A stretch of DNA of 64,000 nucleotides, from assembly GCA_017404935.1 (NCBI GenBank), contig JAFRBI010000002.1, forward strand, positions 1-64,000, read 5' to 3'. Made by a program: the position numbers and the translations under genes. Below, one piece after another: positions 1 to 64,000 of the stretch. The stretch comes from Candidatus Saccharimonadota bacterium (GTDB lineage: Bacteria; Patescibacteriota; Saccharimonadia; Saccharimonadales; Saccharimonadaceae). Numbering within the stretch: the stretch's first letter is position 1; every line of letters starts with the position of its first letter. The notes beneath the pieces were generated by a model. The model did no database searches. It had not been told where the DNA came from and saw nothing but the letters and a program-made list of their open reading frames with translations.

Positions 1-121
1 AAAATGGATATGTTGTGGGGGATGATACACATGGATATTATGTATCAATGGGTAAGATACGTGAGGTGTGGGCAGCGCAGAATTATGAGTTTGGTGGGCT
101 AGGTTGGCCAACGAGCGATAT
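1..121 (+). repeat. Copy 1 of a 121-bp direct repeat
   Basis: Bases 1-121 recur without a mismatch at 319-439 (offset 318 bp, exactly 106 codons), inside the LGFP-repeat gene. The copy may extend left of the window. Confidence 0.9.
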
Positions 122-524
122 AATTGAGGAGGGTGAAAAGAAATACCAAAACTATGAAAATGGTGTAGTGGTAGGAAGCGATAGGACTGGATATTATATC
201 TCTTCTGGTGGGACTCGTAAAAAATGGCTAGAAATTGGTCAGGAAAATGGAGTTTTGGGATATCCGGTAGCTTGGCCGATGATGAATAATGCATCTGGTA
301 TTAGATGGCAAGAGTTTGAAAATGGATATGTTGTGGGGGATGATACACATGGATATTATGTATCAATGGGTAAGATACGTGAGGTGTGGGCAGCGCAGAA
401 TTATGAGTTTGGTGGGCTAGGTTGGCCAACGAGCGATATTGTCGAAACAAATGGAGTTCAAAGTCAACAATATGATGGCGGTACAATATATTACTCTAAA
501 AAACGGGGCGCTTGGGTTGAATAA
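3..524 (+). CDS. LGFP-repeat cell-surface protein, C-terminal fragment
   Basis: The gene enters from the left edge: its reading frame is open from base 3 to the stop at 522-524, so only the last 173 residues are seen and the start is outside the window. The fragment is made of ~53-residue units with a GLGWPTSD or GVLGYP core and a following ENG(Y/V)VVG strand. This fits the LGFP repeat family, found in secreted, wall-associated proteins of actinobacteria and relatives, often beside amidase or hydrolase domains. No catalytic domain is visible here. The GTG at 15 is an internal codon, not a start. The first and third units are identical at DNA level over 121 bp. Function beyond wall or surface association cannot be judged. 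Confidence 0.75.
   Translation, partial: NGYVVGDDTHGYYVSMGKIREVWAAQNYEFGGLGWPTSDIIEEGEKKYQNYENGVVVGSDRTGYYISSGGTRKKWLEIGQENGVLGYPVAWPMMNNASGIRWQEFENGYVVGDDTHGYYVSMGKIREVWAAQNYEFGGLGWPTSDIVETNGVQSQQYDGGTIYYSKKRGAWVE
319..439 (+). repeat. Copy 2 of a 121-bp direct repeat
   Basis: Identical to bases 1-121. Identity stops at base 440 (T against A at 122). The middle repeat unit between them has diverged. Confidence 0.9.
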
Positions 525-539
525 GCATTTAGCTTAGAG

Positions 540-545
540 TATAAT
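540..545 (+). promoter_or_regulatory. -10 box of the GT2/GT-C gene
   Basis: TATAAT ends 9 nt before the ATG at 555, so any 5' leader would be only a few nucleotides. No Shine-Dalgarno sequence is present. Confidence 0.55.
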
Positions 546-554
546 ATTATTAAT

Positions 555-2744
555 ATGAAGAGCAGTACAGACGATGCTTTATTTATTGTAATGCCTGCAT
601 ATAATGAAGAAGAAAATATAGAGCAGGTAGTGACTGATTGGATGCGAAAAATAGAATATGGCTCTAAAAAATCTCGACTAGTGGTGGCAGATAGTGGCAG
701 TAGTGATGAAACGCATAAAATTTTGCTAAAATTACAAAAGAAATTCAACCAATTGGAAATACTTGAGACCGCTAATCAATACCACGGGCCGAAAGTGATG
801 GCGCTTTATCGATATGCGTTAAAAAATGGAGCAGATTTTGTTTTTCAAACCGATTCTGATGGACAAACTGACCCGAGTGAATTTGAAGAGTTTTGGGAAG
901 ATCGATATAAATATAACGGAATTATAGGTGAGAGAAAAGTGCGTGGAGATGGCAAGAGCAGGGCCTTTGTTGAAAAAGCGGTTTGTTTTTTGCTGAGAAT
1001 TTTCTTTGGGGTCAAATTAAACGATGCGAACGCCCCATTTAGGTTGATGAGCAGCGATTTATTAAAAAAATATTTGGGTAAACTTCCGACCAATTATGAT
1101 TTGCCGAATATTATTTTGACGGCATACTTTGTACGTTTCAATGAGAATATTATTTTTAAAGAAATAAAATTTGCACCACGAATAGCTGGTAAAAATAGTA
1201 TCAATTTTGGAAAGATTTTTAAGATAGGATTGGGATCTTTGTGGAGCTTTTGGAAATTCAGAAGAGATATGAATGGCAATGAGCCAAAAGGTAAATTTGC
1301 TATTATAACATTGTTTGCGCTTGTTGCTGGAGTTCTAGTTATGATATCCTCAGCTTTTCCATGGAATGGCGGCGTAGAAATGACAGATTCCAGTGTATTT
1401 TTGACAGTGGGAAGACAAATGAAAGAAGGAGCAGTGCCGTATGTTGACAGTTTTGATCATAAAGGGCCTTTGATGTATGTAATAAATTTCTTTGCGGTGA
1501 TGATAAACGAAACAAAAGGGATATTTGTATTTGAATTTTTGGCAGTATTCATGACACTTTGGTATATGTATAAGATTTTTAGGTTTAAGAATAATAATGT
1601 ATGGTTTTCTGGTTTAATGACCTTGATATTATTTACACCTTTTGTAAATTTATATTTGAGCGAAGGTGGTAATTTGACCGAACAGTATGCTATGCCATTT
1701 ATTACGTATGCGCTTTATGTGTTTTTGAGATATTTTTTGGAGGGGAAAGTTTCTTCAATAAAAACCTTTTGGGCAGGAATCGGGCTTGCCTGTGTATTGA
1801 TGATGCGGGTAAATATGGCGGGGGTGTGGTTGGTTTTCGGCTTGGCCGTTTTAATTAGAAGTATATATAAAAAAGAATTTAGTGAATTGTGGAGATATAT
1901 AAGGTGGTTTTTAATTGGTGTATTCGTCGTGGTCGCACCAATAGCCATTTGGCTTTTAGTAAATGGTGCGTTTGAAGCGTTTGTAGATACATATATTAAA
2001 TTTAATATATTTTATTCTGGAAATGAGACAGATGGTATAATCTCTGCGATCCTTTTCTTTATGAAAGATATAACGATCGTTCTTGGTTTATGTTTGTCGG
2101 TTTTTTTGGTGGTAGTCAAGAAAGAAGAAAGATTTATGGCGGCTACTTATCTAGTGACATTCATTGTTTGTGTTTTGACGGCATGTATGTCTGGTCGAAC
2201 TTATCCGCATTATGGGATGGTGTTGGTACCACTTATAGTTTTCCCATTTGCAACTTTTTGCCATGATTTAAATAGAGGGGAGAATCGTAAACCAATACTA
2301 ATGTTTTTGATGGTGTTTTTGATATCCCTTACTTTTGGGACTTGGCTAGAAATGGCAAACCGTGAAGTTGATACTTTGAATAAAAAACTGAGAAATCCAG
2401 AGGCAGTTGCGACTACTAGCGAGATATGTAAATATGTAGATAAATACACTATCGCTTCGGATAAGATTTCGGTTTATGGTAATTGGGATTATGTTTATCT
2501 AAGATGCAACCGTTTACCGGCATCTAAATATTCGTATCAATTTCCGATAGGAGAAATAGATTCAACTATTATGGATGAATATTTTGAAGAAATTAAAAAA
2601 AATAAACCGAAAGTATTTGTAGTACAAGGTATATATTACGATGAAACAATTAAAGAATTTCTCGGGTTACATAATTATACGGAAAAATGGGTAGAAGGCA
2701 ATACTGGTGCTAGGGTATATGTTCTAGGCGATTTAGAATATTGA
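555..2744 (+). CDS. Two-domain glycosyltransferase: GT2 (DPM1-like) plus membrane GT-C
   Basis: Residues 1 to about 230 form a GT2 domain of the polyprenyl-phosphate sugar transferase type, with VMPAYNEEENI near the start and a QTDSDGQ metal-binding motif. The rest is a polytopic membrane region starting near residue 248. Its first outer loop carries DSFDHKGP (residues ~297-304), typical of GT-C/ArnT-like enzymes that use a lipid-linked sugar. A plausible reading is that the first half charges a polyprenyl phosphate with a sugar and the second half transfers it outside the membrane; this is inferred. At 729 residues it is longer than either family alone. A -10 box 9 nt upstream supports this ATG and a nearly leaderless mRNA. 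Confidence 0.75.
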   Translation: MKSSTDDALFIVMPAYNEEENIEQVVTDWMRKIEYGSKKSRLVVADSGSSDETHKILLKLQKKFNQLEILETANQYHGPKVMALYRYALKNGADFVFQTDSDGQTDPSEFEEFWEDRYKYNGIIGERKVRGDGKSRAFVEKAVCFLLRIFFGVKLNDANAPFRLMSSDLLKKYLGKLPTNYDLPNIILTAYFVRFNENIIFKEIKFAPRIAGKNSINFGKIFKIGLGSLWSFWKFRRDMNGNEPKGKFAIITLFALVAGVLVMISSAFPWNGGVEMTDSSVFLTVGRQMKEGAVPYVDSFDHKGPLMYVINFFAVMINETKGIFVFEFLAVFMTLWYMYKIFRFKNNNVWFSGLMTLILFTPFVNLYLSEGGNLTEQYAMPFITYALYVFLRYFLEGKVSSIKTFWAGIGLACVLMMRVNMAGVWLVFGLAVLIRSIYKKEFSELWRYIRWFLIGVFVVVAPIAIWLLVNGAFEAFVDTYIKFNIFYSGNETDGIISAILFFMKDITIVLGLCLSVFLVVVKKEERFMAATYLVTFIVCVLTACMSGRTYPHYGMVLVPLIVFPFATFCHDLNRGENRKPILMFLMVFLISLTFGTWLEMANREVDTLNKKLRNPEAVATTSEICKYVDKYTIASDKISVYGNWDYVYLRCNRLPASKYSYQFPIGEIDSTIMDEYFEEIKKNKPKVFVVQGIYYDETIKEFLGLHNYTEKWVEGNTGARVYVLGDLEY

Positions 2745-2857
2745 GAGCAAAATAATGCCAATCAGAATAATTGTTAATAAAGATTGGTATACTAAAAATA
2801 ATTGGTAAAATACTAAAATTGGTCAGTGGATTGATGCTCTAAGGATGGTTATTATGA

Positions 2858-2863
2858 TATAAT
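2858..2863 (+). promoter_or_regulatory. -10 box upstream of hddA
   Basis: TATAAT, 24 nt ahead of the ATG at 2888. GGAGAG at 2879-2884 can act as ribosome binding site. No good -35 is seen at 16-18 bp, so this is tentative. The preceding gap (2745-2857) contains only a weak CCAATC/GATTGG inverted repeat (2758-2763/2782-2787). Confidence 0.4.
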
Positions 2864-2887
2864 ATTAATAGACGTGATGGAGAGATT

Positions 2888-3865
2888 ATGATTATAACAA
2901 GAACGCCATTTAGAATAAGTTTTTGTGGTGGAGGAAGTGATTTGCCTAGTTATTATCACAAATATGGGGGGTGTGTGATAAGTACTTCTATTAATAAATA
3001 TATGTATATTGTGGCGCATAAGTCTTTTTTCCCTCACCAGACGGTATTAAAATACTCTCAAACTGAGATTGTAGAAAATTTAGACGATATAAAACATGTA
3101 ATTTTTAGAGAGTGTTTAAAGCAAGAAAAAGTGGATGGGATAGAAATAGCGTCTATTGCTGATGTGCCACAAGGTACAGGACTAGGTTCCTCTAGTTCTT
3201 TTACAGTTGGACTTTTGAATGCCCTAAAATGTTATAAACGAGAATATGCTACAAAACATGAGCTTGCAGAGTCTGCATGTAATATGGAAATTAATGTGTG
3301 TGGCTCGCCGATCGGCAAACAAGATCAATACGCAGCTGCATATGGAGGTTTGAATTTTTATCGTTTTAACCAGGATGATAGTGTATCGGTAGAACCAGTA
3401 CTTATTCCTAATAATAAGTACGAGGCGTTGGAAAGGAATTTAATTATGTTGTATGTGGGGGGCGAACACGATGCCTCGGCTATTTTAAGAGAGCAAGGCA
3501 AAAATATTGTTGACGAAAAAGAAAAAGAAGAAGGGCAGAAAAAAATTGTATCGCTTACTCACGATTTAAAAGAGCAATTAGAGAGAGGAAACATAGATAT
3601 TCTTGGGAAAATTTTGGATGAAAATTGGAAAATAAAAAGAACTTTGGCTAGCGGAATTTCTAATTCAAAATTTGATGAACTATATGATTTGGCGATGAGA
3701 AATGGTGCACTTGGCGGTAAGATATTAGGTGCAGGCGGTAGTGGCTTTTTCTTGTTTTATGTACCAGAAGATAAGCAGAATAAATTTAGAGAAGCGATGA
3801 AGGATTTACCAGAGATGCAATTTAGATTTGACCATCAAGGAACCATACCAATAAGCATAAGTTAA
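2888..3865 (+). CDS. hddA: D-glycero-D-manno-heptose 7-phosphate kinase (GHMP kinase)
   Basis: This 325-residue protein starts with TPFRISFCGGGSDLP and has the GHMP ATP-binding motif PQGTGLGSSSS (residues ~96-106) and a C-terminal LGAGGSGFF loop. These are features of the HddA group, which phosphorylates heptose 7-phosphate at C1. The assignment is strengthened by the following genes: an HddC-GmhB fusion and GmhA give all four activities for GDP-heptose in one operon. It acts in the cytoplasm. Fucokinase or other GHMP sugar kinases are the alternatives, but the context argues against them. Confidence 0.85.
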   Translation: MIITRTPFRISFCGGGSDLPSYYHKYGGCVISTSINKYMYIVAHKSFFPHQTVLKYSQTEIVENLDDIKHVIFRECLKQEKVDGIEIASIADVPQGTGLGSSSSFTVGLLNALKCYKREYATKHELAESACNMEINVCGSPIGKQDQYAAAYGGLNFYRFNQDDSVSVEPVLIPNNKYEALERNLIMLYVGGEHDASAILREQGKNIVDEKEKEEGQKKIVSLTHDLKEQLERGNIDILGKILDENWKIKRTLASGISNSKFDELYDLAMRNGALGGKILGAGGSGFFLFYVPEDKQNKFREAMKDLPEMQFRFDHQGTIPISIS

Positions 3866-3882
3866 AGCTAAAAGGAGGAATT

Positions 3883-4833
3883 ATGAAAAAAGTTTTAGTT
3901 ACAGGCGGCGCAGGGTTTATAGGGACAAATTTGATCAAGAAATTACTTGCAGATGGTAATGAAGTTTATTCAGTAGACAATTTTACGATTGGAACTCCTG
4001 AACACGCGGCTTTATTTAAAGATAATAATAATTATCATTTTATAGAGTTAAATATTGATAATACAGAAGAATTTTTGATGAAATTTAAGGACGTTAATTT
4101 TGACATGGTCTATCATTTGGCAGCCAATTCAGATATTCAGAAAGGTGGACAGGACCCGAGGGTGGATTATAGGGACACTTTTTCTACGACTAGGAGCGTG
4201 TTGGAATTAATGCGCCAAAATGATATTAAAAAATTATTTTTTGCTTCTACCTCTGCGGTATATGGAGATATGAGTGGCGAGTTGATTACTGAGAATATAG
4301 GTAATTTGAAACCGATTTCGTATTATGGTGGGGCAAAATTTGCTAGCGAGGGGTATATTTCTGCATATACCTTTATGAATGACCTTAGTGTGGTGGTTTT
4401 TAGATTTCCGAATGTGATTGGCCCATGTTTAACACATGGGGTAATTCATGATTTTGTAAAAAAATTAAAAAGTGATCCTAATAAGTTGGAAATTTTGGGA
4501 GATGGACATCAAACTAAACCATATATATATGTAGATGATTTGGTAGATGTAATTGTAAAGATGACAGAAAACATTCCAAAAGGGATGGGTATATACAATA
4601 TAGGTGTGGATTCAGCAACATCGGTGACCAAGATAGCGGATATTGTTTGTGATGTGTTGGGCTATAAGGGCGTGACGTATAAATATACTGGTGGTAATGT
4701 GGGGTGGAAAGGTGATGTGCCTAAATTTCAGTACAATTTAGATAAGATTCATAAAACTGGTTGGAGGGCTAAATATTCTTCAGATGAGGCGGTACGTAAG
4801 ACTTGCGAGTGGGTGAAAGAGCAGGTTTTATGA
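3883..4833 (+). CDS. NAD-dependent sugar epimerase/dehydratase (extended SDR)
   Basis: A 316-residue extended short-chain dehydrogenase. It has the N-terminal NAD motif TGGAGFIG, the SAVYG strand and a YxxxK pair in YYGGAK near residue 148. A strong AAGGAGG ribosome binding site precedes the ATG. It sits inside the heptose operon, and its stop overlaps the next start as ATGA (4830-4833). It probably modifies the nucleotide-activated sugar made by its neighbours, for example by epimerisation or 4,6-dehydration of a GDP-heptose, or acts as a UDP-hexose epimerase. The sequence does not settle the substrate. Confidence 0.8.
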   Translation: MKKVLVTGGAGFIGTNLIKKLLADGNEVYSVDNFTIGTPEHAALFKDNNNYHFIELNIDNTEEFLMKFKDVNFDMVYHLAANSDIQKGGQDPRVDYRDTFSTTRSVLELMRQNDIKKLFFASTSAVYGDMSGELITENIGNLKPISYYGGAKFASEGYISAYTFMNDLSVVVFRFPNVIGPCLTHGVIHDFVKKLKSDPNKLEILGDGHQTKPYIYVDDLVDVIVKMTENIPKGMGIYNIGVDSATSVTKIADIVCDVLGYKGVTYKYTGGNVGWKGDVPKFQYNLDKIHKTGWRAKYSSDEAVRKTCEWVKEQVL

Positions 4834-6131
4834 AAGCAGTAATCATGGCGGGGGGCAAGGGAACGAGGGTAGCGTCTATTACAAACGATGAATTTCCTAA
4901 GCCGATGCTTAAAATTGATGGTATTCCAATCTTGGAACATCAGATTAAATGTTTAAAAGACAATGGTATTGATGATATTATAATAACGGTTGGGCATTTA
5001 GGGGGAGTGATAACTGATTATTTTGGAGACGGGAGTAGATTGGGGGTAAAAATTGATTATATCTTTGAAGACGAAAATAAGCCATTGGGCACAGCGGGAG
5101 CACTGTATTATTTAAAAGGGAAAATTAATGATGACTTTGTGCTAGTATTTGGTGATGTGTTTTTTGATGTAGATTTTCAAAAAATGATAGATTTTCACAA
5201 AAAGAATCGGGCCGTGGCTACTTTGCTTACACATCCTAATTCCCACCCGTTTGATAGCGATTTATTGGTGGTGAATGAAGATAATGTAGTAATAGGTTTT
5301 GATTCAAAAGAAAACGACCGGAGTACTTATGATTATCAAAATATAGTTAATTCGGGAATTTATGTATTTTCGCCGGAGATTTTGAAGGTAATTTTGGAAC
5401 CTATGAAAATGGCCATAGAGAAAGACGTGGTCGCTAACTTTATAGAGAAAAGAAAAGTTTATTCTTATCATTCTACGGAATATGTAAAAGATATGGGGAC
5501 GCCGGAGAGATATGAGTCGGTAAACCTTGATTACAAAAATAAAATTCCTTGGGCAAGAAACCTTAAAAATAAACAAAAGTGTATTTTTTTAGATAGAGAC
5601 GGGACAATTAATGAAGATAGAGGATATATTACCGATAAAAAAGATTTAGTTTTGATGGATGGAGTGGCAGAGGCAATAAAAAGAATAAATTCTTCGGAAT
5701 ATTTGTGCATTGCGGTAACGAACCAACCAGTAATAGCACGGGGTCAGTGTACCGTGGAGGGTTTGAATGAAATACACAAACATCTAGAAACTTTATTAGG
5801 CCGGGAAGGTGCATATATTGATGGGCTATATTATTGTCCGCATCATCCAGATAAAGGATTTAAGGGGGAAGTTTTGGAATATAAGATTGACTGCGATTGC
5901 AGAAAACCAAAGATTGGTATGGTTAAAAAAGCAGCAGAATATTACAATATAGATTTAGAATCGTCTTATATGATTGGTGATTCCTGGCGGGATATTGAAA
6001 TGGGTAAAAATGCAAAAATGTACACTTATTTAATTAAAAATAAAAAATCGAGAGGAGATCCGTATTTAATCATGCCAGATGAGCAAGTTGATAATTTATT
6101 GGAAGCTGTAAATAAAATAATAGGAGGATAA
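4830..6131 (+). CDS. HddC-GmhB fusion: heptose-1-phosphate guanylyltransferase plus heptose-bisphosphate phosphatase
   Basis: Residues 1 to ~235 form a nucleotidyltransferase (MAGGKGTRV near the N terminus, then FPKPMLKI). Residues ~249-433 form a HAD phosphatase with FLDRDGTINEDRGY, the GmhB-type zinc cluster CPHHP...CDC, and a late GDSWRDIEMG motif. So one chain should remove the 7-phosphate from heptose 1,7-bisphosphate and couple heptose 1-phosphate to GTP, two consecutive steps. I chose the ATG at 4830 (ATGA overlap with the epimerase stop); a GTG at 4803 would lie inside that gene and add nine residues not expected before the nucleotide-binding loop. A separate gmhB gene is not needed in this operon. 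Confidence 0.85.
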   Translation: MKAVIMAGGKGTRVASITNDEFPKPMLKIDGIPILEHQIKCLKDNGIDDIIITVGHLGGVITDYFGDGSRLGVKIDYIFEDENKPLGTAGALYYLKGKINDDFVLVFGDVFFDVDFQKMIDFHKKNRAVATLLTHPNSHPFDSDLLVVNEDNVVIGFDSKENDRSTYDYQNIVNSGIYVFSPEILKVILEPMKMAIEKDVVANFIEKRKVYSYHSTEYVKDMGTPERYESVNLDYKNKIPWARNLKNKQKCIFLDRDGTINEDRGYITDKKDLVLMDGVAEAIKRINSSEYLCIAVTNQPVIARGQCTVEGLNEIHKHLETLLGREGAYIDGLYYCPHHPDKGFKGEVLEYKIDCDCRKPKIGMVKKAAEYYNIDLESSYMIGDSWRDIEMGKNAKMYTYLIKNKKSRGDPYLIMPDEQVDNLLEAVNKIIGG

Positions 6132-6132
6132 A

Positions 6133-6738
6133 ATGGATTTTAAGCCAGCAATAAAAGAGTATTATAGCAGAGAAATGAAGATTATTGAAAATCTTAATTT
6201 AGACGAATTAAATGTTGCAATGAACGCTATTTATGAAGCCTATAATAAAGGTGGCACTATTTATGTTTGTGGGAACGGGGGTTCAGCTGCGACGGCATCG
6301 CATATGCAAAATGATTTTAATAAAGGCATTAGTGAATTTGTAGATAAAAAATTCAATTTTTACTGCCTTAATGATAACGTATCCACAATGATGGCAGTAG
6401 CGAATGATATTGGTTACGAAGAGATTTTCAGATTTCCACTTACTGGGAAAATAAAGAAGGCCGATTTATTTATTGGGATCTCTGGCTCTGGTAATTCTAA
6501 AAATGTATTAAATGCGGCTGAATATGCGAAAGAACAAGGCATAAAAGTAATTGGAATTACTGGTTATAGCGGAGGTAAATTGAAAGAGTTGGCGGATTAT
6601 CATATGCATGTAGATGAAAATGATATGCAAATTACCGAAGATATACATATGACTTTTGATCATATGATGATGAAGATTTTTTATAATTTCTTGGTAAATA
6701 ACCAAATTTCTGGTAATAATATTAATGATAAACATTAA
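6133..6738 (+). CDS. gmhA: Sedoheptulose 7-phosphate isomerase
   Basis: A 201-residue SIS-domain protein with GNGGSAATASHMQNDF (residues ~47-62), ISGSGNSKNV and an EDIHMTFDHMM segment, the signature of GmhA, which makes D-glycero-D-manno-heptose 7-phosphate from sedoheptulose 7-phosphate. It is the first step of the GDP-heptose pathway encoded here. Length is normal for the family. AGGAGG at 6122-6127 lies 5 nt before the ATG, and the gene begins one base after the fusion gene stops, so co-translation is likely. A DiaA-like regulator would look similar, but the context favours GmhA. Confidence 0.88.
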   Translation: MDFKPAIKEYYSREMKIIENLNLDELNVAMNAIYEAYNKGGTIYVCGNGGSAATASHMQNDFNKGISEFVDKKFNFYCLNDNVSTMMAVANDIGYEEIFRFPLTGKIKKADLFIGISGSGNSKNVLNAAEYAKEQGIKVIGITGYSGGKLKELADYHMHVDENDMQITEDIHMTFDHMMMKIFYNFLVNNQISGNNINDKH

Positions 6739-6751
6739 GGCGGGATGGAAG

Positions 6752-8683
6752 ATGAATAAAGAAAATAAGCAAAAAAAGAAAAATGTAGCTTTGGTGTTTG
6801 GAATTACTAAGGATTACACTTTTGCTCTTGCCAACACATTGATTGGGCTTAAAAAACACAACAAAAAGTTTTGGGATGACATTATCGTATATCATGATGG
6901 AGTACCTGAGTATGAGAAGGAAGCTATAAATAAAATAGTGAAGGTGAAATTTGTAGATTTATCTGAATCTGAGCATTTCCAGAAAATTTCAAAGTTTAAT
7001 ACGGAAACAATAAAGAAGTATAGTGTAGCAACTTTTTACAGATATGAATGCTTTAATTTATTAAACAAATACTGTAAAGTAATATGGAATGATGTAGACA
7101 TATTGATACAAGGTGATATTTCGGGGCTACTTGAATATGGCGAACACAGTGGAATTGCGTTTTCGATGGCTTTACCGACATTTTCAATGGGGTCGAGTTT
7201 GAAACGCTTTGTTGGAGAATTTCGAATGTTTAAACCGCTCTGGAATGTTGGGGTTATGATACTTTCGGATAAATTGGATAAATATCAAGAAATATATGAG
7301 TGGTGCATTAAGGCAACCATGGAGTATGAAGATATTTTGCTTTGGCCGGATCTTGCAGTTCTGAACATGGCATTGCAAGAATTCGATTTAGAACCAGAAA
7401 ATATTGATTTAGAAAAATATGTATGTTTGCCATTGGATAAAAAAGCGAAAGATGCATTGATAGTGCATGCGTATGGGGATAGAAAGTTTTGGAATAATTT
7501 TGAATATATTCGGGCATATCCAGAGTGGATAGAAAACGCTATTGAATGGTCAAAAAATGTGTACGAGAGGATGAACAAAGAAACTCCTTTGGTATCATGT
7601 GTAATGTCGTGCTACGAGAGATATGATTATTTGATAGAATCTATAAATAGTATTTTGGCACAATCGTACCCGAATTTTGAAATTATAATGGTTTTGGAAA
7701 AGTCAAAGAAACAAGCGCAAATAGAGAAAGTTTTGAAAGGAATTGGCGATAAGAGGATTAAGATTATAAACAATACTGAAAAACTTGGTTTTGCCGCTTC
7801 TTTAAATGTGGGGATTGATGCAGCTTCTGGTAAATATATTGCGCGAATGGATGACGACGACATTGCAGCTCCATGCAGATTGTCTATGCAAGTAAAATTT
7901 ATGGAAGAACACAATATGGTTGGTGTCGTAGGTAGTAATATGTGGGTGTTTGGAAAAAATGAAGGACCATTATTTACATTTGAAAAACACGAATTTATTA
8001 AGGCAAAGACCCTAATTGGCACACCATTCATGCATCCAACGGTGATGATGCGAAAAAGCATGTTGGACGAGTGTAATTTACGCTATGATCCAGACTATTT
8101 TACAGAAGATTACGAGCTATGGAGTAGAGCAGTGTATTTATTTGAGACAGCAAACATGCCAGAATTTTTAGTGTTTTATCGGAGCCATGATGCGCAAGCG
8201 ACAAGTGGATTAACAAGCGGAAATGAACTTAAAATTCATAGCTCACATAAGAAAATAATGCAAAATCAATTGGAGAAATATCTAAAGTTGGATTTGACAG
8301 ACAATGAAATAGAGACTATCCAAACTCGAAAATATTGTATGTTTACAGTAACAGATGTGGATGGGGCGTTTTGGGTAAGAGAGCAAGCAATCAATAAAAT
8401 ATTAAAAGCAAATAAACAATATAATATATATGATGCGAAAGCGCTAGAGGACGTACTCAATTATGGCTTACCAGAGAAGGAGAAAAAAGAGCGTGGAATA
8501 TTGGGACGAGAAAACCAAAGTAAAGCAAAGACTAAAGTTAAGAAAATTCTGAAGCCAATTATAAATCCGATATATGGTAGATTAGTCGCGAAAATGGAGA
8601 CAATGATGATGAGACATGATGAAGAATTAAGGTTGGAGCTTCAAAGACAAATTGACGAAATAAACAAAAAAGGAAAAATATAG
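6752..8683 (+). CDS. Bifunctional glycosyltransferase: GT8 plus GT2
   Basis: About 643 residues. The first ~265 resemble GT8 (LgtC-like galactosyl/glucosyltransferases): WNDVDILIQGD carries the metal-binding DxD, followed by WNVGVMILS and a VHAYGDRKFW segment. Residues ~280-500 are a GT2 domain with SCVMSCYERYDY and ARMDDDDIA. The C-terminal tail is charged. The ATG at 6752 is preferred because the ATG at 6725 lies within gmhA; it would add nine residues. The two domains could add consecutive sugars to one acceptor. Donor and acceptor are unknown. Confidence 0.75.
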   Translation: MNKENKQKKKNVALVFGITKDYTFALANTLIGLKKHNKKFWDDIIVYHDGVPEYEKEAINKIVKVKFVDLSESEHFQKISKFNTETIKKYSVATFYRYECFNLLNKYCKVIWNDVDILIQGDISGLLEYGEHSGIAFSMALPTFSMGSSLKRFVGEFRMFKPLWNVGVMILSDKLDKYQEIYEWCIKATMEYEDILLWPDLAVLNMALQEFDLEPENIDLEKYVCLPLDKKAKDALIVHAYGDRKFWNNFEYIRAYPEWIENAIEWSKNVYERMNKETPLVSCVMSCYERYDYLIESINSILAQSYPNFEIIMVLEKSKKQAQIEKVLKGIGDKRIKIINNTEKLGFAASLNVGIDAASGKYIARMDDDDIAAPCRLSMQVKFMEEHNMVGVVGSNMWVFGKNEGPLFTFEKHEFIKAKTLIGTPFMHPTVMMRKSMLDECNLRYDPDYFTEDYELWSRAVYLFETANMPEFLVFYRSHDAQATSGLTSGNELKIHSSHKKIMQNQLEKYLKLDLTDNEIETIQTRKYCMFTVTDVDGAFWVREQAINKILKANKQYNIYDAKALEDVLNYGLPEKEKKERGILGRENQSKAKTKVKKILKPIINPIYGRLVAKMETMMMRHDEELRLELQRQIDEINKKGKI

Positions 8684-8691
8684 ATTATAAA

Positions 8692-10869
8692 ATGCTTAGG
8701 AAATTTTTCTATACTGTAGCTAATAGACCTAAGATGGCAACATTAGTGGTGCTGTTTGTTGTTGCGATAATAGAAGTAATTTTGTTTCCCGATAAATTTT
8801 TGATTTGTTTTGGCGTTACATTGGTTTTATTCGCTGCAGTAATATTGTTTTATAAACTTTTGGTTTGGTTTTTGAACTTACATTTTAGCGTCAAAAAATA
8901 TTTTATTAGCAAACCGATTCGTAAAGTAAGTGCAGTAGTGCCTAACTATAATTATGCAAAATATTTAAAAGAACGAGTGGAGTCAATTGTTTCGCAGACT
9001 TATCCGATTAGTGAATTGATTATTTTGGATGATGCGTCTTCCGATGGGAGTGTAAAAGCGATAAAAGATATTATGGCCGATTTAAAAATACGATATCCAA
9101 ATTTAAAGGTAAGATTTATTCCGAATCAGAAAAATAGTGGGAATGTGTTTAAACAATGGGAGAAAGGTTTTTCTGAGAGTGAAGGTGATTTTGTTTGGAT
9201 ATGCGAAGCGGATGATACTTGTAGTAAGTATTTTTTGAATACGGTAATGCGTTCATTTAATGATGATAAAGTAGTGCTATCTTATGCAGAGTCTCGAGCT
9301 ATTGATGAGAACGGGAGAGAGCTGATGCCAGATTTGCGTACTTGGGTTGATGAGTTCAAGACGAGGCATTGGGATAAGAGCTACGTGAATGATGGAAAAA
9401 AAGAATTAGCAAATTTTCTCTGCGTTAATAATACGATACCGAATGCTTCTGGAGTAGTGTTTAGGAAGATTAATTCCCCAATTGGCAAATATTTAAGAGA
9501 AGCTCAGAAATTTAGGTTGGTAGGGGATTGGTATTTTTATGCGAAATATTTGTTGAATGGAAAGATCGCATATCATAGTGAAGCATTGAATTATCGTAGA
9601 ATGCAAGATAGTAGCGTTACTTCAACAACAGATAAATACCAGCAATTTTTGGAAATCGAAGCGGTACAAAAGAATATAGGAAATGATGTAAAATTGAGCC
9701 TAGATGCAAAGAGAAAGATAAAAGAATATAGAAGAGTGGTGATGGCTAGTTTTGGTTTATCTGAAAAAGAATTGGATTATATGGCAATTCCGTTTGAAAA
9801 AATTCTTAAAAAGAGCAAGGTAAATGATAAAATACTCCTTAGTGTAATCGTGAGTGCTTATAATGCAGAAGAATATATCGATGCATGTCTTGAATCTGTA
9901 GAAGCGGCCTTACCAGAAAAGTCTGAAATACTTGTAGTGAACGATGGTTCTACTGACAGAACCCTTGAGATAATCAAGGAACATAAAAAGAAATGCCCCA
10001 GTATAAATTATTATACTAAGAAAAATGAAGGGCTGTCTTCAGTGAAGAACTTTGGCTTGTCTAGGGCCAGAGGTCGTTATGTGATTTTTATGGATGCCGA
10101 TGATAAGATCAAATCGGATGGATATTTGGTGATGTTAAAAATGGCGCTTGAAAATGATGCAGATGTGGTAGTTTGCGATATGGCATTAATTTATGATGAC
10201 GGGAGGGTGTACAATTTTCCAGTTTATCATGAAAAACCAGGTGGGCTTTTGGGTTTTTTGGTTGACGGGCTGATGGCGTCTTCTAACAACAAAATGGTGA
10301 AAAAAGTTTTGTATGATAAGGTGGGAAAATATCCCGAGGGGAAGAATAATGAAGACGTAGCGATCACGCCAGTTTTGATGGCTTTGTCTAAGGATACCCA
10401 ATATATCCCGAGCTCGTTCTATGAGTATTACCAGAGGGAAGGATCGATTCAGAATTCTGAATTTGATGAAAAACGATTAATGATTTTCGATACGGTGGAG
10501 CAAGCTTATTTGGCAATCCAAAAAATATTGCCAAAGGAGGCAGAAAGTATCTTTGGGATAATGGTAGGGAATCAACTGATTGCACTTTTGGTGCATGTGA
10601 TGTGTAATATCGAAGACATCAATAAGAGGAATAAATTTATTGGGGAATTTTGTGAAAAATATCGAGCTCTAAATATTTCTGACAATATTTATATTAAAAA
10701 ATACTGTGACGAACTTGGTCTTTTCGAATTACCACGATATATTTTAACGGCATCTCCTAAAAAGATTTATAAATATATTAAGGGTGACAATAAATTAGTT
10801 AATTTTTTGGATTATATTGGGCGAGCGTTTGGAATAAAGATGCTGGCAAAAAAACGCTCTACTAAATAA
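8692..10869 (+). CDS. Membrane-anchored tandem GT2 glycosyltransferase
   Basis: A 725-residue protein with two N-terminal membrane helices (residues ~15-65) followed by two GT2 domains. The first (~82-330) has AVVPNYNYAKYL, LDDASSDGS and WICEADDT; the second (~380-700) has VIVSAYNAEEYI, VNDGSTDRT and FMDADD. Domain 1 is closely related to the stand-alone GT2 at 16358, which shares PNYNYAKYL, QTYPI and the LDDAS motif, so duplication is likely. It follows the GT8/GT2 gene by 8 nt. It presumably acts at the inner membrane face on a lipid-linked glycan. Confidence 0.75.
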   Translation: MLRKFFYTVANRPKMATLVVLFVVAIIEVILFPDKFLICFGVTLVLFAAVILFYKLLVWFLNLHFSVKKYFISKPIRKVSAVVPNYNYAKYLKERVESIVSQTYPISELIILDDASSDGSVKAIKDIMADLKIRYPNLKVRFIPNQKNSGNVFKQWEKGFSESEGDFVWICEADDTCSKYFLNTVMRSFNDDKVVLSYAESRAIDENGRELMPDLRTWVDEFKTRHWDKSYVNDGKKELANFLCVNNTIPNASGVVFRKINSPIGKYLREAQKFRLVGDWYFYAKYLLNGKIAYHSEALNYRRMQDSSVTSTTDKYQQFLEIEAVQKNIGNDVKLSLDAKRKIKEYRRVVMASFGLSEKELDYMAIPFEKILKKSKVNDKILLSVIVSAYNAEEYIDACLESVEAALPEKSEILVVNDGSTDRTLEIIKEHKKKCPSINYYTKKNEGLSSVKNFGLSRARGRYVIFMDADDKIKSDGYLVMLKMALENDADVVVCDMALIYDDGRVYNFPVYHEKPGGLLGFLVDGLMASSNNKMVKKVLYDKVGKYPEGKNNEDVAITPVLMALSKDTQYIPSSFYEYYQREGSIQNSEFDEKRLMIFDTVEQAYLAIQKILPKEAESIFGIMVGNQLIALLVHVMCNIEDINKRNKFIGEFCEKYRALNISDNIYIKKYCDELGLFELPRYILTASPKKIYKYIKGDNKLVNFLDYIGRAFGIKMLAKKRSTK

Positions 10870-10881
10870 GATAGAATTTGG

Positions 10882-10887
10882 TAAAAT
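10882..10887 (+). promoter_or_regulatory. -10 box, leaderless start at 10894
   Basis: TAAAAT ends exactly 6 nt before the ATG. This spacing recurs at seven other genes in the window. The -35 region is weak. Confidence 0.45.
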
Positions 10888-10893
10888 ATAGGT

Positions 10894-13053
10894 ATGGGTT
10901 CAAAAGGTTTAATCGGTAAAGCAAAAAGGACTTTAACAGAAGAGGGGATTTCTTCGGTTGCTAAAAAGACGAAGAATTTTTTGATATATAGAGCTAAGAC
11001 TGGCTTTAAAAAAGAAGAAATGGTAGATATTCTGTTTATCAATGGTTGTGCTTTGTCTCATCCAGAGAGATATCGTGTGGATCATCAGATGGAGCAGTTG
11101 GAGGCAAATGGGCTTAGCGTAGACAAGGTTTTTTATACAGAGGTAAAACCAGAGATGTTAAGGCTTTGCCGGGCGGTGATAGTTTTTAGATGCCCAATTA
11201 CCGATGAGGTAAAAGAATTAATTGAAAAGGCGCACTATTTTAATAAGAGAGTGTTTTTCGATGTAGACGATTTGGTGATAGATACTAAATATACGGATAA
11301 AATTGAATATGTGCAACAAATGAACAAGACAGAAAAAACTACTTATGATGACGGCGTAGTAAGAATGGGTGAAACGATGAGGCTTTGTGATTTTTGTATC
11401 ACTACTACTCCGGCTTTGGCGCGAGAATTAAAAAAATATGATAAAGAAGTGTTCATAAATAAGAATGTAGCAAATGAGAGGATGGTAAAGCTTTCTCTTG
11501 ATGCAATTAAAAATATAAAGAAAGATGCGAGTAAAGTAAAAATTGGGTATCTTAGTGGAAGTATCACTCATAATCCAGATTTTGAGATGATAAAGCCGGC
11601 GCTTGTGAAGATTATGGATGAATTTGAGAACGTGGAATTAGTGGTGATGGGGCATTTGGATTTGCCAAAAGAGTTTGGGCGTTTTGAAAATAGAATCATT
11701 AGACAAACGTTCGGGGATTGGGGAAAGTTGCCAGCAATAATTGCTGAACTAGATATTAATTTGGCGCCAATTGAAGAGTCCATATTTAATGAAGCAAAAT
11801 CTGAGAATAAATGGACAGAAGCGGCATTGTGCAAAGTAGCAACTGTGGCTTCTGATTTTGGAGCGTTTAAGGATGTGATTTCTGATGGCGAAACGGGAGT
11901 TTTGTGTAAGAATGGTGAAGAATGGTATAAAAAATTAAAAATGTTGGTAGAAGACGATTTGCTTAGAAATAAAATTGGTGAAAATGCGCATAAGAAAGCA
12001 ATGAAGGAATATGTGACAACTTATTCTGGACGAGCACTTGCAAAATTTATCAAATCGAAATTAGCAAGGAGTATTGCTTTTGTATTGCCGTCTACTAATG
12101 TAAGTGGTGGAGTGAATGTGGTTTTGAAACACTGTGATATTTTGAGGCAAAATGGAGTGGATGCGATGGTGATTAATATGGACAATAGCGATAATAACAT
12201 AATGAATTCCGATGGCGAAGTAAATGTAGTGAGTGTAGAGAAACATGATATTTCTGCAAAATTTGACGGTATGGTAGCAACGCTTTATACTACAGTGAAA
12301 TTTATTAAAGAATACCCAGATGTAAAGCAAAAATATTATTTGGTGCAAAATTTCGAAACAGACTTTAATGAATATGGGTCAGTAACAAAGCGAGAAGCAA
12401 ACGCCACCTATACAGAGTCGGATGTAAGTTATATTACGATTTCTGAGTGGTGCAAAAAGTGGCTTTCTCAAGATTTTGGTCAAAAGGTAAAATATGCACC
12501 GAATGGAATTGATTTAGATAAATTTGAATTTAGAGAGAGAAAATTTAACAGTGGAAAAATTAAGATTTTGATTGAAGGAAATTCAGACGATTATTATAAA
12601 AATGTGGATGAAAGTTTTAAAATTGTGGAGAAATTAGATAGGAGCAAATACGAGATTGTTTATTTATCTTATCAGGGCGAACCAAAGAAGTGGTATAGAG
12701 TAGATAAATTTTATCATAAAGTGCCAAATGATGAGGTGGGGAAGATTTATTCTGAGTGCGATATATTGCTTAAAACTAGCATATTGGAAAGTTTTTCTTA
12801 CCCGCCGCTTGAAATGATGGCAACTGGTGGTTATGTAGTGGCCGTGCCAAATGAGGGGAATAAAGAGTATTTGAAAGATGGAGAAAACTGTCTGTTTTAT
12901 GAGCAGGGGAACATAGATGAGGCAGTAGAAAAAATTGAAAAAATTGCGAGTGACACCGAGCTCAGAAAAAAGTTAGTAGAGAATTCTAGAAAAATAGTGA
13001 CCGAGCGGGATTGGAAGAAGTTAGAAAAAGAGATTCTGGAGCTTTATAAGTGA
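10894..13053 (+). CDS. Tandem GT-B (GT4-like) glycosyltransferase
   Basis: A 719-residue protein with two GT-B parts. The first (~45-390) has HPERYRVDHQ, FDVDDLV, GYLSGSITHNP and a late EAALCK...SDGETGV donor-site segment. The second (~400-719) starts LPSTNVSGGVNVVLKH and has APNGIDLDKF and ILESFSYPPLEMMA, resembling WsaF-type rhamnosyltransferases. The first part is a paralogue of the next gene. Its stop overlaps the next start as GTGA. A role in extending a rhamnose-containing glycan would fit the rml genes downstream, but that is inference. Confidence 0.7.
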   Translation: MGSKGLIGKAKRTLTEEGISSVAKKTKNFLIYRAKTGFKKEEMVDILFINGCALSHPERYRVDHQMEQLEANGLSVDKVFYTEVKPEMLRLCRAVIVFRCPITDEVKELIEKAHYFNKRVFFDVDDLVIDTKYTDKIEYVQQMNKTEKTTYDDGVVRMGETMRLCDFCITTTPALARELKKYDKEVFINKNVANERMVKLSLDAIKNIKKDASKVKIGYLSGSITHNPDFEMIKPALVKIMDEFENVELVVMGHLDLPKEFGRFENRIIRQTFGDWGKLPAIIAELDINLAPIEESIFNEAKSENKWTEAALCKVATVASDFGAFKDVISDGETGVLCKNGEEWYKKLKMLVEDDLLRNKIGENAHKKAMKEYVTTYSGRALAKFIKSKLARSIAFVLPSTNVSGGVNVVLKHCDILRQNGVDAMVINMDNSDNNIMNSDGEVNVVSVEKHDISAKFDGMVATLYTTVKFIKEYPDVKQKYYLVQNFETDFNEYGSVTKREANATYTESDVSYITISEWCKKWLSQDFGQKVKYAPNGIDLDKFEFRERKFNSGKIKILIEGNSDDYYKNVDESFKIVEKLDRSKYEIVYLSYQGEPKKWYRVDKFYHKVPNDEVGKIYSECDILLKTSILESFSYPPLEMMATGGYVVAVPNEGNKEYLKDGENCLFYEQGNIDEAVEKIEKIASDTELRKKLVENSRKIVTERDWKKLEKEILELYK

Positions 13054-14099
13054 AGAAAGTATTATATATAGCAGAGAACGTTGAATCTGCACAATTTCGA
13101 TATCGGGTAAAAAATGTGGCAGAAGCGCTCCAGGATTCTAGCGACTGGTCGGCTAAGTGGGTTCTTAAATCTGATCTTGCCAATACGGATTTGTTGAATG
13201 TAGATTTGGTGGTAATTTTAAGACAGACAGAAAAAGATGGAATCTTGCTTGATTTTATTAAGAAGGTGCATCTTGCTGGGCTAAAGGTGTTGTTTGATTT
13301 AGATGACCTAGTTTTTGACTATAAAGATCTTCTGATTTTAATGAAAGGAACTAATAGCAAAAATATAGCTTATTGGGCTGGATATATATGGGGGATTAGA
13401 AGAATTGCTAAAAAAGCAGACGGTTTCATTACGACTAATGAATTTTTGGCAGGGAAACTTAAAAGAAGTTTTAATAAACCCTGTGGCGTGATTCCAAATT
13501 CTTTAAACTCGGAACAAATTAAGGTTGCAGATGAGAGCTTGGAAGACAAAAAGCATGGCGGGTTTGCAATAGGCTACTTTTCTGGTTCACCTACACACAC
13601 AAAAGATTTGAAATTAGTAGAACCGGAAATATTTAGATTTTTGGATGAGCATAAAGATGCGAAGTTGAGGATTGTGGGGTATATGGAACTATCTTCTGAA
13701 ATGCAAAGAAGAGTCAAGAATGGCCAGGTTGAGATTTGTGACTTGGTGGACTATCTGGAGCAAATAAAAATGATGTCGAAGGTGGATGTGAATATTGCGC
13801 CGTTAGTAATTTCTGAGTTTACAAATTGTAAATCTGAGCTGAAATTCTTTGAAGCGGCAGTGGTAGAAACTATAACAATTGCTTCTCCTACGTATGCTTT
13901 TAAAAAGGCAATTTCTGATGGTAAAAATGGATTTTTGGCACAGCCGGGTGAATGGTATGACAAGCTAGGATATCTTTATAATAATCCTTCTGAAAATCGT
14001 AAGATTGCCAAAGCTGCTAGAAAATATGCGTTAGAAAATCACTATGGAAAAAAGTTTGTAAAAGAGGTGGAAGAAGCATATAGATTTTTTTGTAACTAA
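13050..14099 (+). CDS. GT4-like glycosyltransferase
   Basis: A 349-residue GT-B enzyme. It shares a RYRV motif, FDLDDLVFD, GYFSGSPTHTKD and a late KFFEAA...SDGKNGF segment with the first half of the preceding protein. The GTG start overlaps the upstream TGA (13050-13053), so it is translated with that gene. It ends the plus-strand run; its last four bases overlap the 3' end of the oppositely oriented reverse transcriptase gene. Donor and acceptor sugars cannot be read from the sequence. Confidence 0.72.
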   Translation: MKKVLYIAENVESAQFRYRVKNVAEALQDSSDWSAKWVLKSDLANTDLLNVDLVVILRQTEKDGILLDFIKKVHLAGLKVLFDLDDLVFDYKDLLILMKGTNSKNIAYWAGYIWGIRRIAKKADGFITTNEFLAGKLKRSFNKPCGVIPNSLNSEQIKVADESLEDKKHGGFAIGYFSGSPTHTKDLKLVEPEIFRFLDEHKDAKLRIVGYMELSSEMQRRVKNGQVEICDLVDYLEQIKMMSKVDVNIAPLVISEFTNCKSELKFFEAAVVETITIASPTYAFKKAISDGKNGFLAQPGEWYDKLGYLYNNPSENRKIAKAARKYALENHYGKKFVKEVEEAYRFFCN

Positions 14100-15409
14100 T
14101 AGTTTTTAATTTTTTTATTGATTGCGCTCTCTCTTAAGATTTTTTTGGAGTGCCGTCTTATATGTAAGACTTGTTTTTGTATAGATAGATTGTTAATAAT
14201 TTTGCTACTTATTTTTTCATAAGTGTCAAGAGGATTTTTATTGATGGCGCCATCTACGTTGTGGCGTGTGCCATTAATTTTTTTAATTTTTCGGTAATGT
14301 TTTTCCACAGTGGGACTTCTCATTATTATTTTATTTAGGTTCATGTAAAATCCTAAATATTGCAAAAACTCTTTATTTTTAGTATATTTTTTTACAAATT
14401 TTTTGGTGATATCTATAAATATTTTTTTATTTGCTTCTATATAAAAAGCTTCTGTTTTGTTGGCCCCGATTTCCAATTTATATTTTTTTATCTCGTTCAA
14501 AATAAAAGCGTATATTTCTTTAGCGTATTCGTCTGGTATTGCCACTAGTATATCGTCACAGTAGCGTTTATAGATAGTTGGTTTAGGTAATTTAGCTAAT
14601 TTGTTGTTGATTGAATTATCAAAATCGTATAAATATATGTTTGAGAGTATGTCGCTAATAGGGGTTCCCTGAGGAATTCCGTATGCATTGTTATTTTTGT
14701 GTTCTAAGACTGTATTACGTATGAATCTATTATATTTTTTAGGATTGATCCAGCTGTTTTTGCCCATGACATATTCGACGTCTTTATAGAAGACATACTT
14801 ATATTTTGTGACTATCTTGATTATAAATTGCAGGTTGTTTTTTGGTAGATCTTCAGAAAATGGTTCAATAGCCTTACGAAGAACAGAATGATTGATACTG
14901 TCAAAAAAGCCTTTAATATCTATGCATAGAACAGTGTATCCATTTAGAGTTTGCAACGATTTAAATAAATCATTAGCAAAATTTATATTAGATTTATTCC
15001 TTTTGCTTTTTGCGGCAATTGGTATTTTTCTATATCCCAAAATAGAATCATTCAGTGTGGAATTTTTTAATTTATATTCGTAATTCTTTCTTAGGACGAA
15101 AGCATAAAAAGACATAATACAAGAATCTCTATGGGCTGGATACATGATAGATCTGTTTTTCTGTTTTATTTCTAGTTTGCCCTCTAGATCTTTCGAATAA
15201 CGTCTTTTTTTCTGATCAATTCGAATGAGTGGCCAAAATTTTAGGGAATTTAACTTATTTGAAAAATAAAGATCTTTTCTATATTTACCATTTATGGCAT
15301 AGTCAGATTTTGATACTTTGGAATCAAAATGTTTGTAGGAAGACTTTATACAACTTTTCTCTTTTGAATCCTGATTTTTTAACCATTCGTCAATTAGCTG
15401 GTCATTCAT
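14096..15409 (-). CDS. Reverse transcriptase of the DRT/unknown-group type (DRT2-like candidate)
   Basis: A 437-residue single-domain reverse transcriptase. Visible motifs: a KNRSIMYPAHRDS segment (~84-96); motif A CIDIKGFFD with Asp164; motif B GIPQGTPISD (~244-253); motif C YCDD at 283-286; motif D GANKTE (~315-320); and YLGF at 351-354. There is no maturase, endonuclease or integrase region. The motif B sequence is QG-type, unlike the SQ-type box of diversity-generating elements. Length, YCDD, and a long structured leader behind a perfect promoter match the layout of defence-associated RTs such as DRT2, which reverse-transcribe an upstream ncRNA. It lies antisense within a glycan locus and looks AT-richer and more Lys/Asn-rich than its neighbours, suggesting acquisition. 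Subfamily assignment is tentative. Confidence 0.8.
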   Translation of the reverse strand: MNDQLIDEWLKNQDSKEKSCIKSSYKHFDSKVSKSDYAINGKYRKDLYFSNKLNSLKFWPLIRIDQKKRRYSKDLEGKLEIKQKNRSIMYPAHRDSCIMSFYAFVLRKNYEYKLKNSTLNDSILGYRKIPIAAKSKRNKSNINFANDLFKSLQTLNGYTVLCIDIKGFFDSINHSVLRKAIEPFSEDLPKNNLQFIIKIVTKYKYVFYKDVEYVMGKNSWINPKKYNRFIRNTVLEHKNNNAYGIPQGTPISDILSNIYLYDFDNSINNKLAKLPKPTIYKRYCDDILVAIPDEYAKEIYAFILNEIKKYKLEIGANKTEAFYIEANKKIFIDITKKFVKKYTKNKEFLQYLGFYMNLNKIIMRSPTVEKHYRKIKKINGTRHNVDGAINKNPLDTYEKISSKIINNLSIQKQVLHIRRHSKKILRESAINKKIKNY

Positions 15410-15737
15410 ACTCTATTATCATGAAATTGGCAAGTCCTCACCAGCACCAGGTTGATAACGGTCTTGCCAATACTATGCGTATAGCACATTGCATCACTAC
15501 GGGGGTGCTTTTTCACATTATGAAATTTAAACTGTATAATAAACTTATGAAGTCTATTGTGTTCAAACTTCTCGAAAGTTTCTTGGAACATCTAATGGGC
15601 CGAGGCCCACATAATGATACAAGAATGAACCTTATCATCAATAATTATGTAATAATCATCAAAGAAAGGTATTGACCTTCGTATCCTATTAAAGTTCGAG
15701 CCCGATGCAATGACTCTCAACACCTCACGTTAAGGAT
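15410..15737 (-). ncRNA. Structured ~330-nt leader, candidate template/partner RNA of the RT
   Basis: The predicted transcript runs from about 15737 down to the RT start and is dense in hairpins. Stems (plus coordinates): 15666-15670/15675-15679; 15612-15619/15633-15640; 15596-15600/15605-15609 (TGGGC/GCCCA, CGAG loop); 15565-15570/15576-15581 extended by 15561-15564/15586-15589; 15483-15487/15505-15509; and 15427-15434/15463-15470 (TTGGCAAG/CTTGCCAA). No convincing protein precedes the RT, although a 61-codon frame (15591-15406) is open and ends in an ATGA overlap with the RT start. RNA ends and function are inferred. Confidence 0.6.
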
Positions 15738-15743
15738 AATTTA

Positions 15744-15771
15744 ATTATAACGTTTTTTAAATATTTGTCAA
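15744..15771 (-). promoter_or_regulatory. Perfect consensus promoter of the RT leader
   Basis: On the minus strand, TTGACA (15771-15766), a 16-bp spacer, and TATAAT (15749-15744). Both hexamers match the sigma-70 consensus fully. Predicted transcription start is about 15737, some 330 nt before the RT start codon. Confidence 0.8.
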
Positions 15772-15807
15772 TCATATTTTGGCGCAGACGTGATACGTAT
15801 AAGAACC

Positions 15808-15846
15808 TACCGTTTAAAATTGCTAAAATATTGATTTTAAACGGTA
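15808..15846. promoter_or_regulatory. 13-bp perfect inverted repeat between divergent promoters
   Basis: TACCGTTTAAAAT (15808-15820) and ATTTTAAACGGTA (15834-15846) are separated by 13 nt. It lies between the RT promoter and the toxin promoter, where an operator or an element end might be expected. It has no T-run, so a simple terminator is less likely. Confidence 0.5.
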
Positions 15847-15861
15847 AGTTTAGGCCGTCCT

Positions 15862-15889
15862 TTGATTTATATCTGTTTAGTGTTATAAT
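15862..15889 (+). promoter_or_regulatory. Promoter of the MazF-like gene
   Basis: TTGATT (15862-15867), 16-bp spacer, TATAAT (15884-15889), ending 7 nt before the ATG at 15897. This supports a leaderless mRNA and rules out a start further upstream. Confidence 0.65.
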
Positions 15890-15896
15890 ATTTTAT

Positions 15897-16283
15897 ATGC
15901 AGAAAGACTTTGATGGTTGGAATGAACTGAAAAAAGACTTGGATGATAGATCTGATTTTTTGCCAGTCAAGGAGGGGGAAGTCTGGTGGTGTTCAATTGG
16001 GATAAACGTAGGTGTTGAGACTTGTGGTAAAAACGAAAAGTATTCTAGACCGGTAGTGATTTTGAAAAAATTAAGTCAATTTGGATTTCTGGGAGTCCCG
16101 TTAACTTCACAAGAGCATACTGGGAGTTGGTATACAGAATTTGTATTCAAAGATAAAAAGCAATATGCCGTGTTGGCACAAGTTCGAGTTTTCAGTACCA
16201 ATAGATTGACTGATAGGATGGGGACACTTCCCCAATCAGATTTTGATAAGATAAAGGGGGGATTTTTGGAATTATATAAATAA
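15897..16283 (+). CDS. MazF/PemK-type toxin, solitary
   Basis: A 128-residue protein. After a short charged N-terminal segment it has the MazF core: EGEVWWCSIGINVG (where the family usually reads GDIWW), SRPVVILKK, a GVPLTS strand and AQVRVFSTNRL. MazF-type proteins are sequence-specific endoribonucleases that form type II toxin-antitoxin pairs. No antitoxin gene is visible on either side, which is odd. The divergent neighbour is the reverse transcriptase, so the two may form one accessory cassette. The ATG at 15897 is chosen because the -10 box lies just upstream; an in-frame upstream ATG at 15765 would place that box inside the gene. Confidence 0.75.
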   Translation: MQKDFDGWNELKKDLDDRSDFLPVKEGEVWWCSIGINVGVETCGKNEKYSRPVVILKKLSQFGFLGVPLTSQEHTGSWYTEFVFKDKKQYAVLAQVRVFSTNRLTDRMGTLPQSDFDKIKGGFLELYK

Positions 16284-16288
16284 ATACA

Positions 16289-16323
16289 CCCTGGCCGAAA
16301 GACCAGGGCAACGGGTATTCCCG
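16289..16323 (+). terminator. Hairpin pair after the toxin gene
   Basis: CCCTGG (16289-16294) pairs with CCAGGG (16303-16308), followed by CGGG/CCCG (16313-16316/16321-16324 region). There is no strong T-run, so termination is only probable. Confidence 0.4.
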
Positions 16324-16357
16324 AATATATTTCCATTATACCATATGGGTTTAAAAA

Positions 16358-17233
16358 ATGCAAGGAGAAAAAAGCATAAGAAGAAAAGCTAAAAAAGTTT
16401 CGGTAATCGTGCCGAATTATAATTATGCCAAATATTTGAGACGGCGAATTCTTTCAATTGGGCAGCAGACCTACCCGATTTATGAACTAATTGTGCTTGA
16501 TGATGCCTCAAAAGATGCCTCAAAAACCATAATCAAAAGAGCAGTGGCGGAAGCGTCTAGACTGAAACCAAACATGAAAATTAAATTGATTTGGAACAAA
16601 GAAAACTCTGGCAAAGCGATTTCGCAGTGGCTTAAAGGTGTGGAAGCGGCGACTGGAGATTATATTTGGATAGCAGAGGCAGATGACGTGGCTAGAAAAG
16701 ATTTCCTAAACGAAGTGATGCGTGGGTTTGAACAAGATGAAGATGTGGTGCTAGCCTACTCTGAGTCGGCTATCATTAATAAATATGGAATTTTGATGAT
16801 GCCGAATTTTCGCCATTCTAGAGATAAAGAGGGAACAGGACATTTTAGAAATAGCTATATTCGTTCAGGGAAAAAAGAAATTGAAGAGATTATGGCGATT
16901 AGGTGTACGATTCCAAATGTGTCTGCGGTGGTTTTTAAAAATACGCCGGAATTTTGCAAATATTTAAAACAGGCAGAAAAGTTTAAACAGGTAGGGGATT
17001 GGTATCTTTATACAAAACTACTTGAAGGCGGCAAAATCTTTTACAACAAAAAGTCTTTAAATCTCTTTAGGGTGCATGGTGGTAGCGCAACCAATCGTGG
17101 AAAAGACCATGTAAGAGAAGTGGAAAGAATGCATGAGTATTTTAGGAATAACTACGATTTAACTCAAGAAAGGCTTGGTTTTATGGGGGTGGAACTTGAG
17201 CGAATCAAGCAGAAATATGGTATAATTAAATAA
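16358..17233 (+). CDS. GT2 glycosyltransferase
   Basis: A 291-residue cytoplasmic GT2 enzyme with SVIVPNYNYAKYL near residue 15, LDDASKDAS, and IWIAEADDVA carrying the DxD-type metal site. It is a near relative of the first GT2 domain of the 725-residue protein at 8692, but lacks membrane helices. It follows the RT/toxin cassette and leads into the rml genes; a TATAAT near its 3' end (17221) probably starts the rml transcript. Its own start has no clear ribosome binding site. Confidence 0.75.
   Translation: MQGEKSIRRKAKKVSVIVPNYNYAKYLRRRILSIGQQTYPIYELIVLDDASKDASKTIIKRAVAEASRLKPNMKIKLIWNKENSGKAISQWLKGVEAATGDYIWIAEADDVARKDFLNEVMRGFEQDEDVVLAYSESAIINKYGILMMPNFRHSRDKEGTGHFRNSYIRSGKKEIEEIMAIRCTIPNVSAVVFKNTPEFCKYLKQAEKFKQVGDWYLYTKLLEGGKIFYNKKSLNLFRVHGGSATNRGKDHVREVERMHEYFRNNYDLTQERLGFMGVELERIKQKYGIIK
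17221..17226 (+). promoter_or_regulatory. -10 box of the rml operon
   Basis: TATAAT overlaps the last codons of the GT2 gene, 25 nt before rmlA. A TTGAGC at 17196-17201 is 19 bp away, so the -35 is poor. GGAG at 17240-17243 serves as ribosome binding site. Confidence 0.4.
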
Positions 17234-17251
17234 ATAATTGGAGTTATTTTA

Positions 17252-18136
17252 ATGAAGGGAATTATCCTCGCTGGTGGTTCTGGCACCCGGCTATATCCAT
17301 TAACACTTGGCACCTCTAAGCAGATGTTACCGGTTTATGATAAACCGATGATTTATTATCCTTTAACTACTTTGATGATTGCGGGAATCCGGGATATTTT
17401 GATTATTTCCACACCTGAGGATTTGCCTAATTTTGAGAGACTCCTTGGGGATGGTTCTAGTATGGGGATCAACCTTTCTTATAAGGTACAGCCTTCTCCA
17501 GATGGTTTGGCACAGGCATTTATCTTAGGTTCTGAATTTATCGCTGGTGGGCCGTGCGCAATGATTCTTGGTGATAATATTTTCTATGGCTCTGGATTTA
17601 CGGATACACTTAGAGCTGCGGTAGACAATGCTAATAATGGTAGAGCTACGGTATTTGGTTATTATGTAAATGATCCAGAAAGATTTGGTGTGGTAGAATT
17701 TGACTCTGATTGGCATGCAATCTCAATTGAAGAAAAACCAGAAGTGCCAAAAAGCAACTATGCAGTGACAGGACTTTATTTCTATCCAGGTGATGTGTCT
17801 AACCGAGCAAGCCAGGTAGTGCCATCTGATAGAGGTGAACTGGAAATTACTTCTCTGAATGAAATGTATTTAAAAGACGGACTTCTAGACGTGCAACTTT
17901 TGTCGCGTGGATTTGCTTGGCTTGATACTGGCACGGTGGATTCTCTTGCTGATGCGGCCGATTTTGTAAGAGTGGTGCAAAATAGACAAGGGATTCAGAT
18001 TGCTGCGCCAGAAGAGATTGCTTTTAAGCATGGCTGGATTTCAGAAGAAAAACTTTTAGAGGCGGCCAATAAATATAAAAAGACTGCCTATGGCAAACAT
18101 CTTTTCAAGGTAGCGGAAAGGAAACTTTACGACTAA
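17252..18136 (+). CDS. rmlA: Glucose-1-phosphate thymidylyltransferase
   Basis: A 294-residue enzyme opening with [18 protein letters not shown] and [17 protein letters not shown], a textbook RmlA/RfbA N terminus, and later LGDNIFYG. It makes dTDP-glucose from dTTP and glucose 1-phosphate, the first step toward dTDP-L-rhamnose. Length is normal. The stop overlaps rmlC as TAATG (18134-18138). The four rml genes follow one another without gaps and form one operon in the order A-C-B-D. Confidence 0.95.
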
Positions 18137-18690
18137 TGGGAAAATTCAAATTTAATGCAACCAATATTGAAGGTGTTTATGTGATTGAACCAACCGTGTA
18201 TGGCGATGAACGCGGATATTTTATGGAGACCTATTCGGAAGAAGAGTTTAAAGAAGCGGGTCTTGATTATGATTTTGTACAGGACAACCAGTCTTCTTCT
18301 AGAAAAGGGGTTCTTCGAGGTCTTCATTTTCAAAAGAATCATCCACAAGCCAAACTTGTGAGAGTGCTTTCTGGTGAAGTGTTTGATGTGGCGGTGGACC
18401 TTCGTGAAAATTCCGACACTTACGGTAAGTGGGTCGGGGTGCTTTTATCTGCTGATAATAAGAAACAGCTAATGATTCCACGCGGTTTTGCGCATGGATT
18501 TTTGGTGGTATCAGATACTGCAGAGTTTGCTTATAAATGTGATGATGTTTATCATCCAGAAGACGAGGGTGGTGTGATGTACAATTCTTGTGGGATTGAT
18601 TGGCCAGAAATTGACGTAGAGCCGGTTTTGTCGGAAAAAGACATGAAACATCCTGCGCTTTCAGAATTAGATTTTAAATTTAAATTTTAA
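18136..18690 (+). CDS. rmlC: dTDP-4-dehydrorhamnose 3,5-epimerase
   Basis: A 184-residue cupin-type epimerase. It has VYGDERGYFMETY, QDNQSSSRKGVLRGLHFQ with the catalytic His region, VFDVAVDLR and PRGFAHGFLV. It converts dTDP-4-keto-6-deoxyglucose to dTDP-4-keto-rhamnose in the cytoplasm. The start overlaps the rmlA stop by one base. rmlB follows after 10 nt and has its own strong ribosome binding site. Confidence 0.95.
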   Translation: MGKFKFNATNIEGVYVIEPTVYGDERGYFMETYSEEEFKEAGLDYDFVQDNQSSSRKGVLRGLHFQKNHPQAKLVRVLSGEVFDVAVDLRENSDTYGKWVGVLLSADNKKQLMIPRGFAHGFLVVSDTAEFAYKCDDVYHPEDEGGVMYNSCGIDWPEIDVEPVLSEKDMKHPALSELDFKFKF

Positions 18691-18700
18691 GGAGGTAAAA

Positions 18701-19741
18701 GTGGAAGACAAAAAGACAATTATTGTAACAGGTGGGGCTGGGTTTATCGGCTCAAACTTTGTGTATTATATGTTGAAAAAATATCCGTTTTATCGGATCG
18801 TGTGTTTGGACGCTCTTACTTATGCGGGGAACCTTTCTACGCTTGAAAGAGCGATGAAAGACCATCCAGATAATTTCCGGTTTGTAAAAGGTGACATTCG
18901 TGACGCGGAATTAGTTGAGAATCTATTTGTGGAAGAAAAACCAGATATTGTAGTGAACTTTGCGGCAGAATCACATGTAGATAGATCAATTCTAAACCCA
19001 CAAGAATTTTTGCAAACCAATATTATGGGTCCACAGGTATTGATGGATGCTTGCCGCAAACACGGCGTAAAAAGATATCACCAGGTATCTACGGACGAAG
19101 TATATGGTGATCTTCCTTTGGACCGGCCAGATTTATTCTTTACCGAAACTACGAATTTGCATGCTTCTTCACCATATTCGGCTTCTAAGGCTTCGGCGGA
19201 TCTTGTGGTGATGGCATACCATAGAACTTATGGACTGCCAGTATCTATTTCTAGGTGTTCAAACAACTACGGGCCGTATCATTTTCCAGAAAAGTTAATT
19301 CCTCTCATGATTATTAATGCGCTCAATGATAAACCTTTGCCGGTGTATGGTGATGGACTAAATGTGCGTGATTGGCTCTATGTGGAAGACCATTGTAAAG
19401 CGATTGATATGATAATTCATAGCGACTGTGTGGGTGAAGTGTATAACGTAGGCGGCCATAATGAAAAATCTAATATTGAAATTGTAAAATTAATTTTGAA
19501 AGAGCTCGGTAAACCAGAAAGCTTAATCACATATGTTGAGGATAGAAAAGGACATGACCGGCGCTATGCAATTGACCCTGCGAAAATTCAAAGAGAACTG
19601 GGTTGGGAACCAGAAACAAAATTTGAAAATGGCATCGTCAAAACCATTCAATGGTATCTAGACCACAAAGATTGGTGGGAAGAGATTATTTCTGGCGAAT
19701 ACCAGGATTATTATGATAAGATGTACGGAGAAAAGAAATGA
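18701..19741 (+). CDS. rmlB: dTDP-glucose 4,6-dehydratase
   Basis: A 346-residue extended SDR with TGGAGFIGSNFV, the FAAESHVDRSI segment diagnostic for RmlB, STDEVYGDL, and YSASKAS with the catalytic YxxxK. It converts dTDP-glucose to dTDP-4-keto-6-deoxyglucose. The start is GTG; AAGGAGGT at 18689-18696 sets it. Its TGA overlaps the rmlD ATG (19738-19741). Confidence 0.95.
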   Translation: MEDKKTIIVTGGAGFIGSNFVYYMLKKYPFYRIVCLDALTYAGNLSTLERAMKDHPDNFRFVKGDIRDAELVENLFVEEKPDIVVNFAAESHVDRSILNPQEFLQTNIMGPQVLMDACRKHGVKRYHQVSTDEVYGDLPLDRPDLFFTETTNLHASSPYSASKASADLVVMAYHRTYGLPVSISRCSNNYGPYHFPEKLIPLMIINALNDKPLPVYGDGLNVRDWLYVEDHCKAIDMIIHSDCVGEVYNVGGHNEKSNIEIVKLILKELGKPESLITYVEDRKGHDRRYAIDPAKIQRELGWEPETKFENGIVKTIQWYLDHKDWWEEIISGEYQDYYDKMYGEKK

Positions 19742-20634
19742 AAGTATTGGTAACGGGAACTTCTGGCCAACTAGGCCATGATGTGATGATGGAGCTTGCC
19801 TCTCGTGGACACGAGGGAATTGGCGCGGATAGATCAGATTCTGATGCAGAGTTTGAGCACGTGATTTTGGATATTACGGATGCCAAAAAAGTATCTGAAG
19901 TGGTGAACGGAATAAAGCCAGACGCGATTGTACACTGCGCAGCTTGGACAAATGTGGATGGGGCAGAAGATCCAGATAATCGTGACAAAGTAATGGCAGT
20001 GAACGTAGAGGGGACTCGTAATTTAGCCGAGGCAGCAAAGGCCGTGGATGCTAAGTTTATGTATATTTCTACGGATTATGTATTCAATGGACAGGGAGAA
20101 AGACCGTGGCAGCCAGACGACAAGGATTACGCTCCACTCAATGTATACGGGGAGTCTAAATTAAACGGGGAATTAGAAGTTTCTAAAATTCTAGACAAAT
20201 ATTTTATCGTAAGAATTGCGTGGGTGTTTGGTAAAAATGGCAATAATTTTATTAAGACGATGATTAAGGTTGGGGAAACTCACGACACTGTAGAAGTGGT
20301 GGCAGACCAAATTGGTACGCCAACCTATACATTAGATCTTGCAAGGCTTCTGGTGGATATAATTGAAACTGATAAATATGGATATTATCATGCCACTAAT
20401 GAAGGCGGATATATTTCTTGGGCCGATTTTGCCGAGGAAATTTATAAAGATGCTGGGATGGATGTGAAGGTCGTAGCGGTTTCTACAGAAGATTATGAGA
20501 AAAAAGCTGGTAAAACTGTAGCAAAAAGGCCGTTTAACTCTAGACTTGATAAGTCTAAACTGGTTGAGGCTGGCTTTGAACCATTGCCAACTTGGCAGGA
20601 TGCGGTGGAGAGATATATTTCAGAGTTGATTTGA
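19738..20634 (+). CDS. rmlD: dTDP-4-dehydrorhamnose reductase
   Basis: A 298-residue SDR with VLVTGTSGQLGHDVM, HCAAWTNVDGAED, STDYVFNG and YGESKLNGE, typical of RmlD, which reduces the last intermediate to dTDP-L-rhamnose. It ends the rml operon. Its 3' end overlaps the convergent GT2 gene by 15 bp, and no terminator is visible between them. Confidence 0.95.
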   Translation: MKVLVTGTSGQLGHDVMMELASRGHEGIGADRSDSDAEFEHVILDITDAKKVSEVVNGIKPDAIVHCAAWTNVDGAEDPDNRDKVMAVNVEGTRNLAEAAKAVDAKFMYISTDYVFNGQGERPWQPDDKDYAPLNVYGESKLNGELEVSKILDKYFIVRIAWVFGKNGNNFIKTMIKVGETHDTVEVVADQIGTPTYTLDLARLLVDIIETDKYGYYHATNEGGYISWADFAEEIYKDAGMDVKVVAVSTEDYEKKAGKTVAKRPFNSRLDKSKLVEAGFEPLPTWQDAVERYISELI

Positions 20635-21432
20635 CTTTTCGCTTTTTTGGTAGAATTTAGTGAGTAATTTTGCGATTGGTGTAGGCCAAAAGCGTTTGAA
20701 AATTTGATAATCTTCTTTGGTGCGGATACCTTGATTGATAATGTCGGTAGTGGTGGAATTCTTTGAGATGCGATGTCCCATGAGAGGTTGGTGAATATAA
20801 GTAAAAGCACCTTTCTCTTTGCTGAGTTTTTCCCAAGCATGCCAATCACAGTTGCACTTAAAACTTGATTTAAAAATATCTTTAGGGCAGTTTTTAACTA
20901 CAAAAGTGACAGCGGGGCAACAGACGGGATTGCCAAATTTAAGGATGGAGCGTTTAAAGTGACGAGATTTGAGGGATTTTTTGATGCGGATACTGGTTAA
21001 AAGTAGATGCTTTATTTTTAATAGTGTATTAGAATAGACACGCTCTTTGTCACGAAGTTCAAAATAGTCCGTAAAAATAATGGATGAATCTGGGTATTTC
21101 TTATAGGCTTTTACTATTTTTTCAGAATAATTTTTTTCATAAACATCGTCTTGGTGAGCTACGGTTATAAGTGGGGTGTTCCCAGAATGTATAGCAAAGT
21201 CAAAATCACCACCAATATTCGTATGTTCGCCTTCAATCACTTTGAGATTATATATTTTGGCTAAATTTGATATATAGGAATTCTTGGTCGTAGTGGCGAC
21301 AATAACTTCACTAGAATAGGACTGATTTTTGACGGATTTAATACAGTCCTCTAGAAAAGAACTTTCTTTATAAGCTAGGATTACAAAGGTGTGAAGAGAA
21401 TTATTTTTGTTTTTCATTGTTCTTTTTGTCAT
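20620..21432 (-). CDS. GT2-like glycosyltransferase
   Basis: A 270-residue protein, last in the minus-strand operon 28159-20620. It has a GT2-type fold signature, FVILAYKESSFLEDCIKSV, and VAHQDDVYEKNY in place of the usual DxD segment. Paired Cys residues occur in the C-terminal part (NPVCCPAV). Starts at 21432 or 21417 are both possible; either overlaps the DUF2304 gene. The substrate is unknown. Confidence 0.68.
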   Translation of the reverse strand: MTKRTMKNKNNSLHTFVILAYKESSFLEDCIKSVKNQSYSSEVIVATTTKNSYISNLAKIYNLKVIEGEHTNIGGDFDFAIHSGNTPLITVAHQDDVYEKNYSEKIVKAYKKYPDSSIIFTDYFELRDKERVYSNTLLKIKHLLLTSIRIKKSLKSRHFKRSILKFGNPVCCPAVTFVVKNCPKDIFKSSFKCNCDWHAWEKLSKEKGAFTYIHQPLMGHRISKNSTTTDIINQGIRTKEDYQIFKRFWPTPIAKLLTKFYQKSEKSNQL

Positions 21433-21751
21433 GTTTTAAAATTGATACTTCTTGAATTAGTTTAGTGATTTTGTTTTGTTGACGACTGAGGATAATAGTG
21501 AGAAAGAAACAAATGAGAATGAGGATAGCAATAACCACTAAGAAAATAAAATTAGATAGAGTTTCAAAGCCAAGCCAATGAGCAAAAGATTCTAGGGGGC
21601 CGGGAAAAATAGCGATGATAATAAAAGCTATTGGGAGTAGAAGCCAAGTGATAGAGCTTCGAATGGACAAACTATTTTTGGCGAGTCCAATTATAATAAT
21701 AAGAAATAATATAATAGCGGCGACTGTCATTTCAATTTGAAGACTGGTCAT
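21401..21751 (-). CDS. Small membrane protein, DUF2304-like
   Basis: A 116-residue protein with three predicted membrane helices (~10-27, 35-52, 64-88) and a charged C-terminal tail. This layout, and its place directly after a DPM1-type GT2 gene (ATGA overlap at 21748-21751), fit the DUF2304 family, which commonly accompanies polyprenyl-phosphate glycosyltransferases. The exact role is unknown; support of the adjacent transferase at the membrane is a guess from context. Confidence 0.6.
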   Translation of the reverse strand: MTSLQIEMTVAAIILFLIIIIGLAKNSLSIRSSITWLLLPIAFIIIAIFPGPLESFAHWLGFETLSNFIFLVVIAILILICFFLTIILSRQQNKITKLIQEVSILKHDKKNNEKQK

Positions 21752-22440
21752 TTTTTGATCCTCCTAATTTTAATTATAAAAATTGATATTAAAACATTTA
21801 TAACATAGTAGGCGCTTTTCCAAGAGTGGATACTAGATTTTCCAGCTTGGCGTTCATGCATCCTGGCGGGGACTTCTATGATTTTATATCCAAGCTTAAC
21901 TAATTCAAAATCGGATATAGGTTCTGGATATTCTTTCGGATAATGATTTGCAAAATATTTTATCACCTCTTTATTCGCGGCGCGGAAACCGGAAGTTGTA
22001 TCATAAATGCGTTTTCTAGAAAATACAAAAATCATATTTGATATTAAACGAATACCAACTCTTCTTAAGAAGGACGATTTAAAGTTATTAGAATTTTTTC
22101 TGATAAATCTTGAGCCAATAGTGAAATCTGTTTCACCGTCAATAATTGGCTTTATCAGGTCTTTTATAGATTCGGCATCGTGTTGGCCGTCGGCATCAAG
22201 CTGAATAGCAATGTCATAATTATTTTTATAAGCATATTTATATCCAGTTTGAACGGCACCACCAATGCCGAGATTATAACATAAATCAAGATGGTTATAA
22301 TTATTCTCCTCCAAAATTTGTTTAGTATGATCGGTAGAACCATCATTGATAACTATATAGTCATAATTCTTAATAGAATTGATGGTTTTTTCTATAGACG
22401 CCTCCTCGTTGTGAGCGGGAATAATTAGTAGTATTTTCAT
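21748..22440 (-). CDS. Polyprenyl-phosphate sugar transferase, GT2/DPM1-like
   Basis: A 230-residue enzyme with LLIIPAHNEEASIE, VINDGSTDHT and QLDADGQHD (residues ~80-88), typical of DPM1/GtrB-like GT2 enzymes that transfer a sugar to polyprenyl phosphate. A hydrophobic C terminus (~205-225) can anchor it. It overlaps glf upstream and the DUF2304 gene downstream by ATGA junctions. With gtrA-like and DUF2142 genes in the same operon, it likely supplies a lipid-linked sugar for transfer outside the membrane. Confidence 0.8.
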   Translation of the reverse strand: MKILLIIPAHNEEASIEKTINSIKNYDYIVINDGSTDHTKQILEENNYNHLDLCYNLGIGGAVQTGYKYAYKNNYDIAIQLDADGQHDAESIKDLIKPIIDGETDFTIGSRFIRKNSNNFKSSFLRRVGIRLISNMIFVFSRKRIYDTTSGFRAANKEVIKYFANHYPKEYPEPISDFELVKLGYKIIEVPARMHERQAGKSSIHSWKSAYYVINVLISIFIIKIRRIKK

Positions 22441-23531
22441 AATGTGAGATCCATTGCCTTTTTGATTACGTCATCCATATCATAGTATTTATATTCAGCT
22501 AATCTACCGCCAAAGATGACATTTGGTTCTTGGGTGGCTAATGCACGATAAGCATCCGCTAGAGCGTCATTCTTTTCATTGTTAACCGTGTAATATTTTT
22601 CAGATCCTTTTTGGTACGCGGCTGGATATTCATAAGTAATGACAGTTTGCGGGCTAGTATTGAATTCGAAATGTTTATGTTCTATGACTCTAGTATAATC
22701 TACATCTAATCCTGTGTAATTTACGACAGCACAACCTTGATGGTTTTCTTCATTTAACACTTCGGTTTCAAATTCGAGAGAACGCCACTCTAGTTCGCCA
22801 AGTTTATAATCAAAATATTCATCAAGAGGACCAGTATATATAATATGCTCAGCCATAGCTTGATATTCGTCTTTGCGCTCGAAAAAGTCAGTGTTTAATC
22901 TAACTTCAATTCCGGATAACATATTCTGGACCATTTTAGTATATCCACCAATCGGTATGCCTTGGTATTTATCATCAAAATAGTTGTTATCATAAATAAA
23001 ACGTACAGGTAAACGTTTGATAATAAATGTAGGGAGTTCGGAACAAGGGCGCCCCCACTGTTTTTCGGTGTAACCTTTAATAAGTTTTTCATAAATAGTG
23101 CGACCGACTAAGCTGATTGCTTGCTCTTCTAGATTTTTTGGAGCGTGAGAAATCTCTTGGCGTTCAGCCTCTATATGTTTTCTTGCATCTTCTGGGGTCA
23201 CTACGTCATCCCAAATCTGAGCAAAAGTATTCATATTAAATGGCATATTGTAAACTTTGCCATCGAATATCACTATGGGGGAATTAATAAAATTATTAAA
23301 TTTAGCAAATTTGTTAACATACTTCCAAACATCTTCATAATCTGTATGGAAAATATGGGCTCCATATTTATGGATATTGATTCCAACTTGTTCTTCCGTG
23401 TAAACGTTGCCGGCGATATGATTTCTTTTGTCAATAACTAGGACAGATTTGCCAGCGCGATGAGCACGCTCAGCGATAGTAGCACCAAAAAGTCCAGCGC
23501 CTACGATAAGATAATCATATTGGTTTGTCAT
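22437..23531 (-). CDS. glf: UDP-galactopyranose mutase
   Basis: A 364-residue flavoprotein with the N-terminal dinucleotide-binding motif LIVGAGLFGATIAERA, then GAHIFHT, the NMPFNMNTF segment and a KGYTEKQWG motif, all characteristic of Glf. It converts UDP-galactopyranose to UDP-galactofuranose, implying a galactofuranose-containing glycan. galE in the same operon can supply its substrate. TATAAT at 23544-23539 (minus strand) ends 7 nt before the ATG, so it may also have its own leaderless transcript. Confidence 0.95.
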   Translation of the reverse strand: MTNQYDYLIVGAGLFGATIAERAHRAGKSVLVIDKRNHIAGNVYTEEQVGINIHKYGAHIFHTDYEDVWKYVNKFAKFNNFINSPIVIFDGKVYNMPFNMNTFAQIWDDVVTPEDARKHIEAERQEISHAPKNLEEQAISLVGRTIYEKLIKGYTEKQWGRPCSELPTFIIKRLPVRFIYDNNYFDDKYQGIPIGGYTKMVQNMLSGIEVRLNTDFFERKDEYQAMAEHIIYTGPLDEYFDYKLGELEWRSLEFETEVLNEENHQGCAVVNYTGLDVDYTRVIEHKHFEFNTSPQTVITYEYPAAYQKGSEKYYTVNNEKNDALADAYRALATQEPNVIFGGRLAEYKYYDMDDVIKKAMDLTL

Positions 23532-23549
23532 TAAGATAATTATATCATA

Positions 23550-25124
23550 TTACAAGTGAGAACAGGCTATGACAGAAATAACATAGATGCTTTCGAAAAT
23601 GAAGAATGCATAAAAGTAGTAGTTGTTGGTGATTTCTATTGTTGATTTTATGATGGCGTTCCTATTTTCTATAGGAGTCCTTTGAGCTGGTAAGAACCAG
23701 ATTGGGATCAATAACATGATAGGTAAGAAATATCGACCTTGGACCCCATCGATGATAGTTTCGCCGGACTTTGTCCAGGTTACAAACATAGCAGTAAATA
23801 TCGCAAAACTGATAAGAGCAAATAGTAAAATAGATAAAATTTTGAGATCTTTTGGAATAATATATTTAGGGCGAGTTTTAATACAAAGAACGATAAAAAT
23901 AATTAGCGATAGAAAGATGTAAAATTTTGATGGTACGATATTAAACCATTCCAGATAACCACCAAAAGCACCAGAAAGGTACATCATGGCATTGGAAGAA
24001 ATAGAGTGTATAACAATGGAAAAATATTTAATTGGGTTATGAATAATAAGAGAGATTTGCCCAGATGCATCTGATACGGTAATAGTGGGTGGAGAAATAA
24101 AATACCATATCAGGTAAGCCGCGACTACAATAGTGCCAGTGCCAAAGATCCAGAAAAGCTTTCTCTTGATATCTTTACCGCCAAAACGCTCTTTGGGAAT
24201 GCAAAATAGAATGAAACATAGTGGCGCATAGACAATTTTGCTAATGCTAATAAACAAACAAAGAGCAAGTATAATGAAAAAATGTTTTTTATTGAACGCT
24301 TCTTTGCGGCTGTAGATAGAATAAAGAACAAATGTGATTAATGCAATGGCGGAAACAAAGATCGGAGCGTCGGCGGAGAGAGAAGCCATAGATTGCATTG
24401 AGATGGGCAGAAAGGCAAGGAGAAAAATGAATTTTTTGAGAAAAGGAATATATTTTATACATAAATAGAGAATAGTAATACAGAAAAAAAGATTAAAGAA
24501 TTTAGCAATGTAAGCAGAAATCAAGAAGGGGAGATGGAGAATTTTGCCAATAAACATACCCGCGATTTGCGGAGTGTATGCGAGAGGACTGTAGCCATAT
24601 GCGGAAGTGGCTATAAAGGTTTTTTCTTCGCTGGCTTGCAAGCCTAGGTTATTTAGAACTTCTGAATAAGTAACATTTTGGTTTGCAAATTTGCTAACAA
24701 GGATAATATTTTCGGGTTGAACGCTACCGGCAAAAGTGTGGTTTTCGTCACTCTCTGACACGAAGTGTCCTTCAGTGATTTCATAAACCCTAAAGAAATG
24801 CGATGCTTCATCTGGGACGCGTCCAATGGGTAAAACTAGTACATAAATACTGCCAATAATAAGGCTTAGAATTAGAAAAATTTTTTCGATTTTCCACTGA
24901 TGTTTTTTGGCGAAATATAGTATATAACATAAAGCCGTTTCTGCTAAGATTGTTCCAATAAGCATTACTACAAAATAAACACCAAAGCTTAAGGAATTAG
25001 ATTTAAAATTCCAAATTAAGAATAAAATATTAATGATGGTAAAACAGAAAAATAAAGCCAGGTTTTTAGTTTTGTCACCCCCAAAGTTTTTTATAGGCTT
25101 CAGTGACTTCTTTTGGTTTACCAT
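23550..25124 (-). CDS. Polytopic membrane protein, DUF2142 family
   Basis: A 524-residue integral membrane protein with about 11-12 hydrophobic segments. The first large outer loop contains GRVPDEASHFFRVY, matching the PDE..H signature of DUF2142 and related GT-C-like enzymes. It probably transfers a sugar from a lipid carrier or otherwise modifies a surface glycan. The only good start, 25124, overlaps the ABC ATPase gene by 50 bp; no later in-frame ATG precedes the first helix. Confidence 0.65.
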   Translation of the reverse strand: MVNQKKSLKPIKNFGGDKTKNLALFFCFTIINILFLIWNFKSNSLSFGVYFVVMLIGTILAETALCYILYFAKKHQWKIEKIFLILSLIIGSIYVLVLPIGRVPDEASHFFRVYEITEGHFVSESDENHTFAGSVQPENIILVSKFANQNVTYSEVLNNLGLQASEEKTFIATSAYGYSPLAYTPQIAGMFIGKILHLPFLISAYIAKFFNLFFCITILYLCIKYIPFLKKFIFLLAFLPISMQSMASLSADAPIFVSAIALITFVLYSIYSRKEAFNKKHFFIILALCLFISISKIVYAPLCFILFCIPKERFGGKDIKRKLFWIFGTGTIVVAAYLIWYFISPPTITVSDASGQISLIIHNPIKYFSIVIHSISSNAMMYLSGAFGGYLEWFNIVPSKFYIFLSLIIFIVLCIKTRPKYIIPKDLKILSILLFALISFAIFTAMFVTWTKSGETIIDGVQGRYFLPIMLLIPIWFLPAQRTPIENRNAIIKSTIEITNNYYFYAFFIFESIYVISVIACSHL

Positions 25125-25818
25125 CTAGCTTGACCTTTCCTTCTTCAATTAAAATTGCACGGTTGCAATATCTTTCAACATTACCCATATCATGAGTGAC
25201 TAAGATGACGGTTTGTTTGCCTTTGATGGCAGCGAAGTAATCGGTGCATTTTTTCTGGAATTCGGCATCGCCGACGGCAAGGACTTCGTCTAGGAGGAGA
25301 ATGTCACCTCTTGCGCGGATGGCAATGGAAAAAGCTAAACGGACCTGCATGCCAGAAGAGAAGTTTTTGAGTTTTTGGTCCATAAAGGGACGAAGTTCGG
25401 CGAAATCTACGATTTCGTCATACATGGTGTCCATTTCTTTGTTGGAAAAACCAAGCAGAGCACCGTTCAAATAAACATTTTCGCGGCCGGAGAGCTCTGG
25501 GTTGAAGCCGACGCCAAGTTCGATGAATGGCACCAATGTGCCGTTAATATCAACAGAACCTTTTTCTGGGAAATAAATTTTGGCAAGAGTTTTAAGTAAA
25601 GTGGATTTACCAGAGCCATTACGGCCAACGATGCCGACAAATTCATTCTGGTGGATGTCAAAGCTGATATTATCTAAAACTTTTTGCTCGGTGTAACCTT
25701 TGATACCTTTGAGGCGATTAAAAATAGCTTGTTTTAATCCCCAGGCACGCTCGGTAGGGAGTTTGAAGCTTTTGTGGAGATTTTTGACGGAAATAACTAC
25801 AGGCGCTTCTTCTTTCAT
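25075..25818 (-). CDS. Polysaccharide ABC exporter ATPase (Wzt/TagH-like)
   Basis: A 247-residue nucleotide-binding protein. Walker A is GRNGSGKSTLLK (~67-78), the signature is FSSGMQVRLAFS, and Walker B is DILLLDEVLAVGD, with a HDM switch His. The ELGVGFNPELSGREN segment is typical of capsule/O-antigen/teichoic acid exporters. It lacks the C-terminal substrate-recognition domain some Wzt proteins have, so export need not depend on a terminal cap. Its start overlaps the permease stop as TAATG. Confidence 0.9.
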   Translation of the reverse strand: MKEEAPVVISVKNLHKSFKLPTERAWGLKQAIFNRLKGIKGYTEQKVLDNISFDIHQNEFVGIVGRNGSGKSTLLKTLAKIYFPEKGSVDINGTLVPFIELGVGFNPELSGRENVYLNGALLGFSNKEMDTMYDEIVDFAELRPFMDQKLKNFSSGMQVRLAFSIAIRARGDILLLDEVLAVGDAEFQKKCTDYFAAIKGKQTVILVTHDMGNVERYCNRAILIEEGKVKLDGKPKEVTEAYKKLWG

Positions 25819-26636
25819 TAGATTTCCTCCGCGAATTTTTTAGACTTTTTACGGAAATACCAGGAGCCCCAAACGAGCATAACGATTACGATAATAATAG
25901 GGATAAATTTCCAAATGAAATTTTCTTCTCCTACAAAATGCCAGGTAGTAATAGTTTCTTTTGTAACTAATGAGTATCGTATATCTTGGATTACTTGGGA
26001 AATTGGATTTAGGAGGATAATTTTTGCGGCTGTAATATTTGTGCTTGCCACCATAGAAATTGGATAGATGATTGGGACGGCATAAAAAAGCGCTTGCATA
26101 AGTACATCCCAGATAGAAGTGATATCACGATATTTAACGTTAATGGCTCCAAGCAGAAAAGCAATACCAAGTGAAAATATATAAAGCTCAAACATCAGTA
26201 GCGGCACCAATAACCATGTCCAAGAGGGTGTGACTCCATCGATTAAGGCAAAAATAACAATGACTACTAAATTGATTAAAACATTAATGACTGCTGTAAG
26301 CGTGGCTGATACTACCACGATGTACTTAGGAAAACAGATTTTGCGGATGAGGTCGCCACGTGTGACCATAGCTTGGATGCCTTGGTTAGTGCATTCGCTA
26401 AAAAAGCTCCAAAAGGTTGTACCAACTAGTAAGTATACTGGGTAGTGCGGTATATCGCCGCCTATGCGGAGTAGCTTGGCAAACACTATATATAATATAG
26501 CAAACATCATAAGAGGACGAAGCAATGCCCAAAGATAGCCTAATACTGAGCCTTGATAGCGGAGCTTAAAATCCGTTTTGGTAAGCTCCTTTAATAGAAC
26601 ACGATTGTTCTTATACAGAAAATTAGGGATTGCCAT
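25818..26636 (-). CDS. Polysaccharide ABC exporter permease (Wzm/TagG-like)
   Basis: A 272-residue ABC-2 type permease with six predicted helices and an N-terminal amphipathic segment, including YRGSVLGYLWALLRPL-type residues (here YQGSVLGYLWALLRP). With the ATPase it forms an exporter for a lipid-linked glycan. TAAAAT on the minus strand at 26651-26646 lies 9 nt before the ATG, so a promoter may sit between galE and this gene. Confidence 0.88.
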   Translation of the reverse strand: MAIPNFLYKNNRVLLKELTKTDFKLRYQGSVLGYLWALLRPLMMFAILYIVFAKLLRIGGDIPHYPVYLLVGTTFWSFFSECTNQGIQAMVTRGDLIRKICFPKYIVVVSATLTAVINVLINLVVIVIFALIDGVTPSWTWLLVPLLMFELYIFSLGIAFLLGAINVKYRDITSIWDVLMQALFYAVPIIYPISMVASTNITAAKIILLNPISQVIQDIRYSLVTKETITTWHFVGEENFIWKFIPIIIVIVMLVWGSWYFRKKSKKFAEEI

Positions 26637-26657
26637 ACTATATCTATTTTATCATAT

Positions 26658-27659
26658 TTATGAGTGTTTTTTTAAGAAAGTGAGCGTATCTTTCATAGCG
26701 TCTTCGATGGTGAGGTTTGCATGCCAGTTTAATTCTCTAGCGGCTTTTGATGAGTTGGCCCAGATTTCGGCGAGGTCACCAGGACGGCGTTCTACAAATT
26801 TGTGTGGGAGAGGTTTGCCAGAAATTTTTTCAAAAGTATTAACCATTTCTAAAACAGAAGTAGGAGCGCCAGTGCCAAGATTGTAAGTTTTAAATCCTGG
26901 AGTTTTTAAGACTTCAAAAGCGGCGAGGTGGCCATTTGCTAAATCTACCACATGGATAAAATCGCGGCGACAGGTGCCGTCTGGGGTGTTGTAGTCATTG
27001 CCATAGATAGAAAGCTCTTCTAGTTCGCCTGATGCGACTTTCATAATGTAAGGCATAAGGTTATTTGGGATACCGTTTGGCTCTTCGCCAAGTAAACCAG
27101 AGCTGTGGTTGCCTACGGGATTGAAATAGCGTAAAGCTACAGCAGAAAATTCTGGATCCGAAGTGCAGACATCTTTTAATATTTCTTCAATCATATATTT
27201 GGTTTTGCCATAAGGGTTGGTGATACCTTGACCGGTTGGCATAGTCTCGATACATTCGCCTTCATTTCCGCTGCCATAGACTGTGGCGGAAGAAGAAAAG
27301 ATGATTTTTTTAACTTTGAATTCTTGCATACATCTGAGTAAATTGATGGTGCCGGCAAGATTTTGCTGATAATAGAGTAGTGGTTTTTCGACAGATTCAG
27401 AAACGGATTTAAGCCCGGCAAAATGAATTACTAAATCAAATGTATGATCTTTGAAGATTTTTTCAATGGTGCCAAAGTTGATAAGGTTTTCGTGATAAAA
27501 AATAGGTTTTTTGCCAGTTAGGTTTTCAATGCTATCTAGGACGGAAACTTTGCTATTGACGAGACTATCTATAATAACGACTTCGTGGCTCTGATTTAAC
27601 AATTCGGTGACAACGTGTGAACCGATATAGCCAGTACCGCCGGTGACTAGGATTTTCAT
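26658..27659 (-). CDS. galE: UDP-glucose 4-epimerase
   Basis: A 333-residue SDR with VTGGTGYIGSHVV, HFAGLKSVSESV, SSSATVYG and NPYGKTKYMIEEIL with the YxxxK pair, and the GalE-type RYFNPVGNH loop. It interconverts UDP-glucose and UDP-galactose and so feeds Glf in the same operon. Its start overlaps the gtrA-like stop as ATGA (27656-27659). Confidence 0.93.
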   Translation of the reverse strand: MKILVTGGTGYIGSHVVTELLNQSHEVVIIDSLVNSKVSVLDSIENLTGKKPIFYHENLINFGTIEKIFKDHTFDLVIHFAGLKSVSESVEKPLLYYQQNLAGTINLLRCMQEFKVKKIIFSSSATVYGSGNEGECIETMPTGQGITNPYGKTKYMIEEILKDVCTSDPEFSAVALRYFNPVGNHSSGLLGEEPNGIPNNLMPYIMKVASGELEELSIYGNDYNTPDGTCRRDFIHVVDLANGHLAAFEVLKTPGFKTYNLGTGAPTSVLEMVNTFEKISGKPLPHKFVERRPGDLAEIWANSSKAARELNWHANLTIEDAMKDTLTFLKKHS

Positions 27660-28159
27660 TTTTGCTCCTCCTTTTTTTCAGGTTTTTTGCCGAAAACGAA
27701 TTTGTCATAAAATAAGAAATTTAAAATCATAGTGACGATGCCGGTAAATACAAAAGCACCAGTGGACTGAACAAAATCATAGGAGAAATTAATGTGCATA
27801 TTTTGAAAAATGTTGTAGGCGAGGTCGTAGGCGGATGTAAAAAAGCTAAAAAGTTGAGTAATCCATGGACCGATAGCAAAAGCAAACATTAAGTTCCAAA
27901 TAAAAAATTTGTATTTGGCGGTTTTAGTAATATTTCGTTCTTTCCATGTGATTTTAGAGTGAGCAAGGTATGCCACTAAGGTGGTAACCAAAGTAGAAAT
28001 AAGAGTGGAAGCCCAAAGAAAGTCATTATTTTTAATAATTAAATTTGAAAGGATTGTATAAAGCCCATAATTAAATATCGTAATAGAGATTCCAACAATT
28101 AAATACCGAGTTTTATGACGTGGTTTTTTGGCTTTTTCTGGCTTCTCAGTTTTTTCCAT
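27656..28159 (-). CDS. GtrA-like membrane protein
   Basis: A 167-residue protein with a charged N terminus and four hydrophobic segments, containing RYLIVGISITIFNYGLY and YLAHSKITWKERN, which fit the GtrA family. GtrA proteins are thought to flip or support polyprenyl-phosphate sugars. It heads the minus-strand operon. TATAAT at 28171-28166 (minus strand) ends exactly 6 nt before its ATG, with no ribosome binding site, so the operon mRNA is probably leaderless. Confidence 0.78.
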   Translation of the reverse strand: MEKTEKPEKAKKPRHKTRYLIVGISITIFNYGLYTILSNLIIKNNDFLWASTLISTLVTTLVAYLAHSKITWKERNITKTAKYKFFIWNLMFAFAIGPWITQLFSFFTSAYDLAYNIFQNMHINFSYDFVQSTGAFVFTGIVTMILNFLFYDKFVFGKKPEKKEEQK

Positions 28160-28165
28160 AGACTA

Positions 28166-28207
28166 ATTATACTCTATCTGGACAAAAAGCACAAAAAGGT
28201 GTATAAT
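28166..28207. promoter_or_regulatory. Divergent -10 boxes for the gtrA operon and uvrA
   Basis: Minus strand: TATAAT at 28171-28166, 6 nt before gtrA. Plus strand: TATAAT at 28202-28207, 10 nt before uvrA. The two start sites share a 58-bp gap. Confidence 0.55.
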
Positions 28208-28217
28208 AGGACAGTTT

Positions 28218-31100
28218 ATGGATGATAATTTTATTAGAGTGCGGGGAGCACGTCAGAATAACTTAAAAGATATTGACGTGGATATCCCAAGAGATAAATT
28301 GGTGATTATGACTGGGCTATCTGGTTCTGGTAAGTCTAGTCTGGCTTTTGATACGATTTATGCCGAAGGACAGAGAAGATATGTGGAATCGCTTAGCTCT
28401 TATGCGCGGATGTTTCTGGGGATTATGGATAAACCAGAGGTGGATTCCATTACTGGGCTATCTCCGGCGATTTCGATTGATCAAAAATCTACTTCTAGAA
28501 ACCCTCGTTCTACGGTGGCAACGGTAACGGAAGTCTATGATTATCTACGTCTTTTGTTTGCACGGGTAGGGGTGCCACATTGTCCGATTTGCCACAAGCC
28601 AGTAAGTCGTAGAACCAATGAAGATATTGTAAACGAAGTGATGAAATTGCCGCTTGGGTCTAAACTAATGGTGCTCGCTCCAATAGTCTCTAGCAAAAAA
28701 GGTGAGTTTTTACATATTTCGGAACAATATACAGCAAAAGGATTTTCTAGGGTAAGAGTAGATGGAATTATCTATGCGCTAGATGAATTTCCAGAGCTCA
28801 ACAAAAACGAAAGACATGATATTGAAATCGTGGTAGATAGATTTGTTTTATCTCCAGAGCTTTTATCTAGAATTACTAGTTCGGTAGAACAAGCGTTGGA
28901 GCTTGGTCAGGGAATTATTAAAGTTCTCAAAATCAATGACCGTACTACGGCAGTAGGGGAAGCGAAAATTACTTCTGATAATGCAGAGGTGATTACTTAT
29001 TCTCAAAGATATGCTTGCCCGGACCATCCAGATGAATTGATCCCAGAGTTGACACCTAGATTATTCTCATTTAACGCGCCGGAAGGGGCCTGCCCAGATT
29101 GTACAGGGTTAGGCTCTAAGATGGAAGTAGACCCGGCTTTGGTATTTAATAAAAATTTGACGATTGCAGAGGGTGGAATCCGGCCGTTTAATCGGGTGCA
29201 ACAAGAATCTTGGTGGCTAAAAAGATTAATGGCAGTGGGTAAAAAGCATGGCTTTGACGTGCAAACGCCGATTGGTGATTTGTCTGAAGAAACACGGCAT
29301 TTGATTCTTTATGGCACAGGTGAAGAAAAATATGAAATGCGAATTTCTGGTTCTGGTAGGTTTGCAGACGGGACAGTCTATGAAACGACTTATGAAGGTG
29401 TGATACCAACTTTGGAACGTCGTTATAACGATCCAAAAATTTCTGAGTTTGTAAAACATGACATTGAAAGATTTATGCGTGTAAGAGAATGTCAGACTTG
29501 TCATGGTGCGCGGCTTAAACCTTCCGTTTTGGCGGTGACAGTGCACGATTTAAACATTGTGGATATGTGCAACTTGGATGTAGATGCAACACTCGAAGTT
29601 TTAAATAAAGATTTGGAATTTAGTCCAGAAGAAGAAATGATTGCGGCGCCGATTCTAAAAGAAATTCGTGAGCGGGTGAAATTCATGAAGGACGTGGGAC
29701 TAGGATATTTGGAGCTTGGTAGAGCAGCAAACACTTTATCTGGTGGTGAAGCACAGAGAATTAGGCTAGCTACACAAATTGGTTCGGGGCTGCAGGGAGT
29801 TTTGTATGTGCTGGATGAACCGTCAATCGGACTTCATCAGAGAGACAATGATAAATTAATTAATACTTTGAAACATTTGCGGGATCTTAAAAATACGGTT
29901 TTGGTGGTAGAACACGACGAAGATACGATGTGGGCGTCGGACTATATTATTGATATTGGGCCAGGTGCTGGTGTAAATGGTGGACGGCTGGTAGCGGCTG
30001 GTACGCCATCCGAGGTCGCAGCAAATCCAGACTCGATTACAGGGCAATATCTTTCTGGCGCGAAAAAAATTGATGTGCCGAAAAAACGCCGAAAACCACG
30101 CAAAGGTATGGAGTTAGTGGTGAAAGGTGCTCGCGAAAATAATCTCAAAAACATTGATGTTTCTTTTCCTTTGGGTGTAATGACGGTAGTTTCTGGTGTG
30201 TCTGGCTCTGGGAAATCAACTCTGGTTAATAATATTTTGTCTAATGAGCTTTTGGCTCGGCTTCACCGTGCGCAGACGGTGCCGGGGCTTCATGATTCGA
30301 TTGAAGGAGTGGAACATATCAATAAAATTATCGTAATTGATCAGAGCCCGATTGGTAGAACGCCGCGTTCGAACCCGGCTACCTACACAGGTGTGTTTAA
30401 CGCAATTCGCGAACTTTATGCTTCACAGCCAGAGGCTGAGGTGCGTGGTTATAAGGCTGGAAGATTTTCGTTTAATGTGAAAGGCGGCAGATGTGAACAT
30501 TGTCAGGGTGATGGCGTAAATAAAATTGAGATGCATTTTTTGCCGGATGTTTATGTGACTTGTCCGGCTTGCCATGGCAAACGTTATAATTCTGAGGCCT
30601 TAGAGGTAAAATATAAAGGCAAAGATATTTCACAGGTGCTTGATATGACGACTGACGAGGCGGTAGAATTCTTTGGTGCAATTCCTTCAATTGCAGGCAA
30701 ACTTAAAACAATCCAGGAAGTAGGTCTAGGATACATTAGGCTTGGTCAACCAGCCACGACCTTTAGTGGTGGTGAGGCACAGAGAATTAAACTAGCTACG
30801 GAGCTCGCGCGTCGTTCAACTGGGAAAACTTTATATGTGCTTGATGAGCCAACGACTGGTCTTCATACTGATGACGTAAAGAGGCTGCTTGAAATTTTGA
30901 ATCGGTTGGTGGATGGTGGTAATTCAATGATTATCATTGAACACAATTTACACGTAATTAAGTCAGCGGATTGGGTAATTGAAATGGGCCCAGAAGGCGG
31001 TCTTAAGGGTGGTAAGGTTTGCGATGAGGGCACGCCAGAAGATTTGGCTAAACGTGCTAAGACACCGACTGGGGAATATTTAAAGAAGTATTTAAAATAA
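28218..31100 (+). CDS. uvrA: Excinuclease ABC subunit A
   Basis: A 960-residue UvrA with two ABC cassettes. The first Walker A, GLSGSGKSSLAF, is near residue 31; the second, GVSGSGKSTLVN, near 659. Both LSGGEAQRI-type signatures are present (NTLSGGEAQRI and TTFSGGEAQRI). Zinc-binding clusters include CPDCTGLG and CEHCQGDG...CPACHGKRY. It recognises bulky DNA lesions together with UvrB in nucleotide excision repair. Length is normal. Its stop overlaps the methyltransferase start as TAATG. Confidence 0.97.
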   Translation: MDDNFIRVRGARQNNLKDIDVDIPRDKLVIMTGLSGSGKSSLAFDTIYAEGQRRYVESLSSYARMFLGIMDKPEVDSITGLSPAISIDQKSTSRNPRSTVATVTEVYDYLRLLFARVGVPHCPICHKPVSRRTNEDIVNEVMKLPLGSKLMVLAPIVSSKKGEFLHISEQYTAKGFSRVRVDGIIYALDEFPELNKNERHDIEIVVDRFVLSPELLSRITSSVEQALELGQGIIKVLKINDRTTAVGEAKITSDNAEVITYSQRYACPDHPDELIPELTPRLFSFNAPEGACPDCTGLGSKMEVDPALVFNKNLTIAEGGIRPFNRVQQESWWLKRLMAVGKKHGFDVQTPIGDLSEETRHLILYGTGEEKYEMRISGSGRFADGTVYETTYEGVIPTLERRYNDPKISEFVKHDIERFMRVRECQTCHGARLKPSVLAVTVHDLNIVDMCNLDVDATLEVLNKDLEFSPEEEMIAAPILKEIRERVKFMKDVGLGYLELGRAANTLSGGEAQRIRLATQIGSGLQGVLYVLDEPSIGLHQRDNDKLINTLKHLRDLKNTVLVVEHDEDTMWASDYIIDIGPGAGVNGGRLVAAGTPSEVAANPDSITGQYLSGAKKIDVPKKRRKPRKGMELVVKGARENNLKNIDVSFPLGVMTVVSGVSGSGKSTLVNNILSNELLARLHRAQTVPGLHDSIEGVEHINKIIVIDQSPIGRTPRSNPATYTGVFNAIRELYASQPEAEVRGYKAGRFSFNVKGGRCEHCQGDGVNKIEMHFLPDVYVTCPACHGKRYNSEALEVKYKGKDISQVLDMTTDEAVEFFGAIPSIAGKLKTIQEVGLGYIRLGQPATTFSGGEAQRIKLATELARRSTGKTLYVLDEPTTGLHTDDVKRLLEILNRLVDGGNSMIIIEHNLHVIKSADWVIEMGPEGGLKGGKVCDEGTPEDLAKRAKTPTGEYLKKYLK

Positions 31101-31678
31101 TGGCTTTTAAGAATGATCAGGTTTCTGAAAAAGAAACGGAGTTTATTATAAGAACGGCGCGGGAATGTTTGGGGGTCCCAGGTGATTTCGTAGAGTTGGG
31201 GTGTTATAAAGGTGATACCTCGCTAGCTTTGGCGGAATTATTAAAAAATTCGGGTTCAGACAAAAAACTGTGGCTTTATGATTCTTTTGAGGGTTTGCCA
31301 GAAAAGTCTTTAAACGACGAATCGGTTTTGGGCAAAGATTTTAAATCTGGTGAGTTGATGGTCACAAAAAGAGAAGTGAAGGAAAGATTTTTAAGAGCTG
31401 GACTGAAAGTTCCAATTATTAAAAAGGGTTGGTTTAATGATTTTTCTTTTGATGATTTGCCAGAGAAAATTACATTTTGCTTTTTAGACGGAGATTTTTA
31501 TGAATCAATCAGGGATGGGTTAAAACTTATTGAAAATAAAATGAGTGATGGTTCAATTTTGATTGTGCATGATTATGGAAATCCGGCGCTCCCGGGGGTA
31601 AAAAAGGTGGTAGATGAGTGGATTAGCACTCGGAGCTTGCAAGTGCTAGAAACCTGTGCTATAATCAGTTTAGATTAG
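31100..31678 (+). CDS. TylF/MycF-like methyltransferase
   Basis: A 192-residue protein with VELGCYKGDTSLALAELL (SAM-binding), LYDSFEGLPEKS, FCFLDGDFYESIRDGL and VHDYGNPALPGVKKVVDEW. These fit the TylF/MycF group, metal-dependent O-methyltransferases of sugars in macrolides and surface glycans. It is translationally coupled to uvrA (TAATG), but a role in glycan methylation is more plausible than repair. Its last codons contain the CIRCE operator and -35 of groES, so the coding and regulatory constraints overlap. Confidence 0.7.
   Translation: MAFKNDQVSEKETEFIIRTARECLGVPGDFVELGCYKGDTSLALAELLKNSGSDKKLWLYDSFEGLPEKSLNDESVLGKDFKSGELMVTKREVKERFLRAGLKVPIIKKGWFNDFSFDDLPEKITFCFLDGDFYESIRDGLKLIENKMSDGSILIVHDYGNPALPGVKKVVDEWISTRSLQVLETCAIISLD
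31623..31649 (+). promoter_or_regulatory. CIRCE operator of groES-groEL
   Basis: TTAGCACTC (31623-31631), 9-bp spacer, AAGTGCTAG (31641-31649). The left arm matches the CIRCE consensus exactly, the right arm at 7 of 9. It is the binding site of the heat-shock repressor HrcA, whose gene is not in this window. It lies inside the end of the methyltransferase gene. Confidence 0.85.
31637..31665 (+). promoter_or_regulatory. groES-groEL promoter
   Basis: TTGCAA (31637-31642), 17-bp spacer, TATAAT (31660-31665). The -35 lies inside the CIRCE element, so bound HrcA would block RNA polymerase. Confidence 0.8.
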
Positions 31679-31705
31679 CTTTTTAAGCAGAAAAGGAGTT
31701 AAACT

Positions 31706-31960
31706 ATGGCACTAAAACCATTAAAAGACAGAATTGTGGCGGTAGTAGAAAAACCGCTTGAAAAGACCAAATCCGGTATTCTTCTAGGTGAGGCCAAAGA
31801 AAAACCAGCTTATGCGGTGGTAGAATCAGTAGGGAAAGATGTCAAAGACATCAAAAAAGGCGACAAAATTGTTTACAAAGAATATTCCACTACAGAAATT
31901 AAATTAGATGAAAAAGATTATATTATTCTAAAAGAAGAAGATGTTCTCGCAACACTTTAG
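31706..31960 (+). CDS. groES: Co-chaperonin GroES
   Basis: An 84-residue protein with the GroES start PLKDRIVAVVEKPLEKTKSGI and the conserved KKGDKIVYKEY segment. It is slightly short for the family (usually ~95) but complete, ending EEDVLATL. It caps the GroEL ring during protein folding. AAGGAG at 31693-31698 lies 7 nt before the ATG. groEL follows after 12 nt. The pair is controlled by the CIRCE-overlapped promoter upstream. Confidence 0.95.
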   Translation: MALKPLKDRIVAVVEKPLEKTKSGILLGEAKEKPAYAVVESVGKDVKDIKKGDKIVYKEYSTTEIKLDEKDYIILKEEDVLATL

Positions 31961-31972
31961 AAAGGCAAAAAA

Positions 31973-33583
31973 ATGGCAAAGAAAATTTATTACGAAGCAG
32001 AAGCAAGAGAAAAAGTTTTGTCCGGAGCCAAGCAGCTTTATGATGCGGTGAAAGTAACTTTTGGGCCAAAAGGCAAAAATGTAATCATTGAAAAAGATTA
32101 TGGTGCACCAGTGATTACGCATGACGGCGTAACGGTGGCCGAAGCAGTGGATTTACCGTCTTCTGAAGATACAATGGGTGAAGCAGTGGGAGCTAAATTA
32201 ATCAAAACTGCAGCTCAGAAGCTAAACAAGGTAGCGGGGGATGGCACTACCACCGTGACGGTTCTGACATATAATATATTGTCGGAAGCGAATAAGTTGA
32301 TTGCGGCTGGCGTGAACCCAATGGAACTAAGACGTGGGATCGAAAAGGCTGGCGCTGAGATTATTAAAGGTATTGAAAAGACTGCTGAAAAAATTGAAGG
32401 AAATTCTAAGAAGGTGGCAGAAGTGGCAACGATTTCAGCCGGGGATGCTGAGATTGGCGAACTAATTGCAGAAGTGATTTCTAAAATTGGCAAGGATGGC
32501 GTAGTGACAGTAGAAGCAGGTCAGGGCCTTGAGATGGAACAAGAAATTGTAGAAGGTTTTTCTTACGATAAGGGTTATGCTTCAGCTTTCTTTGTGACAG
32601 ATGTAAACCGTCAAGAAGCGGTATTTGATAAGCCATTGGTGCTAATTACCGAGAATAAAATTTCGGCGGCTTCAGATATTTTGCCACTGCTTGAGAAATG
32701 TGCACAGGCTGGCAAAAAAGATCTTGTGATTATCGCTGAAGAGGTAGAAGGTGAGGCATTGTCGCTTCTAGTTCTTAATAAACTCAAAGGCGTGTTTAAC
32801 TCATTAGTTCTTAAGGCCCCTTCATTTGGTGAGCGTCGTAAAGAAATCATGGAAGATATCGCTATCTTGACCGATGCTACAGTAGTATCTTCGGACAAAG
32901 GTTTTAAGCTAGAGGAAGTAGGGCTTGAAGTTCTTGGTTCTTGTTCTAAAGTAATAGCTACAAAAGATGAAACTACGATTATTAAGGGCGCAGGTTCTAA
33001 ATCTGAAGTAGACAAAAGAATCGCTTTGATTCGGACTTTGGCAGAGGCTGCTAAATCTGATTACGAGAGAGAAGAATTTGAAAAACGGGCGGCAGCACTT
33101 TCTGGTAAAGTAGCAGTAATTAAAGTTGGTGGTGCTACTGAAACCGAGATTGATGAAAAGAAATTCCGTGTAGATGATGCTGTGGCGGCAACTAAGGCGG
33201 CGCTTGCGGAAGGCATTGTGACTGGTGGCGGTGTGACACTAGTAAATCTGGCATCCGCACTCTCTGATTCTGATAATGGTTCCAGAATTGTAAAAGAGGC
33301 GCTTAAAACTCCATTTATTCATATTATGGAAAATGCAGGACTGAATGCGCAAGCACTACTTGCGGAAGTAGAATCGGCTAAACCAGGCTTTGGCGTAAAT
33401 GTGATGGCACCAGAAAAAGGCCTCCAGGATCTTAAGAAAGCGGGTGTAATTGACCCAGCTAAGGTAACAAAAGAAGCGGTTAAAAATGCAACCTCAATTG
33501 CGGCAACGGCGATTACAATGGGTGCTTTAATTTGCGAAATCCCAGAGGAAAAGCCGGTTTCTCCAGCCCCTGAAATATACTAG
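31973..33583 (+). CDS. groEL: Chaperonin GroEL
   Basis: A 536-residue chaperonin beginning MAKKIYYEAEAREKVLSGA, with TFGPKGKNVI, THDGVTVA and the ATP-site motif DGTTTVTVL (~86-94), and a late GIVTGGGVTL. The tail ends in PEEKPVSPAPEIY rather than the Gly/Met-rich repeat seen in many GroELs. It forms the folding chamber with GroES. One copy is in the window. No convincing terminator follows; a small CTATC/GATAG hairpin precedes the next gene. Confidence 0.97.
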   Translation: MAKKIYYEAEAREKVLSGAKQLYDAVKVTFGPKGKNVIIEKDYGAPVITHDGVTVAEAVDLPSSEDTMGEAVGAKLIKTAAQKLNKVAGDGTTTVTVLTYNILSEANKLIAAGVNPMELRRGIEKAGAEIIKGIEKTAEKIEGNSKKVAEVATISAGDAEIGELIAEVISKIGKDGVVTVEAGQGLEMEQEIVEGFSYDKGYASAFFVTDVNRQEAVFDKPLVLITENKISAASDILPLLEKCAQAGKKDLVIIAEEVEGEALSLLVLNKLKGVFNSLVLKAPSFGERRKEIMEDIAILTDATVVSSDKGFKLEEVGLEVLGSCSKVIATKDETTIIKGAGSKSEVDKRIALIRTLAEAAKSDYEREEFEKRAAALSGKVAVIKVGGATETEIDEKKFRVDDAVAATKAALAEGIVTGGGVTLVNLASALSDSDNGSRIVKEALKTPFIHIMENAGLNAQALLAEVESAKPGFGVNVMAPEKGLQDLKKAGVIDPAKVTKEAVKNATSIAATAITMGALICEIPEEKPVSPAPEIY

Positions 33584-33594
33584 TCTATCTATGA

Positions 33595-33600
33595 TAGAAT
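33595..33600 (+). promoter_or_regulatory. -10 box of the TetR-like gene
   Basis: TAGAAT ends exactly 6 nt before the ATG at 33607, fitting the recurring leaderless pattern. No good -35 is seen. Confidence 0.4.
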
Positions 33601-33606
33601 AATAGT

Positions 33607-34128
33607 ATGGGCGGGGCAAAAGATTGTCGCTATAAAAAGACCGAAGAAAAAATTCTTGCGGTCTTTTTTAAACATCCAGAATGTACAATGTGGGAATTGG
33701 CTAAAAAAGCTGGGATTGCGCGCTCTACAATTTATACGCACCATTGTTCTGTCAGGCAAATTATTCCAAATTGCGAAAAACGAATTTTGGAAGAATACTC
33801 CATGATAATTGGAAAAAAGACGAGAAACGCTAAGGTAGGACTACTATATTTGGATACGGTAGTTTTTATCGCAAAAAATCGTAAAATTTTTGAAATGTTT
33901 TTGAAGTTTAGTGGTAGGGAAATTATAATAAAAATGATTTTAATTTTGGAGCCAAAAATTAATGAGCCAGAAAAAGTGTTTAAAATTTACTGTAGTGAAG
34001 TGGTGGAAGTGATTTTTGAATGGGGCGAGAGGGGGTTCGAACAAGGAGAGATAGAAAAAGTGCTGGCTGATATTATGTATTTAACGCGGACTTGCCACGA
34101 TAGGTTGATGCCGTTATGCCGGGAATAA
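33607..34128 (+). CDS. TetR-like transcriptional regulator
   Basis: A 173-residue protein with an N-terminal helix-turn-helix (TMWELAKKAGIARSTIYTHH, ~residues 26-45) and a helical C-terminal part of about 120 residues, the layout of TetR-family regulators. The ligand and target are unknown. It stands alone between groEL and a convergent gene, with its own -10 box and a strong terminator after it. The HTH region matches the family less strictly than classical members, so family membership is probable, not certain. Confidence 0.6.
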   Translation: MGGAKDCRYKKTEEKILAVFFKHPECTMWELAKKAGIARSTIYTHHCSVRQIIPNCEKRILEEYSMIIGKKTRNAKVGLLYLDTVVFIAKNRKIFEMFLKFSGREIIIKMILILEPKINEPEKVFKIYCSEVVEVIFEWGERGFEQGEIEKVLADIMYLTRTCHDRLMPLCRE

Positions 34129-34132
34129 AAAA

Positions 34133-34156
34133 ACTGCGCAAGGTGGAAAGCGCAGT
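34133..34156. terminator. Bidirectional intrinsic terminator
   Basis: ACTGCGC (34133-34139) pairs with GCGCAGT (34150-34156). It is flanked by A-runs on the left and T-runs on the right, so it can stop transcription from both convergent genes. Confidence 0.9.
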
Positions 34157-34168
34157 TTTTGGAGGAAT

Positions 34169-34684
34169 TTACATTTTGTCGATAGAATCGATGATGTAAA
34201 GAAGGGCTTCGCCTTTTTCTTTGTCATCGGCGATTTTAGATGCAGCTTGGTAAGCTGGTTCGATCACGCTAGAATCGTGATAGTTGTCGATTACGTTCTT
34301 GTAAATATCAAACTTTTGTTCAGCTGGAACATCAAGTTTTGATAGAATTGGTGCAAGCTCGCGGAGAGCTGCCTCTTTGACCTGGTTAATGCCCATCCCC
34401 TCTCCTTCTACGAATGGGGCTTTTTCAATATCTTCTTCGTGGCCGATTGGCCCTGGTTTGATATCTTCTTCTGGGGCAGAAACTGGTTCTGCTGGCTTTA
34501 CTGGCTCTGGCATTGGCATTGCTGCTGGTGGCATTGGGCCAGGAGTAGCCACTGGAAATGGACCAACTGGTGCTGGTGCCGGAGCAGCTACAGGATCAGC
34601 GAACAATGGATCGCCACTAGTAGTTTTAGTAATATCGTCAATTGCTTTTTGTAGATCATTATCTACAGATGTATCTTGTGTCAT
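34169..34684 (-). CDS. Hypothetical protein with Pro/Ala-rich linker
   Basis: A 171-residue soluble protein. Residues ~30-90 are rich in Pro and Ala (PAPAPVGPFPV type) and probably disordered; the C-terminal ~75 residues form a predicted helical domain (QVKEAALRELAPILSKLDV...). There is no signal peptide or membrane helix. I do not recognise a family. AAAGGTGGG upstream is a usable ribosome binding site, and a TATAAT lies about 30-40 nt further up. It may be a scaffold or linker protein, but nothing shows this. Confidence 0.65.
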   Translation of the reverse strand: MTQDTSVDNDLQKAIDDITKTTSGDPLFADPVAAPAPAPVGPFPVATPGPMPPAAMPMPEPVKPAEPVSAPEEDIKPGPIGHEEDIEKAPFVEGEGMGINQVKEAALRELAPILSKLDVPAEQKFDIYKNVIDNYHDSSVIEPAYQAASKIADDKEKGEALLYIIDSIDKM

Positions 34685-34748
34685 TTACCCACCTTTAATA
34701 AAAATTAGTTATACCCATTATAGCATAAGTATTTTGGTTTTGGCAAGT

Positions 34749-35213
34749 CTAAATGCGAAGAAAATCAACAAGTTTGTCTAAAAGATCTGGTTTCACTTGC
34801 TCCATAGGGAGGCGAGCGCCTAAGTTATCCACAATAGCTTCACCACTACCTTCAGGAAAATAAACTTTGACGTTAATACCAAGGCGTTTTTTAGGAATTA
34901 AAACGGCGCTGTAATGAGAACCTTCTTTAACGATGCCAAAGGCGCGGAAATTATCAAATGGATGCTTCATTTTGCCTTCAGTGAGGCCGTCGCTATTTAG
35001 GGTGTAATGGATTTTTCTAGGAGGGCGAAGATTAAAAACTAAAACCGTGATAGCGCTGACAATAATGAGTGCGAGAAAGGTCCAGCCTTGAAGCCAAATA
35101 GCAAGGGCGGAAAGCCCGGCCGTAACAATAAAAAGCCCAAAATACCACCAACCGTGGTGTTCTTTAACAATATATTCTTCTGCTTCCCAAGTGATTGAAT
35201 TTGAATTAGCCAT
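34749..35213 (-). CDS. Membrane protein with PH-like C-terminal domain
   Basis: A 154-residue protein with two adjacent helices (~22-40 and 45-62) and a C-terminal soluble domain (YTLNSDGLTEGK...DNFRAFGIV...VYFPEGSG) resembling small bacterial PH-like membrane proteins. Function is unknown. It lies next to the secretion locus but in the opposite direction to the first pilin gene. TATAAT at 35225-35220 (minus strand) ends exactly 6 nt before the ATG. Confidence 0.6.
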   Translation of the reverse strand: MANSNSITWEAEEYIVKEHHGWWYFGLFIVTAGLSALAIWLQGWTFLALIIVSAITVLVFNLRPPRKIHYTLNSDGLTEGKMKHPFDNFRAFGIVKEGSHYSAVLIPKKRLGINVKVYFPEGSGEAIVDNLGARLPMEQVKPDLLDKLVDFLRI

Positions 35214-35219
35214 AACCTA

Positions 35220-35225
35220 ATTATA
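35220..35225 (-). promoter_or_regulatory. -10 box, leaderless start at 35213
   Basis: TATAAT on the minus strand, 6 nt before the ATG of the PH-like membrane protein. Confidence 0.5.
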
Positions 35226-35283
35226 GCACAAAAAAATGGCGGAAGATAAGGATCTCTCCACCCTCAAAACTCTCAAATTTTAC

Positions 35284-35402
35284 AAAATATGGAATCATAA
35301 AATGATTTTTAAAATCAGCTAGCAAATTTTTAGAAAAATAAATTTTTCTAAAAGCTTTACTAGTTAATTTTAAAACTCCACTATCGTGGAGTTCCATATT
35401 TT
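35284..35402. repeat. Multi-arm inverted-repeat element next to tRNA-Ser
   Basis: Outer arms AAAATATGGAA (35284-35294) and TTCCATATTTT (35392-35402) pair perfectly. Inside are three arms: TCAT/ATGA (35295-35305); TTTTAAAAT/ATTTTAAAA (35307-35315/35367-35375) enclosing a 12-bp hairpin (35328-35339/35342-35353); and ACTCCAC/GTGGAGT (35375-35381/35386-35392). The result is cloverleaf-like. On the minus strand the last arm followed by TTTT can terminate the tRNA transcript. The rest is unexplained. Confidence 0.65.
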
Positions 35403-35410
35403 AAGAAATT

Positions 35411-35503
35411 TGGCGGAGGGTGGGAGATTCGAACTCCCGCTCCAGATTACTCCAGACTAACGATTTAGCAAACCGTCCCCTTCAGCCACTTGGGTAACCC
35501 TCC
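35411..35503 (-). tRNA. tRNA-Ser (anticodon GCU)
   Basis: A 93-nt class II tRNA on the minus strand. The acceptor stem GGAGGGT pairs with ACCCTCC, the discriminator base is G, and CCA is encoded (plus-strand TGG at 35411-35413). The anticodon loop TTGCTAA gives GCU, reading AGC/AGU codons. A long variable arm and GTTCGAATC T-loop are present. Confidence 0.93.
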
Positions 35504-35539
35504 GTTTAATATATTCTATCATATTTTTCTAAAATGTGG

Positions 35540-35545
35540 TATAAT
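35540..35545 (+). promoter_or_regulatory. -10 box of the first pilin gene
   Basis: TATAAT ends exactly 6 nt before the ATG at 35552; no ribosome binding site is present. Confidence 0.5.
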
Positions 35546-35551
35546 TAGGAT

Positions 35552-35938
35552 ATGAAGAAGATTTTTGCAAAACTTGTTTTACCACTATTAATTTTAGGGG
35601 TTTTGTTTGGTGTAACTGTGGCTGGTACTATTGATGCATCAGCTATGACTCTTCGCGAAGGTGCAGAGGCTGCCAAATGTACGGACTGTCCAGAAAATCT
35701 TTTTGGCGATACAGGAATCTTTAAAACTATTACTAACACCGTGCTTTATATCGTAGGCGTAATTGCTGTGATTATGCTTATCATTGGCGGTATTAAATAT
35801 GTGATTTCTGGTGGTGACGCTAAGAAAGTTACTGATGCAAAGAACACCGTGCTTTATGCAATTATCGGTCTGATCATCGCATTTCTAGCATTTGCTATTG
35901 TAAACTTCGTAATTACTTCACTTCCTAGCTCAAGCTAG
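35552..35938 (+). CDS. VirB2/TrbC-like pilin protein
   Basis: A 128-residue protein with an N-terminal signal-like helix ending in an Ala-rich DASAM region, a short loop with CTDC, and two helices joined by GGIKYVISGGDAKKV...AKNTVLYA. This helix-(GGD.KK)-helix layout is that of VirB2/TrbC pilins of type IV secretion systems. Three more proteins with the same domain follow within 3.3 kb. It is the only one on the plus strand, separated from the others by comF and hsp20. Confidence 0.75.
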   Translation: MKKIFAKLVLPLLILGVLFGVTVAGTIDASAMTLREGAEAAKCTDCPENLFGDTGIFKTITNTVLYIVGVIAVIMLIIGGIKYVISGGDAKKVTDAKNTVLYAIIGLIIAFLAFAIVNFVITSLPSSS

Positions 35939-36566
35939 AATAGGCTAACAGAGCTATTTTGATATTTTTTGCTCCGGCATTTTGTAAGATTTTTTTAGCG
36001 GCAGTAATGGATGCGCCAGTGGTCCAGACGTCATCAAGTAGAATATAGGTGGCGTCTTTTTTAATCTTAATCTTAGGATTTATGGCGTAGGCTTCTTTAG
36101 CTTGGGTGAGGCGGGCTTTTTTGTCGGCGCCAACCTGGACGGTGTTTTTGTTTCTAACTAAGATTTTCTCTACCTTAAATTTACGGATTTTTCCGAGATT
36201 TTTGGCAAGTAAATAAGTGTGGTCAAAACCACGGCTTCTGACATGGTGGGTAGCAGTGGGAAGGGGAACGATGACAGAATCTTTTGGCAAATTTTTTGGT
36301 AAAACTTGGTCTAAGAGTTCTGCAAGTGGGCGAGCAAGGGCACGGATGGAATGATATTTATAGTCTTGAATAAGCTGGTCTAAAAGTCCGTTGCGGCGAG
36401 AAACCACATACATATTGGACTTTTTGAAATCCTTGCGGTTTCTGATGATGTTATTTTTACAACGCTCGCAAAGCACTTCACCGGTAAGCCCACAACCCCT
36501 ACAAGAGTGGGGAAAAAGTAGGTCCAGAAGGCCTGGGAATGTTGTATTTTTTACAATAAAAAGCAT
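35925..36566 (-). CDS. comF: ComF-family phosphoribosyltransferase-like protein
   Basis: A 213-residue protein. The N-terminal CxxC pairs (HSCRGCG...LCERCKNN) are the ComF zinc-binding segment, and the C-terminal YILLDDVWTTGASITAA is the PRPP-binding loop of type I phosphoribosyltransferases. ComF proteins are linked to DNA uptake in competent bacteria. The start at 36566 is chosen because it has AAGGAA upstream and leads straight into the Cys motif; longer forms would run into the divergent hsp20 gene. Its 3' end overlaps the pilin gene by 14 bp. DNA uptake would suit a host-dependent, nucleotide-scavenging cell. Confidence 0.85.
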   Translation of the reverse strand: MLFIVKNTTFPGLLDLLFPHSCRGCGLTGEVLCERCKNNIIRNRKDFKKSNMYVVSRRNGLLDQLIQDYKYHSIRALARPLAELLDQVLPKNLPKDSVIVPLPTATHHVRSRGFDHTYLLAKNLGKIRKFKVEKILVRNKNTVQVGADKKARLTQAKEAYAINPKIKIKKDATYILLDDVWTTGASITAAKKILQNAGAKNIKIALLAYSSLS

Positions 36567-36573
36567 AATTTCC

Positions 36574-36602
36574 TTGATTTTACTACAAATCTGGTTTATA
36601 AT
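36574..36602 (+). promoter_or_regulatory. hsp20 promoter
   Basis: TTGATT (36574-36579), 17-bp spacer, TATAAT (36597-36602). The leader of about 22 nt contains GGAGG at 36622-36626. Confidence 0.7.
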
Positions 36603-36630
36603 AAAGCATAACAATATAAGTGGAGGAAAT

Positions 36631-37137
36631 ATGGCTCGTACAAATAGTGAAGATTTGTTAGACGATGACCTAGCTGCAGCATTTTTAAGCGAAGATGAAA
36701 CCGCAGCAGCAGCTCCTGAAGTAACTGAAAAAGTTGCGCAAGAGCTTACTGAGGAAATCAATAACGAACCAGCTGAAGATGAGTGGGGCACAGAAACCGA
36801 CGATTTTCCTGGGCAACTAGCAGTAGATGTCTATGAAACCGCCGATAAGTTAGTAGTAAAGGCAAGGACTGCTGGTATTTCCAAGTCAGATCTTGACGTA
36901 AGTATTGCTGATAATATCTTGACCATTTCTGGTGTACTTTCTGGTGGTGAAGATGAGCAAACTACTAGATGGCACATTCAAGAGTGCTATTGGGGTGAGT
37001 TTTCCAGGATGATTGCACTTCCAGTGCAGGTACGTGAAGATGAGAACAGCGTAAAAGCTGAACTCAAAGATGGTGTTCTTACCATTACCTTTGAAAAGGA
37101 AAAGGTTGAAGCACCAAAAAAGATCGCAATTCAATAG
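36631..37137 (+). CDS. Hsp20/alpha-crystallin small heat-shock protein
   Basis: A 168-residue protein. Residues 1-65 are acidic and probably disordered; the rest is the alpha-crystallin domain (LAVDVYETADKLVVKARTAG, DNILTISG, then LKDGVLTITF). Members bind unfolding proteins without ATP. I chose the ATG at 36631 because GGAGG lies 4 nt upstream and the promoter lies just before it; an in-frame GTG at 36391 lies inside comF. No CIRCE element is seen here, unlike groES and dnaJ. Confidence 0.9.
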   Translation: MARTNSEDLLDDDLAAAFLSEDETAAAAPEVTEKVAQELTEEINNEPAEDEWGTETDDFPGQLAVDVYETADKLVVKARTAGISKSDLDVSIADNILTISGVLSGGEDEQTTRWHIQECYWGEFSRMIALPVQVREDENSVKAELKDGVLTITFEKEKVEAPKKIAIQ

Positions 37138-37181
37138 AGAGTGGGCGGCGAACCCTAAAAGGTAAAAAAGGTTATACAAAA

Positions 37182-37207
37182 AAATCCGGCCGTGAAGCCG
37201 GATTTTT
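37182..37207. terminator. Bidirectional intrinsic terminator
   Basis: AAATCCGGC (37182-37190) and GCCGGATTT (37197-37205), 6-nt loop, A-run before and T-run after. It serves hsp20 and the convergent pilin gene. Confidence 0.9.
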
Positions 37208-37217
37208 GATTTTCTAA

Positions 37218-37535
37218 TTAACCTTTCAAGATGTTTGCAATGACGAAGTTTACGATTGCGAAGGCAAGTACGCAAACTACCAAGCCAATCACGCCATAAA
37301 GGATGGTGTCTTTAGCTTTTTTGACTTTGCCAGCATCGCCAGAAGAAGTCATATAGTTAACGCCACCGATGATGATAACGATTACACAAACGAGAGCAAG
37401 CACACCTACAACGGCATTAATGATGCTGATGACAGCAGTTTGCAATTCGTTACCGGAACCATTACCAACGGTGTTGATCTTGATACCGCCATCAACGCTA
37501 GAAGAAGCGCCGAAGAGTGAAAGAATGTTGTTCAT
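37218..37535 (-). CDS. VirB2/TrbC-like pilin protein
   Basis: A 105-residue protein with no classical signal peptide, a short N-terminal stretch and two helices around GGVNYMTSSGDAGKVKKAKD, followed by TILYGVIGLVV. It is a close paralogue of the 154-residue protein upstream (GGVNYMTSQGDPGKTKKAKD). AAAGGAAA precedes its ATG. It presumably makes pilus or membrane subunits of the secretion apparatus. Confidence 0.72.
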   Translation of the reverse strand: MNNILSLFGASSSVDGGIKINTVGNGSGNELQTAVISIINAVVGVLALVCVIVIIIGGVNYMTSSGDAGKVKKAKDTILYGVIGLVVCVLAFAIVNFVIANILKG

Positions 37536-37605
37536 TAAATTTTCCTTTATTTAATTTTAATATTATTTTATAACGTTTTTAGTTTAATTGCAAGAGTTTT
37601 TTGCC

Positions 37606-38070
37606 TTAATTATCGGGGACGACTTCGATAGTGACTTCGTCAGAACCACTGCTATCCCCAGTATCTTTAAGAATATTTACAACTACGAAGTTGACGATGG
37701 CAAATGCCAGAGCTGCAATAATCAAACCGATTGTAGCATAAAGAATGGTGTCTTTGGCTTTTTTGGTTTTGCCAGGATCGCCTTGGGAAGTCATATAGTT
37801 GACACCACCAACTACGATGAAGATTGCGGCAACGATACCAAGCACGCCAACGATACCATTAATGATGCCAACAATAACGCCAGAAAATTCGGCAGAATCG
37901 CCTGCGCCAGAACAGCCGTTGGCTTTTAAAACTTCTTGTGACGTAGTATTGTCGGCTTTAAGTTGATCGCAAACGCTGCTAGCTGCATTTGTAGTGGCTG
38001 GAACCATGCTCAAACCAAAGATGCCAAGAATACCAGCAATAACAAGTGCTACAATTTTAGATTTTTTCAT
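37606..38070 (-). CDS. VirB2/TrbC-like pilin protein with signal peptide
   Basis: A 154-residue protein with a signal peptide (KKSKIVALVIAGILGIFG ... ATTNAAS), a Cys-containing outer segment, and the pilin core with GGVNYMTSQGDPGK and KDTILYATIGLII. An acidic, Ser-rich tail follows. It begins within the upstream gene's stop (ATGA at 38067-38070) behind AAAGGAGG, so the two are co-translated. Confidence 0.75.
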   Translation of the reverse strand: MKKSKIVALVIAGILGIFGLSMVPATTNAASSVCDQLKADNTTSQEVLKANGCSGAGDSAEFSGVIVGIINGIVGVLGIVAAIFIVVGGVNYMTSQGDPGKTKKAKDTILYATIGLIIAALAFAIVNFVVVNILKDTGDSSGSDEVTIEVVPDN

Positions 38071-38807
38071 TTTACCTCCTTTATATTAGCGATTTCTTGT
38101 ACAATATAACCTTGTGGGGCTTCGTTTGATTCGTTGACGAGATTAGAAATAAAGGCGGTGAGAACTTCTGCGAGCGCCACAATAACAAGACCGATAAGCG
38201 CATATAAAATAGTAGTTTTGGCTTTTTGAAGTTTGCCTGGATCGCCATTGGCGGTGATGTAACCAAAGGCGCCAACTACAATGAAGATAGCTGCTACAGC
38301 GCCACTGACACCAACTACCCATTGGATAAGGTTGGTGATCATTGTTCCACCGTCTGTGCCGTTAAAGAAATCATATGACTGGTTTCCGATCAAGGCGATT
38401 CTAATAGCGCCAAAGATTGTATAAGCTGAAAGCACAATAGCAAGGCCAATAAAGGCTTGGGTTAAAGTCTTTTTGCCAGCGGCGGCTTTGCCAGGGTCGC
38501 CAGACGAGAACATATAAAGATAACCACCATAGATAACATAGCCAAGTACTAAATAAGCTGCTATCACAGTAATATCTGTGAGGATGTTGGTGGCAATAGT
38601 AGCAATGCCAGATTTAAGACTTTCTTCGTTGTTTATATCAGAAACGCCACAGTCCCAGTTAACAAGACCACCGAAATAAGTACAGGCGCTACCGTCTAAT
38701 CTGGTACCATCTGCGAAAACAGAGGTGGTAGAAACCAGGCCAGAAGTGGCTGAAACAGCAGCAATTATACCAAGAAATAAGACAATTTTTTTGAAAAAAT
38801 TCTTCAT
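38067..38807 (-). CDS. Tandem VirB2/TrbC-like protein (two pilin domains)
   Basis: A 246-residue protein with a signal peptide ending near VFADG, then two copies of the pilin core. Copy 1 has YGGYLYMFSSGDPGKAAAGK; copy 2 has VVGAFGYITANGDPGKLQKA and TTILYALIGLVI. A single-chain duplication of the VirB2 fold is unusual. Copy 1 departs from the others (KKTLTQAF in place of the TxLYA strand), so the halves may have different roles. Confidence 0.72.
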   Translation of the reverse strand: MKNFFKKIVLFLGIIAAVSATSGLVSTTSVFADGTRLDGSACTYFGGLVNWDCGVSDINNEESLKSGIATIATNILTDITVIAAYLVLGYVIYGGYLYMFSSGDPGKAAAGKKTLTQAFIGLAIVLSAYTIFGAIRIALIGNQSYDFFNGTDGGTMITNLIQWVVGVSGAVAAIFIVVGAFGYITANGDPGKLQKAKTTILYALIGLVIVALAEVLTAFISNLVNESNEAPQGYIVQEIANIKEVK

Positions 38808-38815
38808 ATAGTTAA

Positions 38816-38844
38816 ATAATAGCTAGAATCTTGAAAAAAGTCAA
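38816..38844 (-). promoter_or_regulatory. Promoter of the minus-strand pilin pair
   Basis: Minus strand: TTGACT (38844-38839), 17-bp spacer, TATTAT (38821-38816), 8 nt before the ATG at 38807. Confidence 0.6.
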
Positions 38845-38874
38845 TAAAAAGGGGTGAAAAATAGGTTATAATCA

Positions 38875-38903
38875 TTGACAAAAACGCTTATGTGTGCTAT
38901 AAT
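38875..38903 (+). promoter_or_regulatory. Consensus promoter of the VirB6-PrgI-VirB4 run
   Basis: TTGACA (38875-38880), 17-bp spacer, TATAAT (38898-38903), a full consensus match. It is divergent from the pilin promoter 31 bp away. Confidence 0.85.
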
Positions 38904-38935
38904 TAAAGTAAGCCTAATTGGAAGGCGTTTTTATT

Positions 38936-41900
38936 ATGAAAATAAGAAGTAAGATTATTGGCGGGTTTTTTGCCATAGTTTTGATGCTTTCCAGCCTTTT
39001 TGGAATTACCCCTGGGCTAACAGAGAACGCATATGCTGAACCAGCAGAAACGGTTTCTACTACTACCTGTGAAGACAGTCTTGGTTCTCTGGGGTGGCTA
39101 GTTTGTCCAGGGACAGGTAAGATATCAGAGGCAGTTGACTTTTTGTATGATAAAATTGAGGGCGTCCTAGAGATAAACCCAGTGAAGATGGAAGATGGGT
39201 CGCCGATCTATGAGATTTGGAAGTATTTCCAAGGGGTGACTAACATCCTATTTATCGTATTTTTGTTGGTGGTGGTATTTTCGCAAATTACAGGGGTGGG
39301 GATTACCAATTACGGGGTTAAAAAGGCCCTACCGAAGTTAATTATTGCAGCAGTTTTGGTAAATTTGTCGTTTTATATCTGTTCTTTGGCGGTAGATGTA
39401 TCGAATATCTTCGGGGAAGGAATCAGGGGGTTATTTGATAATATTGCAACCTCTACCTCTGGTAGTATAGAAGGTGCTACGGTGGTAAATGATGGTGGCG
39501 TAGCCCTGTCTGAGATGTATTCGGCTCTAGCCGGTGGCACAGCGCTTACCATTGCTGGTGGCGTAATTGCCTTTGAAACAGGGGCAATTTGGATGTTAAT
39601 TCCGTTAGCACTGGGGGCCTTAGTATCAGTAGTAATTGGTATTATCACGATTGCGATGCGCCAAGCAGTAGTAACGCTTCTCATTATGATCGCGCCTCTT
39701 GCGATGGTGGCGTATATTTTGCCAAATACAGAGATGTGGTTTAAAAAATGGCGCCATTTACTCTTCCAGATGTTAATATTCTACCCAGCATTTTCGCTCC
39801 TCTTTGGAGCATCATCTGTAGCTGGTTGGGCTATTATTGTTTCTTCTCAGAATGGCTTTGGGGTGTTGATTGGTGTAGCAGTGCAAATTTTCCCATTATT
39901 CTTCTCTTGGAGTTTAATGAAAATGTCTGGTACTTTCCTCGGCGCAATCAATTCCAAGCTCAACACACTTATGTCCAGACCACTTGCAGGTGTTTCTGGT
40001 TGGGCGAATTCTCACAGAGAACTTACGCGCCAAAAACATTTGGCTTCGAAGAATGCCTATACTCCGTCACTTAGACTTCAACAGTTTTTGAATGATCGTA
40101 AGGTTGCTCGTGAAGAGGAAACTAAAGAGCATGCAGAGACTGTAAAGAACAGAGGTTTGGCATATGCAGCTATGAGAAATTATAAGCGCGGTACTGATAT
40201 TCCTACTAGAGAGGGCGAAGAAGCTTACGAGGCACAGGCTAGAAATGCTGAGTATTTGAGACAAGTAGAACGTCATAAGAATAATATGAATAAGGGTCTT
40301 GGTCAGCTTGAGGCAGTAAAACAAAATGGTACTTTGGCACAGAAGGCTAGACTTGGTGCGCTTGACGGTCAAAATGTGAAAGCCTTTGACTCGCTCAAGA
40401 TGGAACAAGCTCGTGGTGAGATGATTGATTACAAGAACGCGGTTGGTTTCCATAATCGTATGGAAGCAGCGATGAATGCTCATATGGATGCTGCGCATGG
40501 TAGCATCACGAATGATGCTGGTGAAAGAGCGCTCAATAGCCAATACAGGCATCACTTCGAGCAGAATAGTCTGGACTTGGCACAAGCAACCGATCGTTAT
40601 TCAACGCTTTCTGGCATTATGGAAGGCGATGTGGCTGATGCACAGTATGCAGTGGCTACAGCAGCGCATGCTTATGATACACAAAATAAAATTATGGCTA
40701 CGAAGATGCAAAAATATATGGAGCTTACGCCGCCAACGCAAGATTTGGTATATCGTTTGGATGAGTGGACTAAGCAAAAGAATGCAGCCTATAATATTGA
40801 TGCGATTGTACAAGGTCTTAAAGTTCTCAATCAACGTGGTGATACTGATCTCGTGAAAGAGCAAATTGATAATCTTCTCAATAAAGAGCTTAGTGGTGGT
40901 ATTCAACTTGGTTCTCACGCATCGCAAGCTTTAGCTTCGTTCTTGATGTTTGACGTAAAAGATTCTGACCCATGGCTCAGACGTTTTGGCAAATATATTA
41001 ATCTTGAAACTGCGAACGTATACAATAAGAATAATCGTAAAAATCTAGATTTGAGCTACGAAGAGTATATCAAAGGCTATCATGAAGAACCAGACGGTAC
41101 TATTATGTATGCCAAAAAGGGTATGAAAGAATTGATGGAAGGTACCTCGCTTGATAATGTAGAAAGAACGGCGTTTTCTAACTTTGATGAGAGCTTGAGG
41201 AAAGCCTATACTTATACTGAGGGGGAAGGTGATAATAAAAAGACCTTCTTTAATGTAGACGGTTATTTACAAAAACGCGAAGAAATCCAAACGGCGATTG
41301 GTCCACAATTTATTTCGGCTTCGCTTAAATACTTGTCCGGTAGCGAACAGTTAGTGAATGCAGTAAGCTTCCTTACTGGCTATAACCATAAGCAGAAGAA
41401 AGATAATAATGGTAATGTGGTTCTAGACGGAAATGGCAATCCAGTATATGAATGGAAACCAGTATGGGATGATTATAAAGATTCTGAAAAGGTGGACTTT
41501 AAGAACAGCCCAGATAAATTGAGAAAGTATTTCAACAAAAAGGCTCTTCAATATGTGACCGATCAGACGCCATCACAGATTCTTGGTATGAGATCTGATT
41601 ACTATGCTCCAATGCTTGAACATTTAGCGATGGCGTATGAAGAATCTAAGATGGAAGGTTGGACTGACGAAGAGATTTTGGAACACGAAGAATATACTAA
41701 AGAACTTGCTGAGATTCAGACGCGCTACGGTGATTTGCCGCCAGAAAAAGCTAAAGAGATGCGTGAAAAAGATATCAAGGCGCTTAAAAATAAAATGGCT
41801 GGTATTCAGTTTAGGAAGTTGCTCGATAGTAGAGGCAAGCTCAACCAGATTTACAGAACTCGTCGTTCTGGTGCTGCCAACAATGCAAAAGACTGGATGC

Positions 41901-42289
41901 GTAATTGGCTCGATCTTGATAATGATACGGCAGTTTCTTTGAAGCTAGATGAAGATAGACGCAAAGAAAAACAAGAGCTAAAAAAAGCTAGAAAAGCCAA
42001 AGAGCAAAAGCAAGGTGGCGATAGCCCAGAAGTAGAGACAGGTAGAGTTTATAGTGATGTAGATATCGCTGGGTTTGTGTCAAATATTGAAGATATGTGG
42101 CACGACCTTAGAAGCGAAGACGACGATGTCTTTTATGAAGAATCCCTTGATTATATTAAGAAAACTTTGAGCGCAGAAAGTTATATTGCAAATAAATATG
42201 AAGAGTTTAGAAAAGACGATCCATATGCAGATAGTCATATGCTTAAAGAATATTTGGTGGATCTTCTAAACGACCCAGAAAATTATTAA
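38936..42289 (+). CDS. VirB6/TrbL-like secretion protein with long cytoplasmic tail
   Basis: About 1117 residues. A signal peptide (SKIIGGFFAIVLMLSSLFG...AYAEP) is followed by a polytopic region (~residues 90-375, 6-7 helices) resembling VirB6/TrbL inner-membrane channel proteins. The remaining ~740 residues are hydrophilic, rich in charged and helical sequence, with no recognised catalytic motif. A tail this long is unusual for VirB6 and may form a cytoplasmic scaffold. The ATG at 38936 follows GGAAGG; a TTG at 38918 is less likely. This opens the plus-strand secretion operon. Confidence 0.7.
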   Translation: MKIRSKIIGGFFAIVLMLSSLFGITPGLTENAYAEPAETVSTTTCEDSLGSLGWLVCPGTGKISEAVDFLYDKIEGVLEINPVKMEDGSPIYEIWKYFQGVTNILFIVFLLVVVFSQITGVGITNYGVKKALPKLIIAAVLVNLSFYICSLAVDVSNIFGEGIRGLFDNIATSTSGSIEGATVVNDGGVALSEMYSALAGGTALTIAGGVIAFETGAIWMLIPLALGALVSVVIGIITIAMRQAVVTLLIMIAPLAMVAYILPNTEMWFKKWRHLLFQMLIFYPAFSLLFGASSVAGWAIIVSSQNGFGVLIGVAVQIFPLFFSWSLMKMSGTFLGAINSKLNTLMSRPLAGVSGWANSHRELTRQKHLASKNAYTPSLRLQQFLNDRKVAREEETKEHAETVKNRGLAYAAMRNYKRGTDIPTREGEEAYEAQARNAEYLRQVERHKNNMNKGLGQLEAVKQNGTLAQKARLGALDGQNVKAFDSLKMEQARGEMIDYKNAVGFHNRMEAAMNAHMDAAHGSITNDAGERALNSQYRHHFEQNSLDLAQATDRYSTLSGIMEGDVADAQYAVATAAHAYDTQNKIMATKMQKYMELTPPTQDLVYRLDEWTKQKNAAYNIDAIVQGLKVLNQRGDTDLVKEQIDNLLNKELSGGIQLGSHASQALASFLMFDVKDSDPWLRRFGKYINLETANVYNKNNRKNLDLSYEEYIKGYHEEPDGTIMYAKKGMKELMEGTSLDNVERTAFSNFDESLRKAYTYTEGEGDNKKTFFNVDGYLQKREEIQTAIGPQFISASLKYLSGSEQLVNAVSFLTGYNHKQKKDNNGNVVLDGNGNPVYEWKPVWDDYKDSEKVDFKNSPDKLRKYFNKKALQYVTDQTPSQILGMRSDYYAPMLEHLAMAYEESKMEGWTDEEILEHEEYTKELAEIQTRYGDLPPEKAKEMREKDIKALKNKMAGIQFRKLLDSRGKLNQIYRTRRSGAANNAKDWMRNWLDLDNDTAVSLKLDEDRRKEKQELKKARKAKEQKQGGDSPEVETGRVYSDVDIAGFVSNIEDMWHDLRSEDDDVFYEESLDYIKKTLSAESYIANKYEEFRKDDPYADSHMLKEYLVDLLNDPENY

Positions 42290-42297
42290 ACTTATGC

Positions 42298-42303
42298 TAT
42301 AAT
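42298..42303 (+). promoter_or_regulatory. -10 box of the PrgI gene
   Basis: TATAAT ends exactly 6 nt before the ATG at 42310 and overlaps no upstream codon beyond the VirB6-like stop. Confidence 0.5.
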
Positions 42304-42309
42304 TAATAT

Positions 42310-43332
42310 ATGGCACAATACAAAGTGCCTCAAGATGTTGAGGCGGATGATAAATTGATCGGACCGTTTAGTTTTCGGCAGTTCGTTTATCTTTTGATTG
42401 CAGCAGGTTTGATTGCACTTGCGGTAGGGCTTTTCCAGATTTTTCCACTGCTTGCGATTATTCCGGTGCCTTTTGTGCTTTTCTTTTTGGCACTCGCACT
42501 TCCACTTAAAAAGGATCAGCCAATGGAAACATACTTGGCGGCTTTAGTTTCTTATTATTTAAAACCTAGAACTAAAAAATGGATGTCTGGGCAGAGAGAA
42601 TCTACGATTTTGATTACTGCGCCAAAGATTGTGGAAGATAAAAGAACCAGAGATATCACCGGCGAAGAAGCCACGCACAGGCTTTCATTCTTGGCAGACA
42701 TTGTAGATACTGAGGGTATGGCAATTAAGGGTGTTGGTTCCAGCCCGATGCGTGAAGATTTGGTGGCAGAAGCAAATGCTACACCAGATATGTTTGAAGC
42801 ATATCAATCACAAGTTTTGAACCGTGTGATTGATCAAGATAAAATGAGTCGTCATAATGATGCCGTAAATGAAATGCGTAATGCGATTGAAAGAAGCAAA
42901 GAGACTTTTTCTGATGCTTTGGATGAACCAGTGGCTGGTGGCGAGCGAGTGATTGCAAGGCCTGGTGAGACTACAGTGCCAACGGCCCCAACTGTAAAAC
43001 CAGAGCCTCCAAAACCTACGATTATTATGCCAGAAAAAACCGAAAAAATAGAGGAGGAAGAGATTCCAATTCCAAGAGTGGGAATTATGGAAAATGCAGT
43101 TTTAAAGGCTGATGAAGATATTGAAAATAGTGATGTGATTGTGATGCCAGAAGCAGAATCGGCGCCAGAAGCTAAAAAACCACAAGCAAAAACTACCACA
43201 AAACCGGTAAGCAGTAGTATAATGGAATTAGCGCACAACAACGATTTTTCGGTTGCGACCATTGCAAAAGAAGCGAATAGAATAAACGAAAAAGGAAAGG
43301 AAAAGGGCGAAGTTTTTATATCGCTACACTAA
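42310..43332 (+). CDS. PrgI-domain (VirB3-like) secretion protein
   Basis: A 340-residue protein. Residues 1-100 form the PrgI domain: YKVPQDVEADDKLIGPFSFRQ, two adjacent helices, and a KKDQPMETYLAALVSYYLKPR strand. PrgI is the VirB3 counterpart in Gram-positive-type systems. The C-terminal ~240 residues are hydrophilic and Pro/Glu/Lys-rich, absent from typical PrgI (~110 residues), and may reach into the cytoplasm. It is followed after 3 nt by the TraC/VirB4 N-terminal gene. Confidence 0.8.
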   Translation: MAQYKVPQDVEADDKLIGPFSFRQFVYLLIAAGLIALAVGLFQIFPLLAIIPVPFVLFFLALALPLKKDQPMETYLAALVSYYLKPRTKKWMSGQRESTILITAPKIVEDKRTRDITGEEATHRLSFLADIVDTEGMAIKGVGSSPMREDLVAEANATPDMFEAYQSQVLNRVIDQDKMSRHNDAVNEMRNAIERSKETFSDALDEPVAGGERVIARPGETTVPTAPTVKPEPPKPTIIMPEKTEKIEEEEIPIPRVGIMENAVLKADEDIENSDVIVMPEAESAPEAKKPQAKTTTKPVSSSIMELAHNNDFSVATIAKEANRINEKGKEKGEVFISLH

Positions 43333-43335
43333 AAT

Positions 43336-44205
43336 ATGAATCCGCAAGATAACATGATGGCAAATAATATGATGGCTGCAGGTGGCATGGTCCCACCACA
43401 ACAGCCTATGCCGGGTATGCAGCCTATGCCAGGTGCGCAAGCTCCAGCTAATGCCCAAGGTATTGGCTCGGCAGCAATGGTGGCAAATCAGGTAGCGCCA
43501 ATTTCGCCAAACAAAGATAACCCACTTTCTACGCAGGCTACACTTCTGATATCTGAGCTTCGTGATAATGTGGTAATTATGAAAGATGGATCTTTTCGTG
43601 CGGTAGTGGCTTGTAAATCCATCAACTTTGATTTGATGTCTGATATGGAGCGTGAAGGTGTAGAATATTCTTATCAAAACTTTTTGAATTCACTTAACTT
43701 TACAACGCAGATTTTGATTAGAAGCCAAAGAGTTGACATTGGCCCATACTTAAACCGTTTGACAGAAATCCGTCGGAATAATGATAATATGTTGCTCGGA
43801 GTTCTGATGGACGACTATATTAATTTCATTGAGATTTTGTCGCAAGAAGCCAATATTATGGATAAATCATTCTTTATTGTGATTCCATATTATACTTCGC
43901 CAGATGCTGAAAAATCTTTGCAAGAAACCAAGAATTTCTTTAAGACCTTTTCTAAATCAAAGGGCCCGGAAGTAACCAAAATCGACCGTGTAACCTATGA
44001 TAAAGCAATGACCGAATTAAACAATCGTGTAGATACAGTAACTTCTGGTTTGTTCCAAATTGGTATTCATTCAGTAAGATTAAATACTAAAGAGCTCGCA
44101 CAGCTTTATTACAACTTCAACAACCCAGACACAGCAGTGAGAGAACCTTTGGTTGATTTTTCTAAACTTGCGACAATGTATGTGAAGAAAGGGGAGAAAG
44201 AGTAA
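43336..44205 (+). CDS. TraC-like protein, VirB4 N-terminal domain as a separate gene
   Basis: A 289-residue protein. A Met/Pro/Gln-rich N terminus (MAAGGMVPPQQPMPGMQPMP) precedes a domain with GSFRAVVACKSINFDLMSD and QNFLNSLNFTTQILIRSQR, typical of the N-terminal part of VirB4/TraC ATPases. It has no Walker motif. Its stop overlaps the VirB4 start as TAATG (44203-44207), so the two are translated together and likely assemble into one unit. A split of this kind is common in minimal systems. Confidence 0.72.
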   Translation: MNPQDNMMANNMMAAGGMVPPQQPMPGMQPMPGAQAPANAQGIGSAAMVANQVAPISPNKDNPLSTQATLLISELRDNVVIMKDGSFRAVVACKSINFDLMSDMEREGVEYSYQNFLNSLNFTTQILIRSQRVDIGPYLNRLTEIRRNNDNMLLGVLMDDYINFIEILSQEANIMDKSFFIVIPYYTSPDAEKSLQETKNFFKTFSKSKGPEVTKIDRVTYDKAMTELNNRVDTVTSGLFQIGIHSVRLNTKELAQLYYNFNNPDTAVREPLVDFSKLATMYVKKGEKE

Positions 44206-46031
44206 TGGCAAAGAAGAAAAAACTGACAGCAGTAGAAATTGCGGCGCAAGCCGAAGCGATGGAAATGGCCGAAATTCAAAAGGCGTTTGAACAAGGTACC
44301 AATACTTTACGTGATTTGATTTCGCCTTCTGCAATTGAGATTCATTCAGACTATTTTAGACTTGGTAATAAATATGGGCGGACGATTTATGTATATGGCT
44401 ATCCGCGTACGCTTTATACGGGTTGGATTTCGCCGATTATTAATATCGACGAAGTGATTGATGTTTCGATGTATATTTATCCGGTAGAATCGGCAGTAGT
44501 AATGAAAAATTTGCGTACTAAAGTGACGCAGCTTGAAGCTTCGTATAATTTAAATGCCGAAAAAGGTAGGGTGCGTGACCCAGAACTTGAAGCGGCAATT
44601 AATGATGCTGAGGAGCTTCGTGACCAACTTCAGGTTGGCGCAGAAAGATTTTTCCGTTTTGGGCTTTATGTGACGATTTGGGCAGATTCTTTGGACGAAC
44701 TAAAATTCGTGCAACAAAAGATTGAAACGATTTTTGGCCAGCAAATGATTTTCTCAAAGGTGGCAAATTCGCAACAAGAACAAGGCTTAAATTCGATTAC
44801 GCCACAATGTATGGACCAATTACAGATTCGTCGTAACATGAATACTGGTGCAATTTCTACTTCGTTCCCATTCACTTCAGCAGACCTTACTCAGGACAAG
44901 GGTATATTATATGGTATCAATATGCACAATAATGGCTTGGTGATCTTTGATAGATTCTCGCTTGAAAATGCCAACATGGTGGTATTTGCAAAGTCTGGTG
45001 CAGGTAAATCATTCACGGTGAAACTAGAAGCGCTTCGTTCGATGATGACAGGTGCTGAAGTAATTATTATCGACCCTGAAAATGAGTACCAAAAACTCTG
45101 TGATGCAGTGGGTGGCTCTTATATTAGACTATCTCTTAACTCGGATGTCAGAATTAATCCATTTGACCTTCCAAAGGTAGTAGATGCAGAAGACGCCAAC
45201 GATGCACTTCGGGCCAATTTGGTAACGCTTCACGGTCTATTTAGATTAATGCTTGGCGGGGCTACAAGTGGGGCAAATGGTCAAACTGGTCCGGCTCTTA
45301 CACCAAATGAGGAAGCAGATCTAGACCAGGCTCTCATTGATACTTACGCACGGGCAGGTATTACATCAGATCCATTAACGCACCAATCTACACCTCCAAC
45401 GATTATGAACCTTTATGATACGCTCCTTCATATGGGAGGTAGTGGTCCTACTCTTGCACAGAGACTTAGAAAATATACTACTGGTACTTTTGCAGGCATC
45501 TTCTCGCAACAGTCTAACGTAGATATTAACAACCAAATGGTGGTGTTTAACATTCGCGACCTTGAAGATGAGCTCAGGCCAGTAGCAATGTATATCGTGC
45601 TTTCGCACATTTGGAACATTGTACGTGCAAATCAGAAGAAACGCTTACTCATCGTAGATGAGGCATGGCAATTGATGCAATATGAAGATTCGGCAAACTT
45701 TATGTTCTCACTCGCTAAGCGTGCTCGTAAGTATTATCTTGGTCTTACCACAATTACGCAGGACGTAGAAGACTTTATGGGTATGAAGATGGGCCGTGCG
45801 ATCGTAGCAAACTCATCAATGCAATTACTTTTGAAACAATCAGCGTCGGCTGTAGACGTTTTGTCGGATGTGTTTAAATTGACTGAGGAAGAGAAGAGAA
45901 GATTAGCTAACTTCCCGGTAGGACAAGGGTTATTCTTTGCTGGCCAAAACCACGTACATATTCAGGTAATTGCTTCGGAAACAGAAGAAAGTTTGATCAC
46001 CACCAACCCAGCGCAACAGGCTCAGGGGTGA
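44205..46031 (+). CDS. VirB4-type secretion ATPase
   Basis: A 608-residue ATPase. Walker A is FAKSGAGKSFTVK (~residues 262-274) and Walker B RLLIVDEAWQLM (~480-491), followed by a conserved QDVEDFM region. VirB4 energises assembly of the pilus and substrate transport. The window holds no VirD4 coupling ATPase, no VirB11, and no VirB7-10 core complex, as in single-membrane systems. The stop lies within the long hairpin 46026-46119. Confidence 0.92.
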   Translation: MAKKKKLTAVEIAAQAEAMEMAEIQKAFEQGTNTLRDLISPSAIEIHSDYFRLGNKYGRTIYVYGYPRTLYTGWISPIINIDEVIDVSMYIYPVESAVVMKNLRTKVTQLEASYNLNAEKGRVRDPELEAAINDAEELRDQLQVGAERFFRFGLYVTIWADSLDELKFVQQKIETIFGQQMIFSKVANSQQEQGLNSITPQCMDQLQIRRNMNTGAISTSFPFTSADLTQDKGILYGINMHNNGLVIFDRFSLENANMVVFAKSGAGKSFTVKLEALRSMMTGAEVIIIDPENEYQKLCDAVGGSYIRLSLNSDVRINPFDLPKVVDAEDANDALRANLVTLHGLFRLMLGGATSGANGQTGPALTPNEEADLDQALIDTYARAGITSDPLTHQSTPPTIMNLYDTLLHMGGSGPTLAQRLRKYTTGTFAGIFSQQSNVDINNQMVVFNIRDLEDELRPVAMYIVLSHIWNIVRANQKKRLLIVDEAWQLMQYEDSANFMFSLAKRARKYYLGLTTITQDVEDFMGMKMGRAIVANSSMQLLLKQSASAVDVLSDVFKLTEEEKRRLANFPVGQGLFFAGQNHVHIQVIASETEESLITTNPAQQAQG

Positions 46032-46119
46032 GATTCGCCAAAGCGTGCCCTGCGGGCACGCTCCGGGCCGCTCTGGCCAAGTCTTATGTCCCTTAGGACA
46101 CCTTTGGCAAATCTCACCC
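46026..46119 (+). terminator. Compound long inverted repeat after virB4
   Basis: GGGTGAGATTCGCCAAAG (46026-46043) pairs with 46102-46119 at 17 of 18 positions. Inside are GCGTGCCC/GGGCACGC (46043-46061 region) and GGCC/GGCC (46066-46069/46075-46078). The left arm includes the virB4 stop; the right arm contains the next gene's -35 (TTGGCA, 46104-46109). Confidence 0.65.
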
Positions 46120-46132
46120 TTTGTGTTATAAT
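46104..46132 (+). promoter_or_regulatory. Promoter of the wall hydrolase gene
   Basis: TTGGCA (46104-46109), 17-bp spacer, TATAAT (46127-46132), ending exactly 6 nt before the ATG at 46139. Confidence 0.65.
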
Positions 46133-46138
46133 ATAAGT

Positions 46139-47419
46139 ATGAGAAAAAAGAGTTTTTTGGTGGGGCTGGTGGCCGCTCTTTTGGCGCTTCTTCCTTTGAA
46201 TGTTCAGGCTTTAAGTATTATTGATGAGGCGCTCCTATATTTTAATGGAATGAACGGAATTTATTTTTATCGTGGGCATAAAAAAGACGAATGTATAGTA
46301 ACAAACGGCGGAAATCAAAATTATGCAGGTGTGCCAGTATGGAGTGATGCAGAGCTTGCGGCTATTTCAGAAAACCAAGCAATTTATGAAGAGGCAGCTT
46401 CAGAATACGGTTTTCCGTGGCAAGTGATGGCAGTGCTTCACTATATGGAGACAGGGCTTAGGCGTTATAACCCAGGTAATGGGCAGGGTGTTTACCAGCT
46501 GTATTCTTATACCAAAGGCGGGACAAACGAAAATCGTTTCGAGCCTGCTTCCGAACTTTCAGAAGCAGAGTTTAGACGCCAAACACAGATTGCAGCAAAT
46601 TATATTAGTTCTGCTGTAGGCGATTTAAATGATGCTGATAACGTAAAGAAGCTATTCTTTAAATTTAATGGAATGTCTTCTAAATATATAGAAAAGGCAC
46701 TTGCACTTGGTTTTTCGGAAGAAGAAGCTAGAAACGGCGAAGGCTCACCATACGTAATGAATGGTTATGATGCGATGCGCGATCCTTCATCTTCTGAGAT
46801 GAACCCAGCTTGGGCAGGGAGATATGTGAGAGATGGCGTATATGATTCATCCTCTACTTCTACTAGATTTGGGGCATTTGTAAAATATTCAGCACTTTAT
46901 GGAAGTGTATATTGTAGAGAAACTACAGATACTGGCGGTGATGGTGATATTGTGAATACAGCGATATTGCTTACTTGGGACGAGCGCAATCACGGTAAAA
47001 ATGATCCAAAACAGGAATATATTGAGGCAATGAAGGCAGTAGGAACTTATTTCACGCCGTGTAGAAGCAATGGTGACTGTGCACCAGTGGGGGCATCTTG
47101 CGATATCTTTGTTTCTACAGTAATGAGGTATTCTGGTGCGGATCCATCATTCCCAGCAACTGGGCCGGTAGTTCAAGAAAATTATATGAGATCGCATCCA
47201 GAAATGTATAGCCAAGTTTTGGTTTCTGATACTAGCGAACTACTTCCTGGTGATATTTTGGTAGCCACAGACAATGGGCGGCATATTTATTTGAATCTTG
47301 GTGGGGGAATGCAGGCGTCGGCGTCTTACAATGACCGGACGGGTGAAAGATTTTCAGGAGTTTATCTTAGCGATTATGGTGGAACTAGACACTATAACGT
47401 ATACAGAAGAATTCAATAA
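46139..47419 (+). CDS. Secreted peptidoglycan hydrolase of the secretion locus (VirB1-like)
   Basis: A 426-residue exported protein. A signal peptide (KKSFLVGLVAALLALLPLNVQA) is followed by a lytic-transglycosylase-like region (EEAASEYGFPWQVMAVLHYMETGL with a likely catalytic Glu) and a C-terminal NlpC/P60- or CHAP-like domain (GASCDIFVSTVM with Cys, ELLPGDILVA and GRHIYLNLG with His). It would cut peptidoglycan so the secretion apparatus can pass the wall. The ATG at 46139 sits 6 nt behind the -10 box; the in-frame TTG at 46121 is excluded by it. Confidence 0.8.
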   Translation: MRKKSFLVGLVAALLALLPLNVQALSIIDEALLYFNGMNGIYFYRGHKKDECIVTNGGNQNYAGVPVWSDAELAAISENQAIYEEAASEYGFPWQVMAVLHYMETGLRRYNPGNGQGVYQLYSYTKGGTNENRFEPASELSEAEFRRQTQIAANYISSAVGDLNDADNVKKLFFKFNGMSSKYIEKALALGFSEEEARNGEGSPYVMNGYDAMRDPSSSEMNPAWAGRYVRDGVYDSSSTSTRFGAFVKYSALYGSVYCRETTDTGGDGDIVNTAILLTWDERNHGKNDPKQEYIEAMKAVGTYFTPCRSNGDCAPVGASCDIFVSTVMRYSGADPSFPATGPVVQENYMRSHPEMYSQVLVSDTSELLPGDILVATDNGRHIYLNLGGGMQASASYNDRTGERFSGVYLSDYGGTRHYNVYRRIQ

Positions 47420-47427
47420 TTTTTAAG

Positions 47428-47454
47428 TTGGCACTCTTGAATTTTGAGTGCTAA
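47428..47454 (+). promoter_or_regulatory. CIRCE operator of dnaJ
   Basis: TTGGCACTC (47428-47436), 9-bp spacer, GAGTGCTAA (47446-47454). It differs from the CIRCE consensus at one base only. HrcA should repress dnaJ from here. Confidence 0.9.
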
Positions 47455-47465
47455 TACTATATAAT
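47437..47465 (+). promoter_or_regulatory. dnaJ promoter
   Basis: TTGAAT (47437-47442, in the CIRCE spacer), 17-bp spacer, TATAAT (47460-47465), ending 9 nt before the ATG at 47475. Confidence 0.75.
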
Positions 47466-47474
47466 ATATATATT

Positions 47475-48392
47475 ATGGCAGACAAGCGTGATTACTATGA
47501 AGTTTTGGGCGTTTCTAAGAACGCTTCTGATGATGAAATTAAAAAAGCCTATCGTAAATTGGCGATTAAATACCACCCAGATAAAAACCCGGGCGATAAA
47601 GAAGCCGAAGCTAAGTTTAAAGAAATCAATGAAGCTCACGACGTTTTGTCTGATAAGCAAAAAAGGGCACGTTATGATCAATTTGGTCATGCTGGCGTAG
47701 GTGGTGCTGGCGGCGGTTTTGGTGGTTTTTCTGGAAATCCATTTGGGCAAGCTGGCGGATTTAATTACAATGGGCAAACGTTTAATTTTGAATTTGGCAA
47801 TGGTGGGGTGTTTGATGATATTATTGGGAATTTGTTTGGGTTTGGAAATGCTCGTCGGCCACGTAGAGGCGCAGATTTGCAAGTAGCAGTGACTATTACT
47901 TTTGAAGAAGCAATTTTTGGTACAACTAAAACCATAGATCATAATGGTAATTCACTCAAAGTAAAAATTCCAGCAGGAATTGATGATGGAATGAGTATTA
48001 GAATTCGTGGCAAAGGTGGTCCTGCGCCAGAAGGTGGCACAGAACCAGGAGATCTCTATGTACGTGTGAGAGTAAAACCACACAAGTCGCTCACGCGTGA
48101 GGGAATTATTATACTTTCTGAACAAACAATTGATATGGTAGATGCTGCACTTGGTTGTGAGATAGAAGTTGAAACTGTGGATGGTCCAATCACGATGAAA
48201 GTGCCGGCAGGCACACAAAGTGGTACGCCATTTAAACTTTCTGGGCACGGTGTGCCATTTAGAAATGATGGTGATAGAGGTCCGCATATTGTAACGGTTT
48301 TGGTGGAAACGCCAAAGAACTTATCTAAGAAACAAAAAGAGCTTTTGGAAGAATTTAAAAAGTCTAAAAAACGCGGAATTTTTGGGCTTTAA
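47475..48392 (+). CDS. dnaJ: DnaJ/CbpA-type co-chaperone
   Basis: A 305-residue J-protein. It starts [20 protein letters not shown] and has the HPD motif ([10 protein letters not shown]), a Gly/Phe-rich linker, and the C-terminal client-binding domains. The zinc-finger (CxxCxGxG) repeats are missing, so it is of the CbpA/class II type. It stimulates DnaK, not encoded here. The GTG at 47448 would place the start inside the CIRCE element and is rejected. Its 3' end overlaps the convergent FISUMP gene by 4 bp. Confidence 0.92.
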
Positions 48393-49606
48393 GAAGTTTT
48401 TAGGATACAACGGACAGAACTCCCGGCAGTCCTGTCGTTGTAATATTCATTCGTATAGTTAGTATAAAGACCTGTACCATCATACCTTAAATGATATCTG
48501 CGATTGCCGCTGAGTGCTTGGCTAGATGTCCAAAACCCCATTGTATCATAGTAAAATTTGCCATTATAATACTTCCCACTGGCTATAGGAGAGAAATCAC
48601 TTGTATATGGTGTAATTGAGTTAAATTGGCTATAGTTTGGTAGATCCCAATTATATGGGCAGATGTTTTGTGTTGATAGGGTGGAATTGCCACCTGCAGT
48701 GATAGTCATGGCTGAAACTGCGGCATAGTTATACCAGACGCCTGTGGTAGTGTCGCCAGAATCGTGATATTTAGCATAATCATAGGTATTATAGGCAACT
48801 GGGCTATCAGAAGTTAGGTCGGTAATAGATATAGTAGTATCTGTGTCAACATTAGATGTAGCAGATTTTAGGTACCAAGTGGAGGTGGTGGAAGTGCTAC
48901 CTATTGTATCGCCCATATAGCGTAGGTTTTGTGTCATCCAACAATTTCCATTAATATATCTTACAGTATATTCTTGCCCGTCACGCTTGTCTAACACAGT
49001 ATAATTTGCACTAGATGCTTTTTCTTGACATATAGTGGTGGTGAGGTCCTGTATGTAATCTAAGAGTGGGTTCGCCACCGCATTAAAGGAAATAGCAGTA
49101 GTATAAGTGCCAGATTCTTGTAGATAGTCTATTTTAGTAGCAAAGCGTAGATTAGCAACATCTTCATTAGTTCTAGTAGAGTTCTCAAGTAAAGTTTCTG
49201 TTAATGGAAAGCTATTATAGTTATCAGTGTTTCTATTCTTCTTATAACCCCATTTATTAACAATGAAGGTGGAATCTGTATAACCGCCAGAAAGGCTAGG
49301 TAGAGTTTCTATCACTACACTATTTTCTGCTGTATTAACAAGGTCTGTACTAGTAGTACTCATGGTAAGTACATAACCAGTTTCATTATTAGTACCTACT
49401 ATTACGTCTAAATCATTATAACCAAAAGTAACAGAAGATGGGTCTAGATTAAGATTTAGAGTATTAGCTGAAACGGAAAGAGTAAGTGATGGTTCTACAT
49501 TGACATTAGTGTCTATGTTCTCGGAAGCAAAGGTAAAACTACTAGAAAACAACCAGGAAATACTGAAAATTGGCACTATATATAATATATATTTGATTTT
49601 TCGCAT
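48389..49606 (-). CDS. Secreted FISUMP-domain surface protein
   Basis: A 405-residue protein with a signal peptide ([25 protein letters not shown]). Residues ~30-185 form a Ser/Thr-rich region. Residues ~190-402 match the FISUMP (Fibrobacter major paralogous) domain: [22 protein letters not shown], a WDLPNYSQF segment, FWTSSQ and SVRCI at the end. FISUMP proteins are secreted and of unknown role, probably adhesive. GGAAGATAGG precedes the ATG. A ~187-nt structured leader lies upstream. Confidence 0.82.
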
Positions 49607-49793
49607 CCTATCTTCCTTTATTAATTATGTGAGGCCATTTACAAAAATGGCGCCACGAGAGCGACAACCAAACATATATATCGGCATTGCCAGATACGAT
49701 ATGCATGATTTCTCATGACGCCATTTTCTATCGTATCTAGGAGTGCCAATCAAATAAAAATCGGCTGCCTTAATATACATATTTAGTTGTCGC
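49607..49793 (-). ncRNA. Structured 5' leader of the FISUMP gene with a predicted pseudoknot
   Basis: The predicted mRNA starts near 49793, exactly at the outer stem. Minus-strand pairs (plus coordinates): GCGACAAC/GTTGTCGC 49661-49668/49786-49793; AGATACGATA/TATCGTATCT 49692-49701/49729-49738; GGCA/TGCC 49683-49686/49744-49747. The loop of the 10-bp hairpin holds AAAATGGCG (complement of 49719-49727), which pairs with CGCCATTTT (complement of 49644-49652) outside the outer stem, making a pseudoknot. I do not recognise a known riboswitch class. Confidence 0.65.
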
Positions 49794-49799
49794 ACTTTA

Positions 49800-49828
49800 A
49801 TTATAACGTGATCTAAAATTTTTTTCAA
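49800..49828 (-). promoter_or_regulatory. Promoter of the FISUMP gene
   Basis: Minus strand: TTGAAA (49828-49823), 17-bp spacer, TATAAT (49805-49800). Start predicted near 49793. Confidence 0.75.
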
Positions 49829-49830
49829 GA

Positions 49831-49863
49831 TTTAGCATAAGTTTTTAATGTTTTTAGCATAAG
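49831..49863. promoter_or_regulatory. Two direct repeats 22 bp apart upstream of the FISUMP promoter
   Basis: TTTAGCATAAG at 49831-49841 and again at 49853-49863, two helical turns apart, just upstream of the minus-strand -35. Possible regulator sites. The rest of 49864-49935 holds a weak promoter (TTGAAA 49878-49883, TAGAAA 49901-49906) for the next plus-strand gene. Confidence 0.5.
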
Positions 49864-49935
49864 CTGGGGGTGGGGGGTTGAAATTCTGCGTCAGATGTGC
49901 TAGAAATATTTCAATCTAAAATAAAGGAATTATTT

Positions 49936-50943
49936 ATGGCGAAAAATATTATCACAATTGCAGAGGGCAATTTGCAAAATAAAATCTATATTATTCGCGG
50001 GCAGAAAGTGATGTTAGATTTTGATTTAGCGGAGATATATGGCTACACCACCAAGGCATTTAATCAACAAGTCAAAAATAATATAGAAAAATTTGATGAA
50101 GACTTTAGATTTCAATTAACAAGAGACGAGATAGAGGATCTATCGAGGTCAAATTTTTTAAACTCGAATTTAGAAATCTTGAGGTCAAAAAATTTGACCT
50201 CAAGTTGGGGCGGTCTAAGATATTTGCCTTACGCTTTTACTGAGCAAGGGATTTATATGTTAATGACAGTCTTAAAAGGTGAGCTCGCTGTTAGACAAAG
50301 CAAAACTCTAATTCGCCTGTTTAAAGATATGAAAGATTATTTAATTAACGAGCAATCAGTAGTTACTAAGATTATAGATAATAGCAAAAATATTTCCGAA
50401 ATCAAAACTGAAATCAAGGCGATCAATAATGAGATAGCAAATACCGTGAAAAAGTCTGAAATTTCTCCAGTGTTTTTAGATTTTGCCAAAACCACCGAAG
50501 CCAAAGAGTTTCTGCTTCTTGATGGTGAGCCGGTTCAGGCCAAAGAAGCCTATATGGAAATCTATAAACACGCCAAAAAGAAAATCTATATTATAGACAA
50601 TTACGTTAATCTCAAAACTTTGCATCTTCTCCAAATAGTAAAACAAAATTTGGAAGTGATAATCTTTACAGACAATCTCAAAAACTATTTGAGAAAGTCA
50701 GATTTTATAGACTTCAAAAAAGAACGTCCAGACCTTAAAATCACTTTTATTAAAACTGGTGGCAGAATCCATGACAGATTTATTATTCTAGATGAAAAGA
50801 AAGTCTATTCTGCTGGTGGTTCTTCTAAAGATGCTGGTACTAAAATGACTTCCATCCACGAAATTACCGAAAAGTTTATGCTAAACGGTTTATTTGCCGA
50901 AATTGAAAAGCTTAAGAGAAATGGGTTTTTGAAATTAAAATGA
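49936..50943 (+). CDS. ORF6N-domain protein with PLD-like C terminus
   Basis: A 335-residue protein. Residues ~8-135 match the ORF6N/KilA-N-associated DNA-binding domain: IYIIRGQKVMLDFDLAEIYG, NNIEKFDEDFRFQLT, LPYAFTEQGIYMLM. A coiled linker follows. The C-terminal part (~215-330) ends with HDRFIILDEKKVYSAGGSS, a phospholipase-D-like HxD motif with only one copy visible. ORF6N domains occur in phage and mobile-element regulators. The ATG at 49936 follows AAAGGA; a codon at 49897 is upstream of the probable transcription start. Confidence 0.75.
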   Translation: MAKNIITIAEGNLQNKIYIIRGQKVMLDFDLAEIYGYTTKAFNQQVKNNIEKFDEDFRFQLTRDEIEDLSRSNFLNSNLEILRSKNLTSSWGGLRYLPYAFTEQGIYMLMTVLKGELAVRQSKTLIRLFKDMKDYLINEQSVVTKIIDNSKNISEIKTEIKAINNEIANTVKKSEISPVFLDFAKTTEAKEFLLLDGEPVQAKEAYMEIYKHAKKKIYIIDNYVNLKTLHLLQIVKQNLEVIIFTDNLKNYLRKSDFIDFKKERPDLKITFIKTGGRIHDRFIILDEKKVYSAGGSSKDAGTKMTSIHEITEKFMLNGLFAEIEKLKRNGFLKLK

Positions 50944-50955
50944 TTTTGCCTGTGC

Positions 50956-50984
50956 TTGTCTTTTGATTTTGGTGGGAGTAAAAT
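50956..50984 (+). promoter_or_regulatory. Promoter of the small unknown gene
   Basis: TTGTCT (50956-50961), 17-bp spacer, TAAAAT (50979-50984). A ~20-nt leader contains GGAGG before the ATG at 51009. Confidence 0.5.
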
Positions 50985-51008
50985 AAAGGAAACAAGTGGA
51001 GGTTTAAA

Positions 51009-51224
51009 ATGGGAAAATTGGAAGAAATGCTCCTTTCTAACGGAGTGATTTATCGTGGGCCGGAAGGTTCGGCGTATATTGAGGGGAGTATTTTGTCTAA
51101 TTCTTTGGTGGTCAGAAATTCTTCGGGTTGGGTAACACACAAAATTGAAAAATCTTGGGACGGCGTAAGTTTGATTGTAAGGAATGTTTCTACGGGCTGT
51201 GTTGAATTTACGCTGCCAGCATAG
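51009..51224 (+). CDS. Small protein of unknown function
   Basis: A 71-residue protein without signal peptide, membrane helix or Cys cluster beyond one Cys. Its sequence is rich in beta-prone residues (SNSLVVRNSSG, VSLIVRNVSTG), with an imperfect internal repeat around LVVRNSS and LIVRNVS. I do not recognise a family. A GGAGG ribosome binding site, a promoter and a terminator-like hairpin bracket it, so it is probably a real monocistronic gene. Confidence 0.6.
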   Translation: MGKLEEMLLSNGVIYRGPEGSAYIEGSILSNSLVVRNSSGWVTHKIEKSWDGVSLIVRNVSTGCVEFTLPA

Positions 51225-51231
51225 AAAAACA

Positions 51232-51300
51232 AACACCCTTTTTCGGACACACTCAAGGCCGTTCGGCCAAGCTTATGGTCCTCAAAAGGGTGTTTTGTTT
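51232..51300 (+). terminator. Terminator with a long structured loop
   Basis: AACACCCTTTT (51232-51242) pairs with AAAAGGGTGTT (51284-51294), followed by GTTTTGTTTTT-like T-rich sequence. The loop carries GGAC/GTCC (51245-51248/51278-51281) and GGCC/GGCC (51257-51260/51265-51268). Its GGCC hairpin followed by CCAAG...CTTATG resembles the interior of the virB4 hairpin. Confidence 0.65.
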
Positions 51301-51315
51301 TTCCTAAAAATATGG

Positions 51316-51385
51316 TATAATCAACATAGAAATTAATTAATTTGATGTTATTTGTTAACCCGTTGATATAGAGAAAAATATCAAC
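51316..51385 (+). promoter_or_regulatory. rny -10 box and leader hairpin
   Basis: TATAAT at 51316-51321 starts a leader of ~80 nt before rny. GTTGATA/TATCAAC (51362-51368/51379-51385) forms a 7-bp hairpin in it. The -35 is weak. Confidence 0.45.
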
Positions 51386-51408
51386 AAAAACAATTAGAAA
51401 GGGAATTT

Positions 51409-52926
51409 ATGGAAATTGTAATCCCAATTGTTGTCGCAGTGGTAAGCCTTGCGGCAGGGGCGGGAGGGGTTTTTGCTTACAATAAACATAATGAAAACGG
51501 GGGTAAAGATAAGGCTGATGACTTAGTTCGTAAAGCCAAAAGAGAGGCTTCGGAAATTGTTTTGACGGCCAGAAAAGAAGCATCTTCGATTGCCGAAAAA
51601 AGCCAAGCTGAAGAAAGCGAAAGACGCAAAGAATGGAAGAAAACCGAAAATCGTTTGTCTGAACGCGAAACTGCGTTAGATTCCAAGTTGGACCAATTGG
51701 AGAAAAAGACCGAGAAATTGACTGTACAGGAAAAAGAGCTCGAAGATCTTAAAAATGAAGTGCGTGATATTCGCAATAAGCAACACGAAAAACTAGAAAA
51801 AATTGCTGGGCTTTCTAAAACTGAGGCGCGTGATAAGCTCATGAAAATGACCGAAAACGATATCAAACAAGATCTCGTTAATTTGGTTGCCAAAGAGCAA
51901 AAAGAAATTAAACACGACATAGATGAAACTGCACAGGCAATTCTTCTCACCGCGATGGAAAGAATGTCTTCTGAGGTTACGGCAGATAGAACTGTAACTG
52001 CACTTCATCTTCCAGATGATGAGATGAAAGGTCGTATTATTGGTAAGGAAGGGCGTAATATTCAGGCGCTTCAACGTGCTACTGGTGTAGATATCTTAGT
52101 TGATGATACGCCTGGTATGGTGGTGCTTTCTTCGTTTGACCCAATTCGTCGCCAAGTTGCTAGATACGCTCTTGAGCGTTTGATGAAAGACGGTCGCGTA
52201 AATCCTGCTTCAATTGAAGAAGCTGTGGCAAAAGGCGAAAAAGAAATTGAAAAAGAAGTTGTGCGGGCTGGCGAAGATGCTGTTCGCGAAGTTGGTTTGG
52301 TTGGCATTCCACGTGAGCTAGTGCATCTTCTTGGTGAGTTGAAGTTCCGTACTTCTTATGGGCAAAATGTGCTTCTACATTCTATCGAAATGGCACACGT
52401 AGCTGGTATGATTGCTGAAGAAATTGGTGCAGACAAAAGAATTGCTAAAACTGCAGCTCTTATGCACGATATGGGCAAGGCTGTTACTCACAAAATTGAA
52501 GGTAAGCACGCAGAAATTGGTGCAGAGCTTGCCAAAAAATATGGTATGCCAGATGAGGTTGTGCACGCAATTGCAGCGCATCACGATGATATTGAGCCAA
52601 CTACGCCAGAAGCAATTATTATTAAGATTTGTGATGCGATGAGCGCAGCTCGTCCTGGTGCTAGAAACATTTCGGCTGAGAACTTTGCAGAACGTATGCG
52701 CGATCTTGAAAACATTGCAACTTCGTTCCCAGGCATTGACAAAGCCTATGCAATTTCAGCTGGTCGTGAAGTACGTGTAATTGTAGAGCCAAAGCAAATT
52801 GATGATCTTTCGGCACTTAAGCTTGCTCGTGATATTGCAAACAAGATTGAAGCTACGATGAGCTATCCTGGCGTGATTAAGGTGAACGTAATTAGAGAAA
52901 CTCGGGCGATTGAATACGCAAAATAA
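51409..52926 (+). CDS. rny: Ribonuclease Y
   Basis: A 505-residue protein with an N-terminal membrane helix (EIVIPIVVAVVSLAAGAG), a long coiled coil (~30-200), a KH domain (GRIIGKEGRNIQALQRATG) and an HD domain (LLHSIEMAHVAGM, LMHDMGKAVTH). This is the full RNase Y layout, the membrane-bound endoribonuclease that starts mRNA decay in many Gram-positive-type bacteria. GAAAGGGA precedes the ATG. The long leader hairpin could be a site of self-control, which is speculative. Confidence 0.96.
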   Translation: MEIVIPIVVAVVSLAAGAGGVFAYNKHNENGGKDKADDLVRKAKREASEIVLTARKEASSIAEKSQAEESERRKEWKKTENRLSERETALDSKLDQLEKKTEKLTVQEKELEDLKNEVRDIRNKQHEKLEKIAGLSKTEARDKLMKMTENDIKQDLVNLVAKEQKEIKHDIDETAQAILLTAMERMSSEVTADRTVTALHLPDDEMKGRIIGKEGRNIQALQRATGVDILVDDTPGMVVLSSFDPIRRQVARYALERLMKDGRVNPASIEEAVAKGEKEIEKEVVRAGEDAVREVGLVGIPRELVHLLGELKFRTSYGQNVLLHSIEMAHVAGMIAEEIGADKRIAKTAALMHDMGKAVTHKIEGKHAEIGAELAKKYGMPDEVVHAIAAHHDDIEPTTPEAIIIKICDAMSAARPGARNISAENFAERMRDLENIATSFPGIDKAYAISAGREVRVIVEPKQIDDLSALKLARDIANKIEATMSYPGVIKVNVIRETRAIEYAK

Positions 52927-53046
52927 GCTGTTACCGTGGCGCTAGACTTCGTCAAAGTTTCCGTTGCTCAGTCGCCGTATCTTTAATACGGCTCCTTCCG
53001 CTACTCAACTTTTCCTTGTCTAGCATCCACGCTAACTAGCTTATTT
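52921..53046. terminator. Long interrupted inverted repeat between rny and the sugar transferase
   Basis: AAATAAGCT (52921-52929)/AGCTTATTT (53038-53046), GTTA/TAAC (52930-52933/53033-53036), GTGG/CCAC (52936-52939/53027-53030) and GCTAGAC/GTCTAGC (52941-52947/53018-53024) stack into one helix. Inside, GCCGTAT/ATACGGC (52974-52980/52986-52992) forms a tip hairpin. It includes the rny stop and touches the next promoter. No gene lies here. Confidence 0.65.
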
Positions 53047-53073
53047 GACATGATTAGTACTCTGTGTTATAAT
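53045..53073 (+). promoter_or_regulatory. Consensus promoter of the capsule-type locus
   Basis: TTGACA (53045-53050), 17-bp spacer, TATAAT (53068-53073), a full match. It sets the start of the sugar transferase at or after ~53080. Confidence 0.85.
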
Positions 53074-53100
53074 CAGGGTAATTGGGTGGGCATCAGAATA

Positions 53101-53718
53101 ATGGAGCTGATGCCAATGTATGCCGTAATCAAAAGAGTAATGGATTTTGTATTTGCCACCATTTTATTGGTGGTTTTTTCTCCATTAATGCTTCTTACGG
53201 CAGCACTTATTAAAATTGACAGTCGTGGTCCGGTATTTTTCCGGCAGGAAAGAGTGGGCAAAGGTGGTAAAATCTTTCGGATTTTTAAATTTAGAAGCAT
53301 GGTTTCTGATAATGACATGCGAGATTATTCTAAAAAAGATCAATATACTTTTGTGGGGAAGATTATTCGTAGGCTATCTATAGATGAATTGCCACAGCTT
53401 TTTAACGTGATTGCTGGTGAAATGAGTTTGGTGGGGCCAAGGCCTTGGGTGGTAGAATACTGGACTAATATGAACAAGGAAGAGAGGCTTAGGGCATCTG
53501 TTCTCCCTGGTATTACCGGTCTCGCACAGGTAAAAGGTAGGAATAAAATCTCAATTTTCTCAAAAATTGAGTATGATATTATTTATGTACAAAACTTTTC
53601 GTTTAAACAAGATGTAAAAATCTTGATTTTGACGGTTTTGACGGTGCTTTCTGGTAGAGGTTTAGATGCCGGTAAAGAGGGCGTGATGGGGGATGTGAGA
53701 AATCTACGGCAACGGTAG
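53101..53718 (+). CDS. Initiating sugar-phosphate transferase (polyprenyl-phosphate, PglC/WcaJ-type)
   Basis: A ~205-residue monotopic enzyme with one N-terminal hydrophobic segment, FFRQERVGKGGKIFRIFKFRSM, a DELPQLFNVIAGEMSLVGPRP motif and LPGITGLAQVKGR. These are the bacterial sugar transferase signatures; the enzyme puts the first sugar phosphate on undecaprenyl phosphate. It has the short form without the multi-helix N-terminal domain. The start at 53101 is chosen because the promoter covers 53050-53073; 53110 and 53116 are also possible. Confidence 0.9.
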   Translation: MELMPMYAVIKRVMDFVFATILLVVFSPLMLLTAALIKIDSRGPVFFRQERVGKGGKIFRIFKFRSMVSDNDMRDYSKKDQYTFVGKIIRRLSIDELPQLFNVIAGEMSLVGPRPWVVEYWTNMNKEERLRASVLPGITGLAQVKGRNKISIFSKIEYDIIYVQNFSFKQDVKILILTVLTVLSGRGLDAGKEGVMGDVRNLRQR

Positions 53719-53728
53719 ATTTTCACTG

Positions 53729-53757
53729 TTGACAGAGGGCGAAAATTGATATATAAT
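53729..53757 (+). promoter_or_regulatory. Consensus promoter of a small RNA
   Basis: TTGACA (53729-53734), 17-bp spacer, TATAAT (53752-53757), a full match. No gene of useful size follows on this strand. Confidence 0.8.
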
Positions 53758-53763
53758 AATATG

Positions 53764-53821
53764 TACAGGGGATGTATTCCCCACGGTCGAGAGTGAACCT
53801 TCGGGGGCGCTCTCATTTTTT
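53764..53821 (+). ncRNA. Candidate ~58-nt small RNA
   Basis: From the predicted start near 53764 the sequence folds into GGGGA/TCCCC (53768-53772/53778-53782) and a terminator hairpin GAGAGTG/CGCTCTC (53789-53795/53808-53814) with an inner CC-TTCG-GG tip, followed by six T. It lies between the sugar transferase and the convergent NYN gene. An 11-codon frame at 53761 exists but is unlikely to be the product. Confidence 0.65.
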
Positions 53822-54449
53822 ATGAAATATAGTTTTTGATTGTAGAAATATTTGATAGTTGATATTGATTTGGTATTTCTTTGTATAGTTGTTTTAATCT
53901 GCTCGATAAAGTATTCTTTTCGGGATCTTTCACTGGCGGAGTTGCAACTACTGTGATGTAGATATTTGAATTTTTTGTTGCGGACTTAATTGCTTCTGCA
54001 TAATCACCATCGCAGGAGAAAAGGATAATATGGGTAGGTTTTTTGGTAGAAAAGGCAATTTCTAGTAATTCCGTAGTAAGAAAAACATCTACATTTGATT
54101 TTAATTTTTTGCTTTGTGGTAAAACTGTGGTGCGATTTTTATGGTGGCACTTTTTGCATTCAATGTTTTTAATAATAGCTTTATTTATATAGGATTTTCT
54201 GGAGAGAGATTTGATGGTGTAGCCTGATTTTTCTAGTTTTTTAAATTCCAAGTTCTTCTTTTTATCACCTTTTGCAATTCCTTCATAATATCTTACATCT
54301 TGTAATTTGGAATATTTTTGTTTGAGGTAGTCTAATAATTTCTTGAAATTAATTCTAAAATCGCAGGTTCTGAGGCAACATGAACGAATATTGCTTACAT
54401 CTATAAGCACATACGTTGGCAAATCTGATAGATTACCTCCTGATTTCAT
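53820..54449 (-). CDS. NYN-domain (PIN-like) nuclease
   Basis: A 209-residue protein with LIDVSNIRS near the N terminus, KSNVDVFLTTELLEIAF in the middle and FSCDGDYAEAI later. These carry the conserved acidic residues of NYN/LabA-like nucleases of the PIN fold. CKKCHHKN suggests a small metal-binding loop. It probably acts on RNA; the target is unknown. TAGAAT at 54461-54456 (minus strand) ends exactly 6 nt before the ATG, with TTGATT 17 bp further up. Confidence 0.75.
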   Translation of the reverse strand: MKSGGNLSDLPTYVLIDVSNIRSCCLRTCDFRINFKKLLDYLKQKYSKLQDVRYYEGIAKGDKKKNLEFKKLEKSGYTIKSLSRKSYINKAIIKNIECKKCHHKNRTTVLPQSKKLKSNVDVFLTTELLEIAFSTKKPTHIILFSCDGDYAEAIKSATKNSNIYITVVATPPVKDPEKNTLSSRLKQLYKEIPNQYQLSNISTIKNYIS

Positions 54450-54455
54450 GTTTAA

Positions 54456-54484
54456 ATTCTAACATTTTTAACCTAAAAAATCAA
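54456..54484 (-). promoter_or_regulatory. Promoter of the NYN gene
   Basis: Minus strand: TTGATT (54484-54479), 17-bp spacer, TAGAAT (54461-54456), 6 nt before the start codon. Confidence 0.6.
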
Positions 54485-54576
54485 GAGTAGATGAGGTAAA
54501 AATGCGGTTTTATTCTTATCTGTTGTTTAGATTTAACATAAGCTCTATGTTTATACTAAAAATAGTGGTATTCTAG

Positions 54577-54605
54577 TTGATATTTTTGCGTAAGTATGAT
54601 ATAAT
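54577..54605 (+). promoter_or_regulatory. Promoter of the GT2-TagF-Wzy-Wzx run
   Basis: TTGATA (54577-54582), 17-bp spacer, TATAAT (54600-54605). A ~40-nt leader ends in AAGGATGG before the GTG start at 54654. Confidence 0.7.
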
Positions 54606-54653
54606 TATAGGGATAAATATTAGTTATGTTTTTGGTGGGCGTAAGGATGGTCG

Positions 54654-55478
54654 GTGAACAAACAATATTCAGTTCTGATGTCTGTATACGCTAATGAAAA
54701 GCCTGAGTTTTTGCGTAAAAGTATGATGAGCATGTATAGCCAAACTGTGCCGACGGATGATTTTGTACTGGTGTGTGATGGCCCGTTGAACAAGAAATTA
54801 GATAAAGTGATTGATGATATGCAACAGAAATTTGGGGAGAGGCTTCGGGTATTTAGGTTGGAAGAAAATCAGGGTTTGGGCTTGGCACTTAAATTTGGAT
54901 TAAAAAAATGCAAGAACGAACTAGTTGCACGGATGGATTCGGATGATATTTCCAATAAAGACAGAATAAAAAAACAACTTAAAATTTTTGAAGAATTGGA
55001 TGTGGATGTAGCGGGCTCTAATATTATAGAATATGATGAAAAAATGAAAGTTAAACGTACCAGAAGAGTTGTTCCAGAATGCCATGACGATATCGTAAAG
55101 ATGTTGAAAAAGCGTAATCCGATGAATCATGTTACAGTAGTTTTTAAGAAGTCGAAAGTTATGGCGGCTGGTGGATATAAAGAAATGATGTTTTTTGAAG
55201 ATTATTATCTTTGGGCAAGAATGATTAATCGTGGATATACTTTTTATAATATACAAGATGATTTGGTTTCTGTAAGAGCTGACTTCGGGATGCTTGCAAG
55301 AAGAGGTTCTTTAGATTATATTGTTTGTATTAGAAATTTTGAACAAGAGCTTAAAGCTATGAACTTGATCAATATTTTTCAGTATGAAACTAATTTGCTA
55401 ACTCGATATTTAGTAGCCTTGTCTCCGGTTTTTTTGAGAGATATTTTATACAATAAGGCGTTAAGGAGAAGAGTATAA
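54654..55478 (+). CDS. GT2 glycosyltransferase
   Basis: A 274-residue cytoplasmic GT2 enzyme with YSVLMSVYANEKPEFL, LVCDGPL and LVARMDSDDIS (DxD-type). It resembles capsule and exopolysaccharide transferases of the AmsE type. It starts with GTG behind AAGGATGG; the upstream ATG at 54647 is in another frame. Its stop overlaps the next gene as TAATG (55476-55480). Donor sugar is unknown. Confidence 0.78.
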   Translation: MNKQYSVLMSVYANEKPEFLRKSMMSMYSQTVPTDDFVLVCDGPLNKKLDKVIDDMQQKFGERLRVFRLEENQGLGLALKFGLKKCKNELVARMDSDDISNKDRIKKQLKIFEELDVDVAGSNIIEYDEKMKVKRTRRVVPECHDDIVKMLKKRNPMNHVTVVFKKSKVMAAGGYKEMMFFEDYYLWARMINRGYTFYNIQDDLVSVRADFGMLARRGSLDYIVCIRNFEQELKAMNLINIFQYETNLLTRYLVALSPVFLRDILYNKALRRRV

Positions 55479-56668
55479 TGCGATTACTTAATGCGATAAA
55501 GCAAATTAAACCAAAAGATTTTTTGGCTCCCCTTGTCTTTTTAGTGTTGTTTGTGCCTTCGATTGTTTTTAGGACAGTTAATAGGGCTAAGCATAGGAAA
55601 CTTTGGTTGGTGACGGAGGGCGGTGAGGCTCGCGATAATGGCTACCATTTTTTTAAATATATTCGGGAAAAATATCCAGATGATTTTTGTTTCTATGTAG
55701 TAAAGACAGATTCAGTGGGATACGAAAAAGTGCTTGAACTTGGTAATATAATTAAGTATGCAAGTCTGAAACACTGGCTTTATTATATGTCAGCAAATTT
55801 GAATATTAGTAGCCAGAAATCGGGCAATCCTTGTCCGATATTTTGGTATTTTATGCATGTAATTTTGGGTCTATATAAAAATAGGGTATTTTTACAGCAT
55901 GGTATCACAAAAGATGATGCAGATTGGCTGTATTATAAAAAAACGAAATTCAAATATTTCATTTGTGGAGCTAAAAGAGAATATGATTATATAAGAAAAA
56001 AATTTGGATATTTGGCGGATGCTTTATTGCTCACCGGTTTTCCTAGATGGGATACGTTACGAGACACTAGTTTAAATAGAAGAGAAAAATCAATATTAAT
56101 TATGCCAACTTGGAGAAATTGGCTTGGTGGAGAAAAAAATACATTGTTTGAAATTAAAAATTTCCAAAATACTAATTATTATAAGTATTGGAACGGTTTA
56201 TTAAATGACGAAGATTTTATTGAGTTTGTTGAACGAAATAAAATAATAATTTATTTTTATCCACATATTAACATGCAAATATTTTTAGATGATTTTAAGT
56301 TAAGTAGTGAAAATATAAAAATTATTTCTTATAATGAAGACATACAAGAATATTTAGGTAAATGCAAATTAATGATTACGGATTATTCTAGTGTAGCGTT
56401 TGATTTTGCATATCTTAATAAGCCTGTTATTTATTATCAATTTGATTTAGAAGATTATAGGAAAAAGCAATATCGTGAGGGGTATTTTGATTATGAAAAA
56501 GATGGGTTTGGCCCTGTGAGTTTTAACAGAAAAGAAGTGCTTAATGAAATCAAATATTATATCAAAACCGATTTTAATTCAAAAAAGAAATATTCCAATA
56601 ACATGAAAAAGTTTTTCTTGTTTCGAGATAGAAAAAATTCAGAAAGGGTTTACAGGGCAATAAAATGA
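55478..56668 (+). CDS. TagF/TagB-like glycerophosphotransferase family protein
   Basis: A 396-residue protein with VFLQHGITKDD, LLTGFPRWDTL, IMPTWRNWL, a YPHINMQIF segment and LMITDYSSVAFDFAYLNKP. This ordered set matches the CDP-glycerol:poly(glycerophosphate) transferase family (TagB/TagF), which link polyol phosphates in teichoic acids and some capsules. It suggests a phosphodiester-containing repeat unit. It uses no membrane helices of its own; one hydrophobic stretch lies near the N terminus (~18-33). It overlaps the next GT2 by ATGA. Confidence 0.85.
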   Translation: MRLLNAIKQIKPKDFLAPLVFLVLFVPSIVFRTVNRAKHRKLWLVTEGGEARDNGYHFFKYIREKYPDDFCFYVVKTDSVGYEKVLELGNIIKYASLKHWLYYMSANLNISSQKSGNPCPIFWYFMHVILGLYKNRVFLQHGITKDDADWLYYKKTKFKYFICGAKREYDYIRKKFGYLADALLLTGFPRWDTLRDTSLNRREKSILIMPTWRNWLGGEKNTLFEIKNFQNTNYYKYWNGLLNDEDFIEFVERNKIIIYFYPHINMQIFLDDFKLSSENIKIISYNEDIQEYLGKCKLMITDYSSVAFDFAYLNKPVIYYQFDLEDYRKKQYREGYFDYEKDGFGPVSFNRKEVLNEIKYYIKTDFNSKKKYSNNMKKFFLFRDRKNSERVYRAIK

Positions 56669-57714
56669 GAGGCGAAAATTACCCATTAGTAACTATAATA
56701 GTCCCCGCTTATAATACAAGAAAGTATATTAGCGCTTGCCTTGATTCACTTGTTGGACAATCATACAAAAAGATTGAGATTATTGTTATTGATGATGGTT
56801 CTACAGATGGGACGTGGGATGTGATTAATAGGTTTGCTGGAAAAGATAAAAGAATAAAAGTTATAAGGCAGCGCCACCTTGGTCCTAATTTAGCAAGAAA
56901 ACGGGGTATTGAAAAAGCTACTGGATTATACACCATGTTTGTGGATTCGGATGACTATATTTCTCATAACGCAGTTTCTAGTTTGGTTGAACAATTAGTC
57001 AAAAACGATGTAGATGTGATTAGATTTGGAGCTAAAAAAATGCCTAGTGGAAAGTTGTTCTCTCCGATTATGCACTCATACAATAATAAGGTTCTTTTGA
57101 AAGTTGATATTCTAAAATTATTACTTACTTCGGGCATACTGAATAATCTTTGTTTTCAAATCTATAGGACTAAATTCTTAAAGAATATTAAAGCCTTTGA
57201 CTCAAACATGAAATTTGGAGAAGATCTTTTGGTGAACATAGAAATTCATAGAAGGACAAAAACTTTGTTGTTGTATGATAAAACGTTATATTACTATAAT
57301 AGCAATCCGGATTCGATCAGCCGTAATATCAAATATGACGTATCGATTGATAATTTCAAAGAGCGAATTTTTCTCACCGATAAAATTATTAAAATTTCAA
57401 AAAAATATGACAAAGATATCCAGAATGCCGCTATTTACTATCAGACTAAAATAATAAAATATCGTATAGCTATATTAGCTATGGCCTCTAAACGCGACGA
57501 CAAAAAATTTTTTGATGCTATTGAAGAGCTTTTACCTATTGGGTGGAGTGGGGAAATAGATTATGATGGCTTGGCTCATTTCATGAAGACGCTTGATGTG
57601 CTTGAGAGAATTAAGAACCAAAAAATAGTATTGGCGATTCTGTCTTCGAACTACAAATATATTTGGAAGTATGTGCGTATATATAATTTCTTATATGGAT
57701 CAAGGGTATCATAA
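56665..57714 (+). CDS. GT2 glycosyltransferase
   Basis: A 349-residue GT2 enzyme with VTIIVPAYNTRKYI, VIDDGSTDGTW and TMFVDSDDYI, the standard GT-A motifs, followed by a ~130-residue helical C-terminal part. It overlaps the TagF-like gene upstream (ATGA) and the Wzy-like gene downstream (TAATG), so the run is translated together. It most likely adds a sugar to the repeat unit. Confidence 0.8.
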   Translation: MRGENYPLVTIIVPAYNTRKYISACLDSLVGQSYKKIEIIVIDDGSTDGTWDVINRFAGKDKRIKVIRQRHLGPNLARKRGIEKATGLYTMFVDSDDYISHNAVSSLVEQLVKNDVDVIRFGAKKMPSGKLFSPIMHSYNNKVLLKVDILKLLLTSGILNNLCFQIYRTKFLKNIKAFDSNMKFGEDLLVNIEIHRRTKTLLLYDKTLYYYNSNPDSISRNIKYDVSIDNFKERIFLTDKIIKISKKYDKDIQNAAIYYQTKIIKYRIAILAMASKRDDKKFFDAIEELLPIGWSGEIDYDGLAHFMKTLDVLERIKNQKIVLAILSSNYKYIWKYVRIYNFLYGSRVS

Positions 57715-58841
57715 TGACGAATTTTATAGATAGATTTTTCTCAAAAAAGATAGAAAACCCAAATTCTGTATTGTTTTATGTGTCTTTTTTCCTAATTTCG
57801 CTATCTAGAATGTTACAGAGTTCTGGCCTTGTTGAGATTCCTGAAAGCATCATGGATGTATTCATGGTATTTGCCTGCGTCTTATTGTTGCTAAAAATTA
57901 TGTTTGACAAAACAGGGGCAAAAAGGCTGTTGATAAAGATATTGGTAATACTAATGGTGATATTGCTAAGAACTTTTGGTTTGCCAATGCCAATCGTTTC
58001 ATCTTGTTTTGCATTTTTAGCAATGGAAAAGGTAAACATCAAGACCGTTATAAAAATTGATTTACTAGTTAAATGTGCATTCTTTATATTTAGTGCAATT
58101 GTTTTTGGAGCGGACTATTTTACTGGCCAGGAAAGAGTTGCCGAATATATATTTGAAGCTAAAAAGGGTACAGCAGTGGCACTATACTTTAAGAACCCCA
58201 ACACAACTGGTCTTGTAGGAACTATGATTGCACTTGATTTATTATATTTGAAAGATAATAAAAAATTTAGAGATTTTGTATTTCCGACTTTGATTGCGGT
58301 GGCGACTTTTGCTTTGACTACTTCAAGAGCCCCATTTTTAGTTTATTGCGTCTACTTATTATTGCAATTAATTAAAAATGGAAAAGTGTTAACTATTATC
58401 CAAAAATTAACTTATCCAGTTTTGTTTGGTTTTACGTTTTACGTCGTCAATTCGGTGCCAGTCGGCTCCTCAATGTATAGAATTTTGAACCCATTGCTAT
58501 CAAGTAGGATTTGGTATTCGATAGTTGCATATAACTCTGCCGGATTAACAATCTTACCCAGTTTGGCAAACACCATACTATTAAAAAATTATATTATTGA
58601 TATTTTCTATGTTAGATGTATCGTAAGATATGGGCTTATTACGCTTTTGTTATATTATATTCCGCATTTGATGCTTCCAACCAATGCCACCAATGAGCAA
58701 AAAAGAATGTCTATAATAGCAAGTGTTTATCTATTCTTCGAAGATGCAGTTAGCAACGTGGGATTTGCTATACCATATTTGATTATTGCTGATGCAATTT
58801 TTAATAAAAAGGAAATTCCTGATGGAAAAAATAAAAAATAA
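57714..58841 (+). CDS. Wzy-like polysaccharide polymerase
   Basis: A 375-residue integral membrane protein with about ten hydrophobic segments and a loop around TTSRAPFLVYCVYLL. Sequence similarity in this class is low, so the call rests on topology and position: between transferases and a Wzx-like flippase, behind an initiating transferase. The loop RILNPLLSSRIWYSIVA resembles those of O-antigen/capsule polymerases. A ligase or other membrane enzyme is possible. Confidence 0.65.
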   Translation: MTNFIDRFFSKKIENPNSVLFYVSFFLISLSRMLQSSGLVEIPESIMDVFMVFACVLLLLKIMFDKTGAKRLLIKILVILMVILLRTFGLPMPIVSSCFAFLAMEKVNIKTVIKIDLLVKCAFFIFSAIVFGADYFTGQERVAEYIFEAKKGTAVALYFKNPNTTGLVGTMIALDLLYLKDNKKFRDFVFPTLIAVATFALTTSRAPFLVYCVYLLLQLIKNGKVLTIIQKLTYPVLFGFTFYVVNSVPVGSSMYRILNPLLSSRIWYSIVAYNSAGLTILPSLANTILLKNYIIDIFYVRCIVRYGLITLLLYYIPHLMLPTNATNEQKRMSIIASVYLFFEDAVSNVGFAIPYLIIADAIFNKKEIPDGKNKK

Positions 58842-60222
58842 GATTAAAAGCTCTGCACCGGCTAAAAATTCTGCAAGTGCGTTTGTTGGAAATATAGTGA
58901 ATATTCTGACAAAATTTGTGTTGCAAAAAGTATTTATAGATAGTCTTGGCGTTGAATATTTAGGTCTTAACGGCGTGCTTACTAACATCATTTCTGCATT
59001 AAGTATAGTGGAACTTGGCATTAGCAGCGCAATTATTTTTAATCTTTACGAGCCAATCAAAACCGGAAAAGTTGAAGTGATAAAATCTTTGATGAAATTT
59101 TATAGAAAGGCATATTGTATAATTGCTTTGATTACGGCTGGGGCTTCTGTAATACTGTTACCATTTCTACACTTGATCGTGCGTGAGCCGGTGCCTGGCG
59201 TGAACATGTATTTGGCGTTTATTTTGATTTCGGCAAGCACGATTGCCTCGTATATGATGTCATATAGACAGAGCATTCTATATGCGACTGAACATGGGTA
59301 TATTACTACAAATGTCCAGACAGTTACGAATATTATAACTGCGCTACTACAAGCTGTGTTGCTAGTTTTTGTAAAAAATTATTATATCTATTTGTCGATT
59401 AGTATAATAATGCAACTTCTAAAAAATTTCTACCTATATAGAGTTGCCGAAAAACGATATCCGATTCTCCGCGATAGAGATGTAAAAAAGCTCGATAAAG
59501 TGATTGAAAAAGATATTTTCAAAAAGATGCGGGCATTATTTATTCATAAAGTTTCGACTTTTATTATATTTAGTACCGATAATATTATTATTTCGGCTTT
59601 TATTAATGTGGCTACGGTTGGTTTATATTCTAATTATCATATGATATTTTCTGCGGTAGAGACTATATTTATGCAGACGATTAAAGCTTTGACGCCAACA
59701 GTTGGCAATATGTTGGTAGACAAAAATGTTTCTAAAAATTTCAAAACATTTCAGAAAATTCGACATGTGAATTTTATGGTGGTGCTTATATCTTCTGTGG
59801 GAATAATGCTGTTGGCAGATTTGTTCGTGAAGTTGTGGTATGGTGGCGAATATGTTTTGTCTAGTTTTACTCTGATCACTCTTTTGATGGTGCATTTTCA
59901 AAGAATGATGCGAGAGAGTTATTCGGTATTTAAAGAAGCGGCAGGGATCTATCATGAGGATAGGTTTGTGCCAGTTGTGGAATCCTTGCTGAATATTGTA
60001 GTTTCTGTAGTTTTAGTGCAATTGATTGGGCTACCGGGTGTGTTTATCGGTACATTCGTAAGCTCGCTTGCGCTTTGGTTTTATAGCTATCCTAAATTTG
60101 TGTATACAAAATTATTTGGTAGAACTTATAAACAATATTTTGGTGAGATGTTATTATATTGTCTAATTTATTTGGCGGTGATGGTGTTAGCATGGTTAAT
60201 TAAGGGTTGGGTTGGCATTTAG
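58822..60222 (+). CDS. Wzx-like polysaccharide flippase
   Basis: About 466 residues with some 12 predicted helices and the start SASAFVGNIVNILTKFVLQKVFIDSLG-like pattern of MATE/MVF polysaccharide transporters. It would flip the lipid-linked repeat unit. I chose the ATG at 58822, with AAAAAGGA upstream; a start at 58786 would add 12 residues. The gene overlaps the Wzy-like gene by 20 bp. A run of conserved glycines and the position beside Wzy support the call. Confidence 0.82.
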   Translation: MEKIKNKIKSSAPAKNSASAFVGNIVNILTKFVLQKVFIDSLGVEYLGLNGVLTNIISALSIVELGISSAIIFNLYEPIKTGKVEVIKSLMKFYRKAYCIIALITAGASVILLPFLHLIVREPVPGVNMYLAFILISASTIASYMMSYRQSILYATEHGYITTNVQTVTNIITALLQAVLLVFVKNYYIYLSISIIMQLLKNFYLYRVAEKRYPILRDRDVKKLDKVIEKDIFKKMRALFIHKVSTFIIFSTDNIIISAFINVATVGLYSNYHMIFSAVETIFMQTIKALTPTVGNMLVDKNVSKNFKTFQKIRHVNFMVVLISSVGIMLLADLFVKLWYGGEYVLSSFTLITLLMVHFQRMMRESYSVFKEAAGIYHEDRFVPVVESLLNIVVSVVLVQLIGLPGVFIGTFVSSLALWFYSYPKFVYTKLFGRTYKQYFGEMLLYCLIYLAVMVLAWLIKGWVGI

Positions 60223-60237
60223 ATTATGGTCTAACAG

Positions 60238-60266
60238 TTGACAATTCTAGTGCGAGGTGCTATATT
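60238..60266 (+). promoter_or_regulatory. Promoter of the LCP gene
   Basis: TTGACA (60238-60243), 17-bp spacer, TATATT (60261-60266). AAGGAAA at 60299-60305 serves the ATG at 60309. Confidence 0.7.
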
Positions 60267-60308
60267 ATATATAATATATAGTAAATGTGGTGGGGCTAAG
60301 GAAATTGG

Positions 60309-61991
60309 ATGTCCGAATTAGATAAGAACACATTTACGAGAGGTGAGTTTTCTAGGTCTGGTAATAACTCTGCTTTTTCTGTAAGAAGCGGTAATGATGG
60401 TATCTGGCGTGCAACCCAGACTTCGCGTGTATCATCCCAAACTATGGGACTTTCTGCTAATCGCCCAGAAGTAAAAGTAGAACCGAAAAAAGAAAAACTA
60501 AAGGAAGAACCAGAATTTAGAGAGCGCCCAAGAAGGCATCACGAGCCACGTAGATGGCCAATCCTAGGTTTGACTTTGGTAATTGTGCAGATTATTACTT
60601 CTGTGCTTTTGATGATTTCACTTATTACAATGAACATCATCAGCGGGCGCTGGATTGCTCTTGTTGGTGGTATTCTCACTATCCTTGCAATTTTGAGCGC
60701 TATTAAACTTTTGTTTCATAAAAATGCTTCCAATGCGTCTAAGATTGCTTGTGGGACGGTGTCAGTGATTGCAATCGTGCTCTCAATTTTTGCGCTTAGA
60801 TACACAGATGCGTTCAATGGTTTCTTAAATAAAGTAACTGAAAGAAAACCAGAAACTAAACAATATAGCGTGGTAGTGATGGAGCAAAGTGAGATTAAAG
60901 AACTTCCTGAGCTTTCTAAAAAGAACGTTGGTTTTCTAAAGAACGATGAAAAGGCTGGCAATGCCGAAAATTATCTTTTGGAAAAAGTGCAATTTACTGC
61001 AAACTTTTATGATGATGCAGATACGCTCGCGAAAGTTCTAAATACTAATATTGTAGATGCAATTGTGCTTGAAACTGACCGTATGGAAATTTTGAAAGAG
61101 GAAGCAGAAGATAGCGTAAAAAATACGCGTGTGATTTATACTTTTGAAATTGAAATTGAAGCAAAGAATGCAGAAATTTCTGAAAAGCAACTAACTAAGG
61201 ACCCATTCGTTCTATATATTTCTGGTTCAGATTCTAGAAATGGCGTGAAGGCTCGTGCGCGTTCTGATGTAAATATTCTCGCAGTGGTAAATCCGGCTAA
61301 AGGTAAAATTTTGCTTGTTTCGATTCCACGCGATACCTATGTGCAACTTCATGGTACTACGGGCATTAAGGATAAATTAACTCATGCTGGTGTTTATGGC
61401 ATTAATATGAGTCGCGATACGATTGAAGATTTTCTTGGCGTAAATATTGATTATACTGTGAAAGTAAGCTTTGATACTGTGGTAAAAGTAGTGGATCAAC
61501 TTGGTGGAATTGAAATTGATTCTGATCAAGAAATGACTTTGAAAGACGGTGAGCTTTTGAAAGACAAAGTTTGCCACTACACAGTAGGCAAACAAAAAGT
61601 AGACGGCGACTGTGCACTTAGATTTGCTCGCGAACGTAAATCCTATAAGACCGGCGATAGGCATCGTGGCGAAAACCAAATGCAGGTAATCACTGCGATT
61701 GTTTCAAAACTTTCTGAGTCCAAAGATTACATTCTAAGACTTCCAGAAATCCTAAATATTGCAGCAGATTCATTTGAGACTTCGCTTACTCGTGATGATA
61801 TTTCATCATTTATCCGGATGCAACTTAATAATGGCACCAAGTGGGAAGTAGAATCTATCTCGGTAGATGGGACTGGTTCAATGCAAGGAACTTATAGTAT
61901 GGGAGCTAGTCGGCCGCTTTATGTGATGATTCCAAGCCAAGATTCTGTAAATAGTGCTGTTAGTAAAATTAGAGAATATCTATCTGTTTAG
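60309..61991 (+). CDS. LytR-CpsA-Psr (LCP) family glycopolymer ligase
   Basis: A 560-residue protein. A basic cytoplasmic N terminus (~1-80) is followed by three helices (~83-170), an outer region of ~120 residues, and the LCP domain: GSDSRNGVKARARSDVNILAV, ILLVSIPRDTYVQL, LRFARERKSYKTGDRHRGENQ. LCP enzymes attach wall teichoic acids, capsules or glycopolymers to peptidoglycan or proteins. Three helices and the long extra domain exceed the usual single-anchor form. It lies between Wzx and the kinase gene. Confidence 0.93.
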   Translation: MSELDKNTFTRGEFSRSGNNSAFSVRSGNDGIWRATQTSRVSSQTMGLSANRPEVKVEPKKEKLKEEPEFRERPRRHHEPRRWPILGLTLVIVQIITSVLLMISLITMNIISGRWIALVGGILTILAILSAIKLLFHKNASNASKIACGTVSVIAIVLSIFALRYTDAFNGFLNKVTERKPETKQYSVVVMEQSEIKELPELSKKNVGFLKNDEKAGNAENYLLEKVQFTANFYDDADTLAKVLNTNIVDAIVLETDRMEILKEEAEDSVKNTRVIYTFEIEIEAKNAEISEKQLTKDPFVLYISGSDSRNGVKARARSDVNILAVVNPAKGKILLVSIPRDTYVQLHGTTGIKDKLTHAGVYGINMSRDTIEDFLGVNIDYTVKVSFDTVVKVVDQLGGIEIDSDQEMTLKDGELLKDKVCHYTVGKQKVDGDCALRFARERKSYKTGDRHRGENQMQVITAIVSKLSESKDYILRLPEILNIAADSFETSLTRDDISSFIRMQLNNGTKWEVESISVDGTGSMQGTYSMGASRPLYVMIPSQDSVNSAVSKIREYLSV

Positions 61992-61994
61992 CTA

Positions 61995-62023
61995 TTTACA
62001 AAATATCTATTCTGTGATATAAT
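61995..62023 (+). promoter_or_regulatory. Promoter of the CpsCD gene
   Basis: TTTACA (61995-62000), 17-bp spacer, TATAAT (62018-62023), 21 nt before the ATG at 62045; AAAAGG lies in between. Confidence 0.65.
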
Positions 62024-62044
62024 TATAGACAAGAAAAGGTTTTT

Positions 62045-63439
62045 ATGGAAGAAATTAATATCAAGGACTTCTTTTCGTATTTAAAGCATTATATTATTGC
62101 TTTTATCTTGGCTGTGATTTTGGCAGTAGGCGGAATTGCGACCTATGATGTGGTGTTCAAAAAACCGGTTTATCAGGCTAACACTACTATTGTGATTGCT
62201 AAGTCTGATAATAGTAATAACGCAGCCTCGACACTTAATGATGTAAACGCTTCCCAAAAACTTGCAACAACTTATGGTGAAATTGCTAAAAGTGAACTAG
62301 TGTTAAACCGGGTAGTTTCTAATTTGAACCTATCGATGACTTCTAAAGAATTAGGTAAAAATTTAAGTGTAAAGCCTGTAGAAGATACTTCAATTCTTTC
62401 TGTGACTGTAAAAGATCCGGATGCGTGGCAAGCATCTAGAATTGCTAATGAAATCGCCGACGTATTTTCTAAGGAAGTTTCGAAGATTTATAAACTTGAT
62501 AACGTAAGCCAACTTTCTGTGGCAAAAGTGCCAGACGCACCAGCAAATAATACTTTGACTCGTGATGTGATTTTGGCATTCTTTGGGGCAATTGCTGCTG
62601 TTGGCGGTTTTGCATTCCTCAGATTTTATCTTGATGATACAGTAAAGCATAGTGACGAAGTAGAGAAGATTTATGGTCTTCCAATGACTGGTAGAATTTC
62701 TAAAAGCGACTCTAAACCAGCTAAAAAAGGCGCACCAGTTTCTGAGCTTGTAGTAGAAAAATATCCAAAGGCAATTGTAAGTGAAAATATTAAAAGTCTT
62801 AGAACTAATTTACAATTTACCGCGATTGACAATAATCTCAAAACTATTTTGGTAACTTCTACTAACGCAAGTGAAGGTAAAAGCTTTGTGTCAGCAAACC
62901 TCGCAATTTCATTTGCACAAGCAGAGAAGAGAGTGCTCCTTATCGACTGCGATCTTAGAAAAGGCCGTGTGCACAGGCTATTTGATGTGCCAAATACTGA
63001 TGGTCTTTCAAACCTTCTTACTGATGAGCTTGATAATATTCCACACTACATTCATAACACCGGCATTAATAATCTTGATATTATTACCTGTGGGACTTAC
63101 CCACCAAATCCTTCTGAGCTTCTCGCATCTAAGAAAAACAAGCGTTTACTCGCTTCACTTCGTCATCGCTATGATATTATCATCTTTGATGGTGCGCCAA
63201 TTGGTGGTTTGGCCGACTCAGTAATTTTGTCTTCTTTGATGGATGAAACAATCATCGTAGTAAAAGATGGTGCGACTTCTAAGAACGATTTGATGAATGC
63301 TAAAAATGAGCTTTCTAAAGTTGGTGCAAAAGTAGCTGGTGTAGTATTTAATATGGTAAATAGAAGATCATCTAAATACTACAATAATTATTACTATTAT
63401 GGTGACCAACCAGGGAATGGTCATCACCATAGAAAATAG
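62045..63439 (+). CDS. Fused CpsC-CpsD: chain-length regulator plus tyrosine autokinase
   Basis: A 464-residue protein. Residues 1-200 form a Wzz/CpsC-type part with two helices (~16-38 and ~175-195) flanking an outer domain. Residues ~235-450 form a BY-kinase: TSTNASEGKSFVSANLA (Walker A), LLIDCDLRKGRVH (Walker A') and YDIIIFDGAP (Walker B). A tyrosine cluster YYNNYYYYG ends it, the autophosphorylation site in this family. CpsC and CpsD are usually separate in Gram-positive bacteria. With the next gene it forms a phospho-control circuit for polymer length. Confidence 0.92.
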   Translation: MEEINIKDFFSYLKHYIIAFILAVILAVGGIATYDVVFKKPVYQANTTIVIAKSDNSNNAASTLNDVNASQKLATTYGEIAKSELVLNRVVSNLNLSMTSKELGKNLSVKPVEDTSILSVTVKDPDAWQASRIANEIADVFSKEVSKIYKLDNVSQLSVAKVPDAPANNTLTRDVILAFFGAIAAVGGFAFLRFYLDDTVKHSDEVEKIYGLPMTGRISKSDSKPAKKGAPVSELVVEKYPKAIVSENIKSLRTNLQFTAIDNNLKTILVTSTNASEGKSFVSANLAISFAQAEKRVLLIDCDLRKGRVHRLFDVPNTDGLSNLLTDELDNIPHYIHNTGINNLDIITCGTYPPNPSELLASKKNKRLLASLRHRYDIIIFDGAPIGGLADSVILSSLMDETIIVVKDGATSKNDLMNAKNELSKVGAKVAGVVFNMVNRRSSKYYNNYYYYGDQPGNGHHHRK

Positions 63440-63448
63440 TGGGGTTTT

Positions 63449-64000
63449 ATGATTGATATTCATTCACACATTTTACCTGGAGTGGATGACGGGGCAGCTG
63501 ATTTAGATGCGTCAGTAGAATTAGTGCGTGAGCTGGCTTCTGCTGGCGTGACTGATATTATTGCAACGCCACATTATGTGGATGAAACGAATTATGTTTC
63601 TACAGTTTCTGCCAATTCTAAATTACTTAAAAAATTGTCTGCTCGGCTCAAAAAAGAAAAACTTGATGTAAGAGTTTTTTTGGGGAATGAAATTTATATT
63701 TCAAATCGGATTTTGGGGCTTTTGACTAGCGAGGAAATTACGCCGCTAGCTGATTCTAAATATTTGTTGGTAGAACTACCTCTTAGTGGCGAATTCCCAA
63801 GTTATTATGATGTGTTTTTGGAATTGATTCGTGAAGGTTACAAAGTGATATTGGCGCATCCAGAAAGATATGCGACTTTTCAAAAAGATTTTGAACCAAT
63901 TGAAGAGCTTCATGATATGGGCGTTTTGCTACAATGTAATGTTGGGAGTTTCATAGGGCATTATGGCAAAGCTGCTCGTAAACTTGCTGAAAAATTGGCT
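63449..64000 (+). CDS. CpsB/CapC-type PHP tyrosine phosphatase, cut by window end
   Basis: The frame is open from the ATG at 63449 to the end (184 codons visible). MIDIHSHILPGVDDGA carries the metal-binding HxH of the PHP fold, and TPHYVDETNY, GNEIYI and LAHPERYA add further conserved sites. CpsB enzymes remove phosphate from the CpsD tyrosine tail. The order CpsCD then CpsB, ten bases apart, supports this. The C terminus is outside the window, so completeness is unknown. Confidence 0.9.
   Translation, partial: MIDIHSHILPGVDDGAADLDASVELVRELASAGVTDIIATPHYVDETNYVSTVSANSKLLKKLSARLKKEKLDVRVFLGNEIYISNRILGLLTSEEITPLADSKYLLVELPLSGEFPSYYDVFLELIREGYKVILAHPERYATFQKDFEPIEELHDMGVLLQCNVGSFIGHYGKAARKLAEKLA

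Follow-up and report, generated by a model that had tools for sequence, protein, structure and literature searches.

What does a reverse transcriptase (RT) inside the glycan operon of a saccharibacterium make, and does the RNA in front of it hold the template for a gene? The window, i.e. the whole stretch of 64,000 nucleotides that was analysed, belongs to a 740 kb genome (98.8% complete) of the Saccharibacteria, in the same genus as the genome G036; an earlier note, made from the letters of the window, had rightly suspected a member of the CPR. The RT is encoded on the minus strand (14096-15409), comprises 437 amino acids and carries the YCDD active site (RYCDDIL) as well as the QG motif (YGIPQGTP), with RVT_1 as its sole Pfam domain and no accessory domain, just as first described. 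PADLOC assigned it to Drt2 with 274 bits (E=6.4e-82), with UG17 following at 90 bits; the Drt9 model reached 48 bits, which places the RT outside Drt9 (UG28). Solved DRT2 structures (9c0i and others) were the top matches in phmmer (E=7e-34), and retron and group II models scored far lower than Drt2. The match to the NCBIfam Drt2 equivalog model was 259.8 bits and stayed under the cut-off of 390, so that the RT is to be seen as a divergent Drt2 member; its identity to plasmid DRT2 members is about 30%. An orthologue is 59% identical, with third codon positions that diverged much more than first and second ones. An AlphaFold model from a two-sequence input had a pLDDT of 33. Judged by its sequence, the protein is almost certainly a full-length DRT2 (UG2) reverse transcriptase. 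The DRT-like RT-ncRNA system of the earlier note can thus be specified as DRT2, with an antiphage function that would follow by homology.

Where does this RT stand among its relatives? In a maximum-likelihood tree of 24 RTs, all seven saccharibacterial RTs, from six genomes, formed a single clade within DRT2 (support 100/99), in which the RTs of the window and of G036 are sisters (100/100), while the DRT2s of E. coli and Photobacterium formed another clade apart from it. Two DGR-type RTs of the same genome served as outgroup, and a long branch with full support separates them from DRT2; they have the RT fold in common with the RT of the window, but carry YVDD and, judged by eye, have an Avd-like ORF in front of them. 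Neither tree nor model scores thus group the RT with DGRs, retrons or group II introns, a placement that the earlier note had named as speaking against its reading. In overlapping genome samples, we found the saccharibacterial DRT2 in three genomes out of 174 at genus level, in five out of 394 at family level (among them G750 with two copies, G750a and G750b) and in two out of 393 at order level; among 393 genomes of the class and, by protein search, 380 of the phylum, the genome of the window was the only one to have it. Protein-pattern scans recovered no relative in viral contigs and G036 alone in genome contigs. Among the neighbours of the G036 RT are HsdS/HsdM-type restriction-modification genes and a gene with a SocA/Panacea domain, and a DpnI-type methyl-directed restriction gene lies near the RT of G578; such neighbours count in favour of a defence system. 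In this lineage, DRT2 is sporadic but recurrent. The expectation that such a system would be unusual in the CPR should therefore be softened, also because an aquifer genome survey reported that CPR defence systems are few per genome but many per megabase (PMC12259885).

The RT has company. Together with its leader RNA and a PemK-like gene it makes up an insert of 2.26 kb (14100-16357) between two glycosyltransferase genes, antisense within the glycan operon, in line with the antisense insertion read from the letters. The empty site is seen in G016 (locus L034), where homologues of both flanking glycosyltransferases abut, RmlA/RmlC/RmlB homologues follow in the same order, and both RT and PemK are absent between the glycosyltransferase homologues. 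The PemK/MazF-like gene (15897-16283, plus strand; Pfam PF02452, E=2.6e-8), which had escaped the earlier note, was not found in the examined stretches around the RTs of G036 and G578. We considered it as a component of the DRT2 system and rejected this, since it has no counterpart at these two loci; it is probably just a neighbour.

Upstream of the RT lies a leader of about 328 nt (15410-15737, minus strand), which we assign as the template and scaffold ncRNA. It is preceded by a sigma-70-like promoter on the same strand (15744-15771), a perfect TTGACA (15771-15766) and TATAAT (15749-15744) separated by 16 nt, which had been recognized from the start and which aligns with TTGACA-N17-TACAAT in G036. 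The fold of the leader beats 100 of 100 dinucleotide shuffles (z = -3.8), which bears out the hairpin-rich stretch of some 330 nt noted before. Its identity between window and G036 is 73% in the 5' part, 75% in the template, where the alignment is gap-free, and 78% in the 3' scaffold, compared with 43% over the 129 nt upstream of the promoter and 49% at third codon positions of the RT. A nhmmer profile built from these two leaders correctly located the held-out leader of G578 (E=0.0099); covariance models, the search proposed in the earlier note, significantly matched their own members only, and one built on the RNAalifold structure without the tower (R2) had no matches. The last hairpin before the RT (15427-15470, stem 15463-15470 / 15427-15434) corresponds in position to the hairpin known as 'tower' from cryo-EM (PMC12039810). 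It is fully paired over 8-11 bp in the six saccharibacterial loci that were checked and in three canonical ones in spite of differing sequences, and three of its pairs are altered on both sides among the three closest sequences. A possible long-range helix (15704-15712 / 15487-15495) shows one compensatory change in G036 by inspection, and inspection of the leader sequences gave no unambiguous SL2 stem pairing jump motif 2. Thus, the leader is a conserved structured RNA with a 3' tower stem upstream of the RT, and the related RT genes do have the conserved upstream RNA whose lack the earlier note had held to count against it.

Does this RNA contain a template for a gene? DRT2 is the known case of a protein-coding gene that exists only after reverse transcription. 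In the known systems, a template of about 120 nt is copied again and again while the RT jumps between a pair of ACA motifs; the resulting concatemer has a stop-free complement, and a -35 and a -10 element meet across the junction at a spacing of 17 nt (PMC12039810; PMC11100668). We scanned the leaders for pairs of matching trinucleotides at an interval divisible by three whose concatenated complement is stop-free and assembles a promoter with 17-nt spacing. In a blind run, the scan gave a single unit for each of two E. coli DRT2 loci (117 nt, ACA/ACA, 17-nt spacer), which is of the kind already described in the literature; in Photobacterium it gave a 111-nt unit with AGAT/AGAT and TTGACA-N17-TATAAT, and in several other plasmid DRT2 loci none or weak units only. 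In the window, it found a unit of 120 nt with ATG/ATG and TTATCA-N17-TATAAT, and in G036, at a common position, one of 120 nt with ATGT/ATGT and TTAACA-N17-TATAAT. Further units were found in G632 (129 nt, TATG/TATG, TTGACC-N17-TATAAT), in G578 (147 nt, GTAAGT/GTAAGT, TTGACT-N17-TACAAT) and in G750b, where one of several is 120 nt long with ATG/ATG and TTGGCA-N17-TATAAT; G750a and G920 gave no clean unit or junction.

The candidate template of the window (15519-15638, minus strand) begins at its 5' end with the putative jump motif 1 (15636-15638) and is followed directly on its 3' side by jump motif 2 (15516-15518), both ATG in place of the canonical ACA, and its complement stays stop-free across the junctions. 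The candidate neo -10, TATAAT, lies antisense to the leader (15535-15540, plus strand), with TATAAT or TACAAT at the matching position in six saccharibacterial loci. The candidate -35, TTATCA (15632-15637, plus strand; TTAACA in G036), comes to lie 17 nt from it only across the repeat junction. The open antisense frame (15520-15675, plus strand), which was missed in the earlier note, would be a 40-codon repeat, MKFKLYNKLMKSIVFKLLESFLEHLMGRGPHNDTRMNLII, and continues without concatenation to a TGA at 15673-15675. How much of this is expected by chance? Given the -10, the observed quality of the -35 was matched in 4.2% of 1000 shuffles for the window, 0.3% for G036, 0% for G578, 0.3% for G750b and 0.8% for G632. 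Taken alone, the scan of the window thus has p=0.04. Column shuffling of the alignment of window and G036 produced a 120-nt unit at a shared place 10 times in 20,000, and never in 20,000 at the observed -35 quality. The antisense neo-frame protein is preserved as well as by the actual substitutions between window and G036 in 0.8% of random placements. The -35 of the window junction is weak (4 of 6 positions), and the genome already has an antisense TTCACA-N17-TATAAT at 15512-15540, as does G036, so that concatenation is not clearly what creates the promoter in the window; in G578 and G750b, the genome itself offers a clearly poorer -35 than the junction does. We therefore infer, rather than observe, the neo junction of the window. 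Two side results of the scan were discarded: a stop-free sense frame, present in most units, as a sign of coding, because composition predicts such a frame, and a 135-nt ATA/ATA unit, which is stop-free in window and G036 but has no -35.

The start of the frame would be leaderless, a feature likewise missed before. The putative neo start codon (15547-15549, plus strand) lies 6 nt past the TATAAT. Of 234 ORFs tested in about 240 kb of the genome of the window, 31 have a TATAAT separated from their ATG by exactly 6 nt, as compared to 0-6 ORFs at any other distance; from this peak, the organism appears to make wide use of leaderless mRNAs. The neo frame starts with TATAAT or TACAAT-N6-ATG in the window, G036, G578 and G750b, and with N7 in G632. 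Seen from the promoter side, the 425 TATAAT sites (about 240-255 kb) include 39 with N6-ATG and an ORF of 40 codons or more. Three of these ORFs have 40-99 codons, and the neo site resembles these three; the other 36 are at least 100 codons long. Since a poor -35 is found at many of the leaderless promoters in this genome, the problem of the weak neo -35 is lessened. The leader RNA appears to hide a gene start in the leaderless style of the host; this start signal would thus have been rewritten for the host.

Could the template be longer? A strongly conserved GTCAATACC lies just outside the 120-nt unit, and its complement contains TTGAC, a better -35. When the template is extended to include it, a TGA enters the neo frame and no microhomology is present, which led us to reject such a template for a continuous Neo. 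The main rival explanation in our analysis nevertheless builds on it: a DRT2 with a template of about 159 nt and TTGACC-N16-TATAAT, which would yield a finite leaderless peptide of 42 amino acids per repeat, ending at a TGA that overlaps the -35. Five of the six leaders have a motif like GTCAAT(A/G)CC at a similar place, the length of 159 nt is a multiple of three in window and G036 alike, 16 nt is the spacer of the operon promoter itself, and 42-codon ORFs are present in the window, G036 and G578. Against this, neither the window nor G036 has a microhomology of at least 3 nt at the required positions, and canonical DRT2 needs stop-free repeats (PMC12039810). We consider this unlikely.

The same 42-codon ORF, behind the genomic TTCACA-N17-TATAAT-N6-ATG in window and G036, would also suit an ordinary small leaderless gene on the chromosome, antisense to the ncRNA of a DRT2-like RT/RNA pair; its product could be, for example, a peptide toxin or a regulator controlled by RNA-RNA pairing. 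The poor genomic -35 in G578 and G750b argues against such a gene, which would also leave the RT, the 17-nt junction spacing and the lengths divisible by three unexplained, and we hold it to be quite improbable. No more credible to us is a cDNA that acts otherwise, as a homopolymer like in DRT9 or as short repeats like in DRT10, without any Neo protein. The authors of the DRT2 preprint found Neo harder to annotate in divergent clades and themselves raised alternative mechanisms (PMC11100668), but the RT scores 274 bits for Drt2 and 48 for Drt9, and the template has an open frame with junction features. We deem it least probable that the RT island is degenerate or domesticated and plays no part in defence. 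The rare, patchy distribution and the weak -35 would fit such an island; the RT, however, is full-length with an intact YCDD, and both the 59% identical orthologue with its much more diverged third codon positions and the conserved RNA speak against decay.

The reading that we prefer, a Neo-type abortive-infection mechanism of DRT2 with the 120-nt unit in a Saccharibacterium, is in our judgement rather probable. A constitutive sigma-70-like promoter would make leader RNA and RT, and the RT would bind its own leader. Phage infection, the trigger in known DRT2, might then set off reverse transcription of the central template, probably the 120 nt from 15638 to 15519 on the minus strand. The CAT at the end of the growing cDNA could re-pair from the first ATG to the second, by which the RT would jump back and produce tandem repeats. 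Upon second-strand synthesis, these repeats would carry the stop-free frame with its TATAAT-N6-ATG start, and a leaderless mRNA would yield a Neo protein, repetitive, hydrophobic and basic, by which the cell is arrested. The sequences themselves show that the RT is a DRT2 homologue, that the structured RNA is conserved, that an antisense frame with a start of leaderless type is open, that relatives share a junction compatible with repeats, and where the insertion lies. The point of the jump, the concatemeric cDNA, the expression and toxicity of Neo and the activity against phages are all proposed here by analogy with the characterized systems.

The results suggest that in this phylum, too, infection leads to a toxic gene being made from RNA. 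For a long-standing saccharibacterial DRT2 lineage with a neo rewritten for its host, through ATG jumping and a leaderless TATAAT-N6-ATG start, we see the chances as even. If true, RNA-to-gene synthesis reaches the CPR, and jump motif and translation signal evolve freely under a constant logic; this suggests that the ACA motif and the ribosome-binding site are replaceable parts. The preprint on DRT2 reported that Neo is hard to annotate in divergent clades and left a different way of working open (PMC11100668). Here, a divergent clade, in hosts with genomes of about 0.7 Mb that depend on another cell, yields a concrete prediction of template, jump motif and start codon, and provides a candidate case of gene synthesis on an RNA template in the CPR, with a mechanism that can be tested in a distant lineage. 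It also raises the question why a suicide system would be retained by a bacterium that relies so much on its host cell. The class as such is already known; according to the accessible literature, the phylum, the ATG jump motif and the leaderless start are new. No paper that combines DRT2 with Patescibacteria came up in a search of full texts, the reach of which stopped short of most subscription papers and all supplementary tables.

How close is the locus to the characterized systems? Like the Klebsiella pneumoniae DRT2 (UG2; PMC12039810, PMC11100668), it has a single-domain RT with YCDD, an upstream ncRNA of about 300 nt whose 3' tower hairpin adjoins the RT start, an antisense stop-free unit divisible by three, which is 120 nt in both, and an antisense -10 TATAAT within the template. 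In contrast to it, the RT of the window lies outside the E. coli/Photobacterium clade, the candidate jump motif of the saccharibacterial loci is ATG or a relative and not ACA, the -35 is weak, and inspection identified no canonical SL2 stem. The Klebsiella system has a ribosome-binding site and a start 13 nt downstream, whereas the start in the window would lie 6 nt past the -10. DRT9 and DRT10 also combine an RT with an ncRNA (PMC12489045, PMC12632851); such RT profiles of DRT9, DRT10 and retrons as were compared score far lower on the RT of the window. The two E. coli loci (NZ_CM132658, NZ_CP176484) have the same layout with a 117-nt ACA unit and differ from the window in the points named for Klebsiella, and their Neo sequence is unrelated to that of the window except for one detail: in both, the TATAAT itself is read as the codons YN.

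On the minus strand, the leader RNA of the DRT2 reverse transcriptase (RT) carries the motif GTCAATACC (15668-15676) a short way 5' of the proposed template. This motif, whose complement includes TTGAC, is the same in the nearest relative with a sister RT (G036), and a like motif is found in three other leaders. The template is flanked, on the same strand, by a putative long-range pairing between CATTGCATC (15704-15712) and GATGCAATG (15487-15495), which shows one compensatory change in G036 and may constitute a pseudoknot. The insert that holds the RT operon also contains a PemK/MazF-like gene divergent from this operon (15897-16283, plus strand), and a 17-nt inverted repeat of 94% complementarity (15804-15820 / 15834-15850), a possible operator or insertion mark, lies between this gene and the ncRNA promoter.

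Two different DRT2 RTs with their leaders were observed on separate contigs (stretches L016 and L021) of another Saccharibacteria genome, G750. Here, the leader scan returned a repeat unit of neo, the candidate antisense gene inside the template, in L021 only and found none in the L016 leader. In a further genome, G578, a 412-aa protein encoded near a DRT2 RT and a DpnI-like gene (contig stretch L036, 5026-6264) matched neither a Pfam nor a PADLOC model under the cut-offs applied and is a candidate for an unknown defence gene.

The window's own 740-kb genome harbours two more RTs, with YVDD (L002 and L003, on contigs C9 and C8), each with an Avd-like ORF 5' of it; these look like diversity-generating retroelements. 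We analysed translation starts in stretches L038-L050 of this genome and found TATAAT exactly 6 nt 5' of the ATG at 31 of 234 tested ORFs; every other distance accounted for 0-6 ORFs. At the sequence level, this indicates that leaderless transcripts are widespread in this Saccharibacterium. SD-like motifs preceded 60 of the same 234 ORFs, compared to 7 in the control.

What the first reader, a model, noticed from the sequence alone, without database searches (positions are those of the whole stretch)
15406..15594. Stop-free frame in the RT leader that could encode a neo-like concatemer product
On the RT strand, the frame from the ATG at 15591 to 15409 has 61 codons without a stop and ends in an ATGA overlap with the RT start. 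The opposite strand also has a stop-free frame across 15229-15675. In DRT2, rolling-circle copying of the ncRNA creates an endless open reading frame. A repeat of a length divisible by three inside this segment would do the same here. The alternative is a small translationally coupled protein.
Basis: inference. Interest (0 to 1): 0.7.

Follow-up and report, generated by a model that had tools for sequence, protein, structure and literature searches.

The report
Stop-containing neo gene in Saccharibacterial DRT2
The DNA in front of this reverse transcriptase encodes the RNA template of a DRT2-type anti-phage system; tandem copying of that template should create a hidden gene on the opposite strand from the one suspected, and unlike in all its close relatives that gene carries a conserved stop codon instead of being endless.

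Summary
The frame is real: 61 codons, ATG 15591, ATGA overlap with the RT. It is not special: close relatives carry stops in it. In DRT2 the neo gene is antisense to the ncRNA, so the strand to examine is +, not -.

The RT (14096-15409, -) is Drt2-like (PADLOC E 6e-82; PDB 9c0i E 7e-34). It is below NCBIfam's Drt2 cut-off. The leader is a structured ncRNA with a perfect sigma-70 promoter. It is shared with relatives, with compensatory base changes.

On + lie TATAAT (15535-15540), ATG 6 nt later (15547) and TTGACC (15672-15677). Copying with a jump from TTGAC to the TTCAC site (15512-15516) would join them as TTGACC-17-TATAAT. One rule, a jump right after TTGAC in the 17-nt register, gives an endless ORF divisible by three in all five comparable relatives (147, 129, 171, 162, 162 nt). 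In the window and its sister L120 it gives 160 nt. A 42-codon ORF then ends at the same TGA inside TTGAC.

Verdict: a divergent DRT2 system in Saccharibacteria. A concatemer-dependent gene is likely, but as a derived, stop-containing neo. Whether discrete small proteins are made, +1 frameshifting restores an endless protein, or another register is used is untested.

The parts
14096..15409 (-). Drt2-like reverse transcriptase, 437 aa, GIPQG and YCDD motifs
15744..15771 (-). promoter of the ncRNA and RT: TTGACA-16-TATAAT, 12 of 12 matches
   Evidence: position conserved in L120
15410..15737 (-). predicted ncRNA (ends inferred): 5' handle, template, 3' scaffold
   Evidence: fold z -3.98; compensatory pairs in the three-sequence alignment
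15704..15712 (-). left arm of the basal stem enclosing the template (RNA CAUUGCAUC)
   Evidence: paired in all or most sequences, several pairs with both sides changed
15487..15495 (-). right arm of the basal stem (RNA GAUGCAAUG)
15426..15471 (-). 3' scaffold hairpin (AUUGGCAA...UUGCCAAU), shared with L120, L014, L015
   Evidence: the four sequences built the model; no other DRT2 leader tested matches
15517..15676 (+). predicted repeat unit (template copy), 160 nt
   Evidence: clade-wide jump rule
15512..15516 (+). 3' jump site TTCAC, exactly 23 nt 5' of the -10; same in L120, L132, L017 (ATCAC in L014)
15672..15677 (+). TTGACC: end of the template copy and -35 box after the jump
15535..15540 (+). 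TATAAT -10 box of the junction promoter
15547..15675 (+). 42-codon antisense ORF (neo homologue) starting at the predicted transcription start and ending at TGA 15673-15675 inside the -35 box; same length and stop in L120

Best explanation
The leader is the ncRNA of a divergent DRT2 (UG2-type) phage-defence system. The RT binds the 3' scaffold and copies a template region of about 160 nt. The nascent cDNA end (TTGAC) jumps back to the TTCAC site at the other end of the template, giving tandem repeats. Each junction creates a sigma-70 promoter (TTGACC-17-TATAAT) on the strand antisense to the ncRNA. The ATG lies 6 nt after the -10, at the predicted +1, so the mRNA would start without a leader. 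In five relatives the resulting frame is endless (neo). In this genome and its sister L120 the frame ends after 42 codons at a TGA within TTGAC, so the concatemer would express a discrete 42-aa neo-like protein per unit. A second in-frame ATG just after the junction (SD-like AGG, TGA, then ATG) could allow re-initiation to a slightly longer form. Shown: the sequence anatomy, the conservation, the RT affiliation. Inferred: RNA ends, jump point, transcription, translation, toxicity, defence.
For: RT: PADLOC Drt2 E 6e-82, NCBIfam Drt2 best hit, PDB 9c0i KpnDRT2 E 7e-34 and top structural match (modest model), nested inside Drt2-like RTs in the tree. ncRNA: perfect promoter, fold z -3.98, 21 pairs with both-side changes. 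Positive control: 42 of 96 Drt2 leaders have a 17-nt junction promoter with an in-frame endless unit on the antisense strand, against 4 on the sense strand and a mean of 2.7 in shuffles. Clade rule: a jump right after TTGAC in the 17-nt register gives endless units in L014 147, L015 129, L017 171, L132 162 and L133 162; shifting by one nt either way breaks all five at that TTGAC site. The window and L120 give 160 with the same TGA. They are sisters nested within the endless lineages (100/100), so the stop looks derived. RT dN 0.30 against dS 3.2 (saturated) indicates a maintained RT.
Against: NCBIfam's Drt2 cut-off (390 bits) is not met (260). Homology between the two jump sites is weak here (TT.AC), compared with 6 nt in L014. 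Only two stop-bearing sequences are known. Codon-level constraint on the 42 codons is weak: substitutions 12/8/10 by codon position, P = 0.025 for open and this similar. An alternative 120-nt endless register exists in both, though such a register appears in 31% of codon shuffles. In KpnDRT2 stop codons abolish defence (PMC12039810), so a stop could mean the effector is broken. No expression data.
Confidence: 0.6

Rival explanations
1. Endless neo by +1 frameshifting: ribosomes slip +1 at the UGA-C, so that a 160-nt unit is decoded as 53 codons plus one skipped base and the protein is endless as in relatives.
For: 160 = 3x53+1, and the frame after the slip is open across the junction into the ATG frame in both window and L120; UGA followed by C with AGG upstream (sequence).
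Against: The slip codon UAU has poor re-pairing in +1. The pattern is also what a single ancestral 1-nt insertion would leave. Only two sequences.
Confidence: 0.1
2. Endless neo in a different register: a 120-nt unit (15519-15638) with CAT/ACAT jump repeats and -35 TTATCA (window) or TTAACA (L120), as long as the KpnDRT2 repeat.
For: Open and in frame in both sequences with 17-nt spacing and a 3-4 nt direct repeat.
Against: Such a register appears in 31% of codon-column shuffles; the -35 is poor in the window (4 of 6); it abandons the TTGAC site used by all five relatives.
Confidence: 0.12
3. Decayed effector: an ancestral 1-nt insertion broke neo in the window/L120 lineage, and the RT and ncRNA persist for another reason or are on the way out.
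For: Length off by one from a multiple of three and one in-frame stop; weak codon constraint on the ORF.
Against: RT intact and constrained in both, promoter boxes, start codon and RNA pairs preserved since a divergence that left the RTs 59% identical.
Confidence: 0.13
4. Sense-strand small protein translationally coupled to the RT (15591-15409, -).
For: 61-codon frame with ATGA overlap.
Against: Stops in L120 and no matching frame in L014 or L015; no family match; overlaps structured RNA.
Confidence: 0.02

Closest known systems
KpnDRT2 (Klebsiella pneumoniae DRT2; PMC12039810, PMC11100668)
   Same: Single RT gene with an upstream ncRNA; RT sequence and best fold match (9c0i); template within the ncRNA; split -35 and -10 boxes that a repeat junction would join at 17 nt; antisense neo frame in close relatives of the window.
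   Different: RT about 30% identical; template about 160 nt instead of 120; jump sites TTGAC/TTCAC rather than ACA motifs; start codon at the predicted +1 instead of behind a ribosome-binding site; a stop codon in the unit, whereas Kpn neo has none and dies from one.
DRT2-like systems of Saccharibacteria and kin (L014, L015, L017, L132, L133)
   Same: Same RT clade, same jump rule, same -10 to ATG layout in most; L014 and L015 share the scaffold hairpin.
   Different: Endless units divisible by three; the window and L120 have 160-nt units with TGA.
DRT9 and DRT10 (PMC12483538, PMC12632851)
   Same: ncRNA-associated defence RTs; DRT10 makes tandem-repeat DNA (abstract).
   Different: The window's RT matches Drt2 far better than Drt9 (E 6e-82 against 1.9e-13); DRT9 makes homopolymers, and neither product is described as a neo gene in the abstracts read.

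Membership tests
DRT2 | Drt2 RT sequence | tested here: inconclusive
   Best family in PADLOC and NCBIfam and best PDB chain, but 260 bits against the NCBIfam cut-off of 390
DRT2 | RT active site YCDD and no extra domains | tested here: met
   YCDD at residues 283-286, RVT_1 only apart from a sub-threshold TetR match, 437 aa
DRT2 | upstream structured ncRNA sharing the RT promoter | tested here: met
DRT2 | ncRNA belongs to the known DRT2 ncRNA family, with pseudoknot | tested here: inconclusive
   No Rfam match; the scaffold model finds only its own four members; pseudoknot not testable here
DRT2 | ACA-1/ACA-2 motifs at the template ends | tested here: not met
   TTGAC/TTCAC sites instead; relatives use ACTTAC or CATA
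DRT2 | promoter formed across the repeat junction, 17-nt spacing | tested here: met
   TTGACC-17-TATAAT under the clade rule
DRT2 | repeat length divisible by three with a stop-free frame (neo) | tested here: not met
   160 nt, TGA in frame, in window and L120; met in five relatives
DRT2 | phage-triggered concatemeric dsDNA and growth arrest | not testable with these tools
   needs cDNA sequencing and expression

The most novel reading that the evidence does not exclude
A DRT2 lineage in which rolling-circle reverse transcription builds an array of discrete, stop-terminated small genes, each with its own junction promoter and leaderless start, instead of one endless gene. This would show that DRT2 defence does not require a never-ending protein.
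Probability: 0.45. Interest if true: 0.75.

Novelty: new variant of a known kind. Interest (0 to 1): 0.6.

Why it matters
In KpnDRT2 a stop codon in neo abolishes defence, and repeat number sets toxicity. A natural lineage with a conserved stop in each unit would test whether endlessness is essential or only one way to deliver the toxin. The clade also extends neo-type gene synthesis to host-dependent Saccharibacteria. It gives a different jump motif (TTGAC to TTCAC) and a start codon at the transcription start, which should help to annotate divergent DRT2 systems whose neo genes were hard to predict (PMC11100668).

Tried and rejected
Sense-frame small protein: stops in relatives. Genetic recoding of TGA: 13 of 44 long window ORFs end in TGA. 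Assembly error as the cause of the stop: the independent genome L120 has the same unit length and stop. A jump by exact direct repeat of 3 nt or more at TTGAC in the window: none found at 17-nt spacing. A 162-nt register with TTAAA repeats: spacing 19 and no open frame. A 120-nt register: possible but at chance level. Direct scans with the window RT alone in genome and viral collections found nothing; the alignment scan was needed. The leader has no similarity in phage records. A DNA pattern scan of viral contigs gave six hits, which I take for chance matches to its 16 fixed bases; they were not examined. The L014 locus reappeared as L121, and L015 as L131, so each was counted once.

Full report
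Observation. The 61-codon frame 15591-15406 on the - strand, its ATGA overlap with the RT start, and the + strand stop-free frame 15229-15675 are all present. The sense frame is not unusual for this composition, and the antisense run is mildly so. The sense frame carries TAG and TAA in L120, and L014 and L015 have no matching frame.

The reverse transcriptase. The 437-aa RT is Drt2-like by PADLOC (E 6e-82) and NCBIfam (best hit, but below its cut-off). Its best PDB chain is the KpnDRT2 RT 9c0i, which is also the top fold match of a modest model. The genome has 740 kb in 11 contigs. Of 174 genomes of the genus, two others carry a close relative: L120 (59% identity) and L121/L014 (47%). The tree places window and L120 as sisters, then L014, then L015, all with support 100, inside a wider group of Drt2-like RTs from Patescibacteria.

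The leader. A 12-of-12 sigma-70 promoter lies at 15771-15744 (-). The RNA folds with z -3.98. An alignment with L120 and L014 shows a basal stem around the template and a 3' hairpin, with 21 pairs across the whole structure that kept pairing through changes on both sides. A model of the 3' scaffold recovers its own four members and nothing above chance elsewhere, so this scaffold is specific to the clade.

Which strand. In KpnDRT2 the neo gene is antisense to the ncRNA, the promoter forms only across a repeat junction with 17-nt spacing, and the units are multiples of three (PMC12039810). A scan for that layout in 96 Drt2 leaders found it on the antisense strand in 42, on the sense strand in 4, and in 2.7 shuffled leaders on average. 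The search method therefore works on this family.

The window's unit. On the + strand lie TATAAT 15535-15540, ATG 15547 and TTGACC 15672-15677. A pentamer TTCAC lies exactly 23 nt upstream of the -10 in the window, L120, L132 and L017; L014 has ATCAC. A jump right after TTGAC to that position joins the boxes at 17 nt. Applied unchanged, this rule gives endless frames in L014 (147 nt), L015 (129), L017 (171), L132 (162) and L133 (162). Moving the register by one nt either way puts a stop into each of them at that TTGAC site. L015 also has a second downstream TTGAC that gives an endless 147-nt unit at 16-nt spacing. In the window and L120 the rule gives 160 nt and a 42-codon ORF (MKSIVFKLLESFLEHLMGRGPHNDTRMNLIINNYVIIIKERY; L120 MKSIILKLLERFLKHSLDRGPSGFSRINLNISNYIVITKERY). 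Both end at the same TGA inside TTGAC. L120 is a separate genome, so an assembly error is unlikely. The rule was settled after looking at these loci, so the five relatives are not a blind test; the independent control is the scan.

Interpretation. The stop lies on the branch leading to the window and L120, nested within endless lineages, so it is probably derived. The RT has stayed intact and constrained since (dS is saturated). The simplest reading is a concatemer-dependent gene that now encodes a discrete small protein per repeat. In most of the clade the ATG begins 6-7 nt after the -10, which puts it at the predicted transcription start (leaderless, inferred). After the junction both window and L120 have an in-frame ATG close behind the TGA, with AGG upstream. 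This could allow re-initiation, but the AGG is also part of a clade-conserved RNA stretch, so that reading is weak.

Limits. There are only two stop-bearing sequences. Protein-level constraint on the 42 codons is weak. A 120-nt endless register exists in both, at a frequency expected by chance. A +1 frameshift at UGA-C would also give an endless product, because 160 = 3x53+1. All functional steps are inferred from KpnDRT2; no cDNA, RNA or protein data exist here.

Noticed in passing
window 15897-16283 (+): PemK/MazF-like toxin gene (Pfam PF02452), divergent from the RT leader, with no antitoxin gene seen next to it.
   Followed up: no
L006 1063-2232 and L007 967-2199 (G000 contigs C9 and C8): Two further RTs in the same genome with an IVIGNLTSQLLSN motif, each preceded by a small ORF; they look like diversity-generating retroelements (motif recalled, not tested).
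   Followed up: no
window 8692-22440: The RT sits among glycosyltransferase and dTDP-sugar type genes, while L120 has different neighbours, so the system has probably moved horizontally.
   Followed up: no
L015 / L131: Record titled Nomurabacteria, but the same RT and leader are found in G829 of the window's own family; the record name may be wrong.
   Followed up: partly
L014 antisense of 2157-2480: Six-nt direct repeat ACTTAC bounds a 147-nt unit with a 17-nt junction promoter and an endless frame, the clearest neo candidate of the clade.
   Followed up: yes
L018-L101, L119: About half of the divergent Drt2 leaders fetched carry a predicted endless unit with jump repeats other than TGT (for example AACG, TTG, CTGT, ATCAAC), suggesting varied jump motifs in DRT2.
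   Followed up: partly
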